Shown here: positions 1-64,000 of the stretch, in pieces | Numbering within the stretch: the first letter of the stretch is position 1 | Layout of the letters: the number at the start of each line of letters is the position of its first letter | NCBI GenBank assembly: GCA_016124255.1 | Contig: WGOB01000008.1 | Location: 62,001 to 126,000 of the forward strand | DNA length: 64,000 nucleotides | DNA from: Alphaproteobacteria bacterium | GTDB lineage: Bacteria; Pseudomonadota; Alphaproteobacteria; Caulobacterales; Aquidulcibacteraceae | Direction: 5' to 3' | Notes under the pieces: generated by a model | Database searches by the model: none | What the model was told of the DNA's origin: nothing | What the model saw: the letters and a program-made list of their open reading frames with translations, nothing else | Program-made: the position numbers and the translations under genes

Positions 1-669
1 GCCTCCACAGCCGTCCCGTCGGCGCAGAACCGCAACGCCAGCGCACGCGCAGTTTCATCGCGCGGGTAAACGTCGTAGTGCACCACGCAATCGCGCGCCC
101 GGTGCGCGCGCTGCCACGTCCATCCCCGATACGCACGCTCCAGCGGCTCAGCGCCGGAATTGCAGTCGAAATAACCCGTCCCGCGCCACGACAAGCCTGG
201 AGCGTCGAACACCGCCTCCACCTCCGCGCGCGGCGCGATCGGCCGCCACACATGCCGCGCCGATCCGTCGAGCGGATAGCGCTGTGTGTAGACCGCACGC
301 GGGATAAGGCGCACGCGTCCACGGATACGGCGCGGCCACGGCGCGGTCCATTCGTCGAACGCGATGCTCAGTCCGTCTCCGGACCATTCGAGCGTGCTGG
401 CGTTGAGCCCAAAATGCGATGGCCCGCGAGAAAGCGTGCGCGCGCTGCGTTCCGTCATCGCCCACGCGGCCCCGCGCGGCCCGTAGAGCGCCACGTTCAC
501 CGCGCAATGATTGAGCGGATCGCGAAATCCCGACCATGCGTAATAGGGCGAGAACACGCTGCCGACGAACGCGATGATCGTTAGGCCGAAGCGTCCGTCA
601 TCGCTCTCCGCGTCGACATACCACCAGGCGTAGCCGCCGCGCTCGACCGCCGCGTCGAAGCCAGGTCCC
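1..669 (-). CDS. crtC: Hydroxyneurosporene synthase / carotenoid 1,2-hydratase CrtC (partial, runs off left edge)
   Basis: Minus-strand frame reads GPGFDAAVERGGYAWWYVDAESDDGRFGLTIIAFVGSVFSPYYAW...NHCAVNVALYGPRGAAWAMTER, typical CrtC. Start unresolved: the nearest upstream in-frame start is GTG at 806, inside crtD. Confidence 0.85.
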
Positions 670-2143
670 TCAGCGCCGCCGCCGCCGCCAGCCGGCCCGA
701 TAGCGCCGCCATCGGAACGCCCGCGCCGGGATGCGTCGCCCCGCCGGCGAGATAAAGATTGGCGATCGCCGTGCGCGTTCCCGGCCGCAGGAACGTGCCC
801 GCCCACCCATGCGGCGCGCGTCCGTAGAGCGCGCCCCCTGTATGCGCGAAGCGACGATGAAACATCGCCGGCGTCGTGCGCCGCATCTCTGCTCCGCCCC
901 AATCGAGATGCACGCCGCACGCCTCCAGCTTCGTCTTGATCGCGCTCTCGCACTCGCTCGCCTCCGCATCCGTCAGCGCGCCGCGATCGCCGGACGGCGG
1001 CGCATTGACGATAAAGAACAGACGTTCGCTCGGCGGCGCGGCCGCATCGTCGCCGCGATCCTGCGCGCACACATAGACGGTCGGCTCGCTTGGCGCCCGC
1101 CCGGCGGCGATGTCAGCGAACTCGCGCGGGTAGTCGCGGCTGAAGAACACGGTGTGTCGCGTCAGCGGAAAGTCCGCCCGCCGCGCCGTCATCGCCAGCG
1201 TGAACGCGGAGAGCGACCGCGCCTGCATCGGCGTCGCGCGGATCGCCCGAGACGCCGCACGCCCGAACCCGCCGCATGCCAGCGCGTTCGGATCGGCGTT
1301 GCATACCACCGCGCGCGCCGCGATCCGCTCGCCGGAGCGCAGCCGCACCGCGGTCGCCGCGCCGCCGGCGATCTCGATCTCCGCGACCTCCGCCCCGCAC
1401 CGGATGTCGCCGCCAAGCGCGACCACCCGCGCCGCCATCGCCTCCGCCAGCCGCTGCATCCCGCCATCCACCGCCCACACGCCGCGCTGCTCGACATCGG
1501 CGATCAGCATCAGCGTCGCCGGCGCCTGCAAGGGCGAAGCGCCGCAATAAGTGGCGTAGCGGCCGAACAATTGGCGCAACCGCACGTCTTCGAAATGCCG
1601 CCCCAGCGCGCCCCACAGCGTCTCGAACGGCCGGATCGCGAAGAGATCGTGCATCCGGTGGAGGCCGATCCGTCCAGCGAGCGTCACAGGGTTGGGCTTC
1701 GGCGCCGTCAGGAACGCGCCTTCCAGCACGTCGTGCACGCGCCGGGCCTCGGCGCAGAACCCGCGGAACCCGCGCGCCGCAGCCGCTCCCGCAAACGCGC
1801 CGATCGCGTCTTCGCTGCGGCGCACGTCGGCGTGGAGATCGAGCTGTTCGCCCGCGCGCCAGGCGTGCCGCGCCAGGATCGCCAGCGGGGTCAGCCGCAC
1901 ATGCGCGTCGAGCGTCGCGCCGGCGTCTGCAAAGAGTGCGTCGAACACCCAGCGCATCGTCAGCACTGTCGGCCCGGAATCGATCGCGGCGTCGCCGATG
2001 CGCGTCTCGTGCATCTTGCCGCCCGGCGCAGCCGCCGCCTCCAGCGTGACCACCGGCGCGCCTTGAGCCGCCAGGTCGAGCGCGCAGGCCAGCCCGCCCA
2101 TTCCGGCGCCGATCACCACAACGGGAAGCGAAGACGGTCGCAT
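581..2143 (-). CDS. crtD: Methoxyneurosporene / hydroxyneurosporene desaturase CrtD
   Basis: MRPSSLPVVVIGAGMGGLACALDLAAQGAPVVTLEAAAAPGGKM: FAD dinucleotide-binding phytoene-desaturase family; adjacent to crtC. ATG at 2143; the longer ORF to 3343 is antisense to crtE. Confidence 0.92.
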   Translation of the reverse strand: MRPSSLPVVVIGAGMGGLACALDLAAQGAPVVTLEAAAAPGGKMHETRIGDAAIDSGPTVLTMRWVFDALFADAGATLDAHVRLTPLAILARHAWRAGEQLDLHADVRRSEDAIGAFAGAAAARGFRGFCAEARRVHDVLEGAFLTAPKPNPVTLAGRIGLHRMHDLFAIRPFETLWGALGRHFEDVRLRQLFGRYATYCGASPLQAPATLMLIADVEQRGVWAVDGGMQRLAEAMAARVVALGGDIRCGAEVAEIEIAGGAATAVRLRSGERIAARAVVCNADPNALACGGFGRAASRAIRATPMQARSLSAFTLAMTARRADFPLTRHTVFFSRDYPREFADIAAGRAPSEPTVYVCAQDRGDDAAAPPSERLFFIVNAPPSGDRGALTDAEASECESAIKTKLEACGVHLDWGGAEMRRTTPAMFHRRFAHTGGALYGRAPHGWAGTFLRPGTRTAIANLYLAGGATHPGAGVPMAALSGRLAAAAALRDLASTRRSSAAATPGGMSTRRAMTDASA

Positions 2144-2164
2144 GGTTGACTGGACGATATCATG

Positions 2165-2182
2165 TGTCCAAACATATGGACA
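2165..2182. promoter_or_regulatory. PpsR/CrtJ operator in the divergent crtD/crtE promoter
   Basis: TGTCCAAACATATGGACA, perfect TGT-N12-ACA palindrome. Confidence 0.75.
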
Positions 2183-2218
2183 TACACCTGAACACGGGCC
2201 CAGCCGACGAGGACCGGG

Positions 2219-3103
2219 ATGCAGCGAAATGCGCGGATCGAGGCCGCTCTTGAGGCGGCCATCACACGGGCCTCTACGTCTGAGGCCCCGCCGCTCCTGG
2301 CCGCGGCCGTGCGCCACGCAGTGTTCCCCGGCGGCGCGCGCGTCCGGCCCCAGCTCTGTCTGGCTGTCGCCTCGGCCTGCGGCGACGACGCGCCGGCGAT
2401 CGCTGACGCCGCCGCCGCCGCCGTCGAGTTCATGCACTGCGCATCCCTGGTCCATGACGACCTGCCATGCTTCGACGACGCCAGCGTCCGCCGCGGACGT
2501 CCGTCCGTGCACGCCGCCTTCGGCGCGCCCTTGGCGGTCCTCGCGGGCGACGCGCTGATTGTCCTCGCCTTCGACAGCCTCGCCGCTGCGGCCGCCGCCG
2601 CCCCGCAGCGCACGGCGCCTCTGATCGCAGCGCTCGCCCGCGGCGTCGGCATGCCAGGCGGCATCGCCGCCGGCCAGGCCTGGGAGAGCGAACCCGACCC
2701 CGACGTCGCCGCCTATCATCAGGCCAAGACCGCCGCGCTCTTCATCGGCGCGACCGAACTTGGCGCCCTGTCCGCCGGCGTCGATGCGCGCCCGTGGCGC
2801 GCGCTGGGGGTCCATCTCGGCGCCGCCTACCAGGCCGCCGACGATCTGCTCGACGCCCACGCCGCCAACGATGAGGCGGGCAAGCCCGTGGGCCGCGACG
2901 CGGCGCTCAGCCGGCCGAGCATTGTCGCTGAACGCGGCGTCGCCGGCGCGCTCGCGCACCTGCGCGGCTGCATCGCAGCTGCGATCGAGTCCGTCCCCGA
3001 ATGTCCGGGCGCGCAAGAGCTCCGAGACCTCGTCCGCGCCACGGCTCTGCGCCTCGCGCCGAAATCGCTCACGGGGTCGAAAGCCGCCCGCAGCGCCGCG
3101 TAG
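2219..3103 (+). CDS. crtE: Geranylgeranyl diphosphate synthase CrtE
   Basis: Polyprenyl synthase motifs (GGARVRPQL, DDLPCFDDASVRRGRP); PGC position between crtD and crtF. Confidence 0.92.
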   Translation: MQRNARIEAALEAAITRASTSEAPPLLAAAVRHAVFPGGARVRPQLCLAVASACGDDAPAIADAAAAAVEFMHCASLVHDDLPCFDDASVRRGRPSVHAAFGAPLAVLAGDALIVLAFDSLAAAAAAAPQRTAPLIAALARGVGMPGGIAAGQAWESEPDPDVAAYHQAKTAALFIGATELGALSAGVDARPWRALGVHLGAAYQAADDLLDAHAANDEAGKPVGRDAALSRPSIVAERGVAGALAHLRGCIAAAIESVPECPGAQELRDLVRATALRLAPKSLTGSKAARSAA

Positions 3104-3106
3104 CTG

Positions 3107-4219
3107 ATGCCCGGTTGGCGCGCACGGCTCGTCGCCTGGCGCAACAGCCTGATCGCCGCGCCCGCGTTTCAGCGCGCGGCGTTTTCTATCCCCTTCACAA
3201 GGCAAATCGCGCAACATCGCGCCGCGCGCCTGTTCGATCTTGTCGCCGGTTTTGTCTATTCGCAGACGCTGTTCGCCTGCATTTCGCTTGGCGTCTTGCC
3301 CATGCTCAAGGCCGCCCCCCGGACGTCGCCCGAAATCGCGCAAGCGACTGGACTAAGCGAGGACGCCGCCGCGCGCCTGCTGCGCGCCGCAGCCGCCCTC
3401 AGCCTTGCCGAGTCCCTCCCGGACGGCCGCTTCGCCCTTGGCGTCGACGGGGCCGCTTTTCTCGCTCAGCCCGGCCTCGAAGCCATGGTCGTCCACCACC
3501 AGCGCCTCTACGCCGATCTCGCCGATCCCGTCGCGTTGCTGCGCGGTGCAAAGCCCGGCGCGCTCGCCGATTTCTGGCCCTACGCCGGCGCGAGCGATCC
3601 GGGCGCCCTGGGCGCGGACGCCGTTGCGGCCTATTCCGCGCTCATGGCCGCCACCCAGCCCGCGATCGCGGCCCAGATCTTGGGCGCCGTCTCCTTCGCC
3701 GGCCGCCGCTGTCTTTTGGACGTGTGCGGCGGGGAGGGCGCCTTTCTGGAGGCCGTCGGCCGACGTTGGCCGCACTTGGACCTGATCCTCGCCGATCTGC
3801 CCCCGGTCGCCGCCCGCGCCGAGGCCCGCTTCGCCGCGGAGGGGATGACCGATCGCGTTCGCCTCGCCCCCGGCGACGCCCGCCGCGAACCGCTCCCCAG
3901 GGGCGCCGATGTCGCGACCCTGGTTCGGGTTCTCCACGACCACGATGACGACTCGGCCGCGGCGATCCTCGCCGCGATTCGCGCTGCGCTGCCCCGCGGC
4001 GGCCATCTGATGATCGCCGAACCCCTCCGCGGCGCGGGCGCCTCCGCCCGGGTCGGCGACGCGTATTTCGGCCTCTACCTGCTGGCGATGGGCTCGGGTC
4101 GCGTCCGCAGCCGCCAGGAGCACGCGGCCCTGCTGGCCGCCGCCGGCTTCACCGCGCCCGTACGCCGCCCCGTCCGGATGCCGCTCCTGACGCAAGTCCT
4201 CTGCGCCAAGGCGCGATAG
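3107..4219 (+). CDS. crtF: Demethylspheroidene O-methyltransferase CrtF
   Basis: SAM O-methyltransferase (DVCGGEGAFLEAVG, DLILADLPPVA) following crtE. Confidence 0.9.
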   Translation: MPGWRARLVAWRNSLIAAPAFQRAAFSIPFTRQIAQHRAARLFDLVAGFVYSQTLFACISLGVLPMLKAAPRTSPEIAQATGLSEDAAARLLRAAAALSLAESLPDGRFALGVDGAAFLAQPGLEAMVVHHQRLYADLADPVALLRGAKPGALADFWPYAGASDPGALGADAVAAYSALMAATQPAIAAQILGAVSFAGRRCLLDVCGGEGAFLEAVGRRWPHLDLILADLPPVAARAEARFAAEGMTDRVRLAPGDARREPLPRGADVATLVRVLHDHDDDSAAAILAAIRAALPRGGHLMIAEPLRGAGASARVGDAYFGLYLLAMGSGRVRSRQEHAALLAAAGFTAPVRRPVRMPLLTQVLCAKAR

Positions 4220-4272
4220 GGCGCCGGAAAATCGGGCAAGTTTCGTCGTCATGGCGAATTGACAATAGTGAG

Positions 4273-4290
4273 CGTCAATCTAAGCTGACA
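4273..4290. promoter_or_regulatory. PpsR/CrtJ-like operator upstream of bchC
   Basis: CGTCAATCTAAGCTGACA (CGT-N12-ACA), 26 bp upstream of bchC ATG. Confidence 0.6.
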
Positions 4291-4316
4291 CATTCAACAA
4301 CCGCGAGGGCGGGGAT

Positions 4317-5249
4317 ATGGACACACAAGCCGTAGTCCTCGACGCGCCAAAGCGTCTGAGCGTGCGCACCATTGGGCTGCGGGACCGTGGCCCCGACGAT
4401 GTCGTCGTCGACGTCGATTTCTCGGGCGTCAGCACCGGCACCGAGCGGCTCCTTTGGTCTGGCCGCATGCCGGCCTTCCCCGGCATGGGCTACCCGCTCG
4501 TCCCGGGATACGAATCCGTCGGCCGCGTGGTCGACGCCGGCGAGAACGCGCGCCGCCGCATTGGCGAGACCGTCTTCGTCCCGGGCGCCTCCTGCTTCAG
4601 CGACGCCCGCGGTCTCTTCGGCGGCGCCGCGCGCACCATCATCAGTCCGCAATCCCGCGTCGTCGCGATTGATCCGAGCCTTCAGGATCGCGGCGTGCTC
4701 CTGGCGCTCGCCGCCACCGCCCGCCACGCCTTGGCCGATTGGGATCCGCCTGAACTCATCATCGGGCACGGCGTCCTTGGGCGCCTCCTTGCCCGCTTGA
4801 CCCTCCTCAAAGGCGCGCGCGCCCCGGTCGTGTGGGAGACCAACCCGCTGCGCCAACCCGGCGCCGCCGGCTATTCCGTCATTCATCCGGAGGCGGACGA
4901 TCGCCGAGATTATGGCGTCATCTTCGACGCCAGCGGCGATGTCTCAGTGCTCGATTCTGCAGTCCAGCGTCTGCGCCGCGGCGGCGAGATCGTTCTCGTC
5001 GGCTTCTATGATCGCCCTTTGTCGATCGCGTTCCCCCCGGCCTTCGCCAAGGAAGCGCGCTTCCGCATCGCCGCGGAATGGAGCCCCGACGATCTCATCG
5101 CCGTCTGGTCGCTGTTGGAGATGCAGCACCTGCAGCTGGACGGCCTCATCACCCACACCCGCACGGTTGCGGAGGCGGTCAGCGCTTATGAGAGCGCATT
5201 CAATGACGCCGACTGCCTGAAGATGGTCATCGATTGGAGAGCGTGCTGA
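4317..5249 (+). CDS. bchC: 3-(1-hydroxyethyl) bacteriochlorophyllide a dehydrogenase BchC
   Basis: MDTQAVVLDAPKRLSVRTIGL...VDFSGVSTGTERLLWSGRMPAFPGMGYPLVPGYESVG. Confidence 0.95.
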   Translation: MDTQAVVLDAPKRLSVRTIGLRDRGPDDVVVDVDFSGVSTGTERLLWSGRMPAFPGMGYPLVPGYESVGRVVDAGENARRRIGETVFVPGASCFSDARGLFGGAARTIISPQSRVVAIDPSLQDRGVLLALAATARHALADWDPPELIIGHGVLGRLLARLTLLKGARAPVVWETNPLRQPGAAGYSVIHPEADDRRDYGVIFDASGDVSVLDSAVQRLRRGGEIVLVGFYDRPLSIAFPPAFAKEARFRIAAEWSPDDLIAVWSLLEMQHLQLDGLITHTRTVAEAVSAYESAFNDADCLKMVIDWRAC

Positions 5250-6238
5250 TGGGAGTCACCCTGCTGGACAATCGCGCGCTGCGCGCGGAAGCGGCGATCG
5301 AGCCGGACCCGCCGCACGTCGCTCCCGCGACCAAAGACACGCAGATCATCGCGATCTACGGCAAGGGCGGGTCCGGCAAAAGCTTCGCGCTGTCGAACCT
5401 GAGCTACATGATGGCCCAGCAGGGCAAGCGTGTTCTGCTCATTGGCTGCGATCCTAAGTCGGACACCACCTCGCTCCTGTTCGGCGGCAAGTCCTGCCCG
5501 ACCATCATCGAGACGTCCTCCAAGAAGAAGGCCGCGGGCGATGAAGTCCGCATCGAGGACGTCTGCTTCGTCCGCGACGGCGTCTTCGCCATGGAGCTCG
5601 GCGGCCCCGAAGTCGGGCGCGGCTGCGGTGGGCGCGGCATCATTCACGGCTTCGAACTCCTGGAGAAGCTCGGCTTCCACGAATGGGGCTTCGACTACGT
5701 CCTGCTGGATTTCCTGGGCGACGTTGTCTGCGGCGGCTTCGGCCTGCCGATCGCGCGCGACATGTGCCAGAAGGTCATCGTCGTCGGCTCCAACGATCTG
5801 CAATCGCTTTACGTCGCCAACAATGTCTGCTCGGCGGTGGAATATTTCCGCAAGCTCGGCGGCAACGTCGGCGTTGCGGGCATGCTTATCAACAAAGATG
5901 ACGGCACCGGCGAAGCGCAGGCGTTCTCCAAGGCCGCCGGCATCCCGGTCCTTTCCGCCATTCCCGCCGATGAAGACATCCGCCGCAAATCGGCGAACTA
6001 CCAGATTATCGGGACGCCGGGCTCGCAATGGGCGTCGCTGTTCGAGACCCTGGCGGTCAATGTCGCGAGCGCGCCGCCGGTGCGTCCCAAGCCGCTGACC
6101 CAGGACGAATTGCTCGGCCTCTTTAAGCCGCAGGATGTCGGCGCCAACGTCTCGCTTACACCCGCAAGCCAGGCCGACATGCGCGGCGGCGCCGTGTTCG
6201 ACAAGCCCTCGCTTGAAATCGTCTACGACGCGGTCTGA
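5249..6238 (+). CDS. bchX: Chlorophyllide reductase iron protein subunit BchX
   Basis: IAIYGKGGSGKSFALSNLSYMMAQQGKRVLLIGCDPKSDTTSLLFGGK; ATG overlaps bchC stop (TGATG). Alternative TTG start at 5234. Confidence 0.96.
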   Translation: MGVTLLDNRALRAEAAIEPDPPHVAPATKDTQIIAIYGKGGSGKSFALSNLSYMMAQQGKRVLLIGCDPKSDTTSLLFGGKSCPTIIETSSKKKAAGDEVRIEDVCFVRDGVFAMELGGPEVGRGCGGRGIIHGFELLEKLGFHEWGFDYVLLDFLGDVVCGGFGLPIARDMCQKVIVVGSNDLQSLYVANNVCSAVEYFRKLGGNVGVAGMLINKDDGTGEAQAFSKAAGIPVLSAIPADEDIRRKSANYQIIGTPGSQWASLFETLAVNVASAPPVRPKPLTQDELLGLFKPQDVGANVSLTPASQADMRGGAVFDKPSLEIVYDAV

Positions 6239-6242
6239 CGGC

Positions 6243-7733
6243 ATGAGCGCGCCCCCCACCCCTTCGGCCTCAGGCTGCCACGGCGGCGCCGATGAGATGC
6301 GCGCCGCCGCTGCGCGTGCCGGCAAGTCCGACGTGCTTGATCAGTACGCGGCCGATTATCCAAAGGGCCCGCACGATCAGCCGCAAAGCATGTGCCCGGC
6401 GTTCGGCAGCCTGCGCGTCGGCCTGCGCATGCGCCGCACCGCGACGATTCTTTCCGGCTCCGCCTGCTGCGTCTACGGGCTGACGTTCACGTCCCATTTC
6501 TACGGCGCACGCCGCAGCGTCGGCTACGTGCCGTTCAGTTCCGAGACGCTCGTCACCGGCAAGCTGTTCGAGGACATCCGCGAAGCGGTCCATCAGCTCG
6601 CCGATCCCGAGAAGTACGACGCGATCGTCGTCACCTCGCTCTGCGTGCCCACGGCATCCGGCGTGCCGCTGCAGCTCTTGCCGAAAGTGATCAACGGCGT
6701 CCGCATCATCGGCATCGACGTGCCGGGCTTCGGCGTCCCCACGCACGCGGAAGCGAAGGACGTGCTCGCCGGCGCCATGCTCCGCTACGCGCGCAACGAA
6801 GCCGAAGCCGGCGCGGTCGCCGCGCCCCGCCAGCGCGCGCAATTGCCCACCGTCACGCTGCTGGGCGAACTCTTCCCGGCCGATCCCGTCGGCGTCTCCA
6901 TGATGCTGGAGCCGATGGGTCTCGCCGCTGGGCCCACGGTCCCGACGCGCGAATGGCGCGAACTCTACGCCGCGCTCGATTGCGTCGCCGTCGCCGCCAT
7001 TCATCCGTTCTACGTCGCCTCGGTGCGCGAGTTTGAAGCCGCTGGCCGCCCGATCATCGCCTCAGCGCCCGTCGGCCGAGAGGGCGCGGCTGCATGGTTG
7101 GAATCCGTCGGCGCGGTGTGCGGGGTCGCCCGCTCGAAGATCGATCAGGCGAAGAACCGCGCGCTGGGGATGATCGCAAAGACGCTCGAGAGCGCGCGCA
7201 TCAAGGGCCGTATCACGGTCTCCGGCTATGAAGGCTCGGAGCTCTTGGTCGCGCGCCTGCTGATCGAGTCAGGCGCCGATGTGCCTTATGTCGGCACCGC
7301 GTGCCCGCGCACGCGCTGGTCCGATCCCGATCGCGCATGGCTCGAAGCGAAGGGCGTGACCGTGCGCTTCCGCGCGTCGCTGGAGCAGGATCTCGCCGCC
7401 GTCGACGAGCATCAGCCCAACCTCGCGATCGGCACCACGCCCGTCGTGCAGCACGCAAAAGAGCACGCGATCCCTGCGCTCTACTTCACCAATCTGATCT
7501 CCGCGCGCCCGCTCATGGGCGCAGCCGGCGCAGGCGCGTTGGCGCAGGTGATCAACGCCGCCCTCGCCAACGGGACGCGCTTTAAGACCATGCGCGCGTT
7601 CTTCGAAGGCGTGGGGCAGGGCGATACGAGCGGCGTGTGGGAAGAGACCCCCGCCGACCAATCCGATTTCAAGGCCCGCTACGCGAAAGTTCTCGCGGCC
7701 CGGCGCGCCGAAGAGGAGGCGGTCGGCACATGA
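6243..7733 (+). CDS. bchY: Chlorophyllide reductase subunit BchY
   Basis: CPAFGSLRVGLRMRRTATILSGSACCVYGLTFTSHFYGARRSVGYVPF; ends at the TGA of an ATGA overlap. Confidence 0.95.
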   Translation: MSAPPTPSASGCHGGADEMRAAAARAGKSDVLDQYAADYPKGPHDQPQSMCPAFGSLRVGLRMRRTATILSGSACCVYGLTFTSHFYGARRSVGYVPFSSETLVTGKLFEDIREAVHQLADPEKYDAIVVTSLCVPTASGVPLQLLPKVINGVRIIGIDVPGFGVPTHAEAKDVLAGAMLRYARNEAEAGAVAAPRQRAQLPTVTLLGELFPADPVGVSMMLEPMGLAAGPTVPTREWRELYAALDCVAVAAIHPFYVASVREFEAAGRPIIASAPVGREGAAAWLESVGAVCGVARSKIDQAKNRALGMIAKTLESARIKGRITVSGYEGSELLVARLLIESGADVPYVGTACPRTRWSDPDRAWLEAKGVTVRFRASLEQDLAAVDEHQPNLAIGTTPVVQHAKEHAIPALYFTNLISARPLMGAAGAGALAQVINAALANGTRFKTMRAFFEGVGQGDTSGVWEETPADQSDFKARYAKVLAARRAEEEAVGT

Positions 7734-7807
7734 TGCTCGTCCTCGATCACGACCGCCCAAATTTGCATATCTCGGGCGATCGTTTGCGCGACGGAGGAGA
7801 GTTATGA
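7730..7807 (+). CDS. Upstream mini-ORF 1, decoy bchZ start ([25 protein letters not shown])
   Basis: Starts in ATGA overlap with bchY stop and ends in ATGA overlap with mini-ORF 2; GGAGGAG precedes the next start. Confidence 0.45.
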
Positions 7808-7881
7808 CTCTCATCCTCGATCACGATCGCCCAAATTTGCATATCTCGCGCGATCGTTTGCGCGACGGAGGAGAGTTATGA
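7804..7881 (+). CDS. Upstream mini-ORF 2, decoy bchZ start ([25 protein letters not shown])
   Basis: Starts in ATGA overlap with mini-ORF 1 stop and ends in ATGA overlap with bchZ start. Confidence 0.45.
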
Positions 7882-9326
7882 CTCTCATCCTCGATCACGA
7901 TCGCGCCGGCGGCTATTGGGGCGCCGTCTACGCCTTCACCGCCATCAAGGGCCTGCAGGTCATCATCGACGGGCCGGTCGGCTGCGAAAACCTGCCCGTC
8001 ACTTCCGTGCTGCACTACACCGATGCGCTGCCGCCGCATGAATTGCCGATCGTCGTCACCGGCCTCGGCGAAGAGGAGCTCGGCAAGGTCGGCACCGAAG
8101 GCGCGATGCGTCGCGCGTGGAAGACGCTCGATCCGGCGCTGCCGGCGGTGGTCGTCACCGGCTCCATCGCCGAAATGATCGGCGGCGGCGTTACGCCGGA
8201 AGGCACCGCGATCCATCGCTTTCTGCCGCGCACCATCGATGAAGATCAATGGCAGAGCGCGGACCGCGCGCTGACGTGGCTGTGGCGCCAGTTCGGGCCC
8301 AAGCGCACGCCGAAGCTGCGCCCGCGCAAGGAAGGCGCAAAGCCCAAGGTCAACATCATCGGGCCGATGTACGGCATGTTCAACATGCCCTCCGACCTCG
8401 CCGAGATTCGCCGCCTCATCGAGGGCGTCGGCGCCGAGGTGAACATGGTGTTCCCGCTCGGCAGCCATCTCGGCGACGTGAAGAAGCTGGCTGACGCGGA
8501 AGTCAATGTCTGCCTCTATCGCGAGTTCGGGCGCCAGCTCTGCGAAGCGCTGGAGCGGCCGTACCTCCAGGCGCCGATCGGCATCGAATCCACCACGCTT
8601 TTCCTGCGCGCGCTCGGCGAAACGCTGGGCCTCGATCCCGAACCCTTCATCGAGCGTGAGAAACACACCACGCTGAAGCCGCTCTGGGATCTCTGGCGCT
8701 CCGTCACCCAGGATTTCTTCGGCACCGCCAGCTTCGCCATCGTTGCCAACGAAACCTACGCACGCGGGGTGCGCGCGTATCTCGAGGACGATCTTGGCCT
8801 CCCGTGCACGTTCGCTGTCGCGCGCCGCGCCTCCGCCAAGACCGACAACGCAAGCGTCCGCGATTTGATCGCGGAGAAGCCGCCGCTCATTCTCTTCGGC
8901 AGCATCAACGAGCGCATGTACCTCGCCGACCTTGGCGTCCGCGCGAGCTTCATCCCGGCATCGTTCCCCGGCGCCGCGATCCGGCGCCATACCGGCACGC
9001 CGTTCATGGGCTATGGCGGGGCGACATACCTCATCCAGGACGTGTGCAACGCGCTGTTCGACGCGCTCTTCCACATCTTGCCGCTCGCCTCGCAGCTCGA
9101 TCAGGTCGACGCGACGCCCGCGCGCGCTGCCCTCGCCTGGGATGATGACGCCCGCGACGCGCTGGAAGAACTCGTCGCCGCCCAGCCTGTGCTCGTGCGC
9201 ATTTCCGCCGCCAAGCGCCTGCGCGACGCCGCCGAACAGGCCGTCCGCGCGGCCGGCGCCGCATCGGTCACGGTCGAACACGTCGCATCCGCGCGCACAG
9301 CGCTCGCCCAGGGGCGGGCGGCATGA
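7878..9326 (+). CDS. bchZ: Chlorophyllide reductase subunit BchZ
   Basis: [67 protein letters not shown]. Confidence 0.96.
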
Positions 9327-9490
9327 CGCGCGCGTTGAAATCAGATTCGCCTGGCGCGTTCGCGCGCGGGCGCAACGCCCTTCAGGGCTGGAGCGGGACG
9401 CAGCAGGCCGCGCTGCGCCCAGAGTCGCGCAAGCGACCGAACCAGAAGCCGCATGAGCGCGGCGCGCGGCCTTGCCGGCAAGCAAACTGA
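9323..9490 (+). CDS. 55-aa hypothetical ORF in pufQ position ([55 protein letters not shown])
   Basis: ATGA overlap with bchZ stop, ends 12 nt before pufB; lacks the transmembrane segment expected of PufQ. Confidence 0.35.
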
Positions 9491-9502
9491 TTGGAGGACC
9501 CA

Positions 9503-9730
9503 ATGGAAAGAGACGCCCGAACAGGCTCATTGTCTGGGCTGACAGAAGCGGAAGCGAAGGAATTCCATCGCATCTTCATGACCAGCTTCATCCTGTTCAC
9601 GATCATCGCAATCGTGGCGCACGTCCTCGTCTGGATGTGGCGTCCGTGGCTGCCTGGCCCCGGCGGATACGCCGAGATCCAGGACGCGGTGCAAATGGCC
9701 GGCCTCTGGGCCAACGGCCTTCTGGGATAA
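9503..9730 (+). CDS. pufB: Light-harvesting 1 complex beta subunit PufB
   Basis: [45 protein letters not shown] upstream. Confidence 0.95.
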
Positions 9731-9742
9731 GGAGAGCGCCAC

Positions 9743-9928
9743 ATGTGGAGACTTTGGCTTCTGTTCGATCCGCGTCGTGTGCTGATCGGACTGTTCATCT
9801 TCCTGTTCGTGCTGGCGGTGTTGATTCACTTCATCCTGCTCGGCACCGACCGGTTCAACTGGATCGAAGGCCCAGGCGCATCCGCGCCAGCCGCAGCTGA
9901 ACTTGTTGTGCCGGTTCAGCCGTCCTGA
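9743..9928 (+). CDS. pufA: Light-harvesting 1 complex alpha subunit PufA
   Basis: [43 protein letters not shown]. Confidence 0.95.
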
Positions 9929-9991
9929 CGGCCGGCTGATCGCTGAACACAAGACGGCGGGCGCGCCGTTCTCCGGAACGTCGCGTCCGCT

Positions 9992-10029
9992 CGTCCCGCA
10001 CCCGCGATCATCGCGTGTGCGAAGGGACG
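9992..10029 (+). promoter_or_regulatory. pufA-pufL intercistronic stem-loop
   Basis: CGTCCC-GCAC-cc-GCGA(tca)TCGC-gt-GTGC-gaa-GGGACG; a smaller hairpin ACGGCG-GGCG-CGCCGT lies at 9954-9969. Confidence 0.6.
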
Positions 10030-10041
10030 GAGGACACGTCG

Positions 10042-10866
10042 ATGGCGCTGTTGAGCTTTGAGAGAAAGTACCGCGTCCGCGGCGGCACATTGATCGGCGG
10101 AGACCTGTTCGACTTCTGGGTCGGACCCTTCTACGTAGGATTTTTTGGCGTCACGACGATCTTTTTTGCAGCGCTGGGCACGGCGCTGATCGTCTATGGC
10201 GCAGCCATCGGGCCGACATGGAATGTCTGGCTCATCAGCATCAATCCCCCGCCGCCTGAATACGGCTTGGGCCTTGCGCCGATCAGGGAGGGCGGCCTCT
10301 GGCAGGCTGTCACGCTCTGCGCCGCCGGCGCCTTCATTTCGTGGATGCTCCGCGAAATAGAGATCGCGCGCAAGCTCGGCATCGGCCTTCATGTGCCGTT
10401 CGCGTTCGGCGTCGCGATCTTCGCCTATCTCTCGCTGGTGTTGATCCGCCCGGTGATGCTTGGCTCTTGGGCCAACGGATTTCCGTACGGCATCTTCAGC
10501 CACCTCGATTGGGTGTCGAACACCGGCTACCAATATCTCAACTTCCACTACAATCCGGCGCACATGATCGCGGTGTCGTTCTTCTTCACCACGACGTTTG
10601 CGCTCGCGCTGCACGGCTCGCTGATCCTGTCTGCCGCCAATCCGGGGCAGGGCGGCACGGTGAAGACGCCCGACTACGAAGACACTTTCTTCCGCGACGT
10701 GCTCGGCTACTCAATCGGCACGTTAGGCATTCACCGCCTTGGCCTGTTCCTGGCGCTGTCCGCTGGGATCTGGAGCGCGATCTGCATCATCATCAGCGGC
10801 CCGGTCTGGTCGCTCGGCTGGCCCGAGTGGTGGAACTGGTGGCTCAACCTGCCGATTTGGGGCTAG
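10042..10866 (+). CDS. pufL: Photosynthetic reaction center L subunit PufL
   Basis: [37 protein letters not shown]...[29 protein letters not shown]. Confidence 0.97.
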
Positions 10867-10881
10867 CGACGGAGTTACGCC

Positions 10882-12009
10882 ATGCCGGCCTATCAGAACA
10901 TCTTCACACCGGTGCAAGTGCGCGGCCCCGCCGAAACGGGCGTCGCACTAAAACCAGGCAACATGCCGCGAGACGGCACGCCGGGCTTCTCCCGCTTCCT
11001 GGGCTGGATCGGGAACGCCCAGATCGGGCCGATCTATCTCGGCTGGACGGGCACCGCCTCGATCCTCACCGGCTTCATCGCCATCGAGATCATCGGTCTC
11101 AACATGTGGGCCTCGGTCGGCTGGGATCCGATCGAGTTCGTCCGGCGTCTTGCCTGGCTCGGCCTGGAGCCGCCGCCGCCGGAGCAGGGGCTCAACTTCT
11201 TCCCGCCGCTCGCGCAGGGCGGCTGGTGGTTGATGGCCGGCTTCTTCTTGACGACGTCGATCATCCTTTGGTGGGTGCGCACCTACACGCGCGCCAAGGC
11301 GCTCGGCCTTGGCACGCATGTCGCCTGGGCGTTCGCCTCGGCGATCTGGCTCTACCTGGTGATCGGCTTCATCCGTCCGGTTCTCATGGGCAGCTGGAGT
11401 GAGGCGCCGGCCTTCGGCATCTTCCCGCACTTGGATTGGACAGGCGCCTTCTCGATCACCTACGGCAACCTCTTCTACAATCCATTCCACTGCCTCTCGA
11501 TCGCGTTTCTGTACGGCTCGGCGCTGCTGTTCGCCATGCACGGCGCGACCATCCTTGCGGTCAGCCGCTATGGCGGCGAGCGCGAGCTCAGCCAGATCAC
11601 CGATCGCGGCACTGCCAGCGAGCGCGCGGCGCTCTTCTGGCGCTGGACGATGGGCTTCAACGCCTCGATGGAATCCATCCATCGCTGGGCGTGGTGGTTT
11701 GCAGTGTTATGTACGCTCACCGGCGGCATTGGCATCTTGCTCACCGGCACCGCCGTCAACAATTGGTACGAATGGGCGCTCCTGCACAATTTTGCGCCGG
11801 GCTATGACGTCAGCTCGACCTATGTCGGCCCGCCGCCGCCCGTACCGGAATCGCTCCTGACCCCGGCGCCGCCGTTGGTTCCGGACGCGACGATTGCGCC
11901 GCCCGTGGACGGCGCGTTGATCCCGCCGGCGGATGCGTCCGTGCCGCCGACGCCGGCCGAGGGCACGGCGCCCCCGGCGCAGCCCGGCCCGGCGATGCCG
12001 GAGCAATAG
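10882..12009 (+). CDS. pufM: Photosynthetic reaction center M subunit PufM, with about 67-aa Pro/Ala-rich C-terminal extension
   Basis: [18 protein letters not shown]...[49 protein letters not shown]; tail [23 protein letters not shown]... Confidence 0.97.
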
Positions 12010-12067
12010 GCGGCAGAAAGCGCGGGGGCGAATTCCCCGCAGCAAAAGACGAGGCGCGATGCGCCAG

Positions 12068-12103
12068 ATGCGGCCGGGGAGTTCTCCCTGGCCGCATTTC
12101 TTT
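12068..12103 (+). terminator. Rho-independent terminator of the puf operon
   Basis: ATGCGGCCGGGGAG-TT-CTCCCTGGCCGCAT followed by TTCTTT. Confidence 0.8.
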
Positions 12104-12301
12104 GCAGCGCTGCAGGAGCAGAGTGAATCACGCTTCCCGAATTGCGCGCAGCGCAAGTTCGGGGCCCATGGATCGCAAGTGTGGAGTTTCCTGCGCCCCG
12201 GAATCGTCGCTCCGCTTCGACCCGGGGGGATGGCGCCTCAGCCCAAGCACATGCCCGAGCCGTCTGCGCGACGGTTCTCAGGTGTTGCTGCTGAATGAAG
12301 A

Positions 12302-12871
12302 TCAGCCGCGCGCAGCGACCAGCGGCGCCATCGCGACGCCGAGTTCATCCCAGCGCGCGAGATAGATCAGGAACCACGGCGCGTACGCCTCAGGCCGCAG
12401 CGCCGCGTCGCGTCGGATCGCCGCCAGCGGCCGCCACCGCGTCTCCGCCACCTCGTCCGGGTCCGGATCGAGCGGCAAACTCTCGGCGCCCGCGTCGGCA
12501 TAGAACACATGCACCCGCTCGCATTCCCGGAGCCCGTCAGTGACGTCGGCTTCGTAATCGATCACCGCGCCGGCCGTAAGCGCGAGATCGATGCCAAGCT
12601 CCTCGCGCAGCCGTCGCCGCGCGCTTGCCGCGATCGGCTCGCCGAAATCCGGATGCGAGCAGCACGTGTTCGCCCAGAGGCCCCCGCAATGATATTTGCC
12701 GTCCGCGCGCCGCTGCAGCAGCAACAAATCGCCTGCCGTCACGAACACCGAAACAGCGAGATGGCGCACGCCCATCCGGTGTGCGCGCATCTTCTCGATC
12801 GGGTAGAGCGCCCCGTCCGCGCCGATCGCGGAGATCATGATCGGCGCGTGGTCTGTGCGGGCTACGCTCAC
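12302..12871 (-). CDS. idi: Isopentenyl-diphosphate delta-isomerase Idi (NUDIX)
   Basis: [52 protein letters not shown] start overlaps hemA stop (GTGA). Confidence 0.92.
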
Positions 12872-14088
12872 GCGGCCGCCGAGCTGCGCGCCAGCGCGCA
12901 TTGTGACCAGAGCTCGTGCAGCGCCCCGACCAGCGCGTCGATGTCCTCGTTGCTGTGCAGCGGCGAGGGCGTGATCCGCAGCCGCTCCGTGCCGCGCGGC
13001 ACGGTCGGATAATTGATCGGCTGGATGTAGATGTTGTGCCGGTCGAGCAGCCAGTCGCTGATCTGCTTGCACTTCACCGGATCCTTCACCATCACCGGGA
13101 TGATGTGGCTCGGATTGGCCATCGTCGGGATGCCGATCGCGTCGAGGCGCCGGCGCACTTTCGCCACGCGCTCCTGATGTCGCGCCCGCTCCAGCTGGCT
13201 CGTTTTCAGGTGCCGGATGCTCGCCCGCGCGCCCGCCGCCACCGCCGGCGGCAGCGCTGTGGTGAAGATGAAGCCGGAGGCGAAACTGCGGACGAAATCG
13301 CACATCGCCGCCGATCCCGCGATATAGCCGCCGAACACCCCGAATGCTTTCCCTAGCGTGCCTTCTATCACCGTCAGCCGGTCCATCAGCCCTTCCCGCT
13401 CGGCGATGCCGCCGCCGCGCGGCCCATAGAGCCCCACCGCGTGCACTTCATCGAGATAGGTCATCGCGCTGTGCTTGTCGGCGACGTCGCAGAGCTCCGC
13501 GATCGGCGCGATGTCGCCGTCCATCGAATAGACCGACTCAAACGCCACCAGCTTCGCCCGGTCCGCCGGAATCTGCGCCAGCTTGCGGTCGAGGTCTTCC
13601 GGATCATTGTGCCGGAAAATCACACGCTCGGCGCCGGAATGGCGGATGCCCTCGATCATCGAGGCGTGGTTGCCGGAGTCGGAGAGCACCACGCAATTCG
13701 GCATCTTCGCCGCCAGCGTCGAAAGCGTCGCCCAGTTCGAAACGTAGCCCGAGGTGAAGATGAGGGCGGCTTCCTTCCGGTGAAGGTCCGCCAGCTCCTG
13801 TTCCAGCAGGATGTGATAATGGTTCGTGCCGGAGATGTTGCGCGTGCCGCCTGCGCCGGCGCCGCACGCATCAAGCGCCTCGTGCATCGCCGCCAGCACG
13901 GTCGGATGCTGCCCCATCCCGAGATAATCGTTGGAGCACCACACCGTCACGTCGTGCGCGTCGTCGCCGACATAGCGCTTGGCGCGCGGAAAGCATCCAC
14001 GCTGCCGTTCGAGATCGGCGAATACGCGATAGCGGCCTTCGCTGCGCAGCCCATCGAGCGCGGATTTGAAGAAGGCTTCGTAATTCAT
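12868..14088 (-). CDS. hemA: 5-aminolevulinate synthase HemA
   Basis: [39 protein letters not shown]...[13 protein letters not shown]. Confidence 0.96.
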
Positions 14089-14912
14089 CTCTCTCTCCCA
14101 ATGCGGGCCTGGCTCAGCGCGTCGACCGCGGACGGCGAAGGTCGCGGCTGCGGCATGGCCCATCGCCACAGCGCGCTTTCGTTCAGTTTGAGGATCAGGA
14201 ACACGTGCTCCGCGAAGCCGAGCGCGGCGATCGCGAACAAGAGCGCCGCCGCCGCCGTTGTCGGCGCATCCGATGCGCTGAACGCCGTCGCCGCGAACCA
14301 GGCAGCCAGCGCCGCCCCCGCCGCCAGCGAGAACGGCATCAGCGCATTCATCGCTCGCTTGCGGAAATAGGTCTTCAGGTGCGCCAGCCTGTCCGGCAGG
14401 AACGACTCGCTCAGATTGGCCACGCCCCAATGAATGTTGAGCTTGGTGGAAAGCCGCATCGCCCACAGCACCGCAAACGTCGCCGCCGCCATCTGGTTCG
14501 GCTGCCCGACGCTCAGGAGCCAAAGCGCAACGCCCGTCGCCGCCAGCGCGATCTCATGGTGCATCAGCGTCGCCGCCGCTTCGCGGAAGCGCCGCCAGCC
14601 GCGCGCGCCCGGAGACGCCGGCGCCGTCCGCGGTCCGGTGAGATAGCCCATCAGGAAGCTCATTTCGTGCCAGCCCCAGATCACGAGGCCCGCCGCGAAG
14701 CCGAGATACGCGCCCGCAAGATCAAGCTGCGCCGCCAAAAGCGGCGTCGCGATCATCGCGCTGAGCGCCGCGACGCTCAGTCCAATGAAGCTCGCCCGCT
14801 GCACCGCCCGCGAGCGCCCGAGCAGCCACAGGATCGCGCCGGTGGAGAACCACCACGCGATCAGCGCTGCGGCCGCGCCGCACGCGAACACGGAGAGCGC
14901 CGCCTCGTTCAC
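14085..14912 (-). CDS. puhE: Photosynthetic complex assembly protein PuhE (DUF3623)
   Basis: Polytopic membrane protein with [20 protein letters not shown] and [30 protein letters not shown]; between acsF and hemA. Confidence 0.9.
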
Positions 14913-16003
14913 CAGACCGGCGCCATGCGCACATTTTCCGGCGCTTCATTCGCCACGGTCGGGATCAGCATCAGCGACAAGAACGCCGCGCCCGCCGCCG
15001 CATTCGCGGCGACCCGCCGCACCGCGCCGACAAATCCCCCGCGCGCCTTGGCCTCGTCCGCCGCCACGCACGCGCGCCGCAGCCGCTCCGCCGCGCGCCG
15101 ATAGCGCGGGTTGTCGGTGTCGAGCGTGAACGGGAACACCTGCTTGGTGATCTCCGAGCACAGCGAGAACACGCGGTAATCGTAATCCGTCGGCGCCATG
15201 CCCAGCGCCTCATAGAACGCCGGCCGCGCATGGTCGCGCACATACATCGTGGCGTAGACCGCGTTGAGGAAGAATCGGATCCAGAACCGGTTGCCGCCCC
15301 GCAAAAGCTTCGGATTCGCCCGCATCAGCAGCGCGAACGCTTCCCCGTGCCGGAACTCGTCGGCGCACCATTCCTTGAACCAAAGGAAGATCGGATGGAA
15401 CCGCCGTTCCGGATTCCGCTCGAACTGCCGGAAGATCGTGATGTAGCGCGCGTACCCGATCTTCTCTGAAAGATATGTCGCGTAATAGATGAATTTCGGC
15501 TTGAAGAACGTGTACTTCTTCGCCCGGGTGAGAAACCCGAGATCCACCCCGATCCCCAGATCCTTCAGCGCTTCGTTGATGAACCCGGCGTGCCGCGATT
15601 CATCCCGGCTCATGAGCCGGAAGAGCGCTTTCACGTCCGGATTCTTCGCCCGCTTGGAAATCTCCGCATAGAGCACGCAGCCGGAGAATTCCGCCGTCAG
15701 CGAACTCACAAGGAAGTCGATGAATTCCTCGCGCAGCTTCGGCGGCGCCTCCGCCAGCTTGTCGACGAACGTCTCAACGCGCTTGAAGTGCAGCCGGTTC
15801 GGATCCGCCGCCATTTCCGCGATCAGCGCATCGAAGTCCGCCCGCACGGACGAAACGTCCAGCCGGTCCATCTCGTCGAAATCGGTAGTGTAGAAGCGCG
15901 GGCTGAGCGGGGTGTCCTGCACGGCCTGGAGCGTGGTGTCGCTGACCTCGCGCGCGGCGGGCGTCGACGGCGAATGCGGACGGAGAGTGGCGACGGCGGT
16001 CAT
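14909..16003 (-). CDS. acsF: Mg-protoporphyrin IX monomethyl ester (oxidative) cyclase AcsF
   Basis: [19 protein letters not shown]...[15 protein letters not shown]...[18 protein letters not shown] di-iron motifs. Confidence 0.96.
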
Positions 16004-16314
16004 TGAACGCTCTCTTGCGGTTTGAGGGGGGCGCCAGCCCGGCCAGGGCTGAACGAGACTTCGTAGAGTTCTGTGAGATCGAAGCGCGCGGCGAGCTTCG
16101 TCCACCAGCGCTGCCATGACGTCGCGCGCGTCACAGTCGCCATCCGGCGGATACGGATGCGCTCTCCGAACGGCACAACGATCCGCTCGCCGTGCACGAG
16201 CACGCTGTCGCCGGGTTCGAGCGCGCCGCCTTCGTCGAGCTCCACCGCGGCGAACAGGCGCTCTTCGGTGTGCTCCACCTCGATCGTGCAGCCGGTGTTC
16301 AGCACGCGCTTCAT
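16000..16314 (-). CDS. Hypothetical 104-aa protein between puhC and acsF
   Basis: [57 protein letters not shown]...; ATGA overlap with acsF. Confidence 0.75.
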
Positions 16315-16766
16315 GTAATCGGCTCCGCTTCCGCCAGAAGGCGCGCGAACGCGGCGCGGTTATCGGCGCCGAACGCGTGCAGCGTAATCTCGCGGCCAGT
16401 GGCGCCGTCGCGCAGCAGCAGCCGTCCGTCGCTCAGCTCGCGCAGGGAGAACGGCGTCTCATCGCCGATCCCGCGCGCGCGCCGGTCCCGCGCCATCCCG
16501 CGCATCACCCCGCGCACGAACCCGTTGGTGCCCGGCGCCAGCCGCGCCACCACACGCGCCGTACGCGCATCGCTCACGATCACTGCGCCGTCCGTGGCGT
16601 CCGCAAATCTGAGCTGCGCCGAGCGCGTCACGTCGGCTTGCATCGCAGCCGTCGCCGCCGCGTCGCTCGGGCGCACCCATGCCGCCGCCGCGATCGAGAG
16701 CGCAACCAGCGCGCCGGCGCCGAACAGCGCGGCGCGGGGAAAAGGCTTGCGGTCGATCTCGCACAT
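16311..16766 (-). CDS. puhC: Photosynthetic complex assembly protein PuhC
   Basis: Single N-terminal [53 protein letters not shown] position. Confidence 0.85.
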
Positions 16767-16783
16767 CGTCGGTGTCCTCGTCC

Positions 16784-17428
16784 TTAGGCTGGCGCCAGCG
16801 CGGGCTCGCCGGCGGCTTCGTGGGCGTCGCGGGCGTCATTCGCGCCGTGCATGGCTTCCATTGCCGTGCGCACCGCCGCTGCGGCGGCGTGCGGCGCGGC
16901 CAACGCCCGCAGCGTCGGTTCCGGATTGGAGAGCTTGAACGGTCGCGCATGCGGCCACAGCATCATGAACGCGATCTTGTTCGGAGCCTTGAGCCGCACC
17001 GCGAGATCGCCCGATCCGTCCGCGAACATCTTCAGCGCCGCCGTATCGACGATCTTGAACGGAATATTGATCATCTTGGTGAACGCCAGCCCATGGCGCA
17101 CCACGATCCGCTTGCTGGTGATCGTGTACACCGTCACGCGCGACATCAGCCAAGCGATGAGCGCGAGAATGCCGACTGCCCCGAACAGCAGCGGCGCCAT
17201 CGCCAGCCCAGCGCCGACGGCTTGCGAAAAGCTCGCCCCGTCCGCGGACGCCGCAACGCCGCGCCACAGCATCAGCGCCAGGAAGTAGATCGTCACCGCA
17301 CCGACGTGAAATACGCGCAGCGCCAGGTGGCGCCAGTCCGGCGCGCCCTGCCACAGCAGCGTCTCGCCCGCGGGCAGGGGCCCCGGAAGGCCGCGGATCG
17401 GCATGTCGTCGTGTTCGCTCATAGCCAA
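16784..17428 (-). CDS. puhB: Photosynthetic complex assembly protein PuhB (PH-domain membrane protein)
   Basis: GLPGPLPAGETLLWQGAPDWRHLALRVFHV...VTVYTITSKRIVVRHGLAFTKMINIPFKIVD. Confidence 0.9.
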   Translation of the reverse strand: MAMSEHDDMPIRGLPGPLPAGETLLWQGAPDWRHLALRVFHVGAVTIYFLALMLWRGVAASADGASFSQAVGAGLAMAPLLFGAVGILALIAWLMSRVTVYTITSKRIVVRHGLAFTKMINIPFKIVDTAALKMFADGSGDLAVRLKAPNKIAFMMLWPHARPFKLSNPEPTLRALAAPHAAAAAVRTAMEAMHGANDARDAHEAAGEPALAPA

Positions 17429-18192
17429 GGCTCCGAACGCGCGGGCGTCGCGTAGAGCAGGCCGGCGCCGAAATAGGCGGCGATCCGCTCTTCTTCATCG
17501 AGCGTCACGACATCGGGTCTTTGCGTGCGTGGCGCGCCGGCGAATTGCGCTGCGAGCACCGCGTCGACCTTCACGCGCTTGCGGCCGCGCTGCAGATCGG
17601 CAAGCGGCATCGGCACGAGCACGGAGCCCCCGCCGCCCGCGAGATCCACTTCAAGATAGCGGATCAGCACTTCCGCCTGGTCGACCCAGACGTCCTTCAC
17701 CACGCCTGCGTCGCCATTGTCGGCGCCGACGACGGGCCAGCCGCGCAGATCGATCGCCTTTTCTTCAAATGAGAATCCAGCCGCCGCGCGCAGCGGGGCC
17801 AGCGTCGGACGCCCGTCGTGCATCGTGTCGGGCGCCTTGGCGCGTTCGGCGTAGGCGCCGGGGCCCACCCCTGCCGTCAGCGGATTGTCGACAGGCTCGA
17901 TCGGCGCGCCGGGCCACGGCGCGGTGCGCCGCGCATTGAGCGTGCGTTCATCGCGCATGCCGTCAGGCTTGGAAAGGCTGCCGCCGTCGCCCAGCGAAAA
18001 TGTCTTGGGCGTCGCGAAGAACAGCAGCCCTTCGCCTGGCTCGAGCCGCCCGGTCTGGTCGTCCTCGAGCGGATACCCTTCGCGGCGGTCTTCGCGCCGC
18101 AGATAGAGCACGAGCAACACGAAGAACAGGAAGAAGGCGTAGAGCACCCACTCCGTCACATCCACGCGGCCGTTGAAGACTTCTGTTGGCAT
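17419..18192 (-). CDS. puhA: Photosynthetic reaction center H subunit PuhA
   Basis: VTEWVLYAFFLFFVLLVLYLRREDRREGYPLEDDQTGRLEPGEGLLFFATPKTF...VPMPLADLQRGRKRVKVDAVLAAQF. Confidence 0.96.
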   Translation of the reverse strand: MPTEVFNGRVDVTEWVLYAFFLFFVLLVLYLRREDRREGYPLEDDQTGRLEPGEGLLFFATPKTFSLGDGGSLSKPDGMRDERTLNARRTAPWPGAPIEPVDNPLTAGVGPGAYAERAKAPDTMHDGRPTLAPLRAAAGFSFEEKAIDLRGWPVVGADNGDAGVVKDVWVDQAEVLIRYLEVDLAGGGGSVLVPMPLADLQRGRKRVKVDAVLAAQFAGAPRTQRPDVVTLDEEERIAAYFGAGLLYATPARSEPWL

Positions 18193-18205
18193 GGTCCGTC
18201 TCCGC

Positions 18206-19630
18206 TTAGGTTGGGAATTCGGCGAGGCCGAATCTCTTGTGGCGCCGTGACGCGTCGGGCGCATGGCGCGCCAGCGGGCCGATCGCGATGATCGCGGCGA
18301 ACAGGATCACGAGTTCGATGAGATAGACGGCGCTGTAGCCGGCCGCCGGCGTGTTGAGCGCGGCGCCCAGCGCGCCGCCGGCCGCGGCGTGCGCGACCAC
18401 GTCGCGCACCACGCCGCCGATCATGATGGCGACGCCGACGGCGGTCGCGTTCACCGCGCCCCAGACGCCGAGCGCGATGCCCGCCTGTTGTTCTTCCGTG
18501 ATCGCCATCACGGCCGTCAGCGTGCCGACGGAAAAGAGCCCCGCGCCGACGCCGATTCCGAATACCCCGCACGAGAACACCGCGCCCGCATGCAGCGGCG
18601 CCGCCAGCAGAATGAGCGCGAACGCGCTTGCCCCGATCAGCGCGCCGAAGCCCGCCAGCCGATGCGGCTCGCCGCTGCGCGACAGCGCCCGCGCCGCCCA
18701 CGTGAAGCCTGCCAGCATCCCGCACGCCCACAGCGCCGTAAGCATGGTCGTCGCGCTGACGTCGAGCCCCAGCACTTCCGCCCCGTACGGCTCGAGCAAC
18801 ACGTCCTGCATCGCGAACCCGGCGGCGCCCAGGCCGGCCGCCGTCAGGAGCCGCGGCACGCCGCGCGTTCCGGTCAGCGCGCGCCACTCGTTTGCGAACG
18901 ACGCCCGCGCGCGCCCCAGCGCCGTGCGGTTCGGATCGCGCGCTTCCTGCTTCCACAGCGCCGCGATATTGAGCGCCATCGTCGCGATCGCCGCGCCTTG
19001 GATCACCTGGATCAGGCGCAGCGCGCTGAAATCCGCCAGCAGCCAGCCGAGCAGCAGCGCGCTCACCAGCATCCCAACCAGCAGCATCACGTAGAGCAGC
19101 GCCACCACGCGCGGGCGATGCTCCGGCGCGGCGAGATCCGCCGCCAGCGCCAAGCCCGCCGTCTGCGTCGTATGCATGCCGAGCCCGACGAGCACGAACG
19201 CCAGCGCCGCCGCCGCTTGCCCAACCCACGCCGGACCGTGCGTGTCGCCCGATAGGATCAGCAGCGCGAAAGGCATGATCGCGAAGCCGCCGAACTGCAG
19301 CAGCGAGCCGAACCAGATGAACGGCGCCCGCCGCCACCCGAGCGCCGAGACATGCGTATCGGAGCGATGGCCGATCAGCGCGCGCAGCGGCGCCGCCAGC
19401 ACCGGCAGCGCCACCATGATCGCGACCAACGTGCCCGGAACGCTCAACTCCACGATCATCACGCGGTTCAGCGTCGCCGTCAGCAGCACCGCCGCCATGC
19501 CGACAGAAATCTGGAACAGCGCCAGCCGCAGCAGCCGCGACAGCGGCAGCGCCTTGGTCGCGGAATCGGCGAACGGCAAGAGCCGCATCGCGATGTCGCG
19601 CCAGGTCGGGGGCGGGGCGTATTCGGTCAC
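18206..19630 (-). CDS. lhaA: LH1 assembly protein LhaA (PucC/BCD-type MFS family)
   Basis: LLRLALFQISVGMAAVLLTATLNRVMIVELSVPGTLVAIMVALP; GTG start overlaps bchM stop (GTGA). Confidence 0.9.
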   Translation of the reverse strand: MTEYAPPPTWRDIAMRLLPFADSATKALPLSRLLRLALFQISVGMAAVLLTATLNRVMIVELSVPGTLVAIMVALPVLAAPLRALIGHRSDTHVSALGWRRAPFIWFGSLLQFGGFAIMPFALLILSGDTHGPAWVGQAAAALAFVLVGLGMHTTQTAGLALAADLAAPEHRPRVVALLYVMLLVGMLVSALLLGWLLADFSALRLIQVIQGAAIATMALNIAALWKQEARDPNRTALGRARASFANEWRALTGTRGVPRLLTAAGLGAAGFAMQDVLLEPYGAEVLGLDVSATTMLTALWACGMLAGFTWAARALSRSGEPHRLAGFGALIGASAFALILLAAPLHAGAVFSCGVFGIGVGAGLFSVGTLTAVMAITEEQQAGIALGVWGAVNATAVGVAIMIGGVVRDVVAHAAAGGALGAALNTPAAGYSAVYLIELVILFAAIIAIGPLARHAPDASRRHKRFGLAEFPT

Positions 19631-20331
19631 GCGCGCACCAGCTCCATCGCGTTGGAGATGTAGAAACCGCTCGTCACGCGCTCGCTGCGCTCGATCCGCC
19701 AGCCCGCGAACGCCGGCATCCGCGCGACCGCCCGGCGCAGGAACGATTCCGCCATCGGCTCGATCGAAGGCGCGCGGTCGCCGCGCGGCATGAGCCGCCC
19801 CGCCGCATGCATCACTGTCAGCGCCGGCGTGCGCGGCGCAAACGTGAACACGATCGAGCGCCGCGTGCGCTGCGCGAGCCCGGCCAGCACGCTGACGACT
19901 TCGCTGCGCGGATAATGGATGAGCGAATCCATCGCCAGCACGTGGTCGAAGCCGCCATGCGCAGCGTCCGCCATGTCGCCGACCATGAATTGCACGCGCC
20001 CCCGCCCGGGTTGCGCCGCACGGTCCCGCGCGAGTGCAATGAGGTTCTCCGCGATGTCGATCGCCAGCACCTCCGCGCCGCGCGCCGCCATCACCGCCGC
20101 CGCATCGCCGGCGCCGCAGCCCGCGTCGAGCGTGCGCATCCCGGAGAGATCCTGCGGCAGCCAGGAGAGCAGCGCCGCGCGCATCCGGTCGCGCCCCGCC
20201 CGCACGGTCGCGCGGATCTTGCTGACCGGCGCATCCGATGTCAGCCGCGCCCATGCATCGAATGCGGTCCGGTCGAAATAGGTCTCGATCTGGTCGCGGC
20301 GTTGATCGTAGGCCGGTGCGTCGAACGTCAT
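19627..20331 (-). CDS. bchM: Magnesium protoporphyrin IX methyltransferase BchM
   Basis: YDQRRDQIETYFDRTAFDAWARLTSDAPVSKIRATVRAGRDRMRA...TLDAGCGAGDAA. Confidence 0.95.
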   Translation of the reverse strand: MTFDAPAYDQRRDQIETYFDRTAFDAWARLTSDAPVSKIRATVRAGRDRMRAALLSWLPQDLSGMRTLDAGCGAGDAAAVMAARGAEVLAIDIAENLIALARDRAAQPGRGRVQFMVGDMADAAHGGFDHVLAMDSLIHYPRSEVVSVLAGLAQRTRRSIVFTFAPRTPALTVMHAAGRLMPRGDRAPSIEPMAESFLRRAVARMPAFAGWRIERSERVTSGFYISNAMELVRA

Positions 20332-20335
20332 GGCG

Positions 20336-21247
<912 letters not shown>

Positions 21248-24200
21248 CTAGGCCGTGATCCCTTCCATGCGATCTTCAAGCTCGGCGGTCGCGGAATGCA
21301 GCGCATCGAGCGTTTCCTGATCGGGGTTCCAGTATGCGCGCTCGTGCGCCTCCAGGAGGCGGTTGGCGAGGCGGGCGGAGGCTTTCGGGTTGAGCGCGGC
21401 GAGCCGGCGCCGCATCTCCGGATCGATCACGTAGGTTTCGCTGATGCGCTGATAGATCCACGGCGCGACATCCTGCGTTGTCGCCGACCAGCCGAACGTG
21501 TTCGTCACCTGCGATTCGATGTGCCGCACGCCCTCCGCGCCGTGCGCCAGCAGGCTTTCGAACCAGCGCGGGTTCAGCGTGCGCGCATGCGTTTCAAGCG
21601 CCAGCTGCTCGGCCAGCGTGCGCACCGCGCCGTCGCCGCCCCCGGTCTCATCGCCGATATAGACCGCGCTCTTCATCCCGCGCACGCGCGCCACCGCCCG
21701 GCTGATCCCGCCCAGCGCATCGACGTAGTGATCAATCGAGGTGACGCCGAGCTCGGCCGATTCCAGGCTCTGATACGTGAAATCCACCCGCTTCAGGATC
21801 GATTCCAGCACCTTCGTCTGCCGCACCGCCGCGCCCTTGCGCCCGTAGGCGAAGCTCTTGCGCGCCATGAATGCGTCGGCGAGATCGTCCTCCTGGCTCC
21901 AGCACCCGGCGTCAATCATCTGGTTGACGTTCGCGCCGTACGCGCCTTCGGCGTTGGAGAACACGCGCAGCGCCGCCGTCTCCATGTCGCAGCCCTCGCT
22001 GGCGCAGAGGTCCAGCGCGTGCTTGCGCACGAAGTTCGCTTCCGGCGCCTCGTCCGCGGTCGCTGCGAGATACGCTGCTTCCGCCAGCATCCGCACCTGC
22101 GGCGCAAGCAGATCGCGGAAAATCCCCGACAGCGTCATCACCACGTCGATGCGCGGGCGGCCAAGCGCCGCAAGCGGAATGAGTTGCGCCCCGCACAGCC
22201 GGTCATAGGAATCAAACCGCGGCGCGGCGCCCATCAGCGCCAGCGCCTGCGCGATCGGGCGGCCCTCGTTCTTCAGATTGTCCGATCCCCACAGCACCAT
22301 CGCGATCGATTCCGGCGTTGGGTTCCCGGCGCTGTGGTGGCGGTCGAGCAGGCGGCGCGCCTGCGCCTGGCCCGCGCGCAACGCAAACGCGCTGGGAAGC
22401 CGCGTCGGGTCGAAGCCGTGAATGTTGCGCCCCGTCGGCAGCACCTCGGGATTGCGCGCGATGTCGCCCCCCGGCGCCGGACGGATATAGCCCCCATCGA
22501 GCGCTGCGATCAGTGCGGGCAATTCATGGTCGCGCTTCAGCGCCTGGTCCGCGCGGGCGAGCGCGCGCATCGCCTCCAGCGCCTCGCGCGATGTCTTCAC
22601 GCCATTGTGCGAAAGCGCCGCCGCCGGGCTCGCGCCGCTGACCAGCGCCTCGATCGCCGCGCGCGGCGGCGCCGCGCCGCGTGCGTCCGCGATCGCCTCC
22701 AGCATATCCGCGCGCGCCTGCGCGTCGGGCGGCGCGCCGATCACGTGCAGGCCAGCCGGGATCAGCGCGCGTTCGACCTCGGCGACGCGCGCCTGGATCG
22801 CCGTGATCGCCTCGTCCTGGATGTCGAGCGCGCGTGCTTGCTCGCGGATATGCGCTTCCAGGTCCGCGCGTTCGTCCGCATGTGGCGCAAGCGTGCGCCA
22901 GCGGTCGATCATGTCGCGTACGTCGCGCAGGCCCTTGTGCAGCCCCGCGCGCGCCAGCGGCGGCGTCAGGTAGGAGATCAGCGTTGCGCCGCTGCGCCGC
23001 CGCGCCAGCGCGCCTTCGCTCGGATTATTCGCCGCGTAGAGATAAAAGTGCGGGCAATCGCCGATCAGCCGCTCCGGCCAGCACGCGCCCGATAGGCCCG
23101 TCTGCTTGCCCGGCATGAACTCGAGCGCGCCGTGCATGCCGAAATGCACGATCGCGTCGGCGGCGAAGTCCTCGCGGATATAGCGGTAGAACGCCGAGAA
23201 CGCGTGCGTCGGCGCGAAGCTTGTCTCGAACATGAGCCGCATCGGATCGCCTTCGGTCCCGAACGGCGGCTGGATCCCGACGAACGCATTCCCGAACGCG
23301 GCGCCGAGAACGAAGATCGCGCGCCCGTCGCTGAGCTGCCGCCCGGGCGCGGGGCCCCATTGCGCTTCGATCTCCGCGAGGTGCGGCTCGCGGCGCACGA
23401 AATCGTCGGCGCTCACCCGCGCATGAACGTTGGCGTCCGCGCCGGTATCCGCGCCCACATTGAGGATCGCGTCGCGCAGCGCCTCGGCGCTGTCGGGCAC
23501 ATCGACCGTGTAGCCCGCTGCAGCCAAGGTCTTGAGCGTGTTGTGAAGCGAGGCGAAGACGTCGAGATACGCCGCCGTGCCCGTCGCGCCCGCATTCGGC
23601 GGGAAATTGAACAGCACGAGCGCGATCTTTCGCTCAGCGCGCGTGCGCCGGCGCAGCGCCGCCAGCTTCGCCGCCCGCGCCGCGAGCGCCGCCGCGCGTT
23701 CGGGGCACGCCTCCATCGCCCGCTCCCCGGCGGCCGCGCTCGATCCGTAGGACGTCGCCAGCGCCGCGCTCCCGCCGCGGCCGCCGAACACCATCGGCGA
23801 GATCGCGCCGTCAAGTTCGGGGATCGCGATCATCATCGTGGATTCGATCGGCGTCAGGCCCGTGATCGATGCGCGCCACGCGGCGAGTGTCTGGAATTCC
23901 AGCGGCTGCGCGGCGATGTAGGGCGTATCGAGCCGCGCCAGGATCTCTTCCGCAGCGTGCGCGTCGCTATAGGCCGGCCCGCCCACAAGCGAGAACCCGG
24001 TCAGCGAGATCACGACGTCGACGCACGGCGCGCCGTCCTTGAAGAAATAGCGCTCGATCGCGGGGCGCGCGTCGAGCCCTGCAGCGTACACCGGCAGCAC
24101 CGCCAGCCCGCGCGCTTCCAGCGCAGCGATCACGCCGTCATAATGGCCGGTGTCCTTCGCCAGCACGTAGCTGCGCAGCAAGACGAGGCCCGCTGTCCCG

Positions 24201-24937
24201 CGCACGTCGCGAGGCCGCGGGATTGCGTGCGCATCCGCAACCATCAGGCCGTCCGCACGCGGATGATAGAGCCCGACGTCCGGATAGAGAATCGGGGGCG
24301 GCGCCGTCACCGTCTCGCGCAAACCTCTCCGCGGGCCGTCCGCATAGCGCCCGATCAGGAACCGAACCAGTGCTTCGAGGTTTTCCGCCGAGCCCGACAG
24401 CCAATATTGCATCGTCAGGAAGTACGCCCGCAGGTCCTGCGCCGCGCCGGGGATGAATTTCAGGAGCTTCGGCAGCCGCCGCAGCATCGCCATTTGCCCC
24501 GCGCCCGAGCCGCTGCGCGCGCGCGAGCCGCGCAGTCGCTTCAGCATTTTCATCGGGCCTTTGTCGGCGCCGTCCATGCGGAAGTCGCCCATCCGCGTCA
24601 CGCGGATCACTTCGCCGGCCGACAGCGCGCCCACCATCACATCGCACGCATCGCGCCGCGCAATCAGGTCTCCCAGCACCGCCTGGATGTGGTCTTCCAT
24701 GAACAGCATCGTCGCCACGACGACGTCGCCCCGCGCGATGTCGGCGCGGCAGCGCGCCAGCGCGTCCGCATCCTCCGCCCAGTCCGACGCCGCGTGCAGC
24801 GTAAGCGACAGCCCGGGAATCTCCCGCTGCAGCGCTGCTTCCGCGCGCCGCACGACGCCGGCGAGGTGATTGTCCAGCGAGACAATCACCACCCGGACGG
24901 GCGCGCTCTCAGCGCTGGAAATGGCTCTTTGCGTCAT
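21248..24937 (-). CDS. bchH: Magnesium chelatase subunit H (BchH)
   Basis: 1229-aa CobN/Mg-chelatase family; [14 protein letters not shown]..., [25 protein letters not shown] position. Confidence 0.97.
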
Positions 24938-26435
24938 AAAGCGTATCGACGTCGATGGCGGCCACGCCGTGCAGCGCGGCGTAGGCTTCGGTGTTGCGGC
25001 GCGCTTTCCCGCGCACGAAGAACGGAATCTTGGCGAGTTCGGCTTCGGCCGCGTGCGACCAGACGATGGCCGCCGCGCTTGGCGTTGCTTCAGGCTGCGG
25101 CGCCGGCGCGGCTTCCAGGTGCGAGGGGCCGGCGCCGTCGTGGAATTCGAAATCGTCGCGGAACATCGCCAGCAGGTGCTCTTCCAGCCCCATCACCAGC
25201 GGATGCACCCATGTGTCGAACAGCACATTGGCGCCTTCAAACCCCATCTGCGGCGCATGGCGCGCGGGATAATCCTGCACGTGCGCCGGCGCGGAGATCA
25301 CCGCGCAGCCGATCTTCAGCCGCTTGGCGATGTGCCGCTCCATCTGCGTGCCGAGCACGAGCTCCGGCTGCAGCGCCGCGATCGCGTGTTCCACGTCGAG
25401 ATAATCGTCGGTGATCAGCGCGTCGCAGCCGATCTCCGCCGCGGCCGCGCGCACCTCGCGTGCGAACTCGCGCGCATACGTGCCGATCCCGACGACCTCG
25501 AAACCCATCTCCTCGCGCGCCACGCGTTGCGCTGCGAGCACGTGCGTCGCATCGCCGAAGATGAACACGCGCTTCCCGGTCAGATAATTGGAATCCACCG
25601 AGCGCGACCACCACGGCAGCCGCAGGTCCGCTTCGATATCCGCCGGCGCCGCAAGGCCCGTCAGCGCACACACTTCCGCGATGAACGCGCGCGTGGCGTT
25701 CACGCCGATCGGCGTGGTGCGGATGATCTTCTGCCCGTAGGTGCGCTCCAGCCACCGCGCGGCCTGATCCCCGGTCTCGGGATAGAGCAGCACGTTGAAA
25801 TCGGCGTGGCCGAGGCGCGCCAGGTCGCTCGGCGCGGCGCCGAGCGGAGCGCAGACATTCACGTCCACGCCCAGCCGACCGAGCAGCGTCGTCAATTCCC
25901 GCACGTCGTCGCGGCAGCGGAAGCCAAGCGCCGTCGCGCCCAGAAGATTGCAGCTGGGCCGCGTCTTCGTCGCCGGCGCCGCCGCCGCGCGCGCGGGATC
26001 GGCGAAGAACCGCACGAGCTGATAGAACGTCTCGCCCGCCCCCCAATTCTCTTTCTTCTGATAGGACGGCAGATCGAGCGCGATCACCGGAACCGGCAGA
26101 TCGAGCGCACGCGCCAGCCCGCCCGGATCGTCTTGGATCAGCTCGCCTGTGCACGAGGCGCCGACGAGCAGCGCCTCCGGCTTGAAGCGCGCATACGCAT
26201 CGCGCGCCGCGTTCTTGAACAGCTCCGCGGTATCGCCGCTCAGGTCGCGCGCCTGGAACGTGGTGTAGGTCACCGGCGGGCGCGCATCGCGCCGCTCGAT
26301 CATCGTGAACAGGAGGTCCGCGTAGGTGTCGCCCTGCGGCGCGTGCAGCACGTAGTGCACGCGGCGCATCGCCGTCGCGACGCGCATCGCGCCGACGTGC
26401 GGCGGCCCCTCATATGTCCACACCGCAAGCTTCAT
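24909..26435 (-). CDS. bchB: Light-independent protochlorophyllide reductase subunit B (BchB)
   Basis: [73 protein letters not shown]. Confidence 0.97.
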
Positions 26436-26438
26436 CGG

Positions 26439-28381
<1,943 letters not shown>

Positions 28382-28443
28382 GGCGCCCTCCGGCAGAGGG
28401 AGGAAGCCTAGGTGTGCCCCCACAGAGTGTCAAGAAAACTCAA

Positions 28444-28461
28444 CGTCCAATCAGATTGACA
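28444..28461. promoter_or_regulatory. PpsR/CrtJ-like operator between bchF and ppaA; an overlapping weaker half-match at 28428-28445
   Basis: CGTCCAATCAGATTGACA (CGT-N12-ACA); also TGTCAAGAAAACTCAACG (TGT-N12-ACG). Confidence 0.65.
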
Positions 28462-28669
28462 CACTCTCTTTTTTAACGAACATTCTTCTCGCGTATTTTG
28501 GTCGCATGTCGTACACAATGTCGCACCGGCAGCCACGCATTGCGGGCAACAGCGGCGGGCGCCGCCGGGGTAGGGAGACGCCTGCTCGCGCCCAGAGGCG
28601 CGTTCAGGAGAGTCGCGGCCAGCGGAGCCCGCGCGATATAAAGAAGCCTTCGCCAACGAAGGGGGTCTC

Positions 28670-29572
28670 ATGGCCAGCCTTCCAACACCCAGCCTCAAGC
28701 CCCGTCCGGGGGGCGGATTCGACTCCTGCGCCGACTACGAAGCGTTCGGCTACGCCACGCGCGCTGCGCCCAGAAGCGGCGCGCACAACCCCCAGGAAAC
28801 GGCGCTCGCGCGCCTCGTCGAGGGCGAGATCATTCCCCGCCTGATGATGGCCCAACGCGCCCATCGTCCCCGGATGCCGGGCGGCGAGGCGATCGGCGCG
28901 GCCACGATCAACCCTGATTCGGCTGAGAGTTTTGCCCAATTGGCGCTCGCCGAGGATCACCTCTCTTTGCTGGCGATAGTCGGTGAATTGCTCCAGCGCG
29001 GCGCGCCGATGGAGGCGATCTATCTCGACCTTCTGGCCCCGGCCGCCCGCCGGCTGGGCGAGTACTGGACCGAGGATTCAGCGTCCTTCGCCGACGTCAC
29101 AATCGCGCTTTCGCGGCTCCACCAGGTTGTGCGCGAACTGAGCCTCCACGGTCCCGCCAGCGAGGGCGACGCCCATCACGGACGCAGCGCCTATCTGATG
29201 GCGTGCCCCGGAGAGCAGCACACGTTCGGCCTGTTGATCGTCGAGGAATTCTTCCGCCGGGCCGGCTGGCGCACGTGGTCGGACCCCGCGGCAACCGCGG
29301 AGGAGGCCGCCGAAATGGTCGCCAGTCGCCGGTTTGATGTGTTCGGCATGACAGTGAGTTGTGACGCACGGCTTGAACAGATTGCGCCGTTGCTTATTCT
29401 GATCCGTAGCGCTTCGAAGAATCCGGACCTCCACGTCCTGGTCGGCGGGCGCTTGTTTCTCGAGCGCCCCGACCTCGTTGCGCGCGTGGGAGCAGACGGC
29501 GCTGCCGCTGACGGCGCGGAGGCGGTGCTGAAGGCCGAAAGCGCGGTGCGCCAATTGGCGAACCGCGCCTAA
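28670..29572 (+). CDS. ppaA: PpaA/AerR-type B12-binding (SCHIC) antirepressor
   Basis: EDHLSLLAIVGELLQRGAPMEAIYLDLLAPAARRLGEYWTEDSASFADVTIALSRLHQVVREL...CPGEQHTFGLLIVEEFFRRAGW; directly upstream of ppsR. Confidence 0.9.
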   Translation: MASLPTPSLKPRPGGGFDSCADYEAFGYATRAAPRSGAHNPQETALARLVEGEIIPRLMMAQRAHRPRMPGGEAIGAATINPDSAESFAQLALAEDHLSLLAIVGELLQRGAPMEAIYLDLLAPAARRLGEYWTEDSASFADVTIALSRLHQVVRELSLHGPASEGDAHHGRSAYLMACPGEQHTFGLLIVEEFFRRAGWRTWSDPAATAEEAAEMVASRRFDVFGMTVSCDARLEQIAPLLILIRSASKNPDLHVLVGGRLFLERPDLVARVGADGAAADGAEAVLKAESAVRQLANRA

Positions 29573-29605
29573 GCGTACTTGAATTGGCCGCCGCGGTCGG
29601 GGTCG

Positions 29606-31030
29606 ATGAACACGCAGAATGCTCTTCCCCCCAAGACAGACAGGGCGTTTGCGCGCGCGAATCTCGGACCGATAGAGGCCGACGCCGCCGCCAAGATCCT
29701 GGCGTCTGTGGGCGATGTTGCGATGATCGTCGACGCGGACGGTATCGTGCGCGATCTGGCTGTCGGCAATCTTGATCTGGCGCGCGATGGAGTGGGCGAT
29801 TGGCTGGACAAGCGCTGGGCCGATCTCGTCACTGTCGAAAGCCGCATCAAGGTTGAGGAATTGCTCCGCGACGCGAGCGACGACGGCCGCGGCCGCTGGC
29901 GCGAGATCAACCATGCGACCCCGCGCGGCGGCGAAATCGCAGTGCGCTACATCGCTGTCGGCGTCGGCGATCGCGCCGTCGTCATCGGCCGCGACCATCG
30001 CGCCGCCGCCGCCCTGCAGCAGCGTCTCATCCAGGCGCAACAGGCGCTTGAACGCGATTATGCGCGCCTGCGCGACGCCGAGGCCCGCTACCGCCTGCTC
30101 TTCCAACTCGCGACCGAGCCGGTCGTCATCGTCGACGCCGCAAGCAAAAAGATCGTCGAAGCCAATCCCGCCGCCGAGCGTCTCGTCGGCGGCGCCGACA
30201 GCGGCCTGATCGGCCGCGCGTTCGCAAAGGCGTTCGACGCCGACTCCCAAGAAGACGCCGCAGCGCTTCTCGCCGTCGCCAACGCCGCCGCGCGCGCGAA
30301 CGACGAGGGCGCCAGCTTACGCGCCAACGGCCGCGCCTTCAGCGCCCGCGCCTCCATTTTCCGGGTGGACCGCACCAGTCTCTTCCTCGTCCGCCTGGCG
30401 CCCGCGGATGACGCCGGCGACGCGCGCCCGCGCAATCAACGCCTGATCGACGTGCTCGAACGTCTGCCCGACGCCTTCGTCGTCACCGACGCGGATTTGC
30501 GGATCCTCGAATGCAACGAGGCGTTTCTCCGCCTCGCCCGCATCGGCAGTCGCGAGCACGCGCTGCAGCATTCTTTGGGCGACTACCTCGCCCGCACCGA
30601 AGTTGAGCGCGACGTGCTCGTCGCCGGCCTGCGCGAACACGGCACGCTGCTCAACTACGCCTCCGTCCTGCGCGACACGCTCGGCGGCAGCGAGGGCGTG
30701 GAGCTCTCCGCGGTCCATGTCCCCGATGTGGACACGCCGTGCTTCGGCTTCATGATCCGTCTCGTCGGTCGTCGGCTGAATCAGACGTCGTCCGCGGTCG
30801 CCCAGGCGCTGCCGCGTTCGGTGGAGCAGCTCTCCCAGCTAGTCGGCCGCGTCACGCTGAAGGAATTGGTGCGCGAAACCACCGACATCGTGGAGCGCCT
30901 GTGCATCGAGGCGGCCCTTGAATTGACGGACAATAATCGTGCGTCAGCGGCCGAAATCCTCGGCCTCAGCCGCCAGAGCCTTTACTCGAAACTGCATCGC
31001 TACGGCATCGATTTCGGCGACGAAGCCTGA
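29606..31030 (+). CDS. ppsR: PpsR/CrtJ transcriptional repressor of photosynthesis genes
   Basis: PAS domains plus Fis-type HTH DIVERLCIEAALELTDNNRASAAEILGLSRQSLYSKLHRYGI (conserved HTH Cys present). Confidence 0.94.
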   Translation: MNTQNALPPKTDRAFARANLGPIEADAAAKILASVGDVAMIVDADGIVRDLAVGNLDLARDGVGDWLDKRWADLVTVESRIKVEELLRDASDDGRGRWREINHATPRGGEIAVRYIAVGVGDRAVVIGRDHRAAAALQQRLIQAQQALERDYARLRDAEARYRLLFQLATEPVVIVDAASKKIVEANPAAERLVGGADSGLIGRAFAKAFDADSQEDAAALLAVANAAARANDEGASLRANGRAFSARASIFRVDRTSLFLVRLAPADDAGDARPRNQRLIDVLERLPDAFVVTDADLRILECNEAFLRLARIGSREHALQHSLGDYLARTEVERDVLVAGLREHGTLLNYASVLRDTLGGSEGVELSAVHVPDVDTPCFGFMIRLVGRRLNQTSSAVAQALPRSVEQLSQLVGRVTLKELVRETTDIVERLCIEAALELTDNNRASAAEILGLSRQSLYSKLHRYGIDFGDEA

Positions 31031-31052
31031 CGTCCGGATATCGCCCGCAAAG

Positions 31053-31070
31053 CGTCCAATTTAATTGACA
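31053..31070. promoter_or_regulatory. PpsR/CrtJ-like operator overlapping the bchG -35 element
   Basis: CGTCCAATTTAATTGACA; TTGACA(31065-31070)-N17-TATTTT(31088-31093). Confidence 0.7.
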
Positions 31071-31098
31071 CTATTTTTGGTCAGCCATATTTTTCGGC

Positions 31099-32001
31099 AT
31101 GGCCCGTTCAGCCGCCGCGCCGTCGTCTTCATTGCCGCAGCCGCGCGCTGTGCTGGAGCTTCTGAAGCCGATCACATGGTTCCCGCCGATGTGGGCGTTC
31201 GCCTGCGGCGTGGTCTCCGCAGGCGCGGTCTGGGAGCTGCATTGGGGCATGGCGCTGGCGGGCGTGATCCTCGCAGGCCCGCTGCTCTGCGCCGCGAGCC
31301 AGGCGGTGAACGATTGGTACGATCGCCATGTCGACGCCATCAACGAGCCTGACCGCCCGATCCCTTCCGGCCGCGTGCCCGGCCGCTGGGGTCTTTATAT
31401 TGCGATCGCCTGGTCCGCGCTGGCGTTGGCCTGGGCCGCGGCCATGGGCGTGTGGATCTTCCTCGCCGCCAGCCTCGGCGTGCTGCTCTCGTGGCTCTAT
31501 AGCGCGCCGCCCGCGCGGCTGAAGCGGTCCGGCTGGCTCGGCCCCGCGGCTGTCGCGCTCTCCTATGAAGGCGTGGCCTGGTACGCCGGCGCCGCCGCCG
31601 TGCTCGCCGCCGCGCCGCGCTGGGAGATCATCGCCATCGCGCTGCTCTATAGCATCGGCGCCCACGGCATCATGACGCTGAACGACTTCAAGGCGATCGA
31701 GGGCGATCGCGCCACCGGCGTCCGCTCGCTGCCGGTCACGCTCGGCGTCGATCGCGCCGCCCAGCTCGCCTGCGTGATGATGATCGCGCCGCAGATCGTC
31801 GCCGGCGCGTTGCTGGCGGCGTGGGGTGCGCCATTCCACGCAGCGCTGATCGGCGCGCTGGTCGCAGCGCAGGCGCTGCTGTGCCTGCGCCTTGTGCGCG
31901 ATCCCCGTCGCTTCGCGCCCTGGTACAACGGCAGCGGCGTGCTTTTGTCCGTACTCGGAATGATGGTTTGCGCCGCGGCGCTCGCCGGCCTCGGCGGCTG
32001 A
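31099..32001 (+). CDS. bchG: Bacteriochlorophyll synthase BchG (prenyltransferase)
   Basis: PRAVLELLKPITWFPPMWAFACGVVSAG...QAVNDWYDRHVDAINEPDRPIPSGRVPG. Confidence 0.96.
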   Translation: MARSAAAPSSSLPQPRAVLELLKPITWFPPMWAFACGVVSAGAVWELHWGMALAGVILAGPLLCAASQAVNDWYDRHVDAINEPDRPIPSGRVPGRWGLYIAIAWSALALAWAAAMGVWIFLAASLGVLLSWLYSAPPARLKRSGWLGPAAVALSYEGVAWYAGAAAVLAAAPRWEIIAIALLYSIGAHGIMTLNDFKAIEGDRATGVRSLPVTLGVDRAAQLACVMMIAPQIVAGALLAAWGAPFHAALIGALVAAQALLCLRLVRDPRRFAPWYNGSGVLLSVLGMMVCAAALAGLGG

Positions 32002-32036
32002 CGGGCGCCGACGCGCGAAGGAGGAGGTGCGCAGTG

Positions 32037-33374
32037 ATGGGCTCTCACCGCTCTGATCAGAGCCTCAGCTGGCTGGGCGTCGTCCGCCTTGGCCTGGTGC
32101 AGACTGCCATCGGCGCGATCGTCGTGCTCACCACGTCGACGCTCAACCGCGTGATGGTCGTCGAATATGCGCTTCCCGCGATGATCCCCGCGGCGCTGGT
32201 CGGCTGGCACTACGCCATCCAATTGTCCCGCCCGCGCTGGGGCTTCGGCTCCGATCTCGGCCGTCGCCGCACGCCCTGGATCATCGGCGGCATGGGCGTT
32301 CTGGCGCTCGGCGCCATCGCCGCCACCGACGCCGCCGTGATCATCGCCGGCTCGCCGGTCTTCGGCGCCGCTCTCGCCATCGTCGCGTTCACGATGATTG
32401 GGATCGGCGTCGGCGCGGCGGGCACGTCGCTTCTCGCGCTGCTCGCCTCGCACACGGCGCCGGCGCGTCGCCCGGCCGCCGCCGCCATCACCTGGATCAT
32501 GATGATCTTCGGCATCGCCGGCACAGCGGGCGTCGCCGGCGCGTTCCTCGATCCGTTCTCCGCGCAGCGCCTCGCGCTCGTCGCCACCGGCGTCGCCGGC
32601 GCCGCGTTTCTGCTGGCCACGGTCGCGATCTGGGGCGTCGAGCGCGCACGCGTCGTCGCGCAGGAAGAGGAGGCCGGTCCCTGCCCGCGCTTCACCGCCG
32701 TCCTGCGCGAGATCTGGGCCGAGCCGATGGCGCGGCGTTTCACGATCTTCGTCTTTGTCTCGATGCTCGCCTACAGCGCCCAAGATCTCATCCTTGAGCC
32801 CTATGCCGGCTTCGTCTTCGAGATGACTCCCGGCCAGTCGACGCAGCTTGCCGGCGTGCAGCACGGCGGCGTGCTCATTGGCATGATCCTCGTGGGTCTC
32901 TTCGGCGCCCGGTTCGGCGATCCGCGCCGCCTCTGGATGCAGCGCTGGACCATCGCCGGCTGCGTCGGCTCCGCCGCTGCGATCGCCGCGCTCGCCTTCT
33001 CCAGCCAGGTCGGCGTCGGTTGGCCATTGGCGGCGAACGTGTTCGTGCTCGGCTTCGCCAACGGCGTCTTCGCCGTCGCCGCGATCGGCTCGATGATGGG
33101 TCTCGCCGGCGCCGGCCAGGCGCGCCGCGAAGGCGTGCGCATGGGTGTTTGGGGCGCAGCGCAGGCCGTCGCCTTCGGTCTGGGCGGCTTTTTGGGGGCC
33201 GCCGGCGTCGATGCGCTGCGCAGCCTGCTGGCGCAGGATCAACTTGCCTTCGCCCTCGTATTCGCCGCCGAAGCGGCGCTGTTCATCGGTGCAGCGTTCC
33301 TGGCGCTGCGTCTCGACGCGTCGCGCGCAAGCGCGCCTGCGCCCATCGGCGATTTGGAAGGGGCCCGTTCATGA
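32037..33374 (+). CDS. PucC/BCD-family MFS transporter (ORF428/bch2-like)
   Basis: LSWLGVVRLGLVQTAIGAIVVLTTSTLNRVMVVEYALPAMIPAALVGWHYAIQLSRPRWGFGSDLGRRRTPWIIGGM; between bchG and bchP. Confidence 0.9.
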   Translation: MGSHRSDQSLSWLGVVRLGLVQTAIGAIVVLTTSTLNRVMVVEYALPAMIPAALVGWHYAIQLSRPRWGFGSDLGRRRTPWIIGGMGVLALGAIAATDAAVIIAGSPVFGAALAIVAFTMIGIGVGAAGTSLLALLASHTAPARRPAAAAITWIMMIFGIAGTAGVAGAFLDPFSAQRLALVATGVAGAAFLLATVAIWGVERARVVAQEEEAGPCPRFTAVLREIWAEPMARRFTIFVFVSMLAYSAQDLILEPYAGFVFEMTPGQSTQLAGVQHGGVLIGMILVGLFGARFGDPRRLWMQRWTIAGCVGSAAAIAALAFSSQVGVGWPLAANVFVLGFANGVFAVAAIGSMMGLAGAGQARREGVRMGVWGAAQAVAFGLGGFLGAAGVDALRSLLAQDQLAFALVFAAEAALFIGAAFLALRLDASRASAPAPIGDLEGARS

Positions 33375-34573
33375 CGCGTACGGATGAATTCGACGTCGCT
33401 GTAGTCGGCGGCGGCCCTGCGGGCGCTACGGCCGCGGAGGATCTCGCTCGCGCCGGCGCGCGCGTGCTGTTGCTCGATCGCGTCGGGCGCATCAAGCCCT
33501 GCGGCGGCGCGATCCCGCCGCGCCTGATGCGCGACTTCGCGATTCCGGAGACCCAACTCGTCGCCCGCGCCACGTCCGCGCGCATGATCGCACCGTCGGC
33601 CCGCGTGGTCGACATGCCGATCGAAGGCGGGTTCGTCGGCATGGTCGATCGTGAGCATTTTGATGAATGGCTCCGCCGACGCGCCGAGGACGCCGGCGCC
33701 GTGCGCGCTTCCGGGACCTTCGAGCGGATCGACCGTGACGATGACGGTGCGGCCAACGTCGTCTTCCGCCCGCAAGGCGCCCGGCGCAGCGACCAGGCCA
33801 AAACCCAATCCGTCCGTGCACGGATCGTCATCGGCGCAGACGGCGCCCGCTCCGCCGTCGCGCGCCAGGAAATCCCCGGCGCCGACCGCACGCCCTTCGT
33901 CTTCGCCTATCACGAAATCATCGCCAGCGACGGCGCCGGGCGCGGCTACGACGCCGCTCGCGCCGACGTCTACTACCAGGGCGGCCTGTCGCCGGATTTC
34001 TACGCCTGGATCTTCCCCCATGGCGACACCGCCAGCGTCGGCGTGGGCTCCGCCCACAAGGGCTTCTCGCTCCGCGGCGCGGTAGAGGCGCTGCGCGCGC
34101 AGTCGGGCCTCAAGGACTGCGCCACCGTGCGCACCGAAGGCGCGCCCATTCCGCTGAAGCCGCTACGTCGGTGGGATAATGGCCGCGACGTCGTCCTCGC
34201 CGGCGACGCCGCCGGCGTCGTCGCGCCCGCGTCCGGCGAAGGCATCTATTACGCGATGATCGGCGGTCGCCTCGCCGCGACGGCGGCGCAGCAGGCGCTT
34301 GCCACCGGAGAGTCGCGCGCGCTCGCCGGCGCCCGCGCCGCGTTCATGCGCGCGCACGGCAAGGTCTTCTTCATCCTCGGGATGATGCAGCACTTCTGGT
34401 ACCGCAACGACAAACGCCGCGAACGCTTCGTCGCCATGTGCCGCGATCCCGATGTGCAGCATCTCACCTGGCAGGCCTACATGAACAAGGAGCTCGTGCG
34501 CGCCAAGCCCGGCGCCCACGCGCGCATCTTCTTCAAGGACATGGGCCACCTCCTGGGCCTCTCCACCCCATGA
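33371..34573 (+). CDS. bchP: Geranylgeranyl reductase BchP
   Basis: FDVAVVGGGPAGATAAEDLARAGARVLLLDRVGRIKPCGGAIPPRLMRDF; ATGA overlap with preceding gene. Confidence 0.96.
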   Translation: MTRTDEFDVAVVGGGPAGATAAEDLARAGARVLLLDRVGRIKPCGGAIPPRLMRDFAIPETQLVARATSARMIAPSARVVDMPIEGGFVGMVDREHFDEWLRRRAEDAGAVRASGTFERIDRDDDGAANVVFRPQGARRSDQAKTQSVRARIVIGADGARSAVARQEIPGADRTPFVFAYHEIIASDGAGRGYDAARADVYYQGGLSPDFYAWIFPHGDTASVGVGSAHKGFSLRGAVEALRAQSGLKDCATVRTEGAPIPLKPLRRWDNGRDVVLAGDAAGVVAPASGEGIYYAMIGGRLAATAAQQALATGESRALAGARAAFMRAHGKVFFILGMMQHFWYRNDKRRERFVAMCRDPDVQHLTWQAYMNKELVRAKPGAHARIFFKDMGHLLGLSTP

Positions 34574-34583
34574 GCGCTGCGCC

Positions 34584-35072
34584 GTGAGCAGGGGCCGCTG
34601 GCGTCCGGTCGCGATTGCGGCGGGCGCCGCCGCCTTCGTGGCCGTGCTCGGCGCCACGATCACTGATCTCGGGCCGTGGTATCAGGCGCTGCGGACGCCG
34701 GCATGGAAGCCGCCCGACGCCGCCTTCGGCATGATCTGGACGACGGTGTTCGCGCTCACCGCGGCGTCCGGCGTCATCGCCTGGCGCGCCGCGCCGAAAG
34801 GCGCCGCGCGCGAATGGCTGATCGGGCTCTTTGCGCTCAACGGTTTCCTCAACGTCGCCTGGAGTCTTCTCTTCTTCCGTCTGCAGCGGCCCGATTGGGC
34901 GCTGATCGAAGTCGGCTTCCTGTGGGCCTCCATCGTCGCGCTCATCATCGCGACCTCGGCCCATGCGCGTCTCGCCGGCGTCCTGCTCACGCCCTACCTC
35001 GTCTGGGTGTCGCTCGCGGCAGCGCTCAATTTCGACATCGTGCGGATGAACCCCCCCTTCGGCCCGGCGTGA
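34584..35072 (+). CDS. tspO: TspO/MBR family protein
   Basis: TDLGPWYQALRTPAWKPPDAAFGMIWTTVFALTAASGVIAWR...FLNVAWSLLFFRLQRPDWALIE. Confidence 0.93.
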   Translation: MSRGRWRPVAIAAGAAAFVAVLGATITDLGPWYQALRTPAWKPPDAAFGMIWTTVFALTAASGVIAWRAAPKGAAREWLIGLFALNGFLNVAWSLLFFRLQRPDWALIEVGFLWASIVALIIATSAHARLAGVLLTPYLVWVSLAAALNFDIVRMNPPFGPA

Positions 35073-35341
35073 TGGCGGACTTCATCGCCAGCGGCCGCGT
35101 CGTCGACGTGATTTTGATCGTCATCGCCATCGAGGCGCTGGCGCTCGTCCTCTATCGCCGCACCGACCGAACGCGCTTCGGCCTCGTCGCCATCGCGCTC
35201 GCGCTGGGCCCCGGCGTCTTTCTGCTGCTTGCGTTGCGCGCCGCATTGGTCGGCGATCATTGGGCCTGGGTGGCGCTCTGGCTCGGCGCGTCCTTCCCCG
35301 TGCACCTGCTCGATCTGCGCCGGCGCAATCTGCGCCGCTAA
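35072..35341 (+). CDS. Small (89 aa) membrane protein, hypothetical, coupled to tspO
   Basis: MADFIASGRVVDVILIVIAIEALALVLYRRTDRTRFGLVAIALALGPGVFLLLALRAALVGDHWAWVALWLGASFPVHLLDLRRRNLRR; TGATG overlap with tspO. Confidence 0.75.
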   Translation: MADFIASGRVVDVILIVIAIEALALVLYRRTDRTRFGLVAIALALGPGVFLLLALRAALVGDHWAWVALWLGASFPVHLLDLRRRNLRR

Positions 35342-35350
35342 AGCAGATCA

Positions 35351-35389
35351 CGACAAAGAAAACGCATCGCCGACGCGTGCCGGCGATGC
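35351..35389 (-). terminator. Rho-independent terminator downstream of the cytochrome c gene
   Basis: GCATCGCCG-N8-CGGCGATGC; on the minus strand followed by GTTTTCTTTG. Confidence 0.7.
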
Positions 35390-35419
35390 GCAGGGGAGGA
35401 AACCAGGCTGACGCCTAGT

Positions 35420-35938
35420 TTAGTCGGAAGTGGTCTGCTTCAGATACGCGATCACATCGGCGCGCTGCTGCGCGTCGCGCAGGCCGACGAACGACATGAT
35501 CGTACCCGGAATGCGCTGCCGCGGGTTTTCCAGATAATTGAAGAGTTCTTGCTCGGTCCACGTGATGCCGGACGTCCGGTTCGCGTTGGAATAGCGGAAG
35601 CCAGGAACAGTCCCCGCCTGACGGCCGATAATGCCGTGCAGCGACGGGCCGGTGCGGTTCTGGCCGGCTTCCGGCGAATGGCAGGTCCGGCACTGTGCGA
35701 ACACGCGCTCGCCCGCCGCCGGGTCGCCGGTCATCTGTGCGCCGTTGTGGGTGATCTCGAGCGCAACCGGTTCCGCCGCAGCGGTTTCCGCCGGTGCGGG
35801 CGTTTCCGGCGCCGCGGTTTCTTCGGTCGCGGCCGGCGCGGCGTCCGTCTTCGCCTTGGTGGCGGGTTCTTGCGAGCAGGCGGCGAGGCTCAAGAGCGCG
35901 CCGCCGCACATCGCAAACATCATGGCTCGTAGCCGCAC
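35420..35938 (-). CDS. Cytochrome c2-type c-type cytochrome with lipoprotein signal and Ala/Pro/Glu linker
   Basis: Lipobox LSLAAC; linker EETAAPETPAPAETAAAEP; heme motif CRTCHS; LHGIIGRQAGTVPGFRYSNANR; distal Met region PGTIMSFVGL. Confidence 0.9.
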   Translation of the reverse strand: MRLRAMMFAMCGGALLSLAACSQEPATKAKTDAAPAATEETAAPETPAPAETAAAEPVALEITHNGAQMTGDPAAGERVFAQCRTCHSPEAGQNRTGPSLHGIIGRQAGTVPGFRYSNANRTSGITWTEQELFNYLENPRQRIPGTIMSFVGLRDAQQRADVIAYLKQTTSD

Positions 35939-36012
35939 TGTCGCCTCCCTGTTTTTGCGCGCCCAATGGGCGCGCTCGGATAGGTTATGTCAAGCCGAAC
36001 GCGGCGTGCTCG

Positions 36013-36030
36013 CGTCCAGCAGACTGGACA
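36013..36030. promoter_or_regulatory. PpsR/CrtJ-like operator in the divergent cytochrome c / DUF2236 promoter
   Basis: CGTCCAGCAGACTGGACA (CGT-N12-ACA; GTCCAG/CTGGAC dyad). Confidence 0.65.
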
Positions 36031-36084
36031 TAGTGTAACCCTCATTTTTACGATTCGAAAGAACCGCCGGATCACCGATTTATC

Positions 36085-37101
36085 TTGCATTCGCAACGCG
36101 CCATCGCGGGCGATGTTCCATCTTGTGCGGGCGATGCGCGCATGCTCGGCTGCGCCCTGATGCCGAAAATGAACGCCTATCTCGGCTGGCGGATCGACTT
36201 CGCCCACCCGCCTGGCGCAGCCGCCTTCGTTGGGCCGGACTCGGTCTCCTGGCGCGTCTTCAAGAACCCTGTCGCGCTCGGCGTCGGCGGCGTGGCGGCG
36301 GTGCTGCTTGAGTTCGCCGATGCGCGCATCCGCTCCGGCGTCTGGGATCATTCGACGTTCAAGCAGGATCCGCTCGGCCGCTCCGAACGCACCGGCATGG
36401 CGGCGATGGTCGGCGTTTACGGCCCTGCGGACGCCGCACGCCGCGTCATCGCCGGCGTCACGAACATGCACGCCCGCGTCGAAGGCCGTACCCCGTCCGG
36501 CGAACCCTACCGCGCCCTTGATGGCGCGTTGCTCGATTGGGTCAGCGCCACCGCCGGCTACGGCTTCCTGGCCGCTTACGATCGCTTCGTCGCCCCGCTC
36601 TCGGAGGCCGATAAGCGCCGCTATTACGCCGAGGGCGAACCTGTCGCGCGCCTCTACGGCGTGGAGACGCCGCTCCGCTCCGACGCCGACTTCGTCGCCA
36701 TGATGGAGACCCTCGCGCCGCGCTTTGAGCCGCACCCGATCGTCGCCGAGTTCCTGGCCATCATCGAGACTCGCCCGATCGCGCGGTCGCCCCTCGGCGC
36801 GCCGCCCCGTTTCCTTCGCCGCGCGCTGGCCCGCGCCGCCGTCTCGCTCTTGCCGCCGCTCGTCCGGGAAAAACTGGCGCTGGGGCAGCACTACGATCTG
36901 AGCGCCGCGGAGAAGGCCATGATCAAGGCGCTGGGCGCCGTCGCCGACCGCGTCTGCATCCACGACGCCCCGCCCGCAAGGGCGAGCCGCCGTCTCGGTC
37001 TCCCGGCGGACTTTCTCTACCGGAGCGCCAAGGCCCGGGCCCGTATCCTGTCGCGCTGGTCGCCCCCGACGCCGGCCCCTTTGCCAATGGCGGCCGAATA
37101 A
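36085..37101 (+). CDS. DUF2236 / MpaB-type oxygenase (rubber-oxygenase-like catalytic domain)
   Basis: VWDHSTFKQDPLGRSERTGMAAMVGVYGPADAARRVIAGVTNMHARVEG...YRALDGALLDWVSATAGYGFLAAYDRFVAPL; start uncertain (TTG 36085 or ATG 36142). Confidence 0.85.
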   Translation: MHSQRAIAGDVPSCAGDARMLGCALMPKMNAYLGWRIDFAHPPGAAAFVGPDSVSWRVFKNPVALGVGGVAAVLLEFADARIRSGVWDHSTFKQDPLGRSERTGMAAMVGVYGPADAARRVIAGVTNMHARVEGRTPSGEPYRALDGALLDWVSATAGYGFLAAYDRFVAPLSEADKRRYYAEGEPVARLYGVETPLRSDADFVAMMETLAPRFEPHPIVAEFLAIIETRPIARSPLGAPPRFLRRALARAAVSLLPPLVREKLALGQHYDLSAAEKAMIKALGAVADRVCIHDAPPARASRRLGLPADFLYRSAKARARILSRWSPPTPAPLPMAAE

Positions 37102-37226
37102 CAGCGCCCAAAGTGGGGGAGCTCCGCACTCCCCACGCGCCATTGACGCTGCCCGGGACGCCCGCTTATAAGCGCGCTCCCGTCCGCGCCCCCCGGCGCG
37201 GGCGACGATATCTGTTGGACCACCCT

Positions 37227-37541
37227 ATGTTTGCGATCATCAAGGCGGGCGGGCGCCAATACCGCGTGGCCAAAGGCGACGAGATCGTCGTTGAGAAGCT
37301 GCCGGGCGACGCCAAGTCCAAGATCGATTTCGCCGAGGTCCTGATGATCGGCGACGGCGACAAGGTCACTGTCGGCGCCCCGCTCGTCTCCGGCGCCAAG
37401 GTCGCAGGCGAGATCGTCGAGACCCGCAAAGGCGAGAAGGTCCTGGTGGTGAAAAAGCGCCGCCGCTCCACCTACCGCCGCAAGCGCGGTCATCGCCAGC
37501 ACGAGACCGTGGTGAAGATCACCAACGTCGCCGCATCGTAA
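37227..37541 (+). CDS. rplU: 50S ribosomal protein L21
   Basis: [28 protein letters not shown]...[25 protein letters not shown]. Confidence 0.97.
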
Positions 37542-37613
37542 TGAATCTGAGACTGTTTCGCCCCGCTTTCACCGCGTTTTGGCGAGACTGAAAGAGCTGA
37601 TGGAGAACGCGCC

Positions 37614-37880
37614 ATGGCGCACAAGAAAGCAGGCGGATCGTCCAGGAACGGCCGGGATTCGCCGGGCCAGCGCCTCGGCGTGAAGCGGTTCGGCGGCCAG
37701 CAGGTCAACGCCGGCGAAATCCTCGTGCGTCAGCGCGGGACGAAATTCCACCCGGGCCGCAATGTCGGCCTTGGACGAGATCATACGCTCTTCGCGCTTT
37801 GCGAGGGCGAAGTGCAATTCGCGGTCAAACGCCAGGCGCGCACGTACGTATCGATCGCGCCGCTTGCCGCGAAGACCTAG
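37614..37880 (+). CDS. rpmA: 50S ribosomal protein L27
   Basis: [62 protein letters not shown]. Confidence 0.97.
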
Positions 37881-37944
37881 GCGAACCCGTGTGAGCCCGC
37901 GGATCGCCTCGTAACGAAAGGCGATCCTGGTCCCGAAAGAAGTG

Positions 37945-37981
37945 CGGGGGAGCTGGATCGCCAGCTCCCCCGTTTTCTTTT
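37945..37981 (+). terminator. Rho-independent terminator after rpmA
   Basis: CGGGGGAGCTGG-ATCG-CCAGCTCCCCCG-TTTTCTTTT. Confidence 0.9.
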
Positions 37982-38006
37982 CCGCGCGACGTAAGGGACC
38001 ACGACG

Positions 38007-38597
38007 ATGACGCCGCGCCCGCCGCCCTACGGAGACCCTCCAGATCAGCGCCTCGCCACGCGCTATGTCACCCAGCGCCTGGTGTTGCGCCCGCTCGAAC
38101 TCACGGACGCGCCGCGCGTGTCGCGCTTCACCTCTGATCCCGCGGTCGCCCGCAATGTCGGCATGATCCCGCTGCCGCATCCGCGCATCTGCGCCGAGGG
38201 CTGGATCCTGATCATGAAGGCCCGCGCCCCGCTGGCGCGCGATTTTCCGTACGCGGTCGATCTGCCGGGCGAGGGGATGATCGGCTGCATCGGCGTGCAC
38301 GTCCGCGAAGCCGAAGGCCCTGCGCACGAACTCGGCTACTGGTTCGGCCGCCCCTATTGGGGCGAAGGCTTCGCCACCGAAGCCGCCCGCCGCCTGGCCG
38401 ACGCAGCCCGCCCGCTCGGCCGCGTCGTCGCGGGTCATTATCTCGACAATCCAGCGTCCGGCCGCGTGCTGGAGAAGGCCGGCTTCGTCTATTCCGGCGG
38501 CGTGGAGAAACGCTACTCGCTCGCGCGCGCCGCCAAGGTCGATACCCGGATGATGGCGCTCGACGCCGCCGCCCAGCCGGTGCGCGCCAGCGCCTGA
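38007..38597 (+). CDS. GNAT (RimJ/RimL-type) N-acetyltransferase
   Basis: RYVTQRLVLRPLELTDAPRVSRF...ELGYWFGRPYWGEGFATEAARRLADAA. Confidence 0.88.
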   Translation: MTPRPPPYGDPPDQRLATRYVTQRLVLRPLELTDAPRVSRFTSDPAVARNVGMIPLPHPRICAEGWILIMKARAPLARDFPYAVDLPGEGMIGCIGVHVREAEGPAHELGYWFGRPYWGEGFATEAARRLADAARPLGRVVAGHYLDNPASGRVLEKAGFVYSGGVEKRYSLARAAKVDTRMMALDAAAQPVRASA

Positions 38598-38635
38598 GTG
38601 AGACGGACGGCCAGCTTCCAGCCCGCGTCCTCGCG

Positions 38636-39313
38636 TCAGACCCGCGCCGCCGCCCGATCCAGGATCTCAGCGAACGCCGCCAGCCGCGGCGCGAAGCGCT
38701 CATCCGCGATTGCGCGCACCGGCGCCGGCGCCAGCGCCGGCGAGCCGGCGTTGAACGGCGGCGCGGGATCGTATTCGAGCGCAAGCTGGATCGCCTGCGC
38801 GACCTCCGGTCCGGCAATCTCATGCGCAAGGGTGAGCGCGAAATCGATTCCTGCCGTCACGCCGCCGCCGGTGAAGAGAGCGCCGTCGCGCACCACGCGG
38901 CCAGGTTCCGGCGTCGCCCCGAGCTTCGCCAAGAGCGCGTGATACGCCCAGTGCGTCGTTGCGCGCTTGCCCTTCAGGAGCCCCGCCGCGCCGAGGATGA
39001 ACGCGCCGGTGCACACGCTCGTCACGTAGCGCGCGCGCGCCCCTTGCGCGCGCACATAAGCGATCGTCGCCTCGTCCTCCACCGCCTGGTCCACGCCGAA
39101 CCCGCCTGGAATGCAGATCAGATCGAGCGGCGGCGCCGTCTCGAACGTCGCGGTCGGCACGAGCGATAGTCCGCAATCGGACGGAACCGGATCCATCGTC
39201 TTCGCCACGATGTGCGCCTTCCATCCCGGCAGCCGCGCCAGCACCTGCAGCGGCCCGGTGAAATCGAGCTGCGTGAGGTTGGGAAAGATCACGAATCCGG
39301 AATGAAGGCTCAT
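38636..39313 (-). CDS. DJ-1/PfpI family protein (isonitrile hydratase-like)
   Basis: FVIFPNLTQLDFTGPLQVLARLPG...LICIPGGFGVDQ...YVTSVCTGAFILGAAGLLKGKRATTHW. Confidence 0.88.
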   Translation of the reverse strand: MSLHSGFVIFPNLTQLDFTGPLQVLARLPGWKAHIVAKTMDPVPSDCGLSLVPTATFETAPPLDLICIPGGFGVDQAVEDEATIAYVRAQGARARYVTSVCTGAFILGAAGLLKGKRATTHWAYHALLAKLGATPEPGRVVRDGALFTGGGVTAGIDFALTLAHEIAGPEVAQAIQLALEYDPAPPFNAGSPALAPAPVRAIADERFAPRLAAFAEILDRAAARV

Positions 39314-40317
39314 GGCGTCTTGTCCTTGCTTTGGCTCGTGGCGAACCGCGCGCGAAATGCGCTCGGCGAGATCGAAAGCGTCCGCTGAAACGCGCGGTCG
39401 AGACGGCGGAGTGAAGCGAAACCGCAACGCAGCGCCACCTGATCGATCGGCGCCGTCGTCTCCACCAGCATCCGCCGCGCCGCATCGAGCCGCGCGCGTG
39501 CGACGAAAGCGGCGGGGCTGGTGTTGAGCGCGCGCGCAAACCCGCGCGTTAGCGAGCGCACCGACGTCCCGGCCGCCTCCGCCAGCCGTTCCACGCGCCA
39601 ATCCTTCTCGGGCGCAGCGATTACGGCGCGCGTCGCGCGCGCGAGGGCCTTGTCGGCGTCCGGCGCCGCCTGCGCGGCAAGCGCGGCCGAGAATTGCGCC
39701 TGACCGCCCGGCCGCACGCGATAAACCACATGGCGCCGGGCCACCGCGAGCGCGACGTCGCGTCCGAGATCGGCTTCGATCAGCGCCAACGCGAGATCGA
39801 TCCCGGCAGTGACCCCGGCGGAGGTCCAGAGGTTGTCCGCGCGCACGAAGATCGAATCCGCATCCACATCGACCTGCGGCCGAAACCGCCGCAGCGCCGC
39901 GATCGCGCGCCAGTGCGTCGCCGCGCGCTTGCCGTCGAGCAGCCCGCCCGCGGCCAGGAAGAACGCGCCCGTGCAGACGGATGCAATCCGGCGCGTGCGC
40001 CCCACGGCGCGCTGCGCAATCGCTGTGATGCGCCCGTCTGCGAGCGCCGCGCGCATGCCGTCTACGTCGCCGCCGACGACGATGAGCGTATCGACCCGCG
40101 CCAGCGCCCGCGCGGAGAGCGACGAGAACGCCCGATCCGCCGTCAGCGTGAGCCCGGACTCGCACGCGACCGGCCCCGCCGCCGCCGCCGCGATCGACAG
40201 TGTGTACGATCCCGGCCGCTCCTGGTTGGCGCCGGCGAACATCTGGTGCGGCCCCGCCGCATCGAGCGCCTGCAGGCCCGGGAAGATCAGAAACTGGATC
40301 CGGCGCGGCGTGGTCAT
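39310..40317 (-). CDS. GlxA-type AraC family transcriptional regulator (DJ-1-like domain + HTH)
   Basis: FLIFPGLQALDAAGPHQMF...SVCTGAFFLAAGGLLDGKRAATHW + AraC HTH LAEAAGTSVRSLTRGF...RCGFASLRRLDRAFQRTLSISPSAFR; ATGA overlap with downstream gene. Confidence 0.9.
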   Translation of the reverse strand: MTTPRRIQFLIFPGLQALDAAGPHQMFAGANQERPGSYTLSIAAAAAGPVACESGLTLTADRAFSSLSARALARVDTLIVVGGDVDGMRAALADGRITAIAQRAVGRTRRIASVCTGAFFLAAGGLLDGKRAATHWRAIAALRRFRPQVDVDADSIFVRADNLWTSAGVTAGIDLALALIEADLGRDVALAVARRHVVYRVRPGGQAQFSAALAAQAAPDADKALARATRAVIAAPEKDWRVERLAEAAGTSVRSLTRGFARALNTSPAAFVARARLDAARRMLVETTAPIDQVALRCGFASLRRLDRAFQRTLSISPSAFRARFATSQSKDKTP

Positions 40318-40459
40318 CGCCGCCACACTAGCGATGTCCCGCCAAGGCCAGAAGGTCATTCACTAGTCATTTTCGGCCAATCGCCCTGGTGTCCGATTTC
40401 GGCCAGTTCGGAGCCGATGAAGCGGGTAGACGGTCCGATACATCGTGAAGGAGAGAAAT

Positions 40460-40930
40460 ATGGCCCGCTTTCAGGTCGCCCCGATTTCACCGGCCGTCGT
40501 CGCCGCCGCCGCCCGCCGCCTCGCCGCCGGCGATCCGGCCGTGTCTCTGCGCACCGTTGATGCGCCGTCCGGCTATCCCTGCCGCCTCACCTTGCAGGAA
40601 GCCAAGCCCGGCGAGCGCGTGCTTCTCTTCCGCCACCGCCCGTTCGACGCGGTTACGCCGTATACGGAGGAAGGCCCGATCTTCGCCCGCCTGGACGCCG
40701 CGCCCGCGCACTTGCCGCCGGGCGCGCTGCCGGATTTCATGGCGCAGCGGAAGCTCCTCACCGTGCGCCGCTACGATCGTGCAGGGGCCATCGCCGGCGC
40801 CGAGGTCGTGCCGCCCGAAGCGTGCGCCGAGACGATTGCGCATGCGCTTGAGCATGCGAACGTCGATTACGTCCACGTCCGCAACGCCGGTTATGGCTGC
40901 TTCCTGTTTCGCGCCGATCGCGCCGCGTGA
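40460..40930 (+). CDS. DUF1203 domain-containing protein
   Basis: GYPCRLTLQEAKPGERVLLFRHRPFDAVTPYTEEGPIFAR...YVHVRNAGYGCFLFRA. Confidence 0.82.
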   Translation: MARFQVAPISPAVVAAAARRLAAGDPAVSLRTVDAPSGYPCRLTLQEAKPGERVLLFRHRPFDAVTPYTEEGPIFARLDAAPAHLPPGALPDFMAQRKLLTVRRYDRAGAIAGAEVVPPEACAETIAHALEHANVDYVHVRNAGYGCFLFRADRAA

Positions 40931-40934
40931 GCCC

Positions 40935-41480
40935 TCAGCGCGGCGCGCGCTTGGCCAGTATGCGCTGCAGCGTGCGGCGGTGCATGTTCAGTCGCCGCGC
41001 CGTCTCAGAGACGTTGTGCCCGCAGAGTTCGTAGACGCGCTGGATATGCTCCCAGCGCACGCGATCCGCGCTCATCGGATTGTCCGGCGGCGCCGGCTTG
41101 TCCGACGGCGGCGCAAGCAGCGCCTTCACCACGTCGTCGGCGTCCGCGGGCTTCGGCAGATAGTCCACCGCCCCGGCCTTCACCGCCGCCACCGCAGTGG
41201 CGATCGCGCCATACCCCGTGAGCATGATCACGCGGCAATCCGGCCGTTTCTTGTGCAGTAATTCCACGACGGCGAGTCCGGAGCCGTCCTCCAGCCGCAG
41301 ATCCAGCACCGCATACGCCGGCGCCTGCTGATGAACCGCCTCTGACGCCTCGGCCACCGAGCCGGCCTGCGCCACGTCGAAGCCGCGCTGTTCCAGCGCG
41401 CGGGCCATGCGCTGACGAAACGGCGCGTCGTCGTCGAGCAGGAGGAGGGATACGTCCCCGGGCGGAGCGGAGAGAGTCAT
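40935..41480 (-). CDS. regA: RegA/PrrA/ActR-type photosynthetic response regulator
   Basis: LLLDDDAPFRQRMARALEQRGF...YAVLDLRLEDGSGLAVVE...MLTGYGAIATAVAAVKAGAVDYLPKPADADDV...ENPMSADRVRWEHIQRVYELCGxNVSETARRLNMHRRTLQRILAKRAPR-type C-terminus. Confidence 0.95.
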   Translation of the reverse strand: MTLSAPPGDVSLLLLDDDAPFRQRMARALEQRGFDVAQAGSVAEASEAVHQQAPAYAVLDLRLEDGSGLAVVELLHKKRPDCRVIMLTGYGAIATAVAAVKAGAVDYLPKPADADDVVKALLAPPSDKPAPPDNPMSADRVRWEHIQRVYELCGHNVSETARRLNMHRRTLQRILAKRAPR

Positions 41481-41575
41481 GACCTTGAGTTTACAGCATT
41501 CCCACAACAATCAAATCGAATCTCTACGCTGTTAACCATGCTTGCGGATCACAAACGCTGCGGTCGCGATCGCGT

Positions 41576-42910
41576 CTAAAGCGGCGCCGCCTCGATTGCG
41601 TTGCGCGGCCACGTCACGCTCACCACCGCGCCGCCGCGCGCGCCCGTCCGATTGCGCGCGGTCACTTTCCCGCCGCTGCCTTCCAGCAGCGTCTTGGCGA
41701 TGAAGAAGCCAAGGCCCAGCCCGCCCGCCTTGCCGCGTTGCACGCCGCGGCGCACCGAGAGGTAGGGCGCCCCCAGCCGCGCGATCACGTCGCCGGAGAA
41801 TCCCGGCCCGTCGTCGCGCACCGCGATCGTCACCGCGTCGTCGGTCCACCGCGCCGCGATCTCCACATCCTCGCGCGCGAAGCTCACTGCGTTTTCGATC
41901 AGGTTTCCAAGCCCGTGCAGGATTTCCGGCATCCGCCGCAAGTCCGGCGGCCGCGCGCCCTCTGGCCCCTCCAGCCGCAGCGCGATCGACACGCCCTGGC
42001 CCCGATGCGGCCCCGCCGCCTCGTCGAGGAACACCCCGAGCGGCGCGCGCGCATGCACCGCGTCGCCTTCCTCCGGCTTGATCGAGAGCTGCTGCAGGAT
42101 CCCCCGGCACCGCTCCGCCTGGCTCACCAGCAAGTGAACATCCTCCGACAGCGGAGAATCCGCCGGCAGCGTCCGCGCCATCTCTTTCGCCGCAAGGTGG
42201 ATCGTGGCCAGCGGCGTGCCGAGCGCGTGCGCCGCCGCCGCCGCGAGCCCGCCTAGCGCCGAGAGCCGCTGTTCCCGCGCCAGCACCGCTTCCGTCGCGG
42301 CGAGCGCGAGCGTCATGCGTTCTTCCTCCGCAGCCACCGCCCACGCATAGATGCCGGTGAAGACGAGGCCCGTGATCGCGGCGGCCGCAAGCCCCGCCTC
42401 GTAGAGCGGCGGCGCGTCGAACCCCGCCCCGTCGAACCACGGCAGCGGCGCCCGCCAAACCCGCAAGCCCGCCACACTGACGATCGCGAGGCTCGCCAGC
42501 AGCGCCGTGATCGCCGGCCGCAGCACCGCCGCCGAGATCGCCACCGGCGCGATGAACAGCACCACGAACGGGTTCTGCACACCGCCCGTCAGCCCCAAAA
42601 GCAGCGCCAGTTGGAGGATGTCGTAGGCGAGCTGGACCGCCGCCTCCCATTCCTTCACCGGCCCTTGCGTCGGCCGCGCGATCATCAGGAAGAGGTTCAC
42701 CCACGCACTCATCGCGATCACGGCGAGTGCGGGACCCAGCGGCATCGACAGCCCGAGCCCGAACTCGACGAACAGCACCGCCGCCGATTGGCCGATGATC
42801 GCCAGCCACCGGATCAGGATCAGCGTTTCCAGCCGCACGCGCCCCGGCCGGCGCCAGACCGAGCGGGTGGAGAACGTGCGGGTCGAGAGGTCGGTCAGCT
42901 GCAGCGCCAT
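41576..42910 (-). CDS. regB: RegB/PrrB/ActS-type redox-sensing histidine kinase
   Basis: GGVQNPFVVLF quinone-site motif; GGLAAAAAHALGTPLATI H-box; LLVSQAERCRGIL redox Cys; HATPase domain. Confidence 0.94.
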   Translation of the reverse strand: MALQLTDLSTRTFSTRSVWRRPGRVRLETLILIRWLAIIGQSAAVLFVEFGLGLSMPLGPALAVIAMSAWVNLFLMIARPTQGPVKEWEAAVQLAYDILQLALLLGLTGGVQNPFVVLFIAPVAISAAVLRPAITALLASLAIVSVAGLRVWRAPLPWFDGAGFDAPPLYEAGLAAAAITGLVFTGIYAWAVAAEEERMTLALAATEAVLAREQRLSALGGLAAAAAHALGTPLATIHLAAKEMARTLPADSPLSEDVHLLVSQAERCRGILQQLSIKPEEGDAVHARAPLGVFLDEAAGPHRGQGVSIALRLEGPEGARPPDLRRMPEILHGLGNLIENAVSFAREDVEIAARWTDDAVTIAVRDDGPGFSGDVIARLGAPYLSVRRGVQRGKAGGLGLGFFIAKTLLEGSGGKVTARNRTGARGGAVVSVTWPRNAIEAAPL

Positions 42911-43001
42911 GCGCGCATTTAGACCGCCTATAAGCGCCGGCGAAGACCTTCCTTCGACAAGGCGCGCGCATTCGCGCTAAAGCAGGCGCCGTTCGCCGCC
43001 C

Positions 43002-43040
43002 AAGGGAGCAGCCCTAAGGGCTCCCGAAGGGAGCAGAGGA
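43002..43040 (+). promoter_or_regulatory. gshB leader with three mutually competing arms (GGGAGC / GCTCCC / GGGAGC) next to the RBS
   Basis: AAGGGAGCAGCCCTAAGGGCTCCCGAAGGGAGCAGAGGA. Confidence 0.5.
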
Positions 43041-43049
43041 CATCGCCGC

Positions 43050-43985
43050 ATGCGCATCGCCGTTCAGATGGACCCGATCGACACGATGGTCGTGGAGCGC
43101 GACACCTCTCTTGCGCTCATGGTCGAAGCGCAGGCCCGCGGCCATGAGGTTTGGTGGTTCACCCCGCACGCGCTTTTCTTCGAGCGCAACCGCGTTCGCG
43201 CCCGCGCGCAACGCGTCAGCGTCCGCCTCGAGCGCCCCCATTACGAGGCGCAAGAAGAAGCCGTGCGCGACGCCGACGATTTCGACGTCATCCTGATCCG
43301 CCAGGATCCTCCATTCGACATGGGCTATGTCTCGAACACCTATCTGCTGGAGCGCGTCCCGCAATCGACGCTGGTCTTGAATCGCCCCCGCGGCATCCGC
43401 AACATTCCCGAAAAGCTCTCCACGCTCGCGTTTCCCGATCTCATCCCCGAGACGTTCGTGGGCCGCGATCTCGATGCGCTTGAAGCCTTCGCCAAGCGCT
43501 TTGATCAGGTGGTGTTGAAGCCCGCCTTCCTCGCCGGCGGCGAAGGCGTGATCAAGGCGCGCGCCGCGGACGCCGATTTTCCCTGGCGCGCGACGAAATT
43601 CATGGAGGAGGCGGGCCGCGAACCGATCATCGCCCAGGAATTCCTCCCGGGCGTCACAGCCGGCGACAAACGCGTCTTCGTCCTCGCCGGCGAAGCGATC
43701 GGCGCGGTGATGCGCTTGCCCCAGGGCGATGACTTCCGCGCCAACCTCCACGCCGGCGGCGTCGCGGTAAAGACCGAGCTCGACGCCTGCGACCGCGAGA
43801 TCGCCGCCGCCGTCGCCCCGCTTCTCGCGCAAGAGAACATTCTCTTCGCCGGCCTCGATGTCATCGCCGGCAAGCTCACCGAGATCAACGTCACCTCACC
43901 CACGCTCGTGCGCGAGCTCGGCCGCTTCGGCGGCGCCGACGTTCCAAAGCTCTTCTGGGATCATGTCGGCGCGCTGCGCGGATGA
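43050..43985 (+). CDS. gshB: Glutathione synthase
   Basis: MRIAVQMDPIDTMVVERDTSLALMVEAQARGHEVWWFTPHALFFE...LIRQDPPFDMGYVSNTYLLE...EINVTSPTLVREL. Confidence 0.95.
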   Translation: MRIAVQMDPIDTMVVERDTSLALMVEAQARGHEVWWFTPHALFFERNRVRARAQRVSVRLERPHYEAQEEAVRDADDFDVILIRQDPPFDMGYVSNTYLLERVPQSTLVLNRPRGIRNIPEKLSTLAFPDLIPETFVGRDLDALEAFAKRFDQVVLKPAFLAGGEGVIKARAADADFPWRATKFMEEAGREPIIAQEFLPGVTAGDKRVFVLAGEAIGAVMRLPQGDDFRANLHAGGVAVKTELDACDREIAAAVAPLLAQENILFAGLDVIAGKLTEINVTSPTLVRELGRFGGADVPKLFWDHVGALRG

Positions 43986-44470
43986 ACGCGCTTCGCATCC
44001 TCCCCCTCGAAGAATCCGGCGTCGACGCCGTCGTCGCGCTCGCGGTGCGCGCCTGGGCGCCGGTCTTTCCCCGCATGCGCGCCGAGATGCCGCCGCACGT
44101 CTATGACGCGTTCTACCCGCATGGCTGGGAGGCGCGTCAGCGCGCCGACATCGCCGCCATCTGCCGCGACGAAGCGACAACCATGTTCATCGCGCTGCAG
44201 GACGGGGGCCTCGCAGGCTTCCTCGGCTTGCGCGCCCACGCCGAGGATTCCATGGGCGAAGTCCACGTCATCGCCGTCGATCCCGTCTTCCAGCGCCGCG
44301 GGATCGCCGCCGCCCTCATCGACTTCGCCATGGCCTGGATGCGTGAGCGCGGCCTCAAGATCGCGATGGTCGAAACCGGCGGCGATTCCGGTCACGCGCC
44401 CTCGCGCGCGACCTACGAACACGCCGGCTTCGCCCAGCTCCCAATCGCCCGCTATTTCCGCAAGCTGTAG
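43982..44470 (+). CDS. GNAT N-acetyltransferase
   Basis: MGEVHVIAVDPVFQRRGIAAALIDFAMAWMRERGLKIAMVETGGDSGHAPSRATYEHAGF. Confidence 0.88.
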   Translation: MNALRILPLEESGVDAVVALAVRAWAPVFPRMRAEMPPHVYDAFYPHGWEARQRADIAAICRDEATTMFIALQDGGLAGFLGLRAHAEDSMGEVHVIAVDPVFQRRGIAAALIDFAMAWMRERGLKIAMVETGGDSGHAPSRATYEHAGFAQLPIARYFRKL

Positions 44471-44550
44471 CGCCGCTTGCCAAGCCTGCGCGGACGCGCG
44501 AACGATAGCGTCGAGGCGGCGCCAGACCGCGAAACCAAGGGAGCGGCCTG

Positions 44551-46125
44551 ATGGCGATGCTGACGCGCGAGCGCGCCGAGACGCGTGGGTCCGAAATCGC
44601 GCTGATCGATGATCACGGCGAAACCGCGTGGGGCCCGCTCGATCGGCGCGTCAATGCGCTCGTCCACGCCTTGCGCGGCATGGGCCTGAACGAAGGCGAC
44701 GCCATCGCTGTCGTCCTCGGCAATCGCCGCGAATGGTTTGAGATCGCGCTCGCCTGCGCACACGCCGGCGTCACCTATGTCCCCGTCAATTGGCATTGGG
44801 TCGCCGATGAACTGGCCTACGTCTTTCGCGACGCTGAGACCGCGGTCGTCGTCGCCGAAGCGCGCTACGCCGACGCCGTCGCCGCCGCGCTCCGGGATCC
44901 GCGCAGCGCCGGCGTCCGCGCCCTCATCGCGGTGGATAGCCTGATCGAGGCCTGGCGCGAAGAACCGCGCGCGCGCGACTACGAAGCCATCATCGCCGCC
45001 GCGCCGATGCATGAACCCGACGATCAGACCATGGGCGGCCCGATGTTCTACACCTCGGGCACCACCGGGCGCCCGAAAGGCGTGCGCGGCGCGCTCGCCG
45101 GTTCGCGCGGCGCCCCGCCTGCGATGCTGCAGATGATCGGCCAGAGTTTCGCGCGCTTCTTCCCCATGCCGGGGCGCTCGCTGCTGTGCGGCCCGTTCTA
45201 CCACTCGGCCCAATGGGCGTTCTCGTTCCTCCCGCTGGCCGGCGGCTCCGCCGTCGTCATGCAGCACAAGTTCGACGCCGCCGGCGTGCTCGATCTCATC
45301 GATCGCCACGGCGTCACCAACCTCCACCTCGTCCCCACGCAGATGAAGCGCCTGCTCGATCTTCCGGCGGAGACGAAGGCGCGCTTCTCCGGCGAAAGCC
45401 TCGCCATCGCCATCCATGGCGCAGCGCCGTGCCCGCCCAGCGTCAAGCGCGGCATGATCGAATGGTGGGGGGAGAAGATCAGCGAATATTACGGCTCCAC
45501 CGAAGGCTCGATCATTTCGCTCATCACCGCGCCGGAATGGCTGGCCAAGGGCGGCAGCGTCGGCAAGCCCTCCGAGATGGTCGAAGTCCTGGTGATCGGC
45601 GACGACGGCGCGCCTGTTTCTCCGGGTACGGACGGTCAGCTCTATTTCCGCAGCCTCACCGGCGCCGATTTTGTCTATCACAACGATCCCGAGAAGACCG
45701 CCGCCGCGCACCTGGCGCCCGGCGTCTTCACCACCGGCGATGTCGGCCGCATCGATGCGGACGGCTATCTGTGGCTGTCCGATCGCAAGATCGATATGAT
45801 CATCTCCGGCGGCGTCAATATCTATCCCGCCGAGATCGAAGGCGTCCTGAACGCCCATCCCGCAGTGGAGGATTGCGCCGTCATCGGCGTGCCGGACGAG
45901 GAATATGGCGAGAACGTCAAGGCCATCGTCGTGCCGCGCGGCGACGCCATCCCCGGCGATGCGCTCGCCGCCGATCTCATCGCCCATTGCCGCACTTTGC
46001 TCGCCGGCTACAAGGCGCCCAAGAGCGTCGATTTCATCGACGCGATCCCGCGCTCCGCCGCCGGCAAGATTCAGAAAAAGCCGCTGCGCGATCCCTATTG
46101 GCAAGGCGCCGAGCGCAGGATCTGA
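44551..46125 (+). CDS. Acyl-CoA synthetase (AMP-forming)
   Basis: MFYTSGTTGRPKGVRG AMP-binding motif; GVFTTGDVGRIDADGYLWLSDRKIDMIISGGVNIYPAEIEG. Confidence 0.92.
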   Translation: MAMLTRERAETRGSEIALIDDHGETAWGPLDRRVNALVHALRGMGLNEGDAIAVVLGNRREWFEIALACAHAGVTYVPVNWHWVADELAYVFRDAETAVVVAEARYADAVAAALRDPRSAGVRALIAVDSLIEAWREEPRARDYEAIIAAAPMHEPDDQTMGGPMFYTSGTTGRPKGVRGALAGSRGAPPAMLQMIGQSFARFFPMPGRSLLCGPFYHSAQWAFSFLPLAGGSAVVMQHKFDAAGVLDLIDRHGVTNLHLVPTQMKRLLDLPAETKARFSGESLAIAIHGAAPCPPSVKRGMIEWWGEKISEYYGSTEGSIISLITAPEWLAKGGSVGKPSEMVEVLVIGDDGAPVSPGTDGQLYFRSLTGADFVYHNDPEKTAAAHLAPGVFTTGDVGRIDADGYLWLSDRKIDMIISGGVNIYPAEIEGVLNAHPAVEDCAVIGVPDEEYGENVKAIVVPRGDAIPGDALAADLIAHCRTLLAGYKAPKSVDFIDAIPRSAAGKIQKKPLRDPYWQGAERRI

Positions 46126-46174
46126 TGTCGAGCGCAGCGAGACTGAGGGGGCGCAGCGCGGTGCGTAGCGCCGC

Positions 46175-47632
46175 CTAAAGCCCAAGCACCCGTGTCACCG
46201 AGATGATCAGGAAGAACGCCGCGATGTTGAGGCACGCGCCGACGATCAGCATACGGCGCAATGTCACCAGCCCTGTCGCATAGGCGATCGCGTTCGGCGG
46301 CGTCGCCACCGGCAGCATGAACGCAAAGCTCGCCGCGATCGCCATGGGAAAGCCCAGCGTCTTCAAGTCCGCGCCGGTCGCGGCCGCCACCGCCGCCGCG
46401 ATCGGCAGCATCGAGGTCAGCGTCGCCACGTTCGACGCAAGCTCCGACACGATGATCGTCGCCGCCACCAGCGCAGCGATCAGCCCCGCGATCGTCACCC
46501 AATCCATCCCCGCGATGCGTTCCCCGATCCAGTGTGTGAGCTGCGTCGCTTCCATCGCCGCCGCGAGCGAAAGCCCGCCGCCGAACATGATCACGATGCC
46601 CCACGGAATCCGCTCCGCCGTTGGCCAGTCGATCAGCCGCTCCCCCGCGGCGCGCCCGGATGGGATGAGAAACAGCGAGATCGCGCCGATCAGTGCGATG
46701 CCTGCGTCCGTGAGGCTCGCCAGGCCCGGCGCAAGATTGAGCAGGGGACGGAACATCCAGAGGAACGCCACCACGCCGAACACCGCCGCGATCCGTGTCT
46801 CCGGCCCGCTGAACGGCCCCAGCGTCTCCAATTGCGTGCGCAGCGCGCGATTGATCTGCGCCACCTGCGCGGGGTCGCGCGGCCGCACCGGCCACGTCAC
46901 CAGGAACCACGCCAGCGGCAGCATGATCAGCGCCATTGGCGCCGCCGCCGCCGCCCACGCCGCAAAGCTCACGTTTTCGCCCGCGCGTGCGAAGAACTCG
47001 ATCGCGACGAGATTCGTCGGCGAGCCCACCGGCATCACGATCCCGCCGATCGTCGCCGCATGCGCGAGCCCCAGCATCAGCGCGCCGCCGAGCGCGAGAT
47101 CGGCTTCGCCGTCGGGATTGGCCGCGCGCGCCGCGCCGAACGCGATCGGCGCCAGCATCAGCGTCGTCGCGGTGTTGGAAATCCACATCGAGATCAGCGC
47201 CGCCGCTGCCATGAAGCCGGCCACCATCGCTTTCGGCCGCCCGCGCGCGCGCACCACGACGTTGAGCGCAAGCCGCTCGTGCAGCCGCCACTTCTCGATC
47301 GATGCGCCAAGAATGAAGCCGCCGATGAACAGATAGAGGATCGGATCGGCGTAGGGCGCCGCCGCTTGATCCATCGTCACCACGCCCAGCGCCGGCAAGA
47401 GCGCCAGCGGCAGAAGCGCCGTCACCGCGATCGGCACGGCCTCCGTCACCCACCAGATCACCATCAGCGCCGCCAGCGCGATCACGATCCACGCATCGCT
47501 TCCAAGATCGGCCGGTCTCGGCGCAATCAGGATCGCAGCGGCGACGATGATCCCCAGCGCGAGCCCGACGAGCTTGGCCCGCGGGCCCCCGATGCTCGGC
47601 TCTTCGCCGGTCGCTTCTGGAAAATGCGCCAT
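46175..47632 (-). CDS. SLC13/DASS family sodium-anion symporter
   Basis: IVIALAALMVIWWVTEAVPIAVTALLPLALLPALGVV...PVGSPTNLVA motifs. Confidence 0.9.
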   Translation of the reverse strand: MAHFPEATGEEPSIGGPRAKLVGLALGIIVAAAILIAPRPADLGSDAWIVIALAALMVIWWVTEAVPIAVTALLPLALLPALGVVTMDQAAAPYADPILYLFIGGFILGASIEKWRLHERLALNVVVRARGRPKAMVAGFMAAAALISMWISNTATTLMLAPIAFGAARAANPDGEADLALGGALMLGLAHAATIGGIVMPVGSPTNLVAIEFFARAGENVSFAAWAAAAAPMALIMLPLAWFLVTWPVRPRDPAQVAQINRALRTQLETLGPFSGPETRIAAVFGVVAFLWMFRPLLNLAPGLASLTDAGIALIGAISLFLIPSGRAAGERLIDWPTAERIPWGIVIMFGGGLSLAAAMEATQLTHWIGERIAGMDWVTIAGLIAALVAATIIVSELASNVATLTSMLPIAAAVAAATGADLKTLGFPMAIAASFAFMLPVATPPNAIAYATGLVTLRRMLIVGACLNIAAFFLIISVTRVLGL

Positions 47633-47683
47633 CTGATTCCGCCTGCGCCGGTCTTAACCGCGCCCGCCCGACGGCGCGAGGCT

Positions 47684-48280
47684 CTACCGCGCTTCCCCGC
47701 GCGCCAGCCGTAGAAATTCCTGCCGCGTGCGCTCATCGTCACGCACCACGCCCATCAGCCGCGACGTCACCAGGTGCGAGCCCGGCGTGTTCACCCCGCG
47801 CAGCGTCATGCACGAATGCTCCGCCTCGATCACGACGCCCACGCCCTGCGGCTCCAGAATGTCTTGAATCGCCTGCGCAATCTCGGCCGTCAGCTTCTCC
47901 TGAATCTGCAGCCGCCGCGCGAAGCCGTGCACCACGCGCGCCAGCTTCGAGATGCCGACGACCTTGTTCGTCGGCAGATAGCCAACGTGCGCCTTGCCGA
48001 CGACCGGCAGCATGTGATGCTCGCAGAAGCTCACCACCGGGATGTCGCGCAGCACGACGAGTTCGTCATACCCGCCCACTTCCTCGAACGTACGCTCCAG
48101 ATACTCGCGCGGATCAGCCTCGTACCCGGCAAACAATTCGCGATAGGAGCGCGCCACGCGCGCGGGCGTTTCCGCGAGCCCCTCGCGGGCGGGATCATCC
48201 CCGGCCCATTCGATCAGCACCCGGACGGCGGCTTCGGCCTCGGCTTGCGTGCGCTTGGCGCGGCTCGGCTTGGTCGTCAT
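47684..48280 (-). CDS. folE: GTP cyclohydrolase I
   Basis: [31 protein letters not shown]...[54 protein letters not shown]. Confidence 0.96.
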
Positions 48281-48329
48281 CGCCGCTATGTGGCGCCTCG
48301 CGCCGCCGCCGCCAACCCGCCGGCCGCTG

Positions 48330-48866
48330 TCATTCCGCCGCGACCGCCTTGGCCTTGTGCATAGTGATCGCCGGCTTCCCTGGCGCGCGCGCGACGTCGT
48401 TGCTGGTCAGCGCTTCGAGCGCATGCGCGCGGTCCGCCTGCGTGAACGCGCCCGTCGTCAGGCAGAACTCGACGAGATTGTCGTTCGGATCCTTGGTGTA
48501 GATCGAGCGGCACCAGCCGTGATCGATCTCCATCACGTCGCGCCCGCTGCCGAGCCATTGGTCGCGCCGGCGGTCGAGGTCGGCGCGGTCCTTCACGTCG
48601 AACGCGATGTGGTTGATGAAATCGGGCACGCCCGCAGCCTTGGAGATATTGGTCTCCACCGTGTCGCCGCCGGGCGTGCCGTGCATCTCCCAGAACGCGA
48701 CGAACTTGGAATCGTCTTCCATCCTGTAGAAGAAGTGCTTGGCCCAGCCCCCGCCCGGCGTCTCGCCGACCTCCACCTTCACCAGCTCCATCCCCATCAC
48801 GCCTTCATAAAAGGCATGGCACGCCTGGATGTCGCGCGTCGCCAGCGCCAGATGATGATAGCCCAT
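48330..48866 (-). CDS. VOC (glyoxalase/dioxygenase fold) family protein
   Basis: [30 protein letters not shown]...[22 protein letters not shown]...[14 protein letters not shown]. Confidence 0.88.
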
Positions 48867-48869
48867 GCT

Positions 48870-49511
48870 CTAATCCTTCTGCCTGTCCGCGAACGCCATC
48901 GGATCGACGAAGCTCTCGTGCGGCCCCGAGACCTCCACGATCCGCTCCTCGATGTCGTCGAACTCGCACTTGAGCGCCTTCGTCATCACCGCATGCATGT
49001 CGTAGAGCGCGGTGATGTAGGTGAATTCGAGGATTTCCAGATCGCTGAGATGCGCCTTGAGCACATCGAACACCGCATCCGGCGTCCGCCCGCCCTGCAG
49101 CACCAGGCAGTCAGTGTACGCCAGCAGCGCGCGCTCAAGCGGGGAGAAGAGGTCGCTCACCGGCCAATGCGCGATCGCCCGGATCTTCTCCTCCGCCACA
49201 TCGAGCTGCCGCAGCGATTTGCAATGCTGTGAGAACACGAATTGCGACCCGCGCGCATAGCCCGCGCGCGTCTGCCCCAGTTCGCGCAGGACCGGATCTA
49301 GCTTGCGCTTCTTTGAGCGGTAGAACGCAAACCCGTCCACGCAATGCTTGAGGCATTCCGGCGAGTTGGCGAACACCGTCCACCAATTCCCCGGCGTCCC
49401 CGTCGCCGTTCCGGGTTCCGCAACCGGATCGCGCTCGCCGAACAAGAGCCGATAGACGCCGCGCGTATACTCGTCCGCCTCCGCCTTCGGCACTTCCCTG
49501 AGCCGCGGCAT
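48870..49511 (-). CDS. Carboxymuconolactone decarboxylase/AhpD-like family protein
   Basis: LDPVLRELGQTRAGYARGSQFVFSQHCKSLRQLDVAEEKIRAIAHWPVSDLFSPLERALLAYTDCLV. Confidence 0.8.
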   Translation of the reverse strand: MPRLREVPKAEADEYTRGVYRLLFGERDPVAEPGTATGTPGNWWTVFANSPECLKHCVDGFAFYRSKKRKLDPVLRELGQTRAGYARGSQFVFSQHCKSLRQLDVAEEKIRAIAHWPVSDLFSPLERALLAYTDCLVLQGGRTPDAVFDVLKAHLSDLEILEFTYITALYDMHAVMTKALKCEFDDIEERIVEVSGPHESFVDPMAFADRQKD

Positions 49512-49581
49512 GCATCCTCCCTGATCTTGTTATCTTCGAAGACTAGGCCGTGCGCCGCCTTTGCGCCATGGGTGGCGCAAC

Positions 49582-50100
49582 ATGAGCGAAACCCTGCCGA
49601 TCTTGCGCCGCCAGTTTGCGCTCACGTGGCGCCTCGCGGTGGAGCATCTGCCGGCGCTGACCGACGAGATGTGCCTTTGGTCCCCGGCGCCGGGCGCGTG
49701 GACGGTGCGTCAGGGCGAGGACGGCGCCTGGCGCCCCGACTGGGCCGATGCCGAGCCGAGCCCCGCGCCGCCCGTCACGATCGGCTGGCTCACCTGGCAT
49801 CTCGACTGGTGGTGGTCGGGCCTGATCGCCGCCGTCCGCGACGTGCCCGGGCGGCCCCGCGAAAGCGTGCATTGGCCCGGAAGCGCGGCCCTCGTCATCG
49901 CGCGCCTCGACGCCCTCGCCGCTGCGTGGCTGGCCGAACTCGATGGTCTCTCGGCGCCCGATCTCGATCGTCCGCTCGCCTATCCCTGGCCGACGCCGCG
50001 TCCGCTCGCCGACGCCATCGCCTGGTCCAATGTCGAGGTGATGAAGAACGTCGCCGAGATCGGGATCGTCCGCCACGTCTACGCGGCGCAGCAGCGGTGA
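49582..50100 (+). CDS. DinB family protein
   Basis: FALTWRLAVEHLPALTDEMCLWSPAPGAWTVRQGEDGAWRPDW...IGWLTWHLDWWWSGLI. Confidence 0.8.
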   Translation: MSETLPILRRQFALTWRLAVEHLPALTDEMCLWSPAPGAWTVRQGEDGAWRPDWADAEPSPAPPVTIGWLTWHLDWWWSGLIAAVRDVPGRPRESVHWPGSAALVIARLDALAAAWLAELDGLSAPDLDRPLAYPWPTPRPLADAIAWSNVEVMKNVAEIGIVRHVYAAQQR

Positions 50101-50105
50101 GAGGA

Positions 50106-50192
50106 TGGTGCCCCAGGCCCGACTCGAACGGGCACGCAGTTGCCTGCGGCAGATTTTGAGTCTGCTGCGTCTACCGATTCCGCCACTGGGGC
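50106..50192 (-). tRNA. tRNA-Leu (CAA anticodon), CCA encoded
   Basis: Reverse complement GCCCCAGTGGCGGAATCGGTAGACGCAGCAGACTCAAAATCTGC...GTTCGAGTCGGGCCTGGGGCACCA; acceptor GCCCCAG/CTGGGGC, anticodon stem GCAGA/TCTGC. Confidence 0.96.
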
Positions 50193-50332
50193 CCAAGTCC
50201 CGAAAAAGAGTCAGGCGTGGGAGCCGGAGGTATGGGGGCGCGCCCGCGCTTGTCAACGCGCCGCAGGCCGCGCGCTGCCGCGAACGCCGAGCGTTAATGA
50301 CGCCTTGGCCCGCTGCGTGCTAGGGCGGGGCC

Positions 50333-50965
50333 ATGACGGTTTCCACTGATCCCGCCGATCCCGCGCCGGCTGACCCGGCGCCGCGCCGCACGCTGCGCAG
50401 CCGGTTGATGGATGTCGCCCGCGGCCCCCATGCCGAAAAGACGATGTGGGCGGTGTCGTTCACCGAGAGCTCGTTCTTTCCCCTGCCGCCGGACCTGCTG
50501 CTCGGTCCCATGGCCGCGCTGCAGCCGCAGCGTTGGCTCCGTTACTCCATCGGCTGCACCATCGCCTCCGTCCTCGGCGGCCTGCTCGGCTACGCCATCG
50601 GCATGTATCTGTTTGAGCTGGTGGGGCAGGCGATCCTCACCTTCTTCGGCTACGCCGGCGAGCGCGAGGCCGCGCTCCGCGAGGAATACGCCAAATGGGG
50701 CGCCTGGGTGATCCTCATCAAGGGCCTCACTCCCATCCCCTACAAGCTCGTCACCATCCTCTCCGGGGCGATGGCGTTCTCGTTGCCGATCTTCATCGTC
50801 ACCTCCGCGATCACCCGCGGCGCGCGTTTCCTGATCGTCGCCTGGATCTTCCAGAAGTTCGGCCCCGGCGTCGCGCCGGTGATCGAGAAGCGGCTGGGGA
50901 TCGTGCTTCTGGCCGTCGCGATCGCGATCGTCGCCATCGTGGTCGCGCTCCGCTACCTGCACTGA
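50333..50965 (+). CDS. YqaA/DedA-type VTT domain membrane protein
   Basis: AEKTMWAVSFTESSFFPLPPDLLLGPMAAL...GAWVILIKGLTPIPYKLVTILSGAMAFSLPIFIVTSAITRGARF. Confidence 0.9.
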   Translation: MTVSTDPADPAPADPAPRRTLRSRLMDVARGPHAEKTMWAVSFTESSFFPLPPDLLLGPMAALQPQRWLRYSIGCTIASVLGGLLGYAIGMYLFELVGQAILTFFGYAGEREAALREEYAKWGAWVILIKGLTPIPYKLVTILSGAMAFSLPIFIVTSAITRGARFLIVAWIFQKFGPGVAPVIEKRLGIVLLAVAIAIVAIVVALRYLH

Positions 50966-51019
50966 CGCGCGGCGCGAAGCCGCAGACGCCGCCGCCGCGT
51001 TCCCGCGTAGGATCGGGTC

Positions 51020-51529
51020 ATGGCGGCGATTTCCTGGCGCTTGTTGCCGATGTGGGCGCTCATCGCGCTCGCCGCGTGCGCGGCGATGCTGGGCGCGGCG
51101 CACCTGTTCGAACGGGTCGGCGATCTCGCCCCCTGCGCCCTGTGTTATAAGCAGCGTCAGGTCTATTGGGGCGCGGCCGCCTTTGCGCTGGTCGGCTTCG
51201 CCGGCGCCTTGGCCTTCCCCCAGATCGCGGTGAAGCGCGCCGTCGCAGCGCTCCTCGGCGTCGCGTTTCTGATTGGCGCGATCGTCGCCGTCTACCACGT
51301 CGCGGTGGAGCAGAAATGGATCGTCGCCCAGTGCGATCTCTTCGGTCCGCGTGAAATCCCCGCTTTCGACGCCGCAGCCACGTTCGTCGTCCCCGCCTGC
51401 GACGAGGTGCAATGGACTTTGCTCGGCGTCTCGATGGCCGGCTGGAACGGCCTCATCTCGGCGGCTCTGGCGGTGGCGAGTTTCCTGGTGGCGGCTGCGC
51501 CCCGCCCGGTGATAGAGGGCGATGCATGA
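51020..51529 (+). CDS. dsbB: Disulfide bond formation protein DsbB
   Basis: VGDLAPCALCYKQRQVYWG; four TMs. Confidence 0.88.
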   Translation: MAAISWRLLPMWALIALAACAAMLGAAHLFERVGDLAPCALCYKQRQVYWGAAAFALVGFAGALAFPQIAVKRAVAALLGVAFLIGAIVAVYHVAVEQKWIVAQCDLFGPREIPAFDAAATFVVPACDEVQWTLLGVSMAGWNGLISAALAVASFLVAAAPRPVIEGDA

Positions 51530-52077
51530 CCCCGCCGTTTCCCGCCGATGGCGCCCGCGCCCGCCGGCTCGAACGCATGATCCGCGTCGATCACGCGGGA
51601 GAATATGGGGCGGTGCAGATTTATCGCGGCCAGCGCGCCGTGTTCGATCGCCTCCCTGGAAAAGCCCACATCGCAGCCATGATCGCTGACATGGAAGCCG
51701 GCGAAGCCGAGCATTTGGAGACGTTCGATCGCCTCATAGCGGAGCGCAATGTGCGCCCCACGATCATGGCGCCGCTCTGGCGCGTCGCCGGCTTCGGCCT
51801 CGGCGCCGCTACTGCTTTGCTGGGGGAGAAGGCCGCCCACGCCTGCACCGCCGCCGTCGAGGAAGTGATCGAGGAGCACTACGCCGATCAGGCCCGCGCG
51901 CTCGGCGAAGAAGAGCCGGGCTTCCGCCGCACGATCGAGAAATTCCGCGCCGATGAAAGCAGCCATCGCGAAACCGCGCTGCGCGAAGGCGCGGCCGAGG
52001 CGCCCGGCTACCGGCTGCTGTCCTCGGCGATCAAGTTCGGTTGCCGCGCCGCGATCCGCATCTCGGAGCGCGTGTGA
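51526..52077 (+). CDS. coq7: Demethoxyubiquinone hydroxylase Coq7
   Basis: MIRVDHAGEYGAVQIYRGQRAVF...EAGEAEHLETFDRLIAERNVRPTIMAPLWRVAGFGLGAATALLGEKAAHACTAAVEEVIEEHY. Confidence 0.95.
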   Translation: MTPPFPADGARARRLERMIRVDHAGEYGAVQIYRGQRAVFDRLPGKAHIAAMIADMEAGEAEHLETFDRLIAERNVRPTIMAPLWRVAGFGLGAATALLGEKAAHACTAAVEEVIEEHYADQARALGEEEPGFRRTIEKFRADESSHRETALREGAAEAPGYRLLSSAIKFGCRAAIRISERV

Positions 52078-52697
52078 AGGGCCCGCCCGCGCCGCGCCGC
52101 GCCGAAAACGCGGAGCGCGACGCCGTCGGCGACATCCTCACCGACGCCTTCGTCGACGAGCCCGGCCTCAATTGGTGGCTGAAACAGGACAAGGAAAAGG
52201 AGCGCGCCCGCGCGCGGTTTTTCCACGCGGTCGTCCGCACCGTCGTCCATCCACGGCGCGAATTGTGGATCTGCGGCGATGAGGCGGCCGCGCTCTGGTG
52301 CCCGCCGGGCGCCGCCGCCTTCCAGATGTCGCCGATCAAGGGGCTCTTGCTCACGCCCTTCTGGCTGACCATCGCGGGCCAGCAGGGGATGCGTCGGGCG
52401 ATGGCGTTCGGCGCCGCGCTGGCCGAGCAGCATCCCGCGGCCCCTCATGCGCATCTGGTGTTTCTGGGCGTGCGCCAGCGTGCGCAAGGTCGCGGCCTTG
52501 GCTCGGCGCTCCTCAAGGCGGGCTTGGCCGGCGTCGACTCCGCGCGCTTGCCCGCCTACCTGGAGGCGACGCTGGAGCGCAACGTCGCCCTCTACCTTCG
52601 CCACGGGTTTGAGATCACTGCGGAATTTGACGCCCCCGGCGGCGGCCCGCATGTCTGGGCGATGGTCCGCGCGCCGGCTGCGGCGCCGCCGGACTGA
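52074..52697 (+). CDS. GNAT N-acetyltransferase
   Basis: Acetyltransferase pattern HLVFLGVRQRAQGRGLGSALLKAGLAGVDSARLPAYLEATLERNVALYLRHGFEI; GTGA overlap with coq7. Confidence 0.82.
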   Translation: MKGPPAPRRAENAERDAVGDILTDAFVDEPGLNWWLKQDKEKERARARFFHAVVRTVVHPRRELWICGDEAAALWCPPGAAAFQMSPIKGLLLTPFWLTIAGQQGMRRAMAFGAALAEQHPAAPHAHLVFLGVRQRAQGRGLGSALLKAGLAGVDSARLPAYLEATLERNVALYLRHGFEITAEFDAPGGGPHVWAMVRAPAAAPPD

Positions 52698-53008
52698 CGC
52701 AAGCGCGGCGGCGAAGCTTTCGTCGCTCCGCCGCCGCGCGCCGCCCCGGGCCCGCCTACCCCCAGCCCCCCGGGGCCTGCTCGAAACCGCCGCGCCTCGC
52801 GCCCATCACACAACGGCGCCCCCGGCGCCCTGACGCGTGCTGATGAAGGGTCAGTCAGCCCCGTCTAGGACTTATTCGCTTCTTACGCTTCTTTATGGGC
52901 CGAACGTCTCCCCGTCTGAGCCAAGGACGCGTAAGGAGCGAGTGCGTCCCCGCACGGCTGCAGCGCCCCGCGCGGCGAACGCAAAACCGACGAACAACGC
53001 TCTCGAGC

Positions 53009-53056
53009 GAGACTGGGCGGCGGGACAGACCCGCCGAGGGCCGGCCGCCCAGTCTC
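53009..53056. repeat. 48-nt inverted repeat: 13-bp perfect stem with alternative 7-bp inner hairpin
   Basis: GAGACTGGGCGGC ... GCCGCCCAGTCTC; inner CGGCGGG-ACAGA-CCCGCCG. Confidence 0.85.
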
Positions 53057-53337
53057 CACTCTGGATGCCTGCGCTACGCCTCCTTAGATCCATTGTGAGC
53101 ATAGATGCACACAGCCCTCATTCGGAGTCAAATGCCAGGTTCGATCACTCGCCCTGTCATTCGTTCCATACGTTAGGTTCGCCCCAATTAAGGCCATGTC
53201 AACTGGATTCCCCTCGCAGCGCCCTAAGCTTGCCACCGCACCCCCGAATCATGCAGGTTTGTGTGACATTTTTAAAACACAGGCTCCTTTGAGCCATGTC
53301 TTAGCGAAGAATCCACCTTTAAGCGGGAAGCCTCGTC

Positions 53338-54255
53338 ATGCCGCTCAGCGAAAGTCCCATCGCCGAAGGAGCCCGTCCTCAGTCCAAGTTCGCGTCCGGC
53401 GTGCGCCGGAATACGACTTGCACCGATCAAGATGAGAGGCTGATGGAACAGATAGACGAGATATTTCGGCTCACGCCGGGCGATTATCGGGACACGCTAA
53501 GAGCATTCCCGCGGCGTGCGGAGCGCCCGAAGACCTATGGAAGTCTTCTGAGTGTGCCAATAACGCACGATAGCCCGCGGACGGACGACGGGTGTTATCC
53601 TTTCTGGGAAGAAGATCACGCCGACAAGCGCCACTTTTATCTTGGCGGTTTCAATCACTTCATGCGATCCGGCGCCGTCGGCGACGTCAAGGAATTGCAC
53701 GTCTTTTCGAAGGACGCGCTTGAACTTGTGCAGGACCTGCGCGGTTGGACCGATATGCCTGGCCCACGCGACGCCTGGACGGAGTTTTCCTACAATCAGG
53801 TTCGCCACGCCAAGAACGGCATGCCGCTCTACTTCCAGAAGGCGGCCATCGTCATGCTCTGCTGCGAGCTCGCCATGCGCGACCGGATAAAAGGAAAAAA
53901 GGAAAGAAGTCGCCTTCGAATAGAGCACGAAGACGAGCAACAGATTTATTTGTACATGAGCATTATTCCGGCGTGCTGGAATATTGATGATTTCAATCGC
54001 GCCTATCTCGATCGTCTTGAAGACGCGCACCCCGGCGCCAAGGCGCAATTGTGCGACGCCGCCGGCCAGACCTCGATCCGCGTGATTGAAGAACTTGCCG
54101 ACGGCTATACCGTCACCCGCGCTACGGCCGCCGCCATCAAGGATTTCGTCGACAAGACCTATCCGAGGTTTCCCCTTGGCCGTGTCCGCGCGCGCCCCGG
54201 CAAGCGCCTGGGGAGGCGCCATGCGTCGGACAAGGAAGCCCTCGATCGCGGCTAA
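53338..54255 (+). CDS. Hypothetical protein (about 305 aa), no family recognised
   Basis: Open frame with non-Ala/Arg-biased composition (MEQIDEIFRLTPGDYRDTLRAFPRRAERPKTYGSLLSVPITHDSPRTDDGCYPFWEED...). Confidence 0.7.
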   Translation: MPLSESPIAEGARPQSKFASGVRRNTTCTDQDERLMEQIDEIFRLTPGDYRDTLRAFPRRAERPKTYGSLLSVPITHDSPRTDDGCYPFWEEDHADKRHFYLGGFNHFMRSGAVGDVKELHVFSKDALELVQDLRGWTDMPGPRDAWTEFSYNQVRHAKNGMPLYFQKAAIVMLCCELAMRDRIKGKKERSRLRIEHEDEQQIYLYMSIIPACWNIDDFNRAYLDRLEDAHPGAKAQLCDAAGQTSIRVIEELADGYTVTRATAAAIKDFVDKTYPRFPLGRVRARPGKRLGRRHASDKEALDRG

Positions 54256-54279
54256 ACCGTCGTGACGCACAAAGACGCT

Positions 54280-55188
54280 TTAGACGACCTTTCCGGTTTT
54301 CTCCCCCGCGTCCCGCTCTTCCACGCCCAGCGCATCCGCCAGCCGCGCCTGCGCGCTCCCGGGCCGAAGCGGCGTCTGCTGGCTCGCGTGCGGCGCCCAC
54401 CCGGTCAGCGTCACGATCTCGAACGTCGCCCGCACCCGCCCGTCCGGATCGGAGAAGCGGCGCGCATACGCCGCGCCCGCCTTGATCGCCGCCGACCGGG
54501 TCAGCGGTCCCGCGCGCGTCGCCAGCGCGTTCGTCTCGCCCATCCCGCGCAGGTCCCGCAACAGCCCGAACGGATCGCGATAGCGCGCCGTAATAACGTC
54601 CCGGTCCGCCGCCGGCAGCGCGAACCCGGCGCGCTGCAGCAGCGCCCCAAGCGCTCGCACGTCGGCGAACGGCGCCACCCGCAGCCCCGCGCCGCCCCGC
54701 GCCTCCGCCTCGCCCTCCAGCAGCGCCGTGCGCAGCTCGCTCAGCGTGTCGCCGCCGAACACCGACGCCAGCATCAGCCCATCCCCCGTCAGCCCCGCGC
54801 GCACCTGGATCAGCGCGCCGGGCAGATCGTTCGCCCAATGCAGGAAGAGCGGAGAGAGCACGAGATCGAAATGGCCCACCGCAAACGGCAGGGCGTCCGG
54901 CGCCAGCGCGACCCCGCCGGGCGCGAGCGGCGCGACGCTGTCCGCCGCAATCGTCTCGCCGATCCGCGCCGCCAGCGCCGGCCGCGCCGCGATCGCGCCG
55001 CGCATCAGTCCCGGCGCCCCCAGGAGCAGCGCGCGGTTGAACCGGCGCGGGATCGCTTCGAGGCGCTCGGCCAGATCGTCCGCCGCGTTCTTGTGCAGGA
55101 ATGCGCGCGTGTCGAACCGCCCCGCCGCGCGCGCTCTATGCAGACGCGCCAAACGCGCATCAAATAAAGGGGCGGGAGGCGCGGTCAT
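54280..55188 (-). CDS. SAM-dependent methyltransferase (BioC/NDUFAF5-like)
   Basis: PPAPLFDARLARLHRARAAGRFDTRAFLHKNAADDLAERLEAI...FDLVLSPLFLHWANDLPGALIQVRAGLTGDGLMLASVFGGDTLSELR. Confidence 0.88.
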   Translation of the reverse strand: MTAPPAPLFDARLARLHRARAAGRFDTRAFLHKNAADDLAERLEAIPRRFNRALLLGAPGLMRGAIAARPALAARIGETIAADSVAPLAPGGVALAPDALPFAVGHFDLVLSPLFLHWANDLPGALIQVRAGLTGDGLMLASVFGGDTLSELRTALLEGEAEARGGAGLRVAPFADVRALGALLQRAGFALPAADRDVITARYRDPFGLLRDLRGMGETNALATRAGPLTRSAAIKAGAAYARRFSDPDGRVRATFEIVTLTGWAPHASQQTPLRPGSAQARLADALGVEERDAGEKTGKVV

Positions 55189-55951
55189 GGGCGCACCTTA
55201 TGGTCAGGCGAAGGCGATGGGGAGCCGCGGCGCTGTCGCGCGGCTGGCCGATCTCGTCTGGCCCCCGCACTCGCTCTTGTCCGACGCGATGGTCGCCGCG
55301 CCCGGCGCGATCGAGCCGGACCTCTGGGCAAGCCTCGATTTCCTCACCGCGCCGCTCTGCGCGCGCTGCGGCCGGCCGCTGGAGCAGGACGCCGGCGAGG
55401 AAGCCGCATGCGGCCCCTGCATCGCCGATCCGCCGGTCTATGGCCGCGCCCGCGCCGCGCTTGCTTACGACGATCTCTCCAGCCGTCTGGTCCTGGATTT
55501 GAAGCGCGGCGGCCGCCGCGATGGGCTGCCCGTGTTCGCGGCCTGGATGGCGCAGGCGGCTGGGCCGCTGATCGCGGAGGCCGATCTGATCGCGCCCGCG
55601 CCGCTGCACTGGACGCGCCTCGCCGCGCGGAAATTCAATCAGGCCGCCTGGCTTGCGCTCACTCTGGCGCGCCGCGCCAACAAGCCCTGGTCGCCGGCGG
55701 CGCTGCGCCGCGTGAAGCGCCGCCCGAGCCAGGCCGGCATGAGCGCCGCGGAGCGCCGCCGCAATGTCGCGGGCAGTTTCGCTGCGTCGAAACGCGTCGT
55801 GGCGGGCAAGCGGGTTTTGCTGGTCGATGATGTGCTTACCACCGGCGCCACCGCCGACGCCTGCGCGCGCGCGCTGAACAAGGCCGGCGCCGCGGCCGTT
55901 GATGTCGTGACGCTCGCCCGCGTCGTCCGCCCGCAAGACGTGACCGTATGA
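55187..55951 (+). CDS. comF: ComF family phosphoribosyltransferase
   Basis: APLCARCGRPLEQDAGEEAACGPCIADPP...RKFNQAAWLALTLAR...VLLVDDVLTTGATADACARAL; start may be the internal ATG at 55217. Confidence 0.9.
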   Translation: MGAPYGQAKAMGSRGAVARLADLVWPPHSLLSDAMVAAPGAIEPDLWASLDFLTAPLCARCGRPLEQDAGEEAACGPCIADPPVYGRARAALAYDDLSSRLVLDLKRGGRRDGLPVFAAWMAQAAGPLIAEADLIAPAPLHWTRLAARKFNQAAWLALTLARRANKPWSPAALRRVKRRPSQAGMSAAERRRNVAGSFAASKRVVAGKRVLLVDDVLTTGATADACARALNKAGAAAVDVVTLARVVRPQDVTV

Positions 55952-55976
55952 GCCCCGAGAGGAGACCATCGCCGCC

Positions 55977-56240
55977 ATGAGCGCGCCTGTCACCATCTAC
56001 ACCCGCGCCTTCTGCCCCTATTGCACGCGCGCGCTCGGTCTCTTGAAAACAAAGGGCGCCGCTGTGACCGAGATCGACGCGACGTTCAGTCCCGGCGCCA
56101 AGGCCGAGATGATCCAGCGCGCGAACGGCGCGCGCACCTTCCCGCAGATCTTCATCGGCGATCATCATGTCGGCGGCTGCGATGAGCTGCACGCGCTTGA
56201 CCGCGCCGGCCGCCTCGATCCGCTTCTGGCGGGCGCCTGA
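55977..56240 (+). CDS. grxC: Glutaredoxin 3
   Basis: VTIYTRAFCPYCTRALGLLKTKGA...RTFPQIFIGDHHVGGCDEL. Confidence 0.95.
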   Translation: MSAPVTIYTRAFCPYCTRALGLLKTKGAAVTEIDATFSPGAKAEMIQRANGARTFPQIFIGDHHVGGCDELHALDRAGRLDPLLAGA

Positions 56241-57073
56241 TGGGGCGCGTGCTTCGCGTCGCGCTCGCGCAATTGCGCTCCGGCATTGATCCCGCCGCCA
56301 ACCGCGCCCACGCGCTGCCATTGCTGCGCGAGGCCGCCGCCAGCGGCGCGCGCCTCATCGCCACGCCCGAATGCACCACGCGGCTGGATCGCAATCGCGA
56401 TCGCCTGCTGCCCGCGCTCCTGGAGGAGGAGATTGATCCCGATGTGAAGGCCTGGCGCGCCATCGCCGCCGAACTCGGCGTCTGGCTGCTGCTCGGCTCC
56501 ACCACAGTGAAGGCGCAGGACGGCCGCGGCTACAATCGCTCGCTGCTCTTCAGCCCCGACGGCAAGATCGCCGCCCGTTACGACAAGATCCACCTGTTCG
56601 ACGTGCAGCTCGGCTCGAAGAGCGAGACCTATCGCGAGAGCGCGACGTTCGCGCCGGGCGAGAAGGCCGTGCTTGCCGAGGGCCCGATGGGCGCCAGGCT
56701 CGGCCTCACCATCTGCTACGACGTGCGCTTTCCCGCTCTGTATCGCGCGCTGGCGCTGGCCGGCGCCGCGATCATCGCCGTGCCCGCAGCCTTCACCCGC
56801 CCCACTGGCGAGGCGCATTGGGAGGCGCTGCTGCGCGCCCGCGCCATCGAGACCAACGCCTTCGTGATCGCGCCCGCGCAGGGCGGCGTCCACGAAGACG
56901 GCCGCGGCACCTGGGGCCGGTCCATGATCGTGGACCCCTGGGGCAAGGTGATCGCAGCCCTCGATCACGATGAGCCGGGGCTTGTCGCCGCCGATCTCGA
57001 TCTCGATCTGGTGGACGTGGCCCGCGCCAAGATTCCCGCTTGGCGCGGCGGCCCCGCGTTTGAAGGACCCTAA
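56240..57073 (+). CDS. Carbon-nitrogen hydrolase (nitrilase/amidase family)
   Basis: RVALAQLRSGIDPAANR...YDKIHLFDVQLGSKSETYRES...GLTICYDVRFPALYRALALAGA. Confidence 0.92.
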   Translation: MGRVLRVALAQLRSGIDPAANRAHALPLLREAAASGARLIATPECTTRLDRNRDRLLPALLEEEIDPDVKAWRAIAAELGVWLLLGSTTVKAQDGRGYNRSLLFSPDGKIAARYDKIHLFDVQLGSKSETYRESATFAPGEKAVLAEGPMGARLGLTICYDVRFPALYRALALAGAAIIAVPAAFTRPTGEAHWEALLRARAIETNAFVIAPAQGGVHEDGRGTWGRSMIVDPWGKVIAALDHDEPGLVAADLDLDLVDVARAKIPAWRGGPAFEGP

Positions 57074-57081
57074 GGGCGAAA

Positions 57082-57531
57082 ATGATCCGCTACGATCTCC
57101 GCTGCGCTCAAGGCGATGAATTCGAAGCGTGGTTCGGCGCCATGGCGGATTACGATCGCCAGGCCGAAGCCAAGCTCATCGAGTGCCCCCATTGCGGCTC
57201 CCGCGATGTCGAGAAGGCGCCCATGGCGCCGGCGATCGTCCGTGGACGGACCGAGTCGGAGAAAGGCGCGGACCGGCGCGACCCCGATGCGCAAAGAAGG
57301 GTCGCCGTCGCGATGGCGCAGGAGGTGAAGAACCACATCCGCGACAATTTCGACTATGTCGGCGACGATTTCCCCGCCGAGGCCCGCAAGATGCACGATG
57401 GCGAGACCGAGCACCGCCCGATCTGGGGCGAAGCCACCCCCGATGAGGCCCGCCAAATGGCGGAGGAGGGGCTGCCCGTCGCGCCGCTGCCCCCCGCGCT
57501 CGCGCCCACCCCGCCGAAGAAGGTGAACTGA
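57082..57531 (+). CDS. DUF1178 family protein
   Basis: MIRYDLRCAQGDEFEAWFGAMADYDRQAEAKLIECPHCGSRDVEKAPMAPAI. Confidence 0.92.
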   Translation: MIRYDLRCAQGDEFEAWFGAMADYDRQAEAKLIECPHCGSRDVEKAPMAPAIVRGRTESEKGADRRDPDAQRRVAVAMAQEVKNHIRDNFDYVGDDFPAEARKMHDGETEHRPIWGEATPDEARQMAEEGLPVAPLPPALAPTPPKKVN

Positions 57532-57629
57532 CCCCGCGCCGATCGCGCGCTGGCGATTGCGCTTTCCTCCCCGCCTTGAGCCGCTAAGGTTGAGCGCAAA
57601 GCCAAGGCCAAAAGACCGACGGAGGAGAC

Positions 57630-58982
57630 GTGACCGACATCGTGGGCCAGGCCGCGCAGCCTGCAGCAGCGACCGTGCGTCCCGTCACCGACGGCTATCG
57701 CCGCTACGCGATGGGCCTTCTCCTCGTCATCTACATCATGAATTTCGTCGATCGGCAGGTGGTCAACATCCTGGCCGAGCCGATCAAGCGGGAACTCGGC
57801 CTCCTCGATTGGCAATTGGGCGCGATGACGGGCCTGGCCTTCGCGCTGTTCTACACCGTCCTCGGCCTGCCCATCGCGCGCTACGCCGAACGCGGCCACC
57901 GCCCCTACATCATCGCGGTCGCGCTCGCGATCTGGTCGGGCTTCACCGCGCTCTGCGGCGCCGCGCAGAATTTCGTTCAGCTTGTGCTCGCGCGCATCGG
58001 CGTCGGCGTCGGCGAGGCCGGCTGCACGCCCCCCGCGCACTCGCTGATCATGGATTACGTGCCCAAGGAAAAGCGCGCCTCCGCGCTCGCCTTCTATTCG
58101 ATGGGCACGCCGCTCGGCAGCCTGCTCGGCATGGCCGTCGGCGGCATCGTCGCGGATGCGTTCGGCTGGCGCTGGGCGTTCGTCGTCTGCGGCATCCCCG
58201 GCATTATTCTGGCGGTCGTCGCCGCGATGACGCTGGTCGAGCCGCGCGTGCGCAAGACCGTGTCTGATCTGAAGGCCAAGGCGCCGACGGGCGCGACCTT
58301 CCAGCAGGCGCTCAAAGTTCTCTCCGCCAAGCGCACGTTCTGGCTCGTCGCTTTCGCCGCGGCGGTGAAGGCCTTCATCGGCTACGGCCACGCGCCGTTC
58401 ACCGCGTCCTTCTTCTACCGCAACCACACCGAAGAGATCGCCGAACTCGCCGCGCGCTTTGGCCTGCAATCCGGCGGCTTTCTCGGATTGTCGCTCGGCC
58501 TCGTCGCCGGCCTCGGCGGCGCGTTCGGCGCCTTTATGGGCGGCGCCATCGCCGACAAGTACGGCGGCCGCGATTATCGCGCCTATGTCAGCGTCCCCGC
58601 GATCGCCTCGCTGATCACGATCCCGATCTACATTTTCGCGGTCACGCTGCCGTTCGCGTCGTTCGCGATCCTGACGCTGTCGCTGAACGCGGTCCTCGGC
58701 ACGCTCTGGTACGGCCCGGTCTACGCCACCGCCCAGTCGATCGTGCCCCCGCACATGCGCGCCACCGCAGCGGCGGTGATGCTGTTCGTGATCAATCTCG
58801 TCGGCCTCGGTCTCGGCCCGCTCGCCGTCGGCGTGCTCAGCGACGTGTTCGCGTTCCAGCTCGGTCTGGGCGAAGCCGAAGGCATCCGCTGGGCGCTGAT
58901 CGTCTCCGCCCTGGCGGGCGTCGCCTCGTTCGTCCTCTTCTGGATGGCCCGCAAGACCATCCGCGAAGAGATGGAGGATTGA
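57630..58982 (+). CDS. MFS transporter (spinster-like)
   Basis: RYAMGLLLVIYIMNFVDRQVVNILAEPIKRELGLLDWQLGAMTGLAFALFYTVLGLPIARYAERGHR. Confidence 0.92.
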   Translation: MTDIVGQAAQPAAATVRPVTDGYRRYAMGLLLVIYIMNFVDRQVVNILAEPIKRELGLLDWQLGAMTGLAFALFYTVLGLPIARYAERGHRPYIIAVALAIWSGFTALCGAAQNFVQLVLARIGVGVGEAGCTPPAHSLIMDYVPKEKRASALAFYSMGTPLGSLLGMAVGGIVADAFGWRWAFVVCGIPGIILAVVAAMTLVEPRVRKTVSDLKAKAPTGATFQQALKVLSAKRTFWLVAFAAAVKAFIGYGHAPFTASFFYRNHTEEIAELAARFGLQSGGFLGLSLGLVAGLGGAFGAFMGGAIADKYGGRDYRAYVSVPAIASLITIPIYIFAVTLPFASFAILTLSLNAVLGTLWYGPVYATAQSIVPPHMRATAAAVMLFVINLVGLGLGPLAVGVLSDVFAFQLGLGEAEGIRWALIVSALAGVASFVLFWMARKTIREEMED

Positions 58983-59012
58983 AACCTCCCCCGCGTGCAG
59001 GGGAGCATGAAC

Positions 59013-59687
59013 TCAGCTCACTCTTTCCGCAGAGGTCATCCGCGGAAACAGCCGCTCCAGCGCCGCGATCTTCGGCGCATCGTGCATCACGATGTACGGA
59101 TGGCGCGGGTTCTCCGCCATGAAGTTCTGGTGATACGCCTCCGCCGCATAGAAGCGCGGCAGCGGGTCCACGCGCGTCACGATCGGCGCAGCATACGCAT
59201 CCGCCGCATCGAGTTGCGCGATATACGCCCGCGCCACGCGCGCCTGATCATCGTCCAGCGTAAAGATGTGCGAGCGATATTGCGGCCCATGATCGGGACC
59301 CTGACGATTGAGCTGCGTGGGGTCATGCGCCACCGAGAAGAACACGCGCAGCAATTGCCCATACGTGACGACGCGCGGGTCGTAGACGATCTCCACCGCC
59401 TCCGCATGCCCCGTCCGTCCGCCGGAGACGCGCCCGTAATCCGCGTCGGCGGCTGAGCCGCCTGCATAGCCTGAGCGCACGCTCACCACGCCGCGCACGC
59501 GCTCGAACACGGCCTCCACGCCCCAGAAGCACCCGCCCGCAAACACCGCCGTCTGCCGCGTCGAGCCGCCGGCGGGCACATCGACCGCCGCCGCAGGGAC
59601 CAGCCGCGGCGGCTCATCTCCAGAAGCGGCCGGCGCACACGCGCCAAGCGCAAGCGCGAGAACGAGGGGAGTCAGCAAACGGCGCAA
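59013..59687 (-). CDS. msrA: Peptide methionine sulfoxide reductase MsrA (lipoprotein-type signal)
   Basis: TAVFAGGCFWGVEAVFERVRGVVSVRSGYAGGSAADADYGRVSGGRTGHAEAVEIVYDP. Confidence 0.94.
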   Translation of the reverse strand: MRRLLTPLVLALALGACAPAASGDEPPRLVPAAAVDVPAGGSTRQTAVFAGGCFWGVEAVFERVRGVVSVRSGYAGGSAADADYGRVSGGRTGHAEAVEIVYDPRVVTYGQLLRVFFSVAHDPTQLNRQGPDHGPQYRSHIFTLDDDQARVARAYIAQLDAADAYAAPIVTRVDPLPRFYAAEAYHQNFMAENPRHPYIVMHDAPKIAALERLFPRMTSAERVS

Positions 59688-59772
59688 AGGCGGCCTCCAT
59701 GAAGCGTGTCAGGCCTTATACGCCTGACGAAGCCCATCCGTTTCGCCCTCACGCCCGCGTGATAACCGCTCC

Positions 59773-59870
59773 CCGGACACGGCGGAGCCGTGATCCGGCG
59801 CCCATGTTGGAGGGACGGAGCAAAGCATGGACCCCGGCTCTCCTCCTTCTTTCATGGGACTCAGCCGGGG
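59773..59870. repeat. Composite palindromic repeat region (two strong stems)
   Basis: CCGG-a-CACGGC-GGA-GCCGTG-at-CCGG (59773-59798) and CCCCGGCT...AGCCGGGG (59832-59870). Confidence 0.5.
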
Positions 59871-59885
59871 AGCGTGTACGCGCGA

Positions 59886-62081
59886 TCATTCCGTCGGGAA
59901 TCCCCGCACCCGCAGCAGCGCCGCGACATCCGGATCGCGCCCGCGGAACTGGCGATACGCCTCCGCCCGATCGGTGGAATTGCCCGGCGCCAGGATGATG
60001 TCACGCATGCCGGCAGCGACTGTCGGATCGAACACGTTGCCCGACGCCTCGAACATCTCCCACGTGTCCGCGTCCATCGTCTCCGACCAGAGATACGAAT
60101 AATACCCCGCCGAATAAGAGTCGCTCGAGAAGAGATGCAGGAAGTGCGGCAGCCGGTGCCGCAGCGCGATCTCGTCCGGCATCCCGATTCGCGCCAGCGA
60201 CTCGCGCTCGAACGCGTCTGCGTCCACCACGCCGTCCGCCTTCAGGTGCAGCTCCATGTCGACGAGCGCGGCGGCAAGATACTCCACCGTCGCGTAGCCC
60301 TGGTTGAACGTGGACGCGTTGCGCACGCGCTCCACCAGCGCATCCGGCATCGCTTCGCCGGTCTGGTAGTGCCGCGCAAAACGGTCGAGGATCGGGCGCG
60401 TCAGCACCCAATGCTCGTGCACCTGGCTTGGAAATTCCACGTAGTCGCGCGGCGTTGTGGCGAGGCCCGGATAATTCACCTCGCTCAGCAATCCGTGCAG
60501 CGCATGGCCGAACTCGTGGAACAGCGTCTCCGCGTCGTCCAGCGAGATCAGCACCGGCTCGCCCGGCGCCCCGCGCACGAAATTGTTGTTGTTGGAGGTG
60601 ATCGGCGTGCGTTCGGTCCCGGTGAACGTCTCGTGCCCGCGATACCCTTGCGCCCACGCGCCTGAGCGTTTGCCGCTGCGCGCAAAATTGTCGCCGTAGA
60701 ACAGCCCGACATACGCATTGGTCTCGCGGTTGCGCACTTCCCACACCCGCACATCGCTCTGGAACACCGGCACCGTTCCCGTCACTTCCGTGAACGAAAG
60801 CCCGTAAAGCTCGCCCGCCATGTAGAACGCGGCGTTGATCATGTTGTTGAGCTCGAAATAGGGCTTCATCTCGTTCTGATCGAGATTGTAGCGGTCGCGC
60901 CGCACGCGCTCGGCGTAGTAGAGATAGTCCCACGGTTCGATCGTGATGCGGGCGCGCTCGCGGTCCGCGATCCGCTGCATGTCGGCGACTTCCTCGCGCA
61001 CGCGCGCCACCGCCGCCGGCCACACCCGCATCATCAGCGCCTGCGCGCGCGCGGGATCCTGCGCCATCGTGTCGGCCATGCGCCAATGCGCATGCGTCGG
61101 GAACCCGAGCAGCGCGGCGCGTTCCGCGCGCAGCCGCACGATGTCGGCGATGAGCGCATTGGTGTCGTTGGCGTCGCCATTGTCGCCGCGGTTCTTGAAC
61201 GCGCGCCACACCTGTTCGCGCAGCGCGCGGTTGGAGGAGAAGGTGAGGAACGGATCGACGCTTGAGCGCGTGTTGACCACCGCCCATTGCCCAGGCTGGC
61301 CGCGCTCCGTCGCCGCCGCCGCATAGGCCGCGCGCAGCGAATCCGGCAGCCCGGCGAGATCGGCTTCCCGCGTGATGAAGATCGCGGTGTCTTCGTCCGC
61401 CAGCACCTTGGCGCTGAACTCCGTGAACTTCGCGGCGAGTTCGCCGTTGATGCGGCCGAGCTCTTCCTGTTGTTCCGGCGTCAGCGCCGCGCCCGCGCGC
61501 ACGAATTGCGCATGCGTGCGCTCCAGAAGGCGCAGCTGCTCCGCCGTCAGTCCGAGCGAGGCGCGGTTCTGATGGAGTGTATCGATGCGCGCGAAGAGCG
61601 CCCGGTTGAACGTAATCGTATCGTCCGCCGCCGAAAGCCGCGGCGACCATTCCCGGTCCACCGCCTGCGCTTCCGGCGTCGAGACGTTGGACGTCACCAC
61701 CGCGAACATGAGCTCCGCGCGCCCGAGATGGCGCCCCGCATTCTGCAGCGCCTCGATCGTGTTGGCGAAGGTCGGGGCCGCGGGATTGTTGGCGATCGCA
61801 TCGATCTCCGCCGCGCGCAGTGCGATGCCCCGCTCGAACGCCGCGGGGAAGGCCGATGGCTGCGCCTGGTCCCATGGCGGCACGCCGCCATAGGGCCCCG
61901 TCCACGCCGCGAGCAGCGGATGCGCTTCCGCCGCCGCCGTCAGCCGATCAAGTTCCATCTGCGCCGCGCTCGCCGGCGCGGCGGTCGTCGCCTCTTCGGT
62001 CATGGTCGCGCAGCCGGTGAGCGGGATGAGCGCACCCAGGAAGGCGGTGTTGAGGAGGGCGGCGGCGAGCGGCGTTTTCAT
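59886..62081 (-). CDS. M3 family metallopeptidase (peptidyl-dipeptidase Dcp-like), lipoprotein
   Basis: LTGCATM lipobox; ETLFHEFGHALHGLLSEV (HExxH) ; YVEFPSQVHEHWV. Confidence 0.93.
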   Translation of the reverse strand: MKTPLAAALLNTAFLGALIPLTGCATMTEEATTAAPASAAQMELDRLTAAAEAHPLLAAWTGPYGGVPPWDQAQPSAFPAAFERGIALRAAEIDAIANNPAAPTFANTIEALQNAGRHLGRAELMFAVVTSNVSTPEAQAVDREWSPRLSAADDTITFNRALFARIDTLHQNRASLGLTAEQLRLLERTHAQFVRAGAALTPEQQEELGRINGELAAKFTEFSAKVLADEDTAIFITREADLAGLPDSLRAAYAAAATERGQPGQWAVVNTRSSVDPFLTFSSNRALREQVWRAFKNRGDNGDANDTNALIADIVRLRAERAALLGFPTHAHWRMADTMAQDPARAQALMMRVWPAAVARVREEVADMQRIADRERARITIEPWDYLYYAERVRRDRYNLDQNEMKPYFELNNMINAAFYMAGELYGLSFTEVTGTVPVFQSDVRVWEVRNRETNAYVGLFYGDNFARSGKRSGAWAQGYRGHETFTGTERTPITSNNNNFVRGAPGEPVLISLDDAETLFHEFGHALHGLLSEVNYPGLATTPRDYVEFPSQVHEHWVLTRPILDRFARHYQTGEAMPDALVERVRNASTFNQGYATVEYLAAALVDMELHLKADGVVDADAFERESLARIGMPDEIALRHRLPHFLHLFSSDSYSAGYYSYLWSETMDADTWEMFEASGNVFDPTVAAGMRDIILAPGNSTDRAEAYRQFRGRDPDVAALLRVRGFPTE

Positions 62082-62226
62082 GCGAACCTCGGTCTGCGAT
62101 GGCGAATTTGGCCGCCACCCTAGCCATCGAAGGCGGGCGTTCAAGCGCGCCCGCCCGCCGCACGCCGGTTTGCGATGAACGGCGTTAACCGCTTGATTTC
62201 GCCGGCGGAGAGGCGGAAATCGCGTC

Positions 62227-62571
62227 ATGCATCGCCGCGCGCTTCTTATCGCCGCCCTGGGAGTGTCCGCCTGCGCCGCGAATCCAGTGAGTGGCGTGCG
62301 GCGCTACGCCGGCCGCTGGGATTTCCATTTCGAGACCTCGTCCTTCGTGACGAGCGACGGCGAAGGGCCCTGGTGGCTGTCAGGCGAAGGCGATGCCTGG
62401 CCCGCGCTCACGGCGCCCTTCGGCGAAGCGGGGTCGCCCTGGGGCGTGCTCGACATCGTCGTCGAAGGTGAACTCTCCGCACCCGGACAATACGGCCATC
62501 TCGGCGCCTACGACCGCGAACTCCGCATCACCCGCGTCATCAGCACACGTCTTGTGCAAGCGCATCGCTGA
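62227..62571 (+). CDS. Hypothetical lipoprotein (114 aa)
   Basis: MHRRALLIAALGVSACAANPVSG signal/lipobox. Confidence 0.6.
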   Translation: MHRRALLIAALGVSACAANPVSGVRRYAGRWDFHFETSSFVTSDGEGPWWLSGEGDAWPALTAPFGEAGSPWGVLDIVVEGELSAPGQYGHLGAYDRELRITRVISTRLVQAHR

Positions 62572-62573
62572 CT

Positions 62574-62599
62574 CCGTCCCCTCTCACGGGGAGGGACGG
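62574..62599. repeat. REP-like palindrome encoding the C-terminus of UbiG
   Basis: CCGTCCCCTCTCACGGGGAGGGACGG. Confidence 0.6.
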
Positions 62600-63342
62600 G
62601 TCGCGCTGCGAAAATAGTTCACGCTGACATCGCGTGAGAGTGACCAGATCCGTTGCAGCGGATTGAAGCTCATCCCCACCGGCTCGTCCCACGCCAGTCC
62701 CGGCGCCGCGCGCACAAGCTCCTCCGGCGTCACCAGCTTCTCGTAATGGTGCGTATCCTCCGGAACCCAGCGCAGAAACCGCTCCGCGCCGACGATGGCG
62801 AAGAGCCGCGCCTTCTGCGTCCGGTTGATCGTGGAGACAATCAGTTTCCCACCCGGCCGAACCAGAGCCGCGCACGCGGAGAGAAACGCGGAGACATCCG
62901 CCACGTGCTCCACGATCTCCAGCGCCAGCACGAGATCGAACGTCTCGCCGGCGCCGGCCAGCGCCTCCGCCGTCGCGACACGAAAATCCACCGCGACGCC
63001 CACCGCATCCGCGTGCGCCCGCGCCGCCGCGATCGTCTCCTCCGAAGCGTCCGCGCCCGTCACATCCGCGCCCAGCCGCGCCAGCGGCACGCTTACCAAC
63101 CCCCCGCCGCACCCAAGATCGAGCACGCGCAAGCCGCTGAGCTTTCCTGCCCCGCCTGCGGGGGAGGCAGCCGCGGCGCGGACGGAGGGGGCAATCCCAG
63201 CCGCGACATCGCGAATATACGCCAGCCGCACCGGGTTCATCCGATGCAGCGGCGCGAACTCTCCCTCCTGATCCCACCACTTCGCCGCCAGCGCCGAAAA
63301 CTTCGCCACTTCCGCCGGATCGAGAGAAGGGGACTGCGTCAT
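62584..63342 (-). CDS. ubiG: Ubiquinone biosynthesis O-methyltransferase UbiG
   Basis: FSALAAKWWDQEGEFAPLHRMNPVRLAYIRD...LRVLDLGCGGGLVSVPLARLGADVTGAD...FLRWVPEDTHHYEKLVTPEEL. Confidence 0.95.
   Translation of the reverse strand: MTQSPSLDPAEVAKFSALAAKWWDQEGEFAPLHRMNPVRLAYIRDVAAGIAPSVRAAAASPAGGAGKLSGLRVLDLGCGGGLVSVPLARLGADVTGADASEETIAAARAHADAVGVAVDFRVATAEALAGAGETFDLVLALEIVEHVADVSAFLSACAALVRPGGKLIVSTINRTQKARLFAIVGAERFLRWVPEDTHHYEKLVTPEELVRAAPGLAWDEPVGMSFNPLQRIWSLSRDVSVNYFRSATRPSP
63146..63193. repeat. REP-like element inside the ubiG coding sequence
   Basis: CCTGCCCCGCCTGCGGGGGAGGCAGCCGCGGCGCGGACGGAGGGGGCA. Confidence 0.55.
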
Positions 63343-63378
63343 CGCCTGAACATTGGCCTGCAAACGCGCCGACGCAAT

Positions 63379-63410
63379 CCGTCCCTCCCCGTGAGGGGAG
63401 GGTGTCGCAG
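63379..63410. repeat. REP-like palindrome upstream of ubiG start
   Basis: CCGTCCCTCCCCGTGAGGGGAGGGTGTCGCAG; inverted relative to the 62574 copy. Confidence 0.55.
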
Positions 63411-63526
63411 CCAAAACATGGATCACGGGGCGATTCCCGTCTCAGTGCGTAGGCCGGCGCCGGCCATCCGCGCGCCTCCACGGCGCCGCTCGACATCGCG
63501 GTTCCGGCGCGCCAATAAAGCCTCAT

Positions 63527-64000
63527 ATGTCTCGTCTGGTCATGAAATTCGGCGGCACGTCCGTGGGCGATGTCGAGCGCATCCGCCGCGTCGCGCGCAT
63601 CGTCGCCCACGAGCACAGGGAGGGCCGCGCCGTCGCCGTGGTCGTCTCCGCCATGGCGGGCGAAACCGATCGCCTCGTGAAGCTCGCCCGCGAAGCCGGC
63701 GGCGAGCATTCCAATCGCCCTGGCGTCGGCGGCAAAGGCTTTGACGATGAATACGACGTCGTCGTCGCCTCCGGCGAGCAGGTGACGACCGGCCTTCTCG
63801 CGCTCGCGCTGCGCCAGATGGGCCACCCCGCGCGCTCCTGGCAGAACTGGCAGATCCCGATCCGCTCCGACGACGCCCACGCCAAGGCGCGCATCGATAC
63901 GATCGACGAGGCCAAGCTCGGCGCCGCGATCGATTCCGGCGAGATCGCCGTCATCCCCGGCTTCCAGGCGATCACCGGCGAGGCGCGCATCACCACGCTG
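63527..64000 (+). CDS. lysC: Aspartate kinase (partial, runs off right edge)
   Basis: MSRLVMKFGGTSVGDVERIRRVARIVAHE...VVSAMAGETDRLVKLARE...VASGEQVTTGLLALAL. Confidence 0.94.
   Translation, partial: MSRLVMKFGGTSVGDVERIRRVARIVAHEHREGRAVAVVVSAMAGETDRLVKLAREAGGEHSNRPGVGGKGFDDEYDVVVASGEQVTTGLLALALRQMGHPARSWQNWQIPIRSDDAHAKARIDTIDEAKLGAAIDSGEIAVIPGFQAITGEARITTL

Follow-up and report, generated by a model that had tools for sequence, protein, structure and literature searches.

In an alphaproteobacterium of the family Aquidulcibacteraceae (assembly GCA_016124255.1), the beginning of bchZ is repeated in tandem behind bchY, and two short open reading frames (ORFs) lie within the repeat. How did this arrangement arise, and what does it mean for the translation of bchZ? 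We addressed these questions in the 64,000 nt stretch of contig WGOB01000008.1 that contains the locus (the window, in whose coordinates positions are given) and at the bchY–bchZ junctions of other genomes. The bchY product is a subunit of chlorophyllide a oxidoreductase, and bchZ encodes its partner subunit; according to Pfam, both proteins are nitrogenase-component-1-like.

A chain of overlapping frames between bchY and bchZ

All features of the junction are on the plus strand. The bchY gene (6243–7733; Pfam Oxidored_nitro, E=3e-48) ends in a TGA stop codon (7731–7733) that lies within an ATGA, and bchZ (7878–9326; Oxidored_nitro, E=2e-41, and PCP_red) is 68–77 % identical to annotated plasmid bchZ genes. 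The frames and coordinates agree with the original prediction of two mini-ORFs of 25 codons linked to both genes by ATGA overlaps. uORF1 (7730–7807) overlaps the bchY stop and the next start, and uORF2 (7804–7881) ends in an overlap with the bchZ start, giving the chain bchY–ATGA–25 codons–ATGA–25 codons–ATGA–bchZ, with 144 nt between the coupled partners. The stop–start distance is −4 at all three steps, inside the coupling range of −8 to +10 nt, and each start in the chain has a Shine–Dalgarno (SD) sequence at usable spacing. A GGAGGAG had been predicted before each restart, and is present for the starts at 7804 (7793–7799) and 7878 (7867–7873); the start at 7730 has instead an SD-like AGGAGG inside bchY (7714–7719).

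The proposed pair of 74 bp direct repeats (7730–7803 and 7804–7877) was also found, with five mismatches (93 % identity), as was a third, partial copy of 27 bp at the bchZ start that is identical to copy 2, the 27-mer being present at 7730, 7804 and 7878. Tandem Repeats Finder gave 2.3 copies with a score of 317, the top array in the window. A better register pairs 7757–7830 (unit A, a 47 bp leader plus a copied bchZ start) with 7831–7904 (unit B, the 47 bp leader plus the start used by bchZ); these are identical at 73 of 74 positions and differ only at 7775 (G) versus 7849 (C). The remaining four mismatches all fall in 7730–7756, which the 27-mer family and the junctions of relatives mark as an older copy of bchZ codons 1–9 (MMLVLDHDR), and they set that 27-mer apart from the two later copies.

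This pattern of mismatches is why we distinguish two events, probably an older insertion of leader and start followed by a recent tandem duplication. The 27-mer at 7730–7756 is probably the original bchZ start adjoining bchY, behind which the older event would have placed the 47 bp leader and a second bchZ start; the later duplication would have added one more unit, and appears recent because the better register leaves a single mismatch. A 74 bp unit leaves a remainder of 2 on division by 3, so that the chain would stay intact whatever the unit number, and chains with 0 to 4 units keep the same coupling. The start may have been copied when homologous recombination made the joint on the bchZ side and illegitimate joining made the other, of which the L239 start described below would be an example. 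Comparison of the 47 bp leader with its own genome, as originally proposed, found no second locus in a search of the whole 3.34 Mb assembly, and the leader was rejected as a dispersed repeat of this genome. A metagenome scan with a species-specific stretch returned one relative that shares the downstream bchZ stretch and lacks the repeat; that scan yielded no other strain of the species carrying the repeat, and the repeat of the window is known from one assembly. The top-scoring repeat of the assembly lies on the same contig, outside the window (C78:45343–48358), and is a degenerate tandem array with a period of 282 and about 10.7 copies.

The CG-rich hairpin (CGATCGC...GCGATCG; 7846–7865 in unit B) that had been predicted to recur in each repeat was not stronger than in shuffled sequences (z 0.1 and −0.6). 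Somewhat better supported, at z about −1.9, is another predicted hairpin (GGA.GGAGAG-UUAUGA.CUCUC.UCC) that would enclose the SD and start codon of bchZ (7867–7890; equivalent 7793–7816). An Rfam scan of the leader gave only chance matches far below the cut-off and no curated RNA family, and scans of the leader for promoter-like and terminator-like sites found none. On the minus strand, a 569 aa open frame (7821–9530) runs antisense to bchZ and is longer than bchZ; it is probably spurious, this being a GC-rich gene, though able to mislead ORF callers.

Inserts at the junction in other genomes

We surveyed about 250 bchY–bchZ junctions in all, mostly from Alphaproteobacteria; the sources were genomes of relatives, of the class, of three families and of the phylum, together with a public genome collection and a metagenome. 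This second comparison that had been proposed revealed that inserts recur in other genomes. In a first set of 226 non-redundant junctions, the genes were adjacent or overlapping at 208 (mostly by −4) and gapped at 18; with 12 further cases, extra DNA of 31–190 bp was present at 30 junctions. The inserts are of three sorts: some are dispersed palindromic repeats, some have no known origin, and some consist of a copied bchZ start with a leader behind it. Copied-start inserts occur in the window, in three genomes of the same family or order (G005, G010 and G063), in a Hyphomicrobium metagenome-assembled genome (L019), in Erythrobacter sanguineus (L027) and in L239, whilst dispersed palindromic repeats with many copies per genome lie at the junction in L207, L218, L223 and L243. 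In L019 (G797:C6), a 100-N scaffold gap falls inside a bchZ-start tandem repeat of 86 bp units, and the true copy number is uncertain because both contig ends carry the same unit. The inserts are scattered on a bchZ tree, where well-supported branches require at least 13 changes, and sister genomes lack inserts.

At all 30 gapped junctions an open frame or chain of frames, here termed a relay, leads from the bchY stop to the bchZ start, where shuffles predict about 7.6; not one of the 30 is uncoupled. In the first set, relays were found at 18 of 18 gapped junctions against 4.7 expected from dinucleotide shuffles with random length modulo 3; they begin at an ATG overlapping the bchY stop, and their own stop overlaps the bchZ start. 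Chains of two frames are present in the window, L019, L096 and L102. These counts come from a strict test, which replaced a lenient definition of bridging (start within ±10 nt, TTG allowed) that was too permissive. When related inserts were pooled into 12 conservative groups and the largest null probability of each was taken, the product was p 2e-7; the null probability per junction is about 0.3, so that the weight of the case comes from how many independent events there are.

The rule, fixed beforehand on other genomes, was then applied to out-of-sample material, drawn from eleven plasmids, an additional Erythrobacter-like genome and another genus sample of Sphingomonas type. Relays were present at 12 of 12 gapped junctions (inserts of 64–172 nt), where the null probabilities sum to about 2.9. 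The product over 10 groups is 3e-9, or about 3e-6 without L294, which carries the greatest weight in that product and whose relay starts at a GTG immediately following TAA. Half of these junctions (6/12) are on Roseobacteraceae plasmids, including pRLO149_94 of Roseobacter litoralis, and the annotation of gapped junctions on such plasmids gives bchY and bchZ as separate, non-overlapping genes. The relays of Roseobacter litoralis Och 149 and Erythrobacter sanguineus each consist of a single ORF. No N-terminal extension of BchZ of insert size was seen among the 30 gapped junctions (L258 has a short extended start with a TGATG overlap). Because the insert sequences differ, and at least one other frame has stops in every single-relay insert, it is the frame that is kept and not the peptide.

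Amongst the start-copy relays, those of L239, L283, L027 and L277 (Erythrobacter-like and Sphingomonas genomes) have similar leaders (MTLVxDHG...FV.I), and their sisters are without relays. L239 and L027 share an identical new 27 bp bchZ start (ATGACCTTGGTTCTCGATCACGACAGG) that differs from the start in L239's own sisters, which suggests transfer of a very short segment. Across orders, the cores of start-copy leaders are more alike than shuffles (z 12.8, in a comparison chosen after viewing them). It is conceivable, but rather doubtful, that a single small element, spread horizontally, is the ancestor of all start-copy relays (those of the window, its Caulobacterales relatives, a Hyphomicrobium, and the Erythrobacter-like and Sphingomonas genomes). 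Such an element would insert just behind the start codon, copy the first 7–9 codons and carry its own SD, and, if real, would enter coupled genes without uncoupling them.

The relay rule is particular to bchY–bchZ among the operon junctions tested. At the same loci, relays were found at 0/96 gapped pufA–pufL and 0/87 gapped pufB–pufA junctions, and at close to the expected number of pufL–pufM (3/66, expected 1.5) and bchX–bchY junctions (2/21, expected 1.4). The bchZ–pufB junction was intermediate, with 27 of 94 relayed and 10.8 expected, an excess that is probably due to pufQ, or a pufQ remnant, starting in the bchZ stop. Relays are also not general in the genome of the window, where crude gene calls, too rough for more, gave 36 bridged pairs among 516 gapped same-strand pairs, with 22 expected. 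Within the window itself, a short ORF of 55 aa without a Pfam match (9323–9490) starts in the bchZ stop, forming a second ATGA overlap. An ORF starts within the bchZ stop at 87 of 104 bchZ ends; its sequence is varied, and it is pufQ in several Roseobacteraceae.

Proposed translational relays and alternative readings

These observations led us to propose that the two mini-ORFs are, very probably, translational relays that keep the synthesis of BchZ dependent on the translation of BchY. A ribosome finishing BchY at the TGA of the ATGA would restart at the overlapping ATG, translate 25 codons, stop at the next ATGA, repeat this once and then restart on bchZ, with the GGAGGAG within each mini-ORF assisting the next restart. 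In two-reporter assays in E. coli and H. volcanii, a stop–start gap of about 20 nt nearly abolishes termination–reinitiation (PMC10666635), and for this reason an insert of 31–190 nt would uncouple bchZ unless it were translated into the bchZ start; older reporter studies cited in the same paper report coupling across long gaps. Subunits of heteromeric complexes are over-represented among overlapping or coupled gene pairs (PMC10666635). The best explanation of the sequence comparisons is that the two heterotetramer partners, BchY and BchZ, have to be produced through termination–reinitiation, and that inserts would survive only as relays; in the 30 genomes with junction inserts, translation of the two proteins appears never to have been uncoupled. 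The insertion in the window would have survived because bchZ stayed coupled to bchY, and balance of the subunits in the BchYZ heterotetramer may be the selective reason, with the mini-peptides probably by-products. Against an exclusive relay, bchZ has a strong SD, and some independent initiation is possible. Serial termination–reinitiation through ATGA-joined mini-ORFs, as originally predicted, has strong comparative support in the 30 of 30 relays; the label 'decoy' does not suit frames that would be the route to bchZ. The repeats may, as was also suggested originally, tune BchZ relative to BchX/Y or polarity into puf; the relay would maintain coupling at any unit number.

The mini-ORFs could alternatively be regulatory, lowering or setting the output of BchZ (or of puf) with copy number as a rheostat. 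Every added restart could shed ribosomes, the predicted hairpin holds both SD and start, and two-unit chains are also found in G005, G010 and a Hyphomicrobium. We nevertheless consider this unlikely, as relays made of unrelated repeats behave alike, which points to preserved coupling over specific control, no variants in copy number were seen, and the predicted accessibility of SD and start is the same at inserted and plain junctions; overall predicted folding is marginally stronger at the inserted ones (p 0.04). Open frames across the inserts are likewise predicted if translated inserts serve to stop Rho termination before bchZ–puf, ribosome delivery to bchZ being secondary. Protection from polarity, however, requires coverage and not a stop that overlaps the bchZ start, and untranslated gaps of about 80–135 nt are normal at pufA–pufL in the same operon, making this explanation quite improbable.

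A role for the mini-peptides themselves, as functional small proteins with the BchZ N-terminus, would fit the DHD(R)...LR-R-like stretches common to start-copy peptides and the differences between L239 and L283, which lie mostly at third codon positions (1/2/7). Over five pairs, however, the differences by codon position are 15/12/22, which leaves the idea of peptide selection weak, and the peptides have no Pfam match and are unrelated in most relays elsewhere; we regard functional peptides as very unlikely. A chance tandem duplication or an assembly artefact, devoid of translational meaning, is also very unlikely: although the repeat comes from a single assembly, its copies are not identical to each other, their differences at 1–5 positions argue against assembler stutter, and independent genomes show the same layout, each time in frame. 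Finally, bchZ shares the frame of bchY, and the 48 codons that separate them are open (530 open codons, against 482 aa for bchZ), an arrangement that would allow read-through of the bchY TGA into a BchY–BchZ fusion; this phase accompanies only two-unit chains and is not seen at single-relay junctions, and such a fusion is extremely improbable.

Known systems and the meaning of the relay rule

Mycobacterial interspersed repetitive units (MIRUs) can occur in tandem, a property used in copy-number typing. They are mobile and located at start codons (Supply 1997, as reviewed in PMC12548453), and are described there as short units at a gene start, each with an ORF coupled to its neighbour by a −4 nt overlap, which makes their insertion nearly harmless. 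The unit in the window similarly lies where a stop and a start overlap, and its ORF is joined to the neighbour on either side by a −4 nt overlap (ATGA at 7730, 7804 and 7878). Unlike MIRUs, it includes codons 1–9 copied from the host gene itself, and whereas MIRUs are dispersed over many loci, it is found at one locus in the assembly. MIRUs concern many loci of one genome, and the relay outcome one junction across proteobacterial lineages. Compared by description, MIRUs are the closest known kind; the unit would work like a MIRU but, being non-dispersed, is not classed as one. The sphingomonad repeats of L207, L218, L223 and L243 landed exactly in the bchY–bchZ overlap, and their relay frame is free of stops; these REP-type repeats behave MIRU-like at this junction.

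In engineered bicistronic designs (BCDs), a short leader frame that contains an SD ends at the next start, to which it brings ribosomes, and overcomes RNA structure. BCD leaders (PMC5995908; PMC12548453) are the engineered counterpart of the relay, which is natural, operon-internal, tandem, and fed by bchY instead of de novo initiation. ATGA/TGATG termination–reinitiation pairs (PMC6728339, PMC10666635) likewise have −4 overlaps and encode subunits of heteromeric complexes; unlike such directly overlapping pairs, the partners here stand 144 nt apart, with two 25-codon frames spanning the distance. A mini-ORF of the axe-txe operon (PMC8708949) also influences a downstream gene through its frame and distance, but it is a two-codon minigene, for which the authors propose an effect through mRNA stability. 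The original statement that no equivalent had been described holds for this junction, as we found no bchY–bchZ relay described in the searchable literature; other genomes commonly have such arrangements at this junction, and an equivalent elsewhere is provided by MIRUs (PMC12548453). We believe that the rule across lineages, by which inserts at this junction survive as relays, is new.

Comparison seldom reveals whether overlapping genes are simply compact or need to be coupled, since overlaps rarely break. The bchY–bchZ overlap has been broken many times, in many lineages and by unrelated DNA, with an open relay frame kept each time, and this comparative evidence points to strong selection on termination–reinitiation between two subunits of a complex. 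The junctions offer natural constructs for the study of relay efficiency, copy-number effects and subunit balance, and indicate that unannotated short frames between the genes of an operon can have a function even where their peptide has none.
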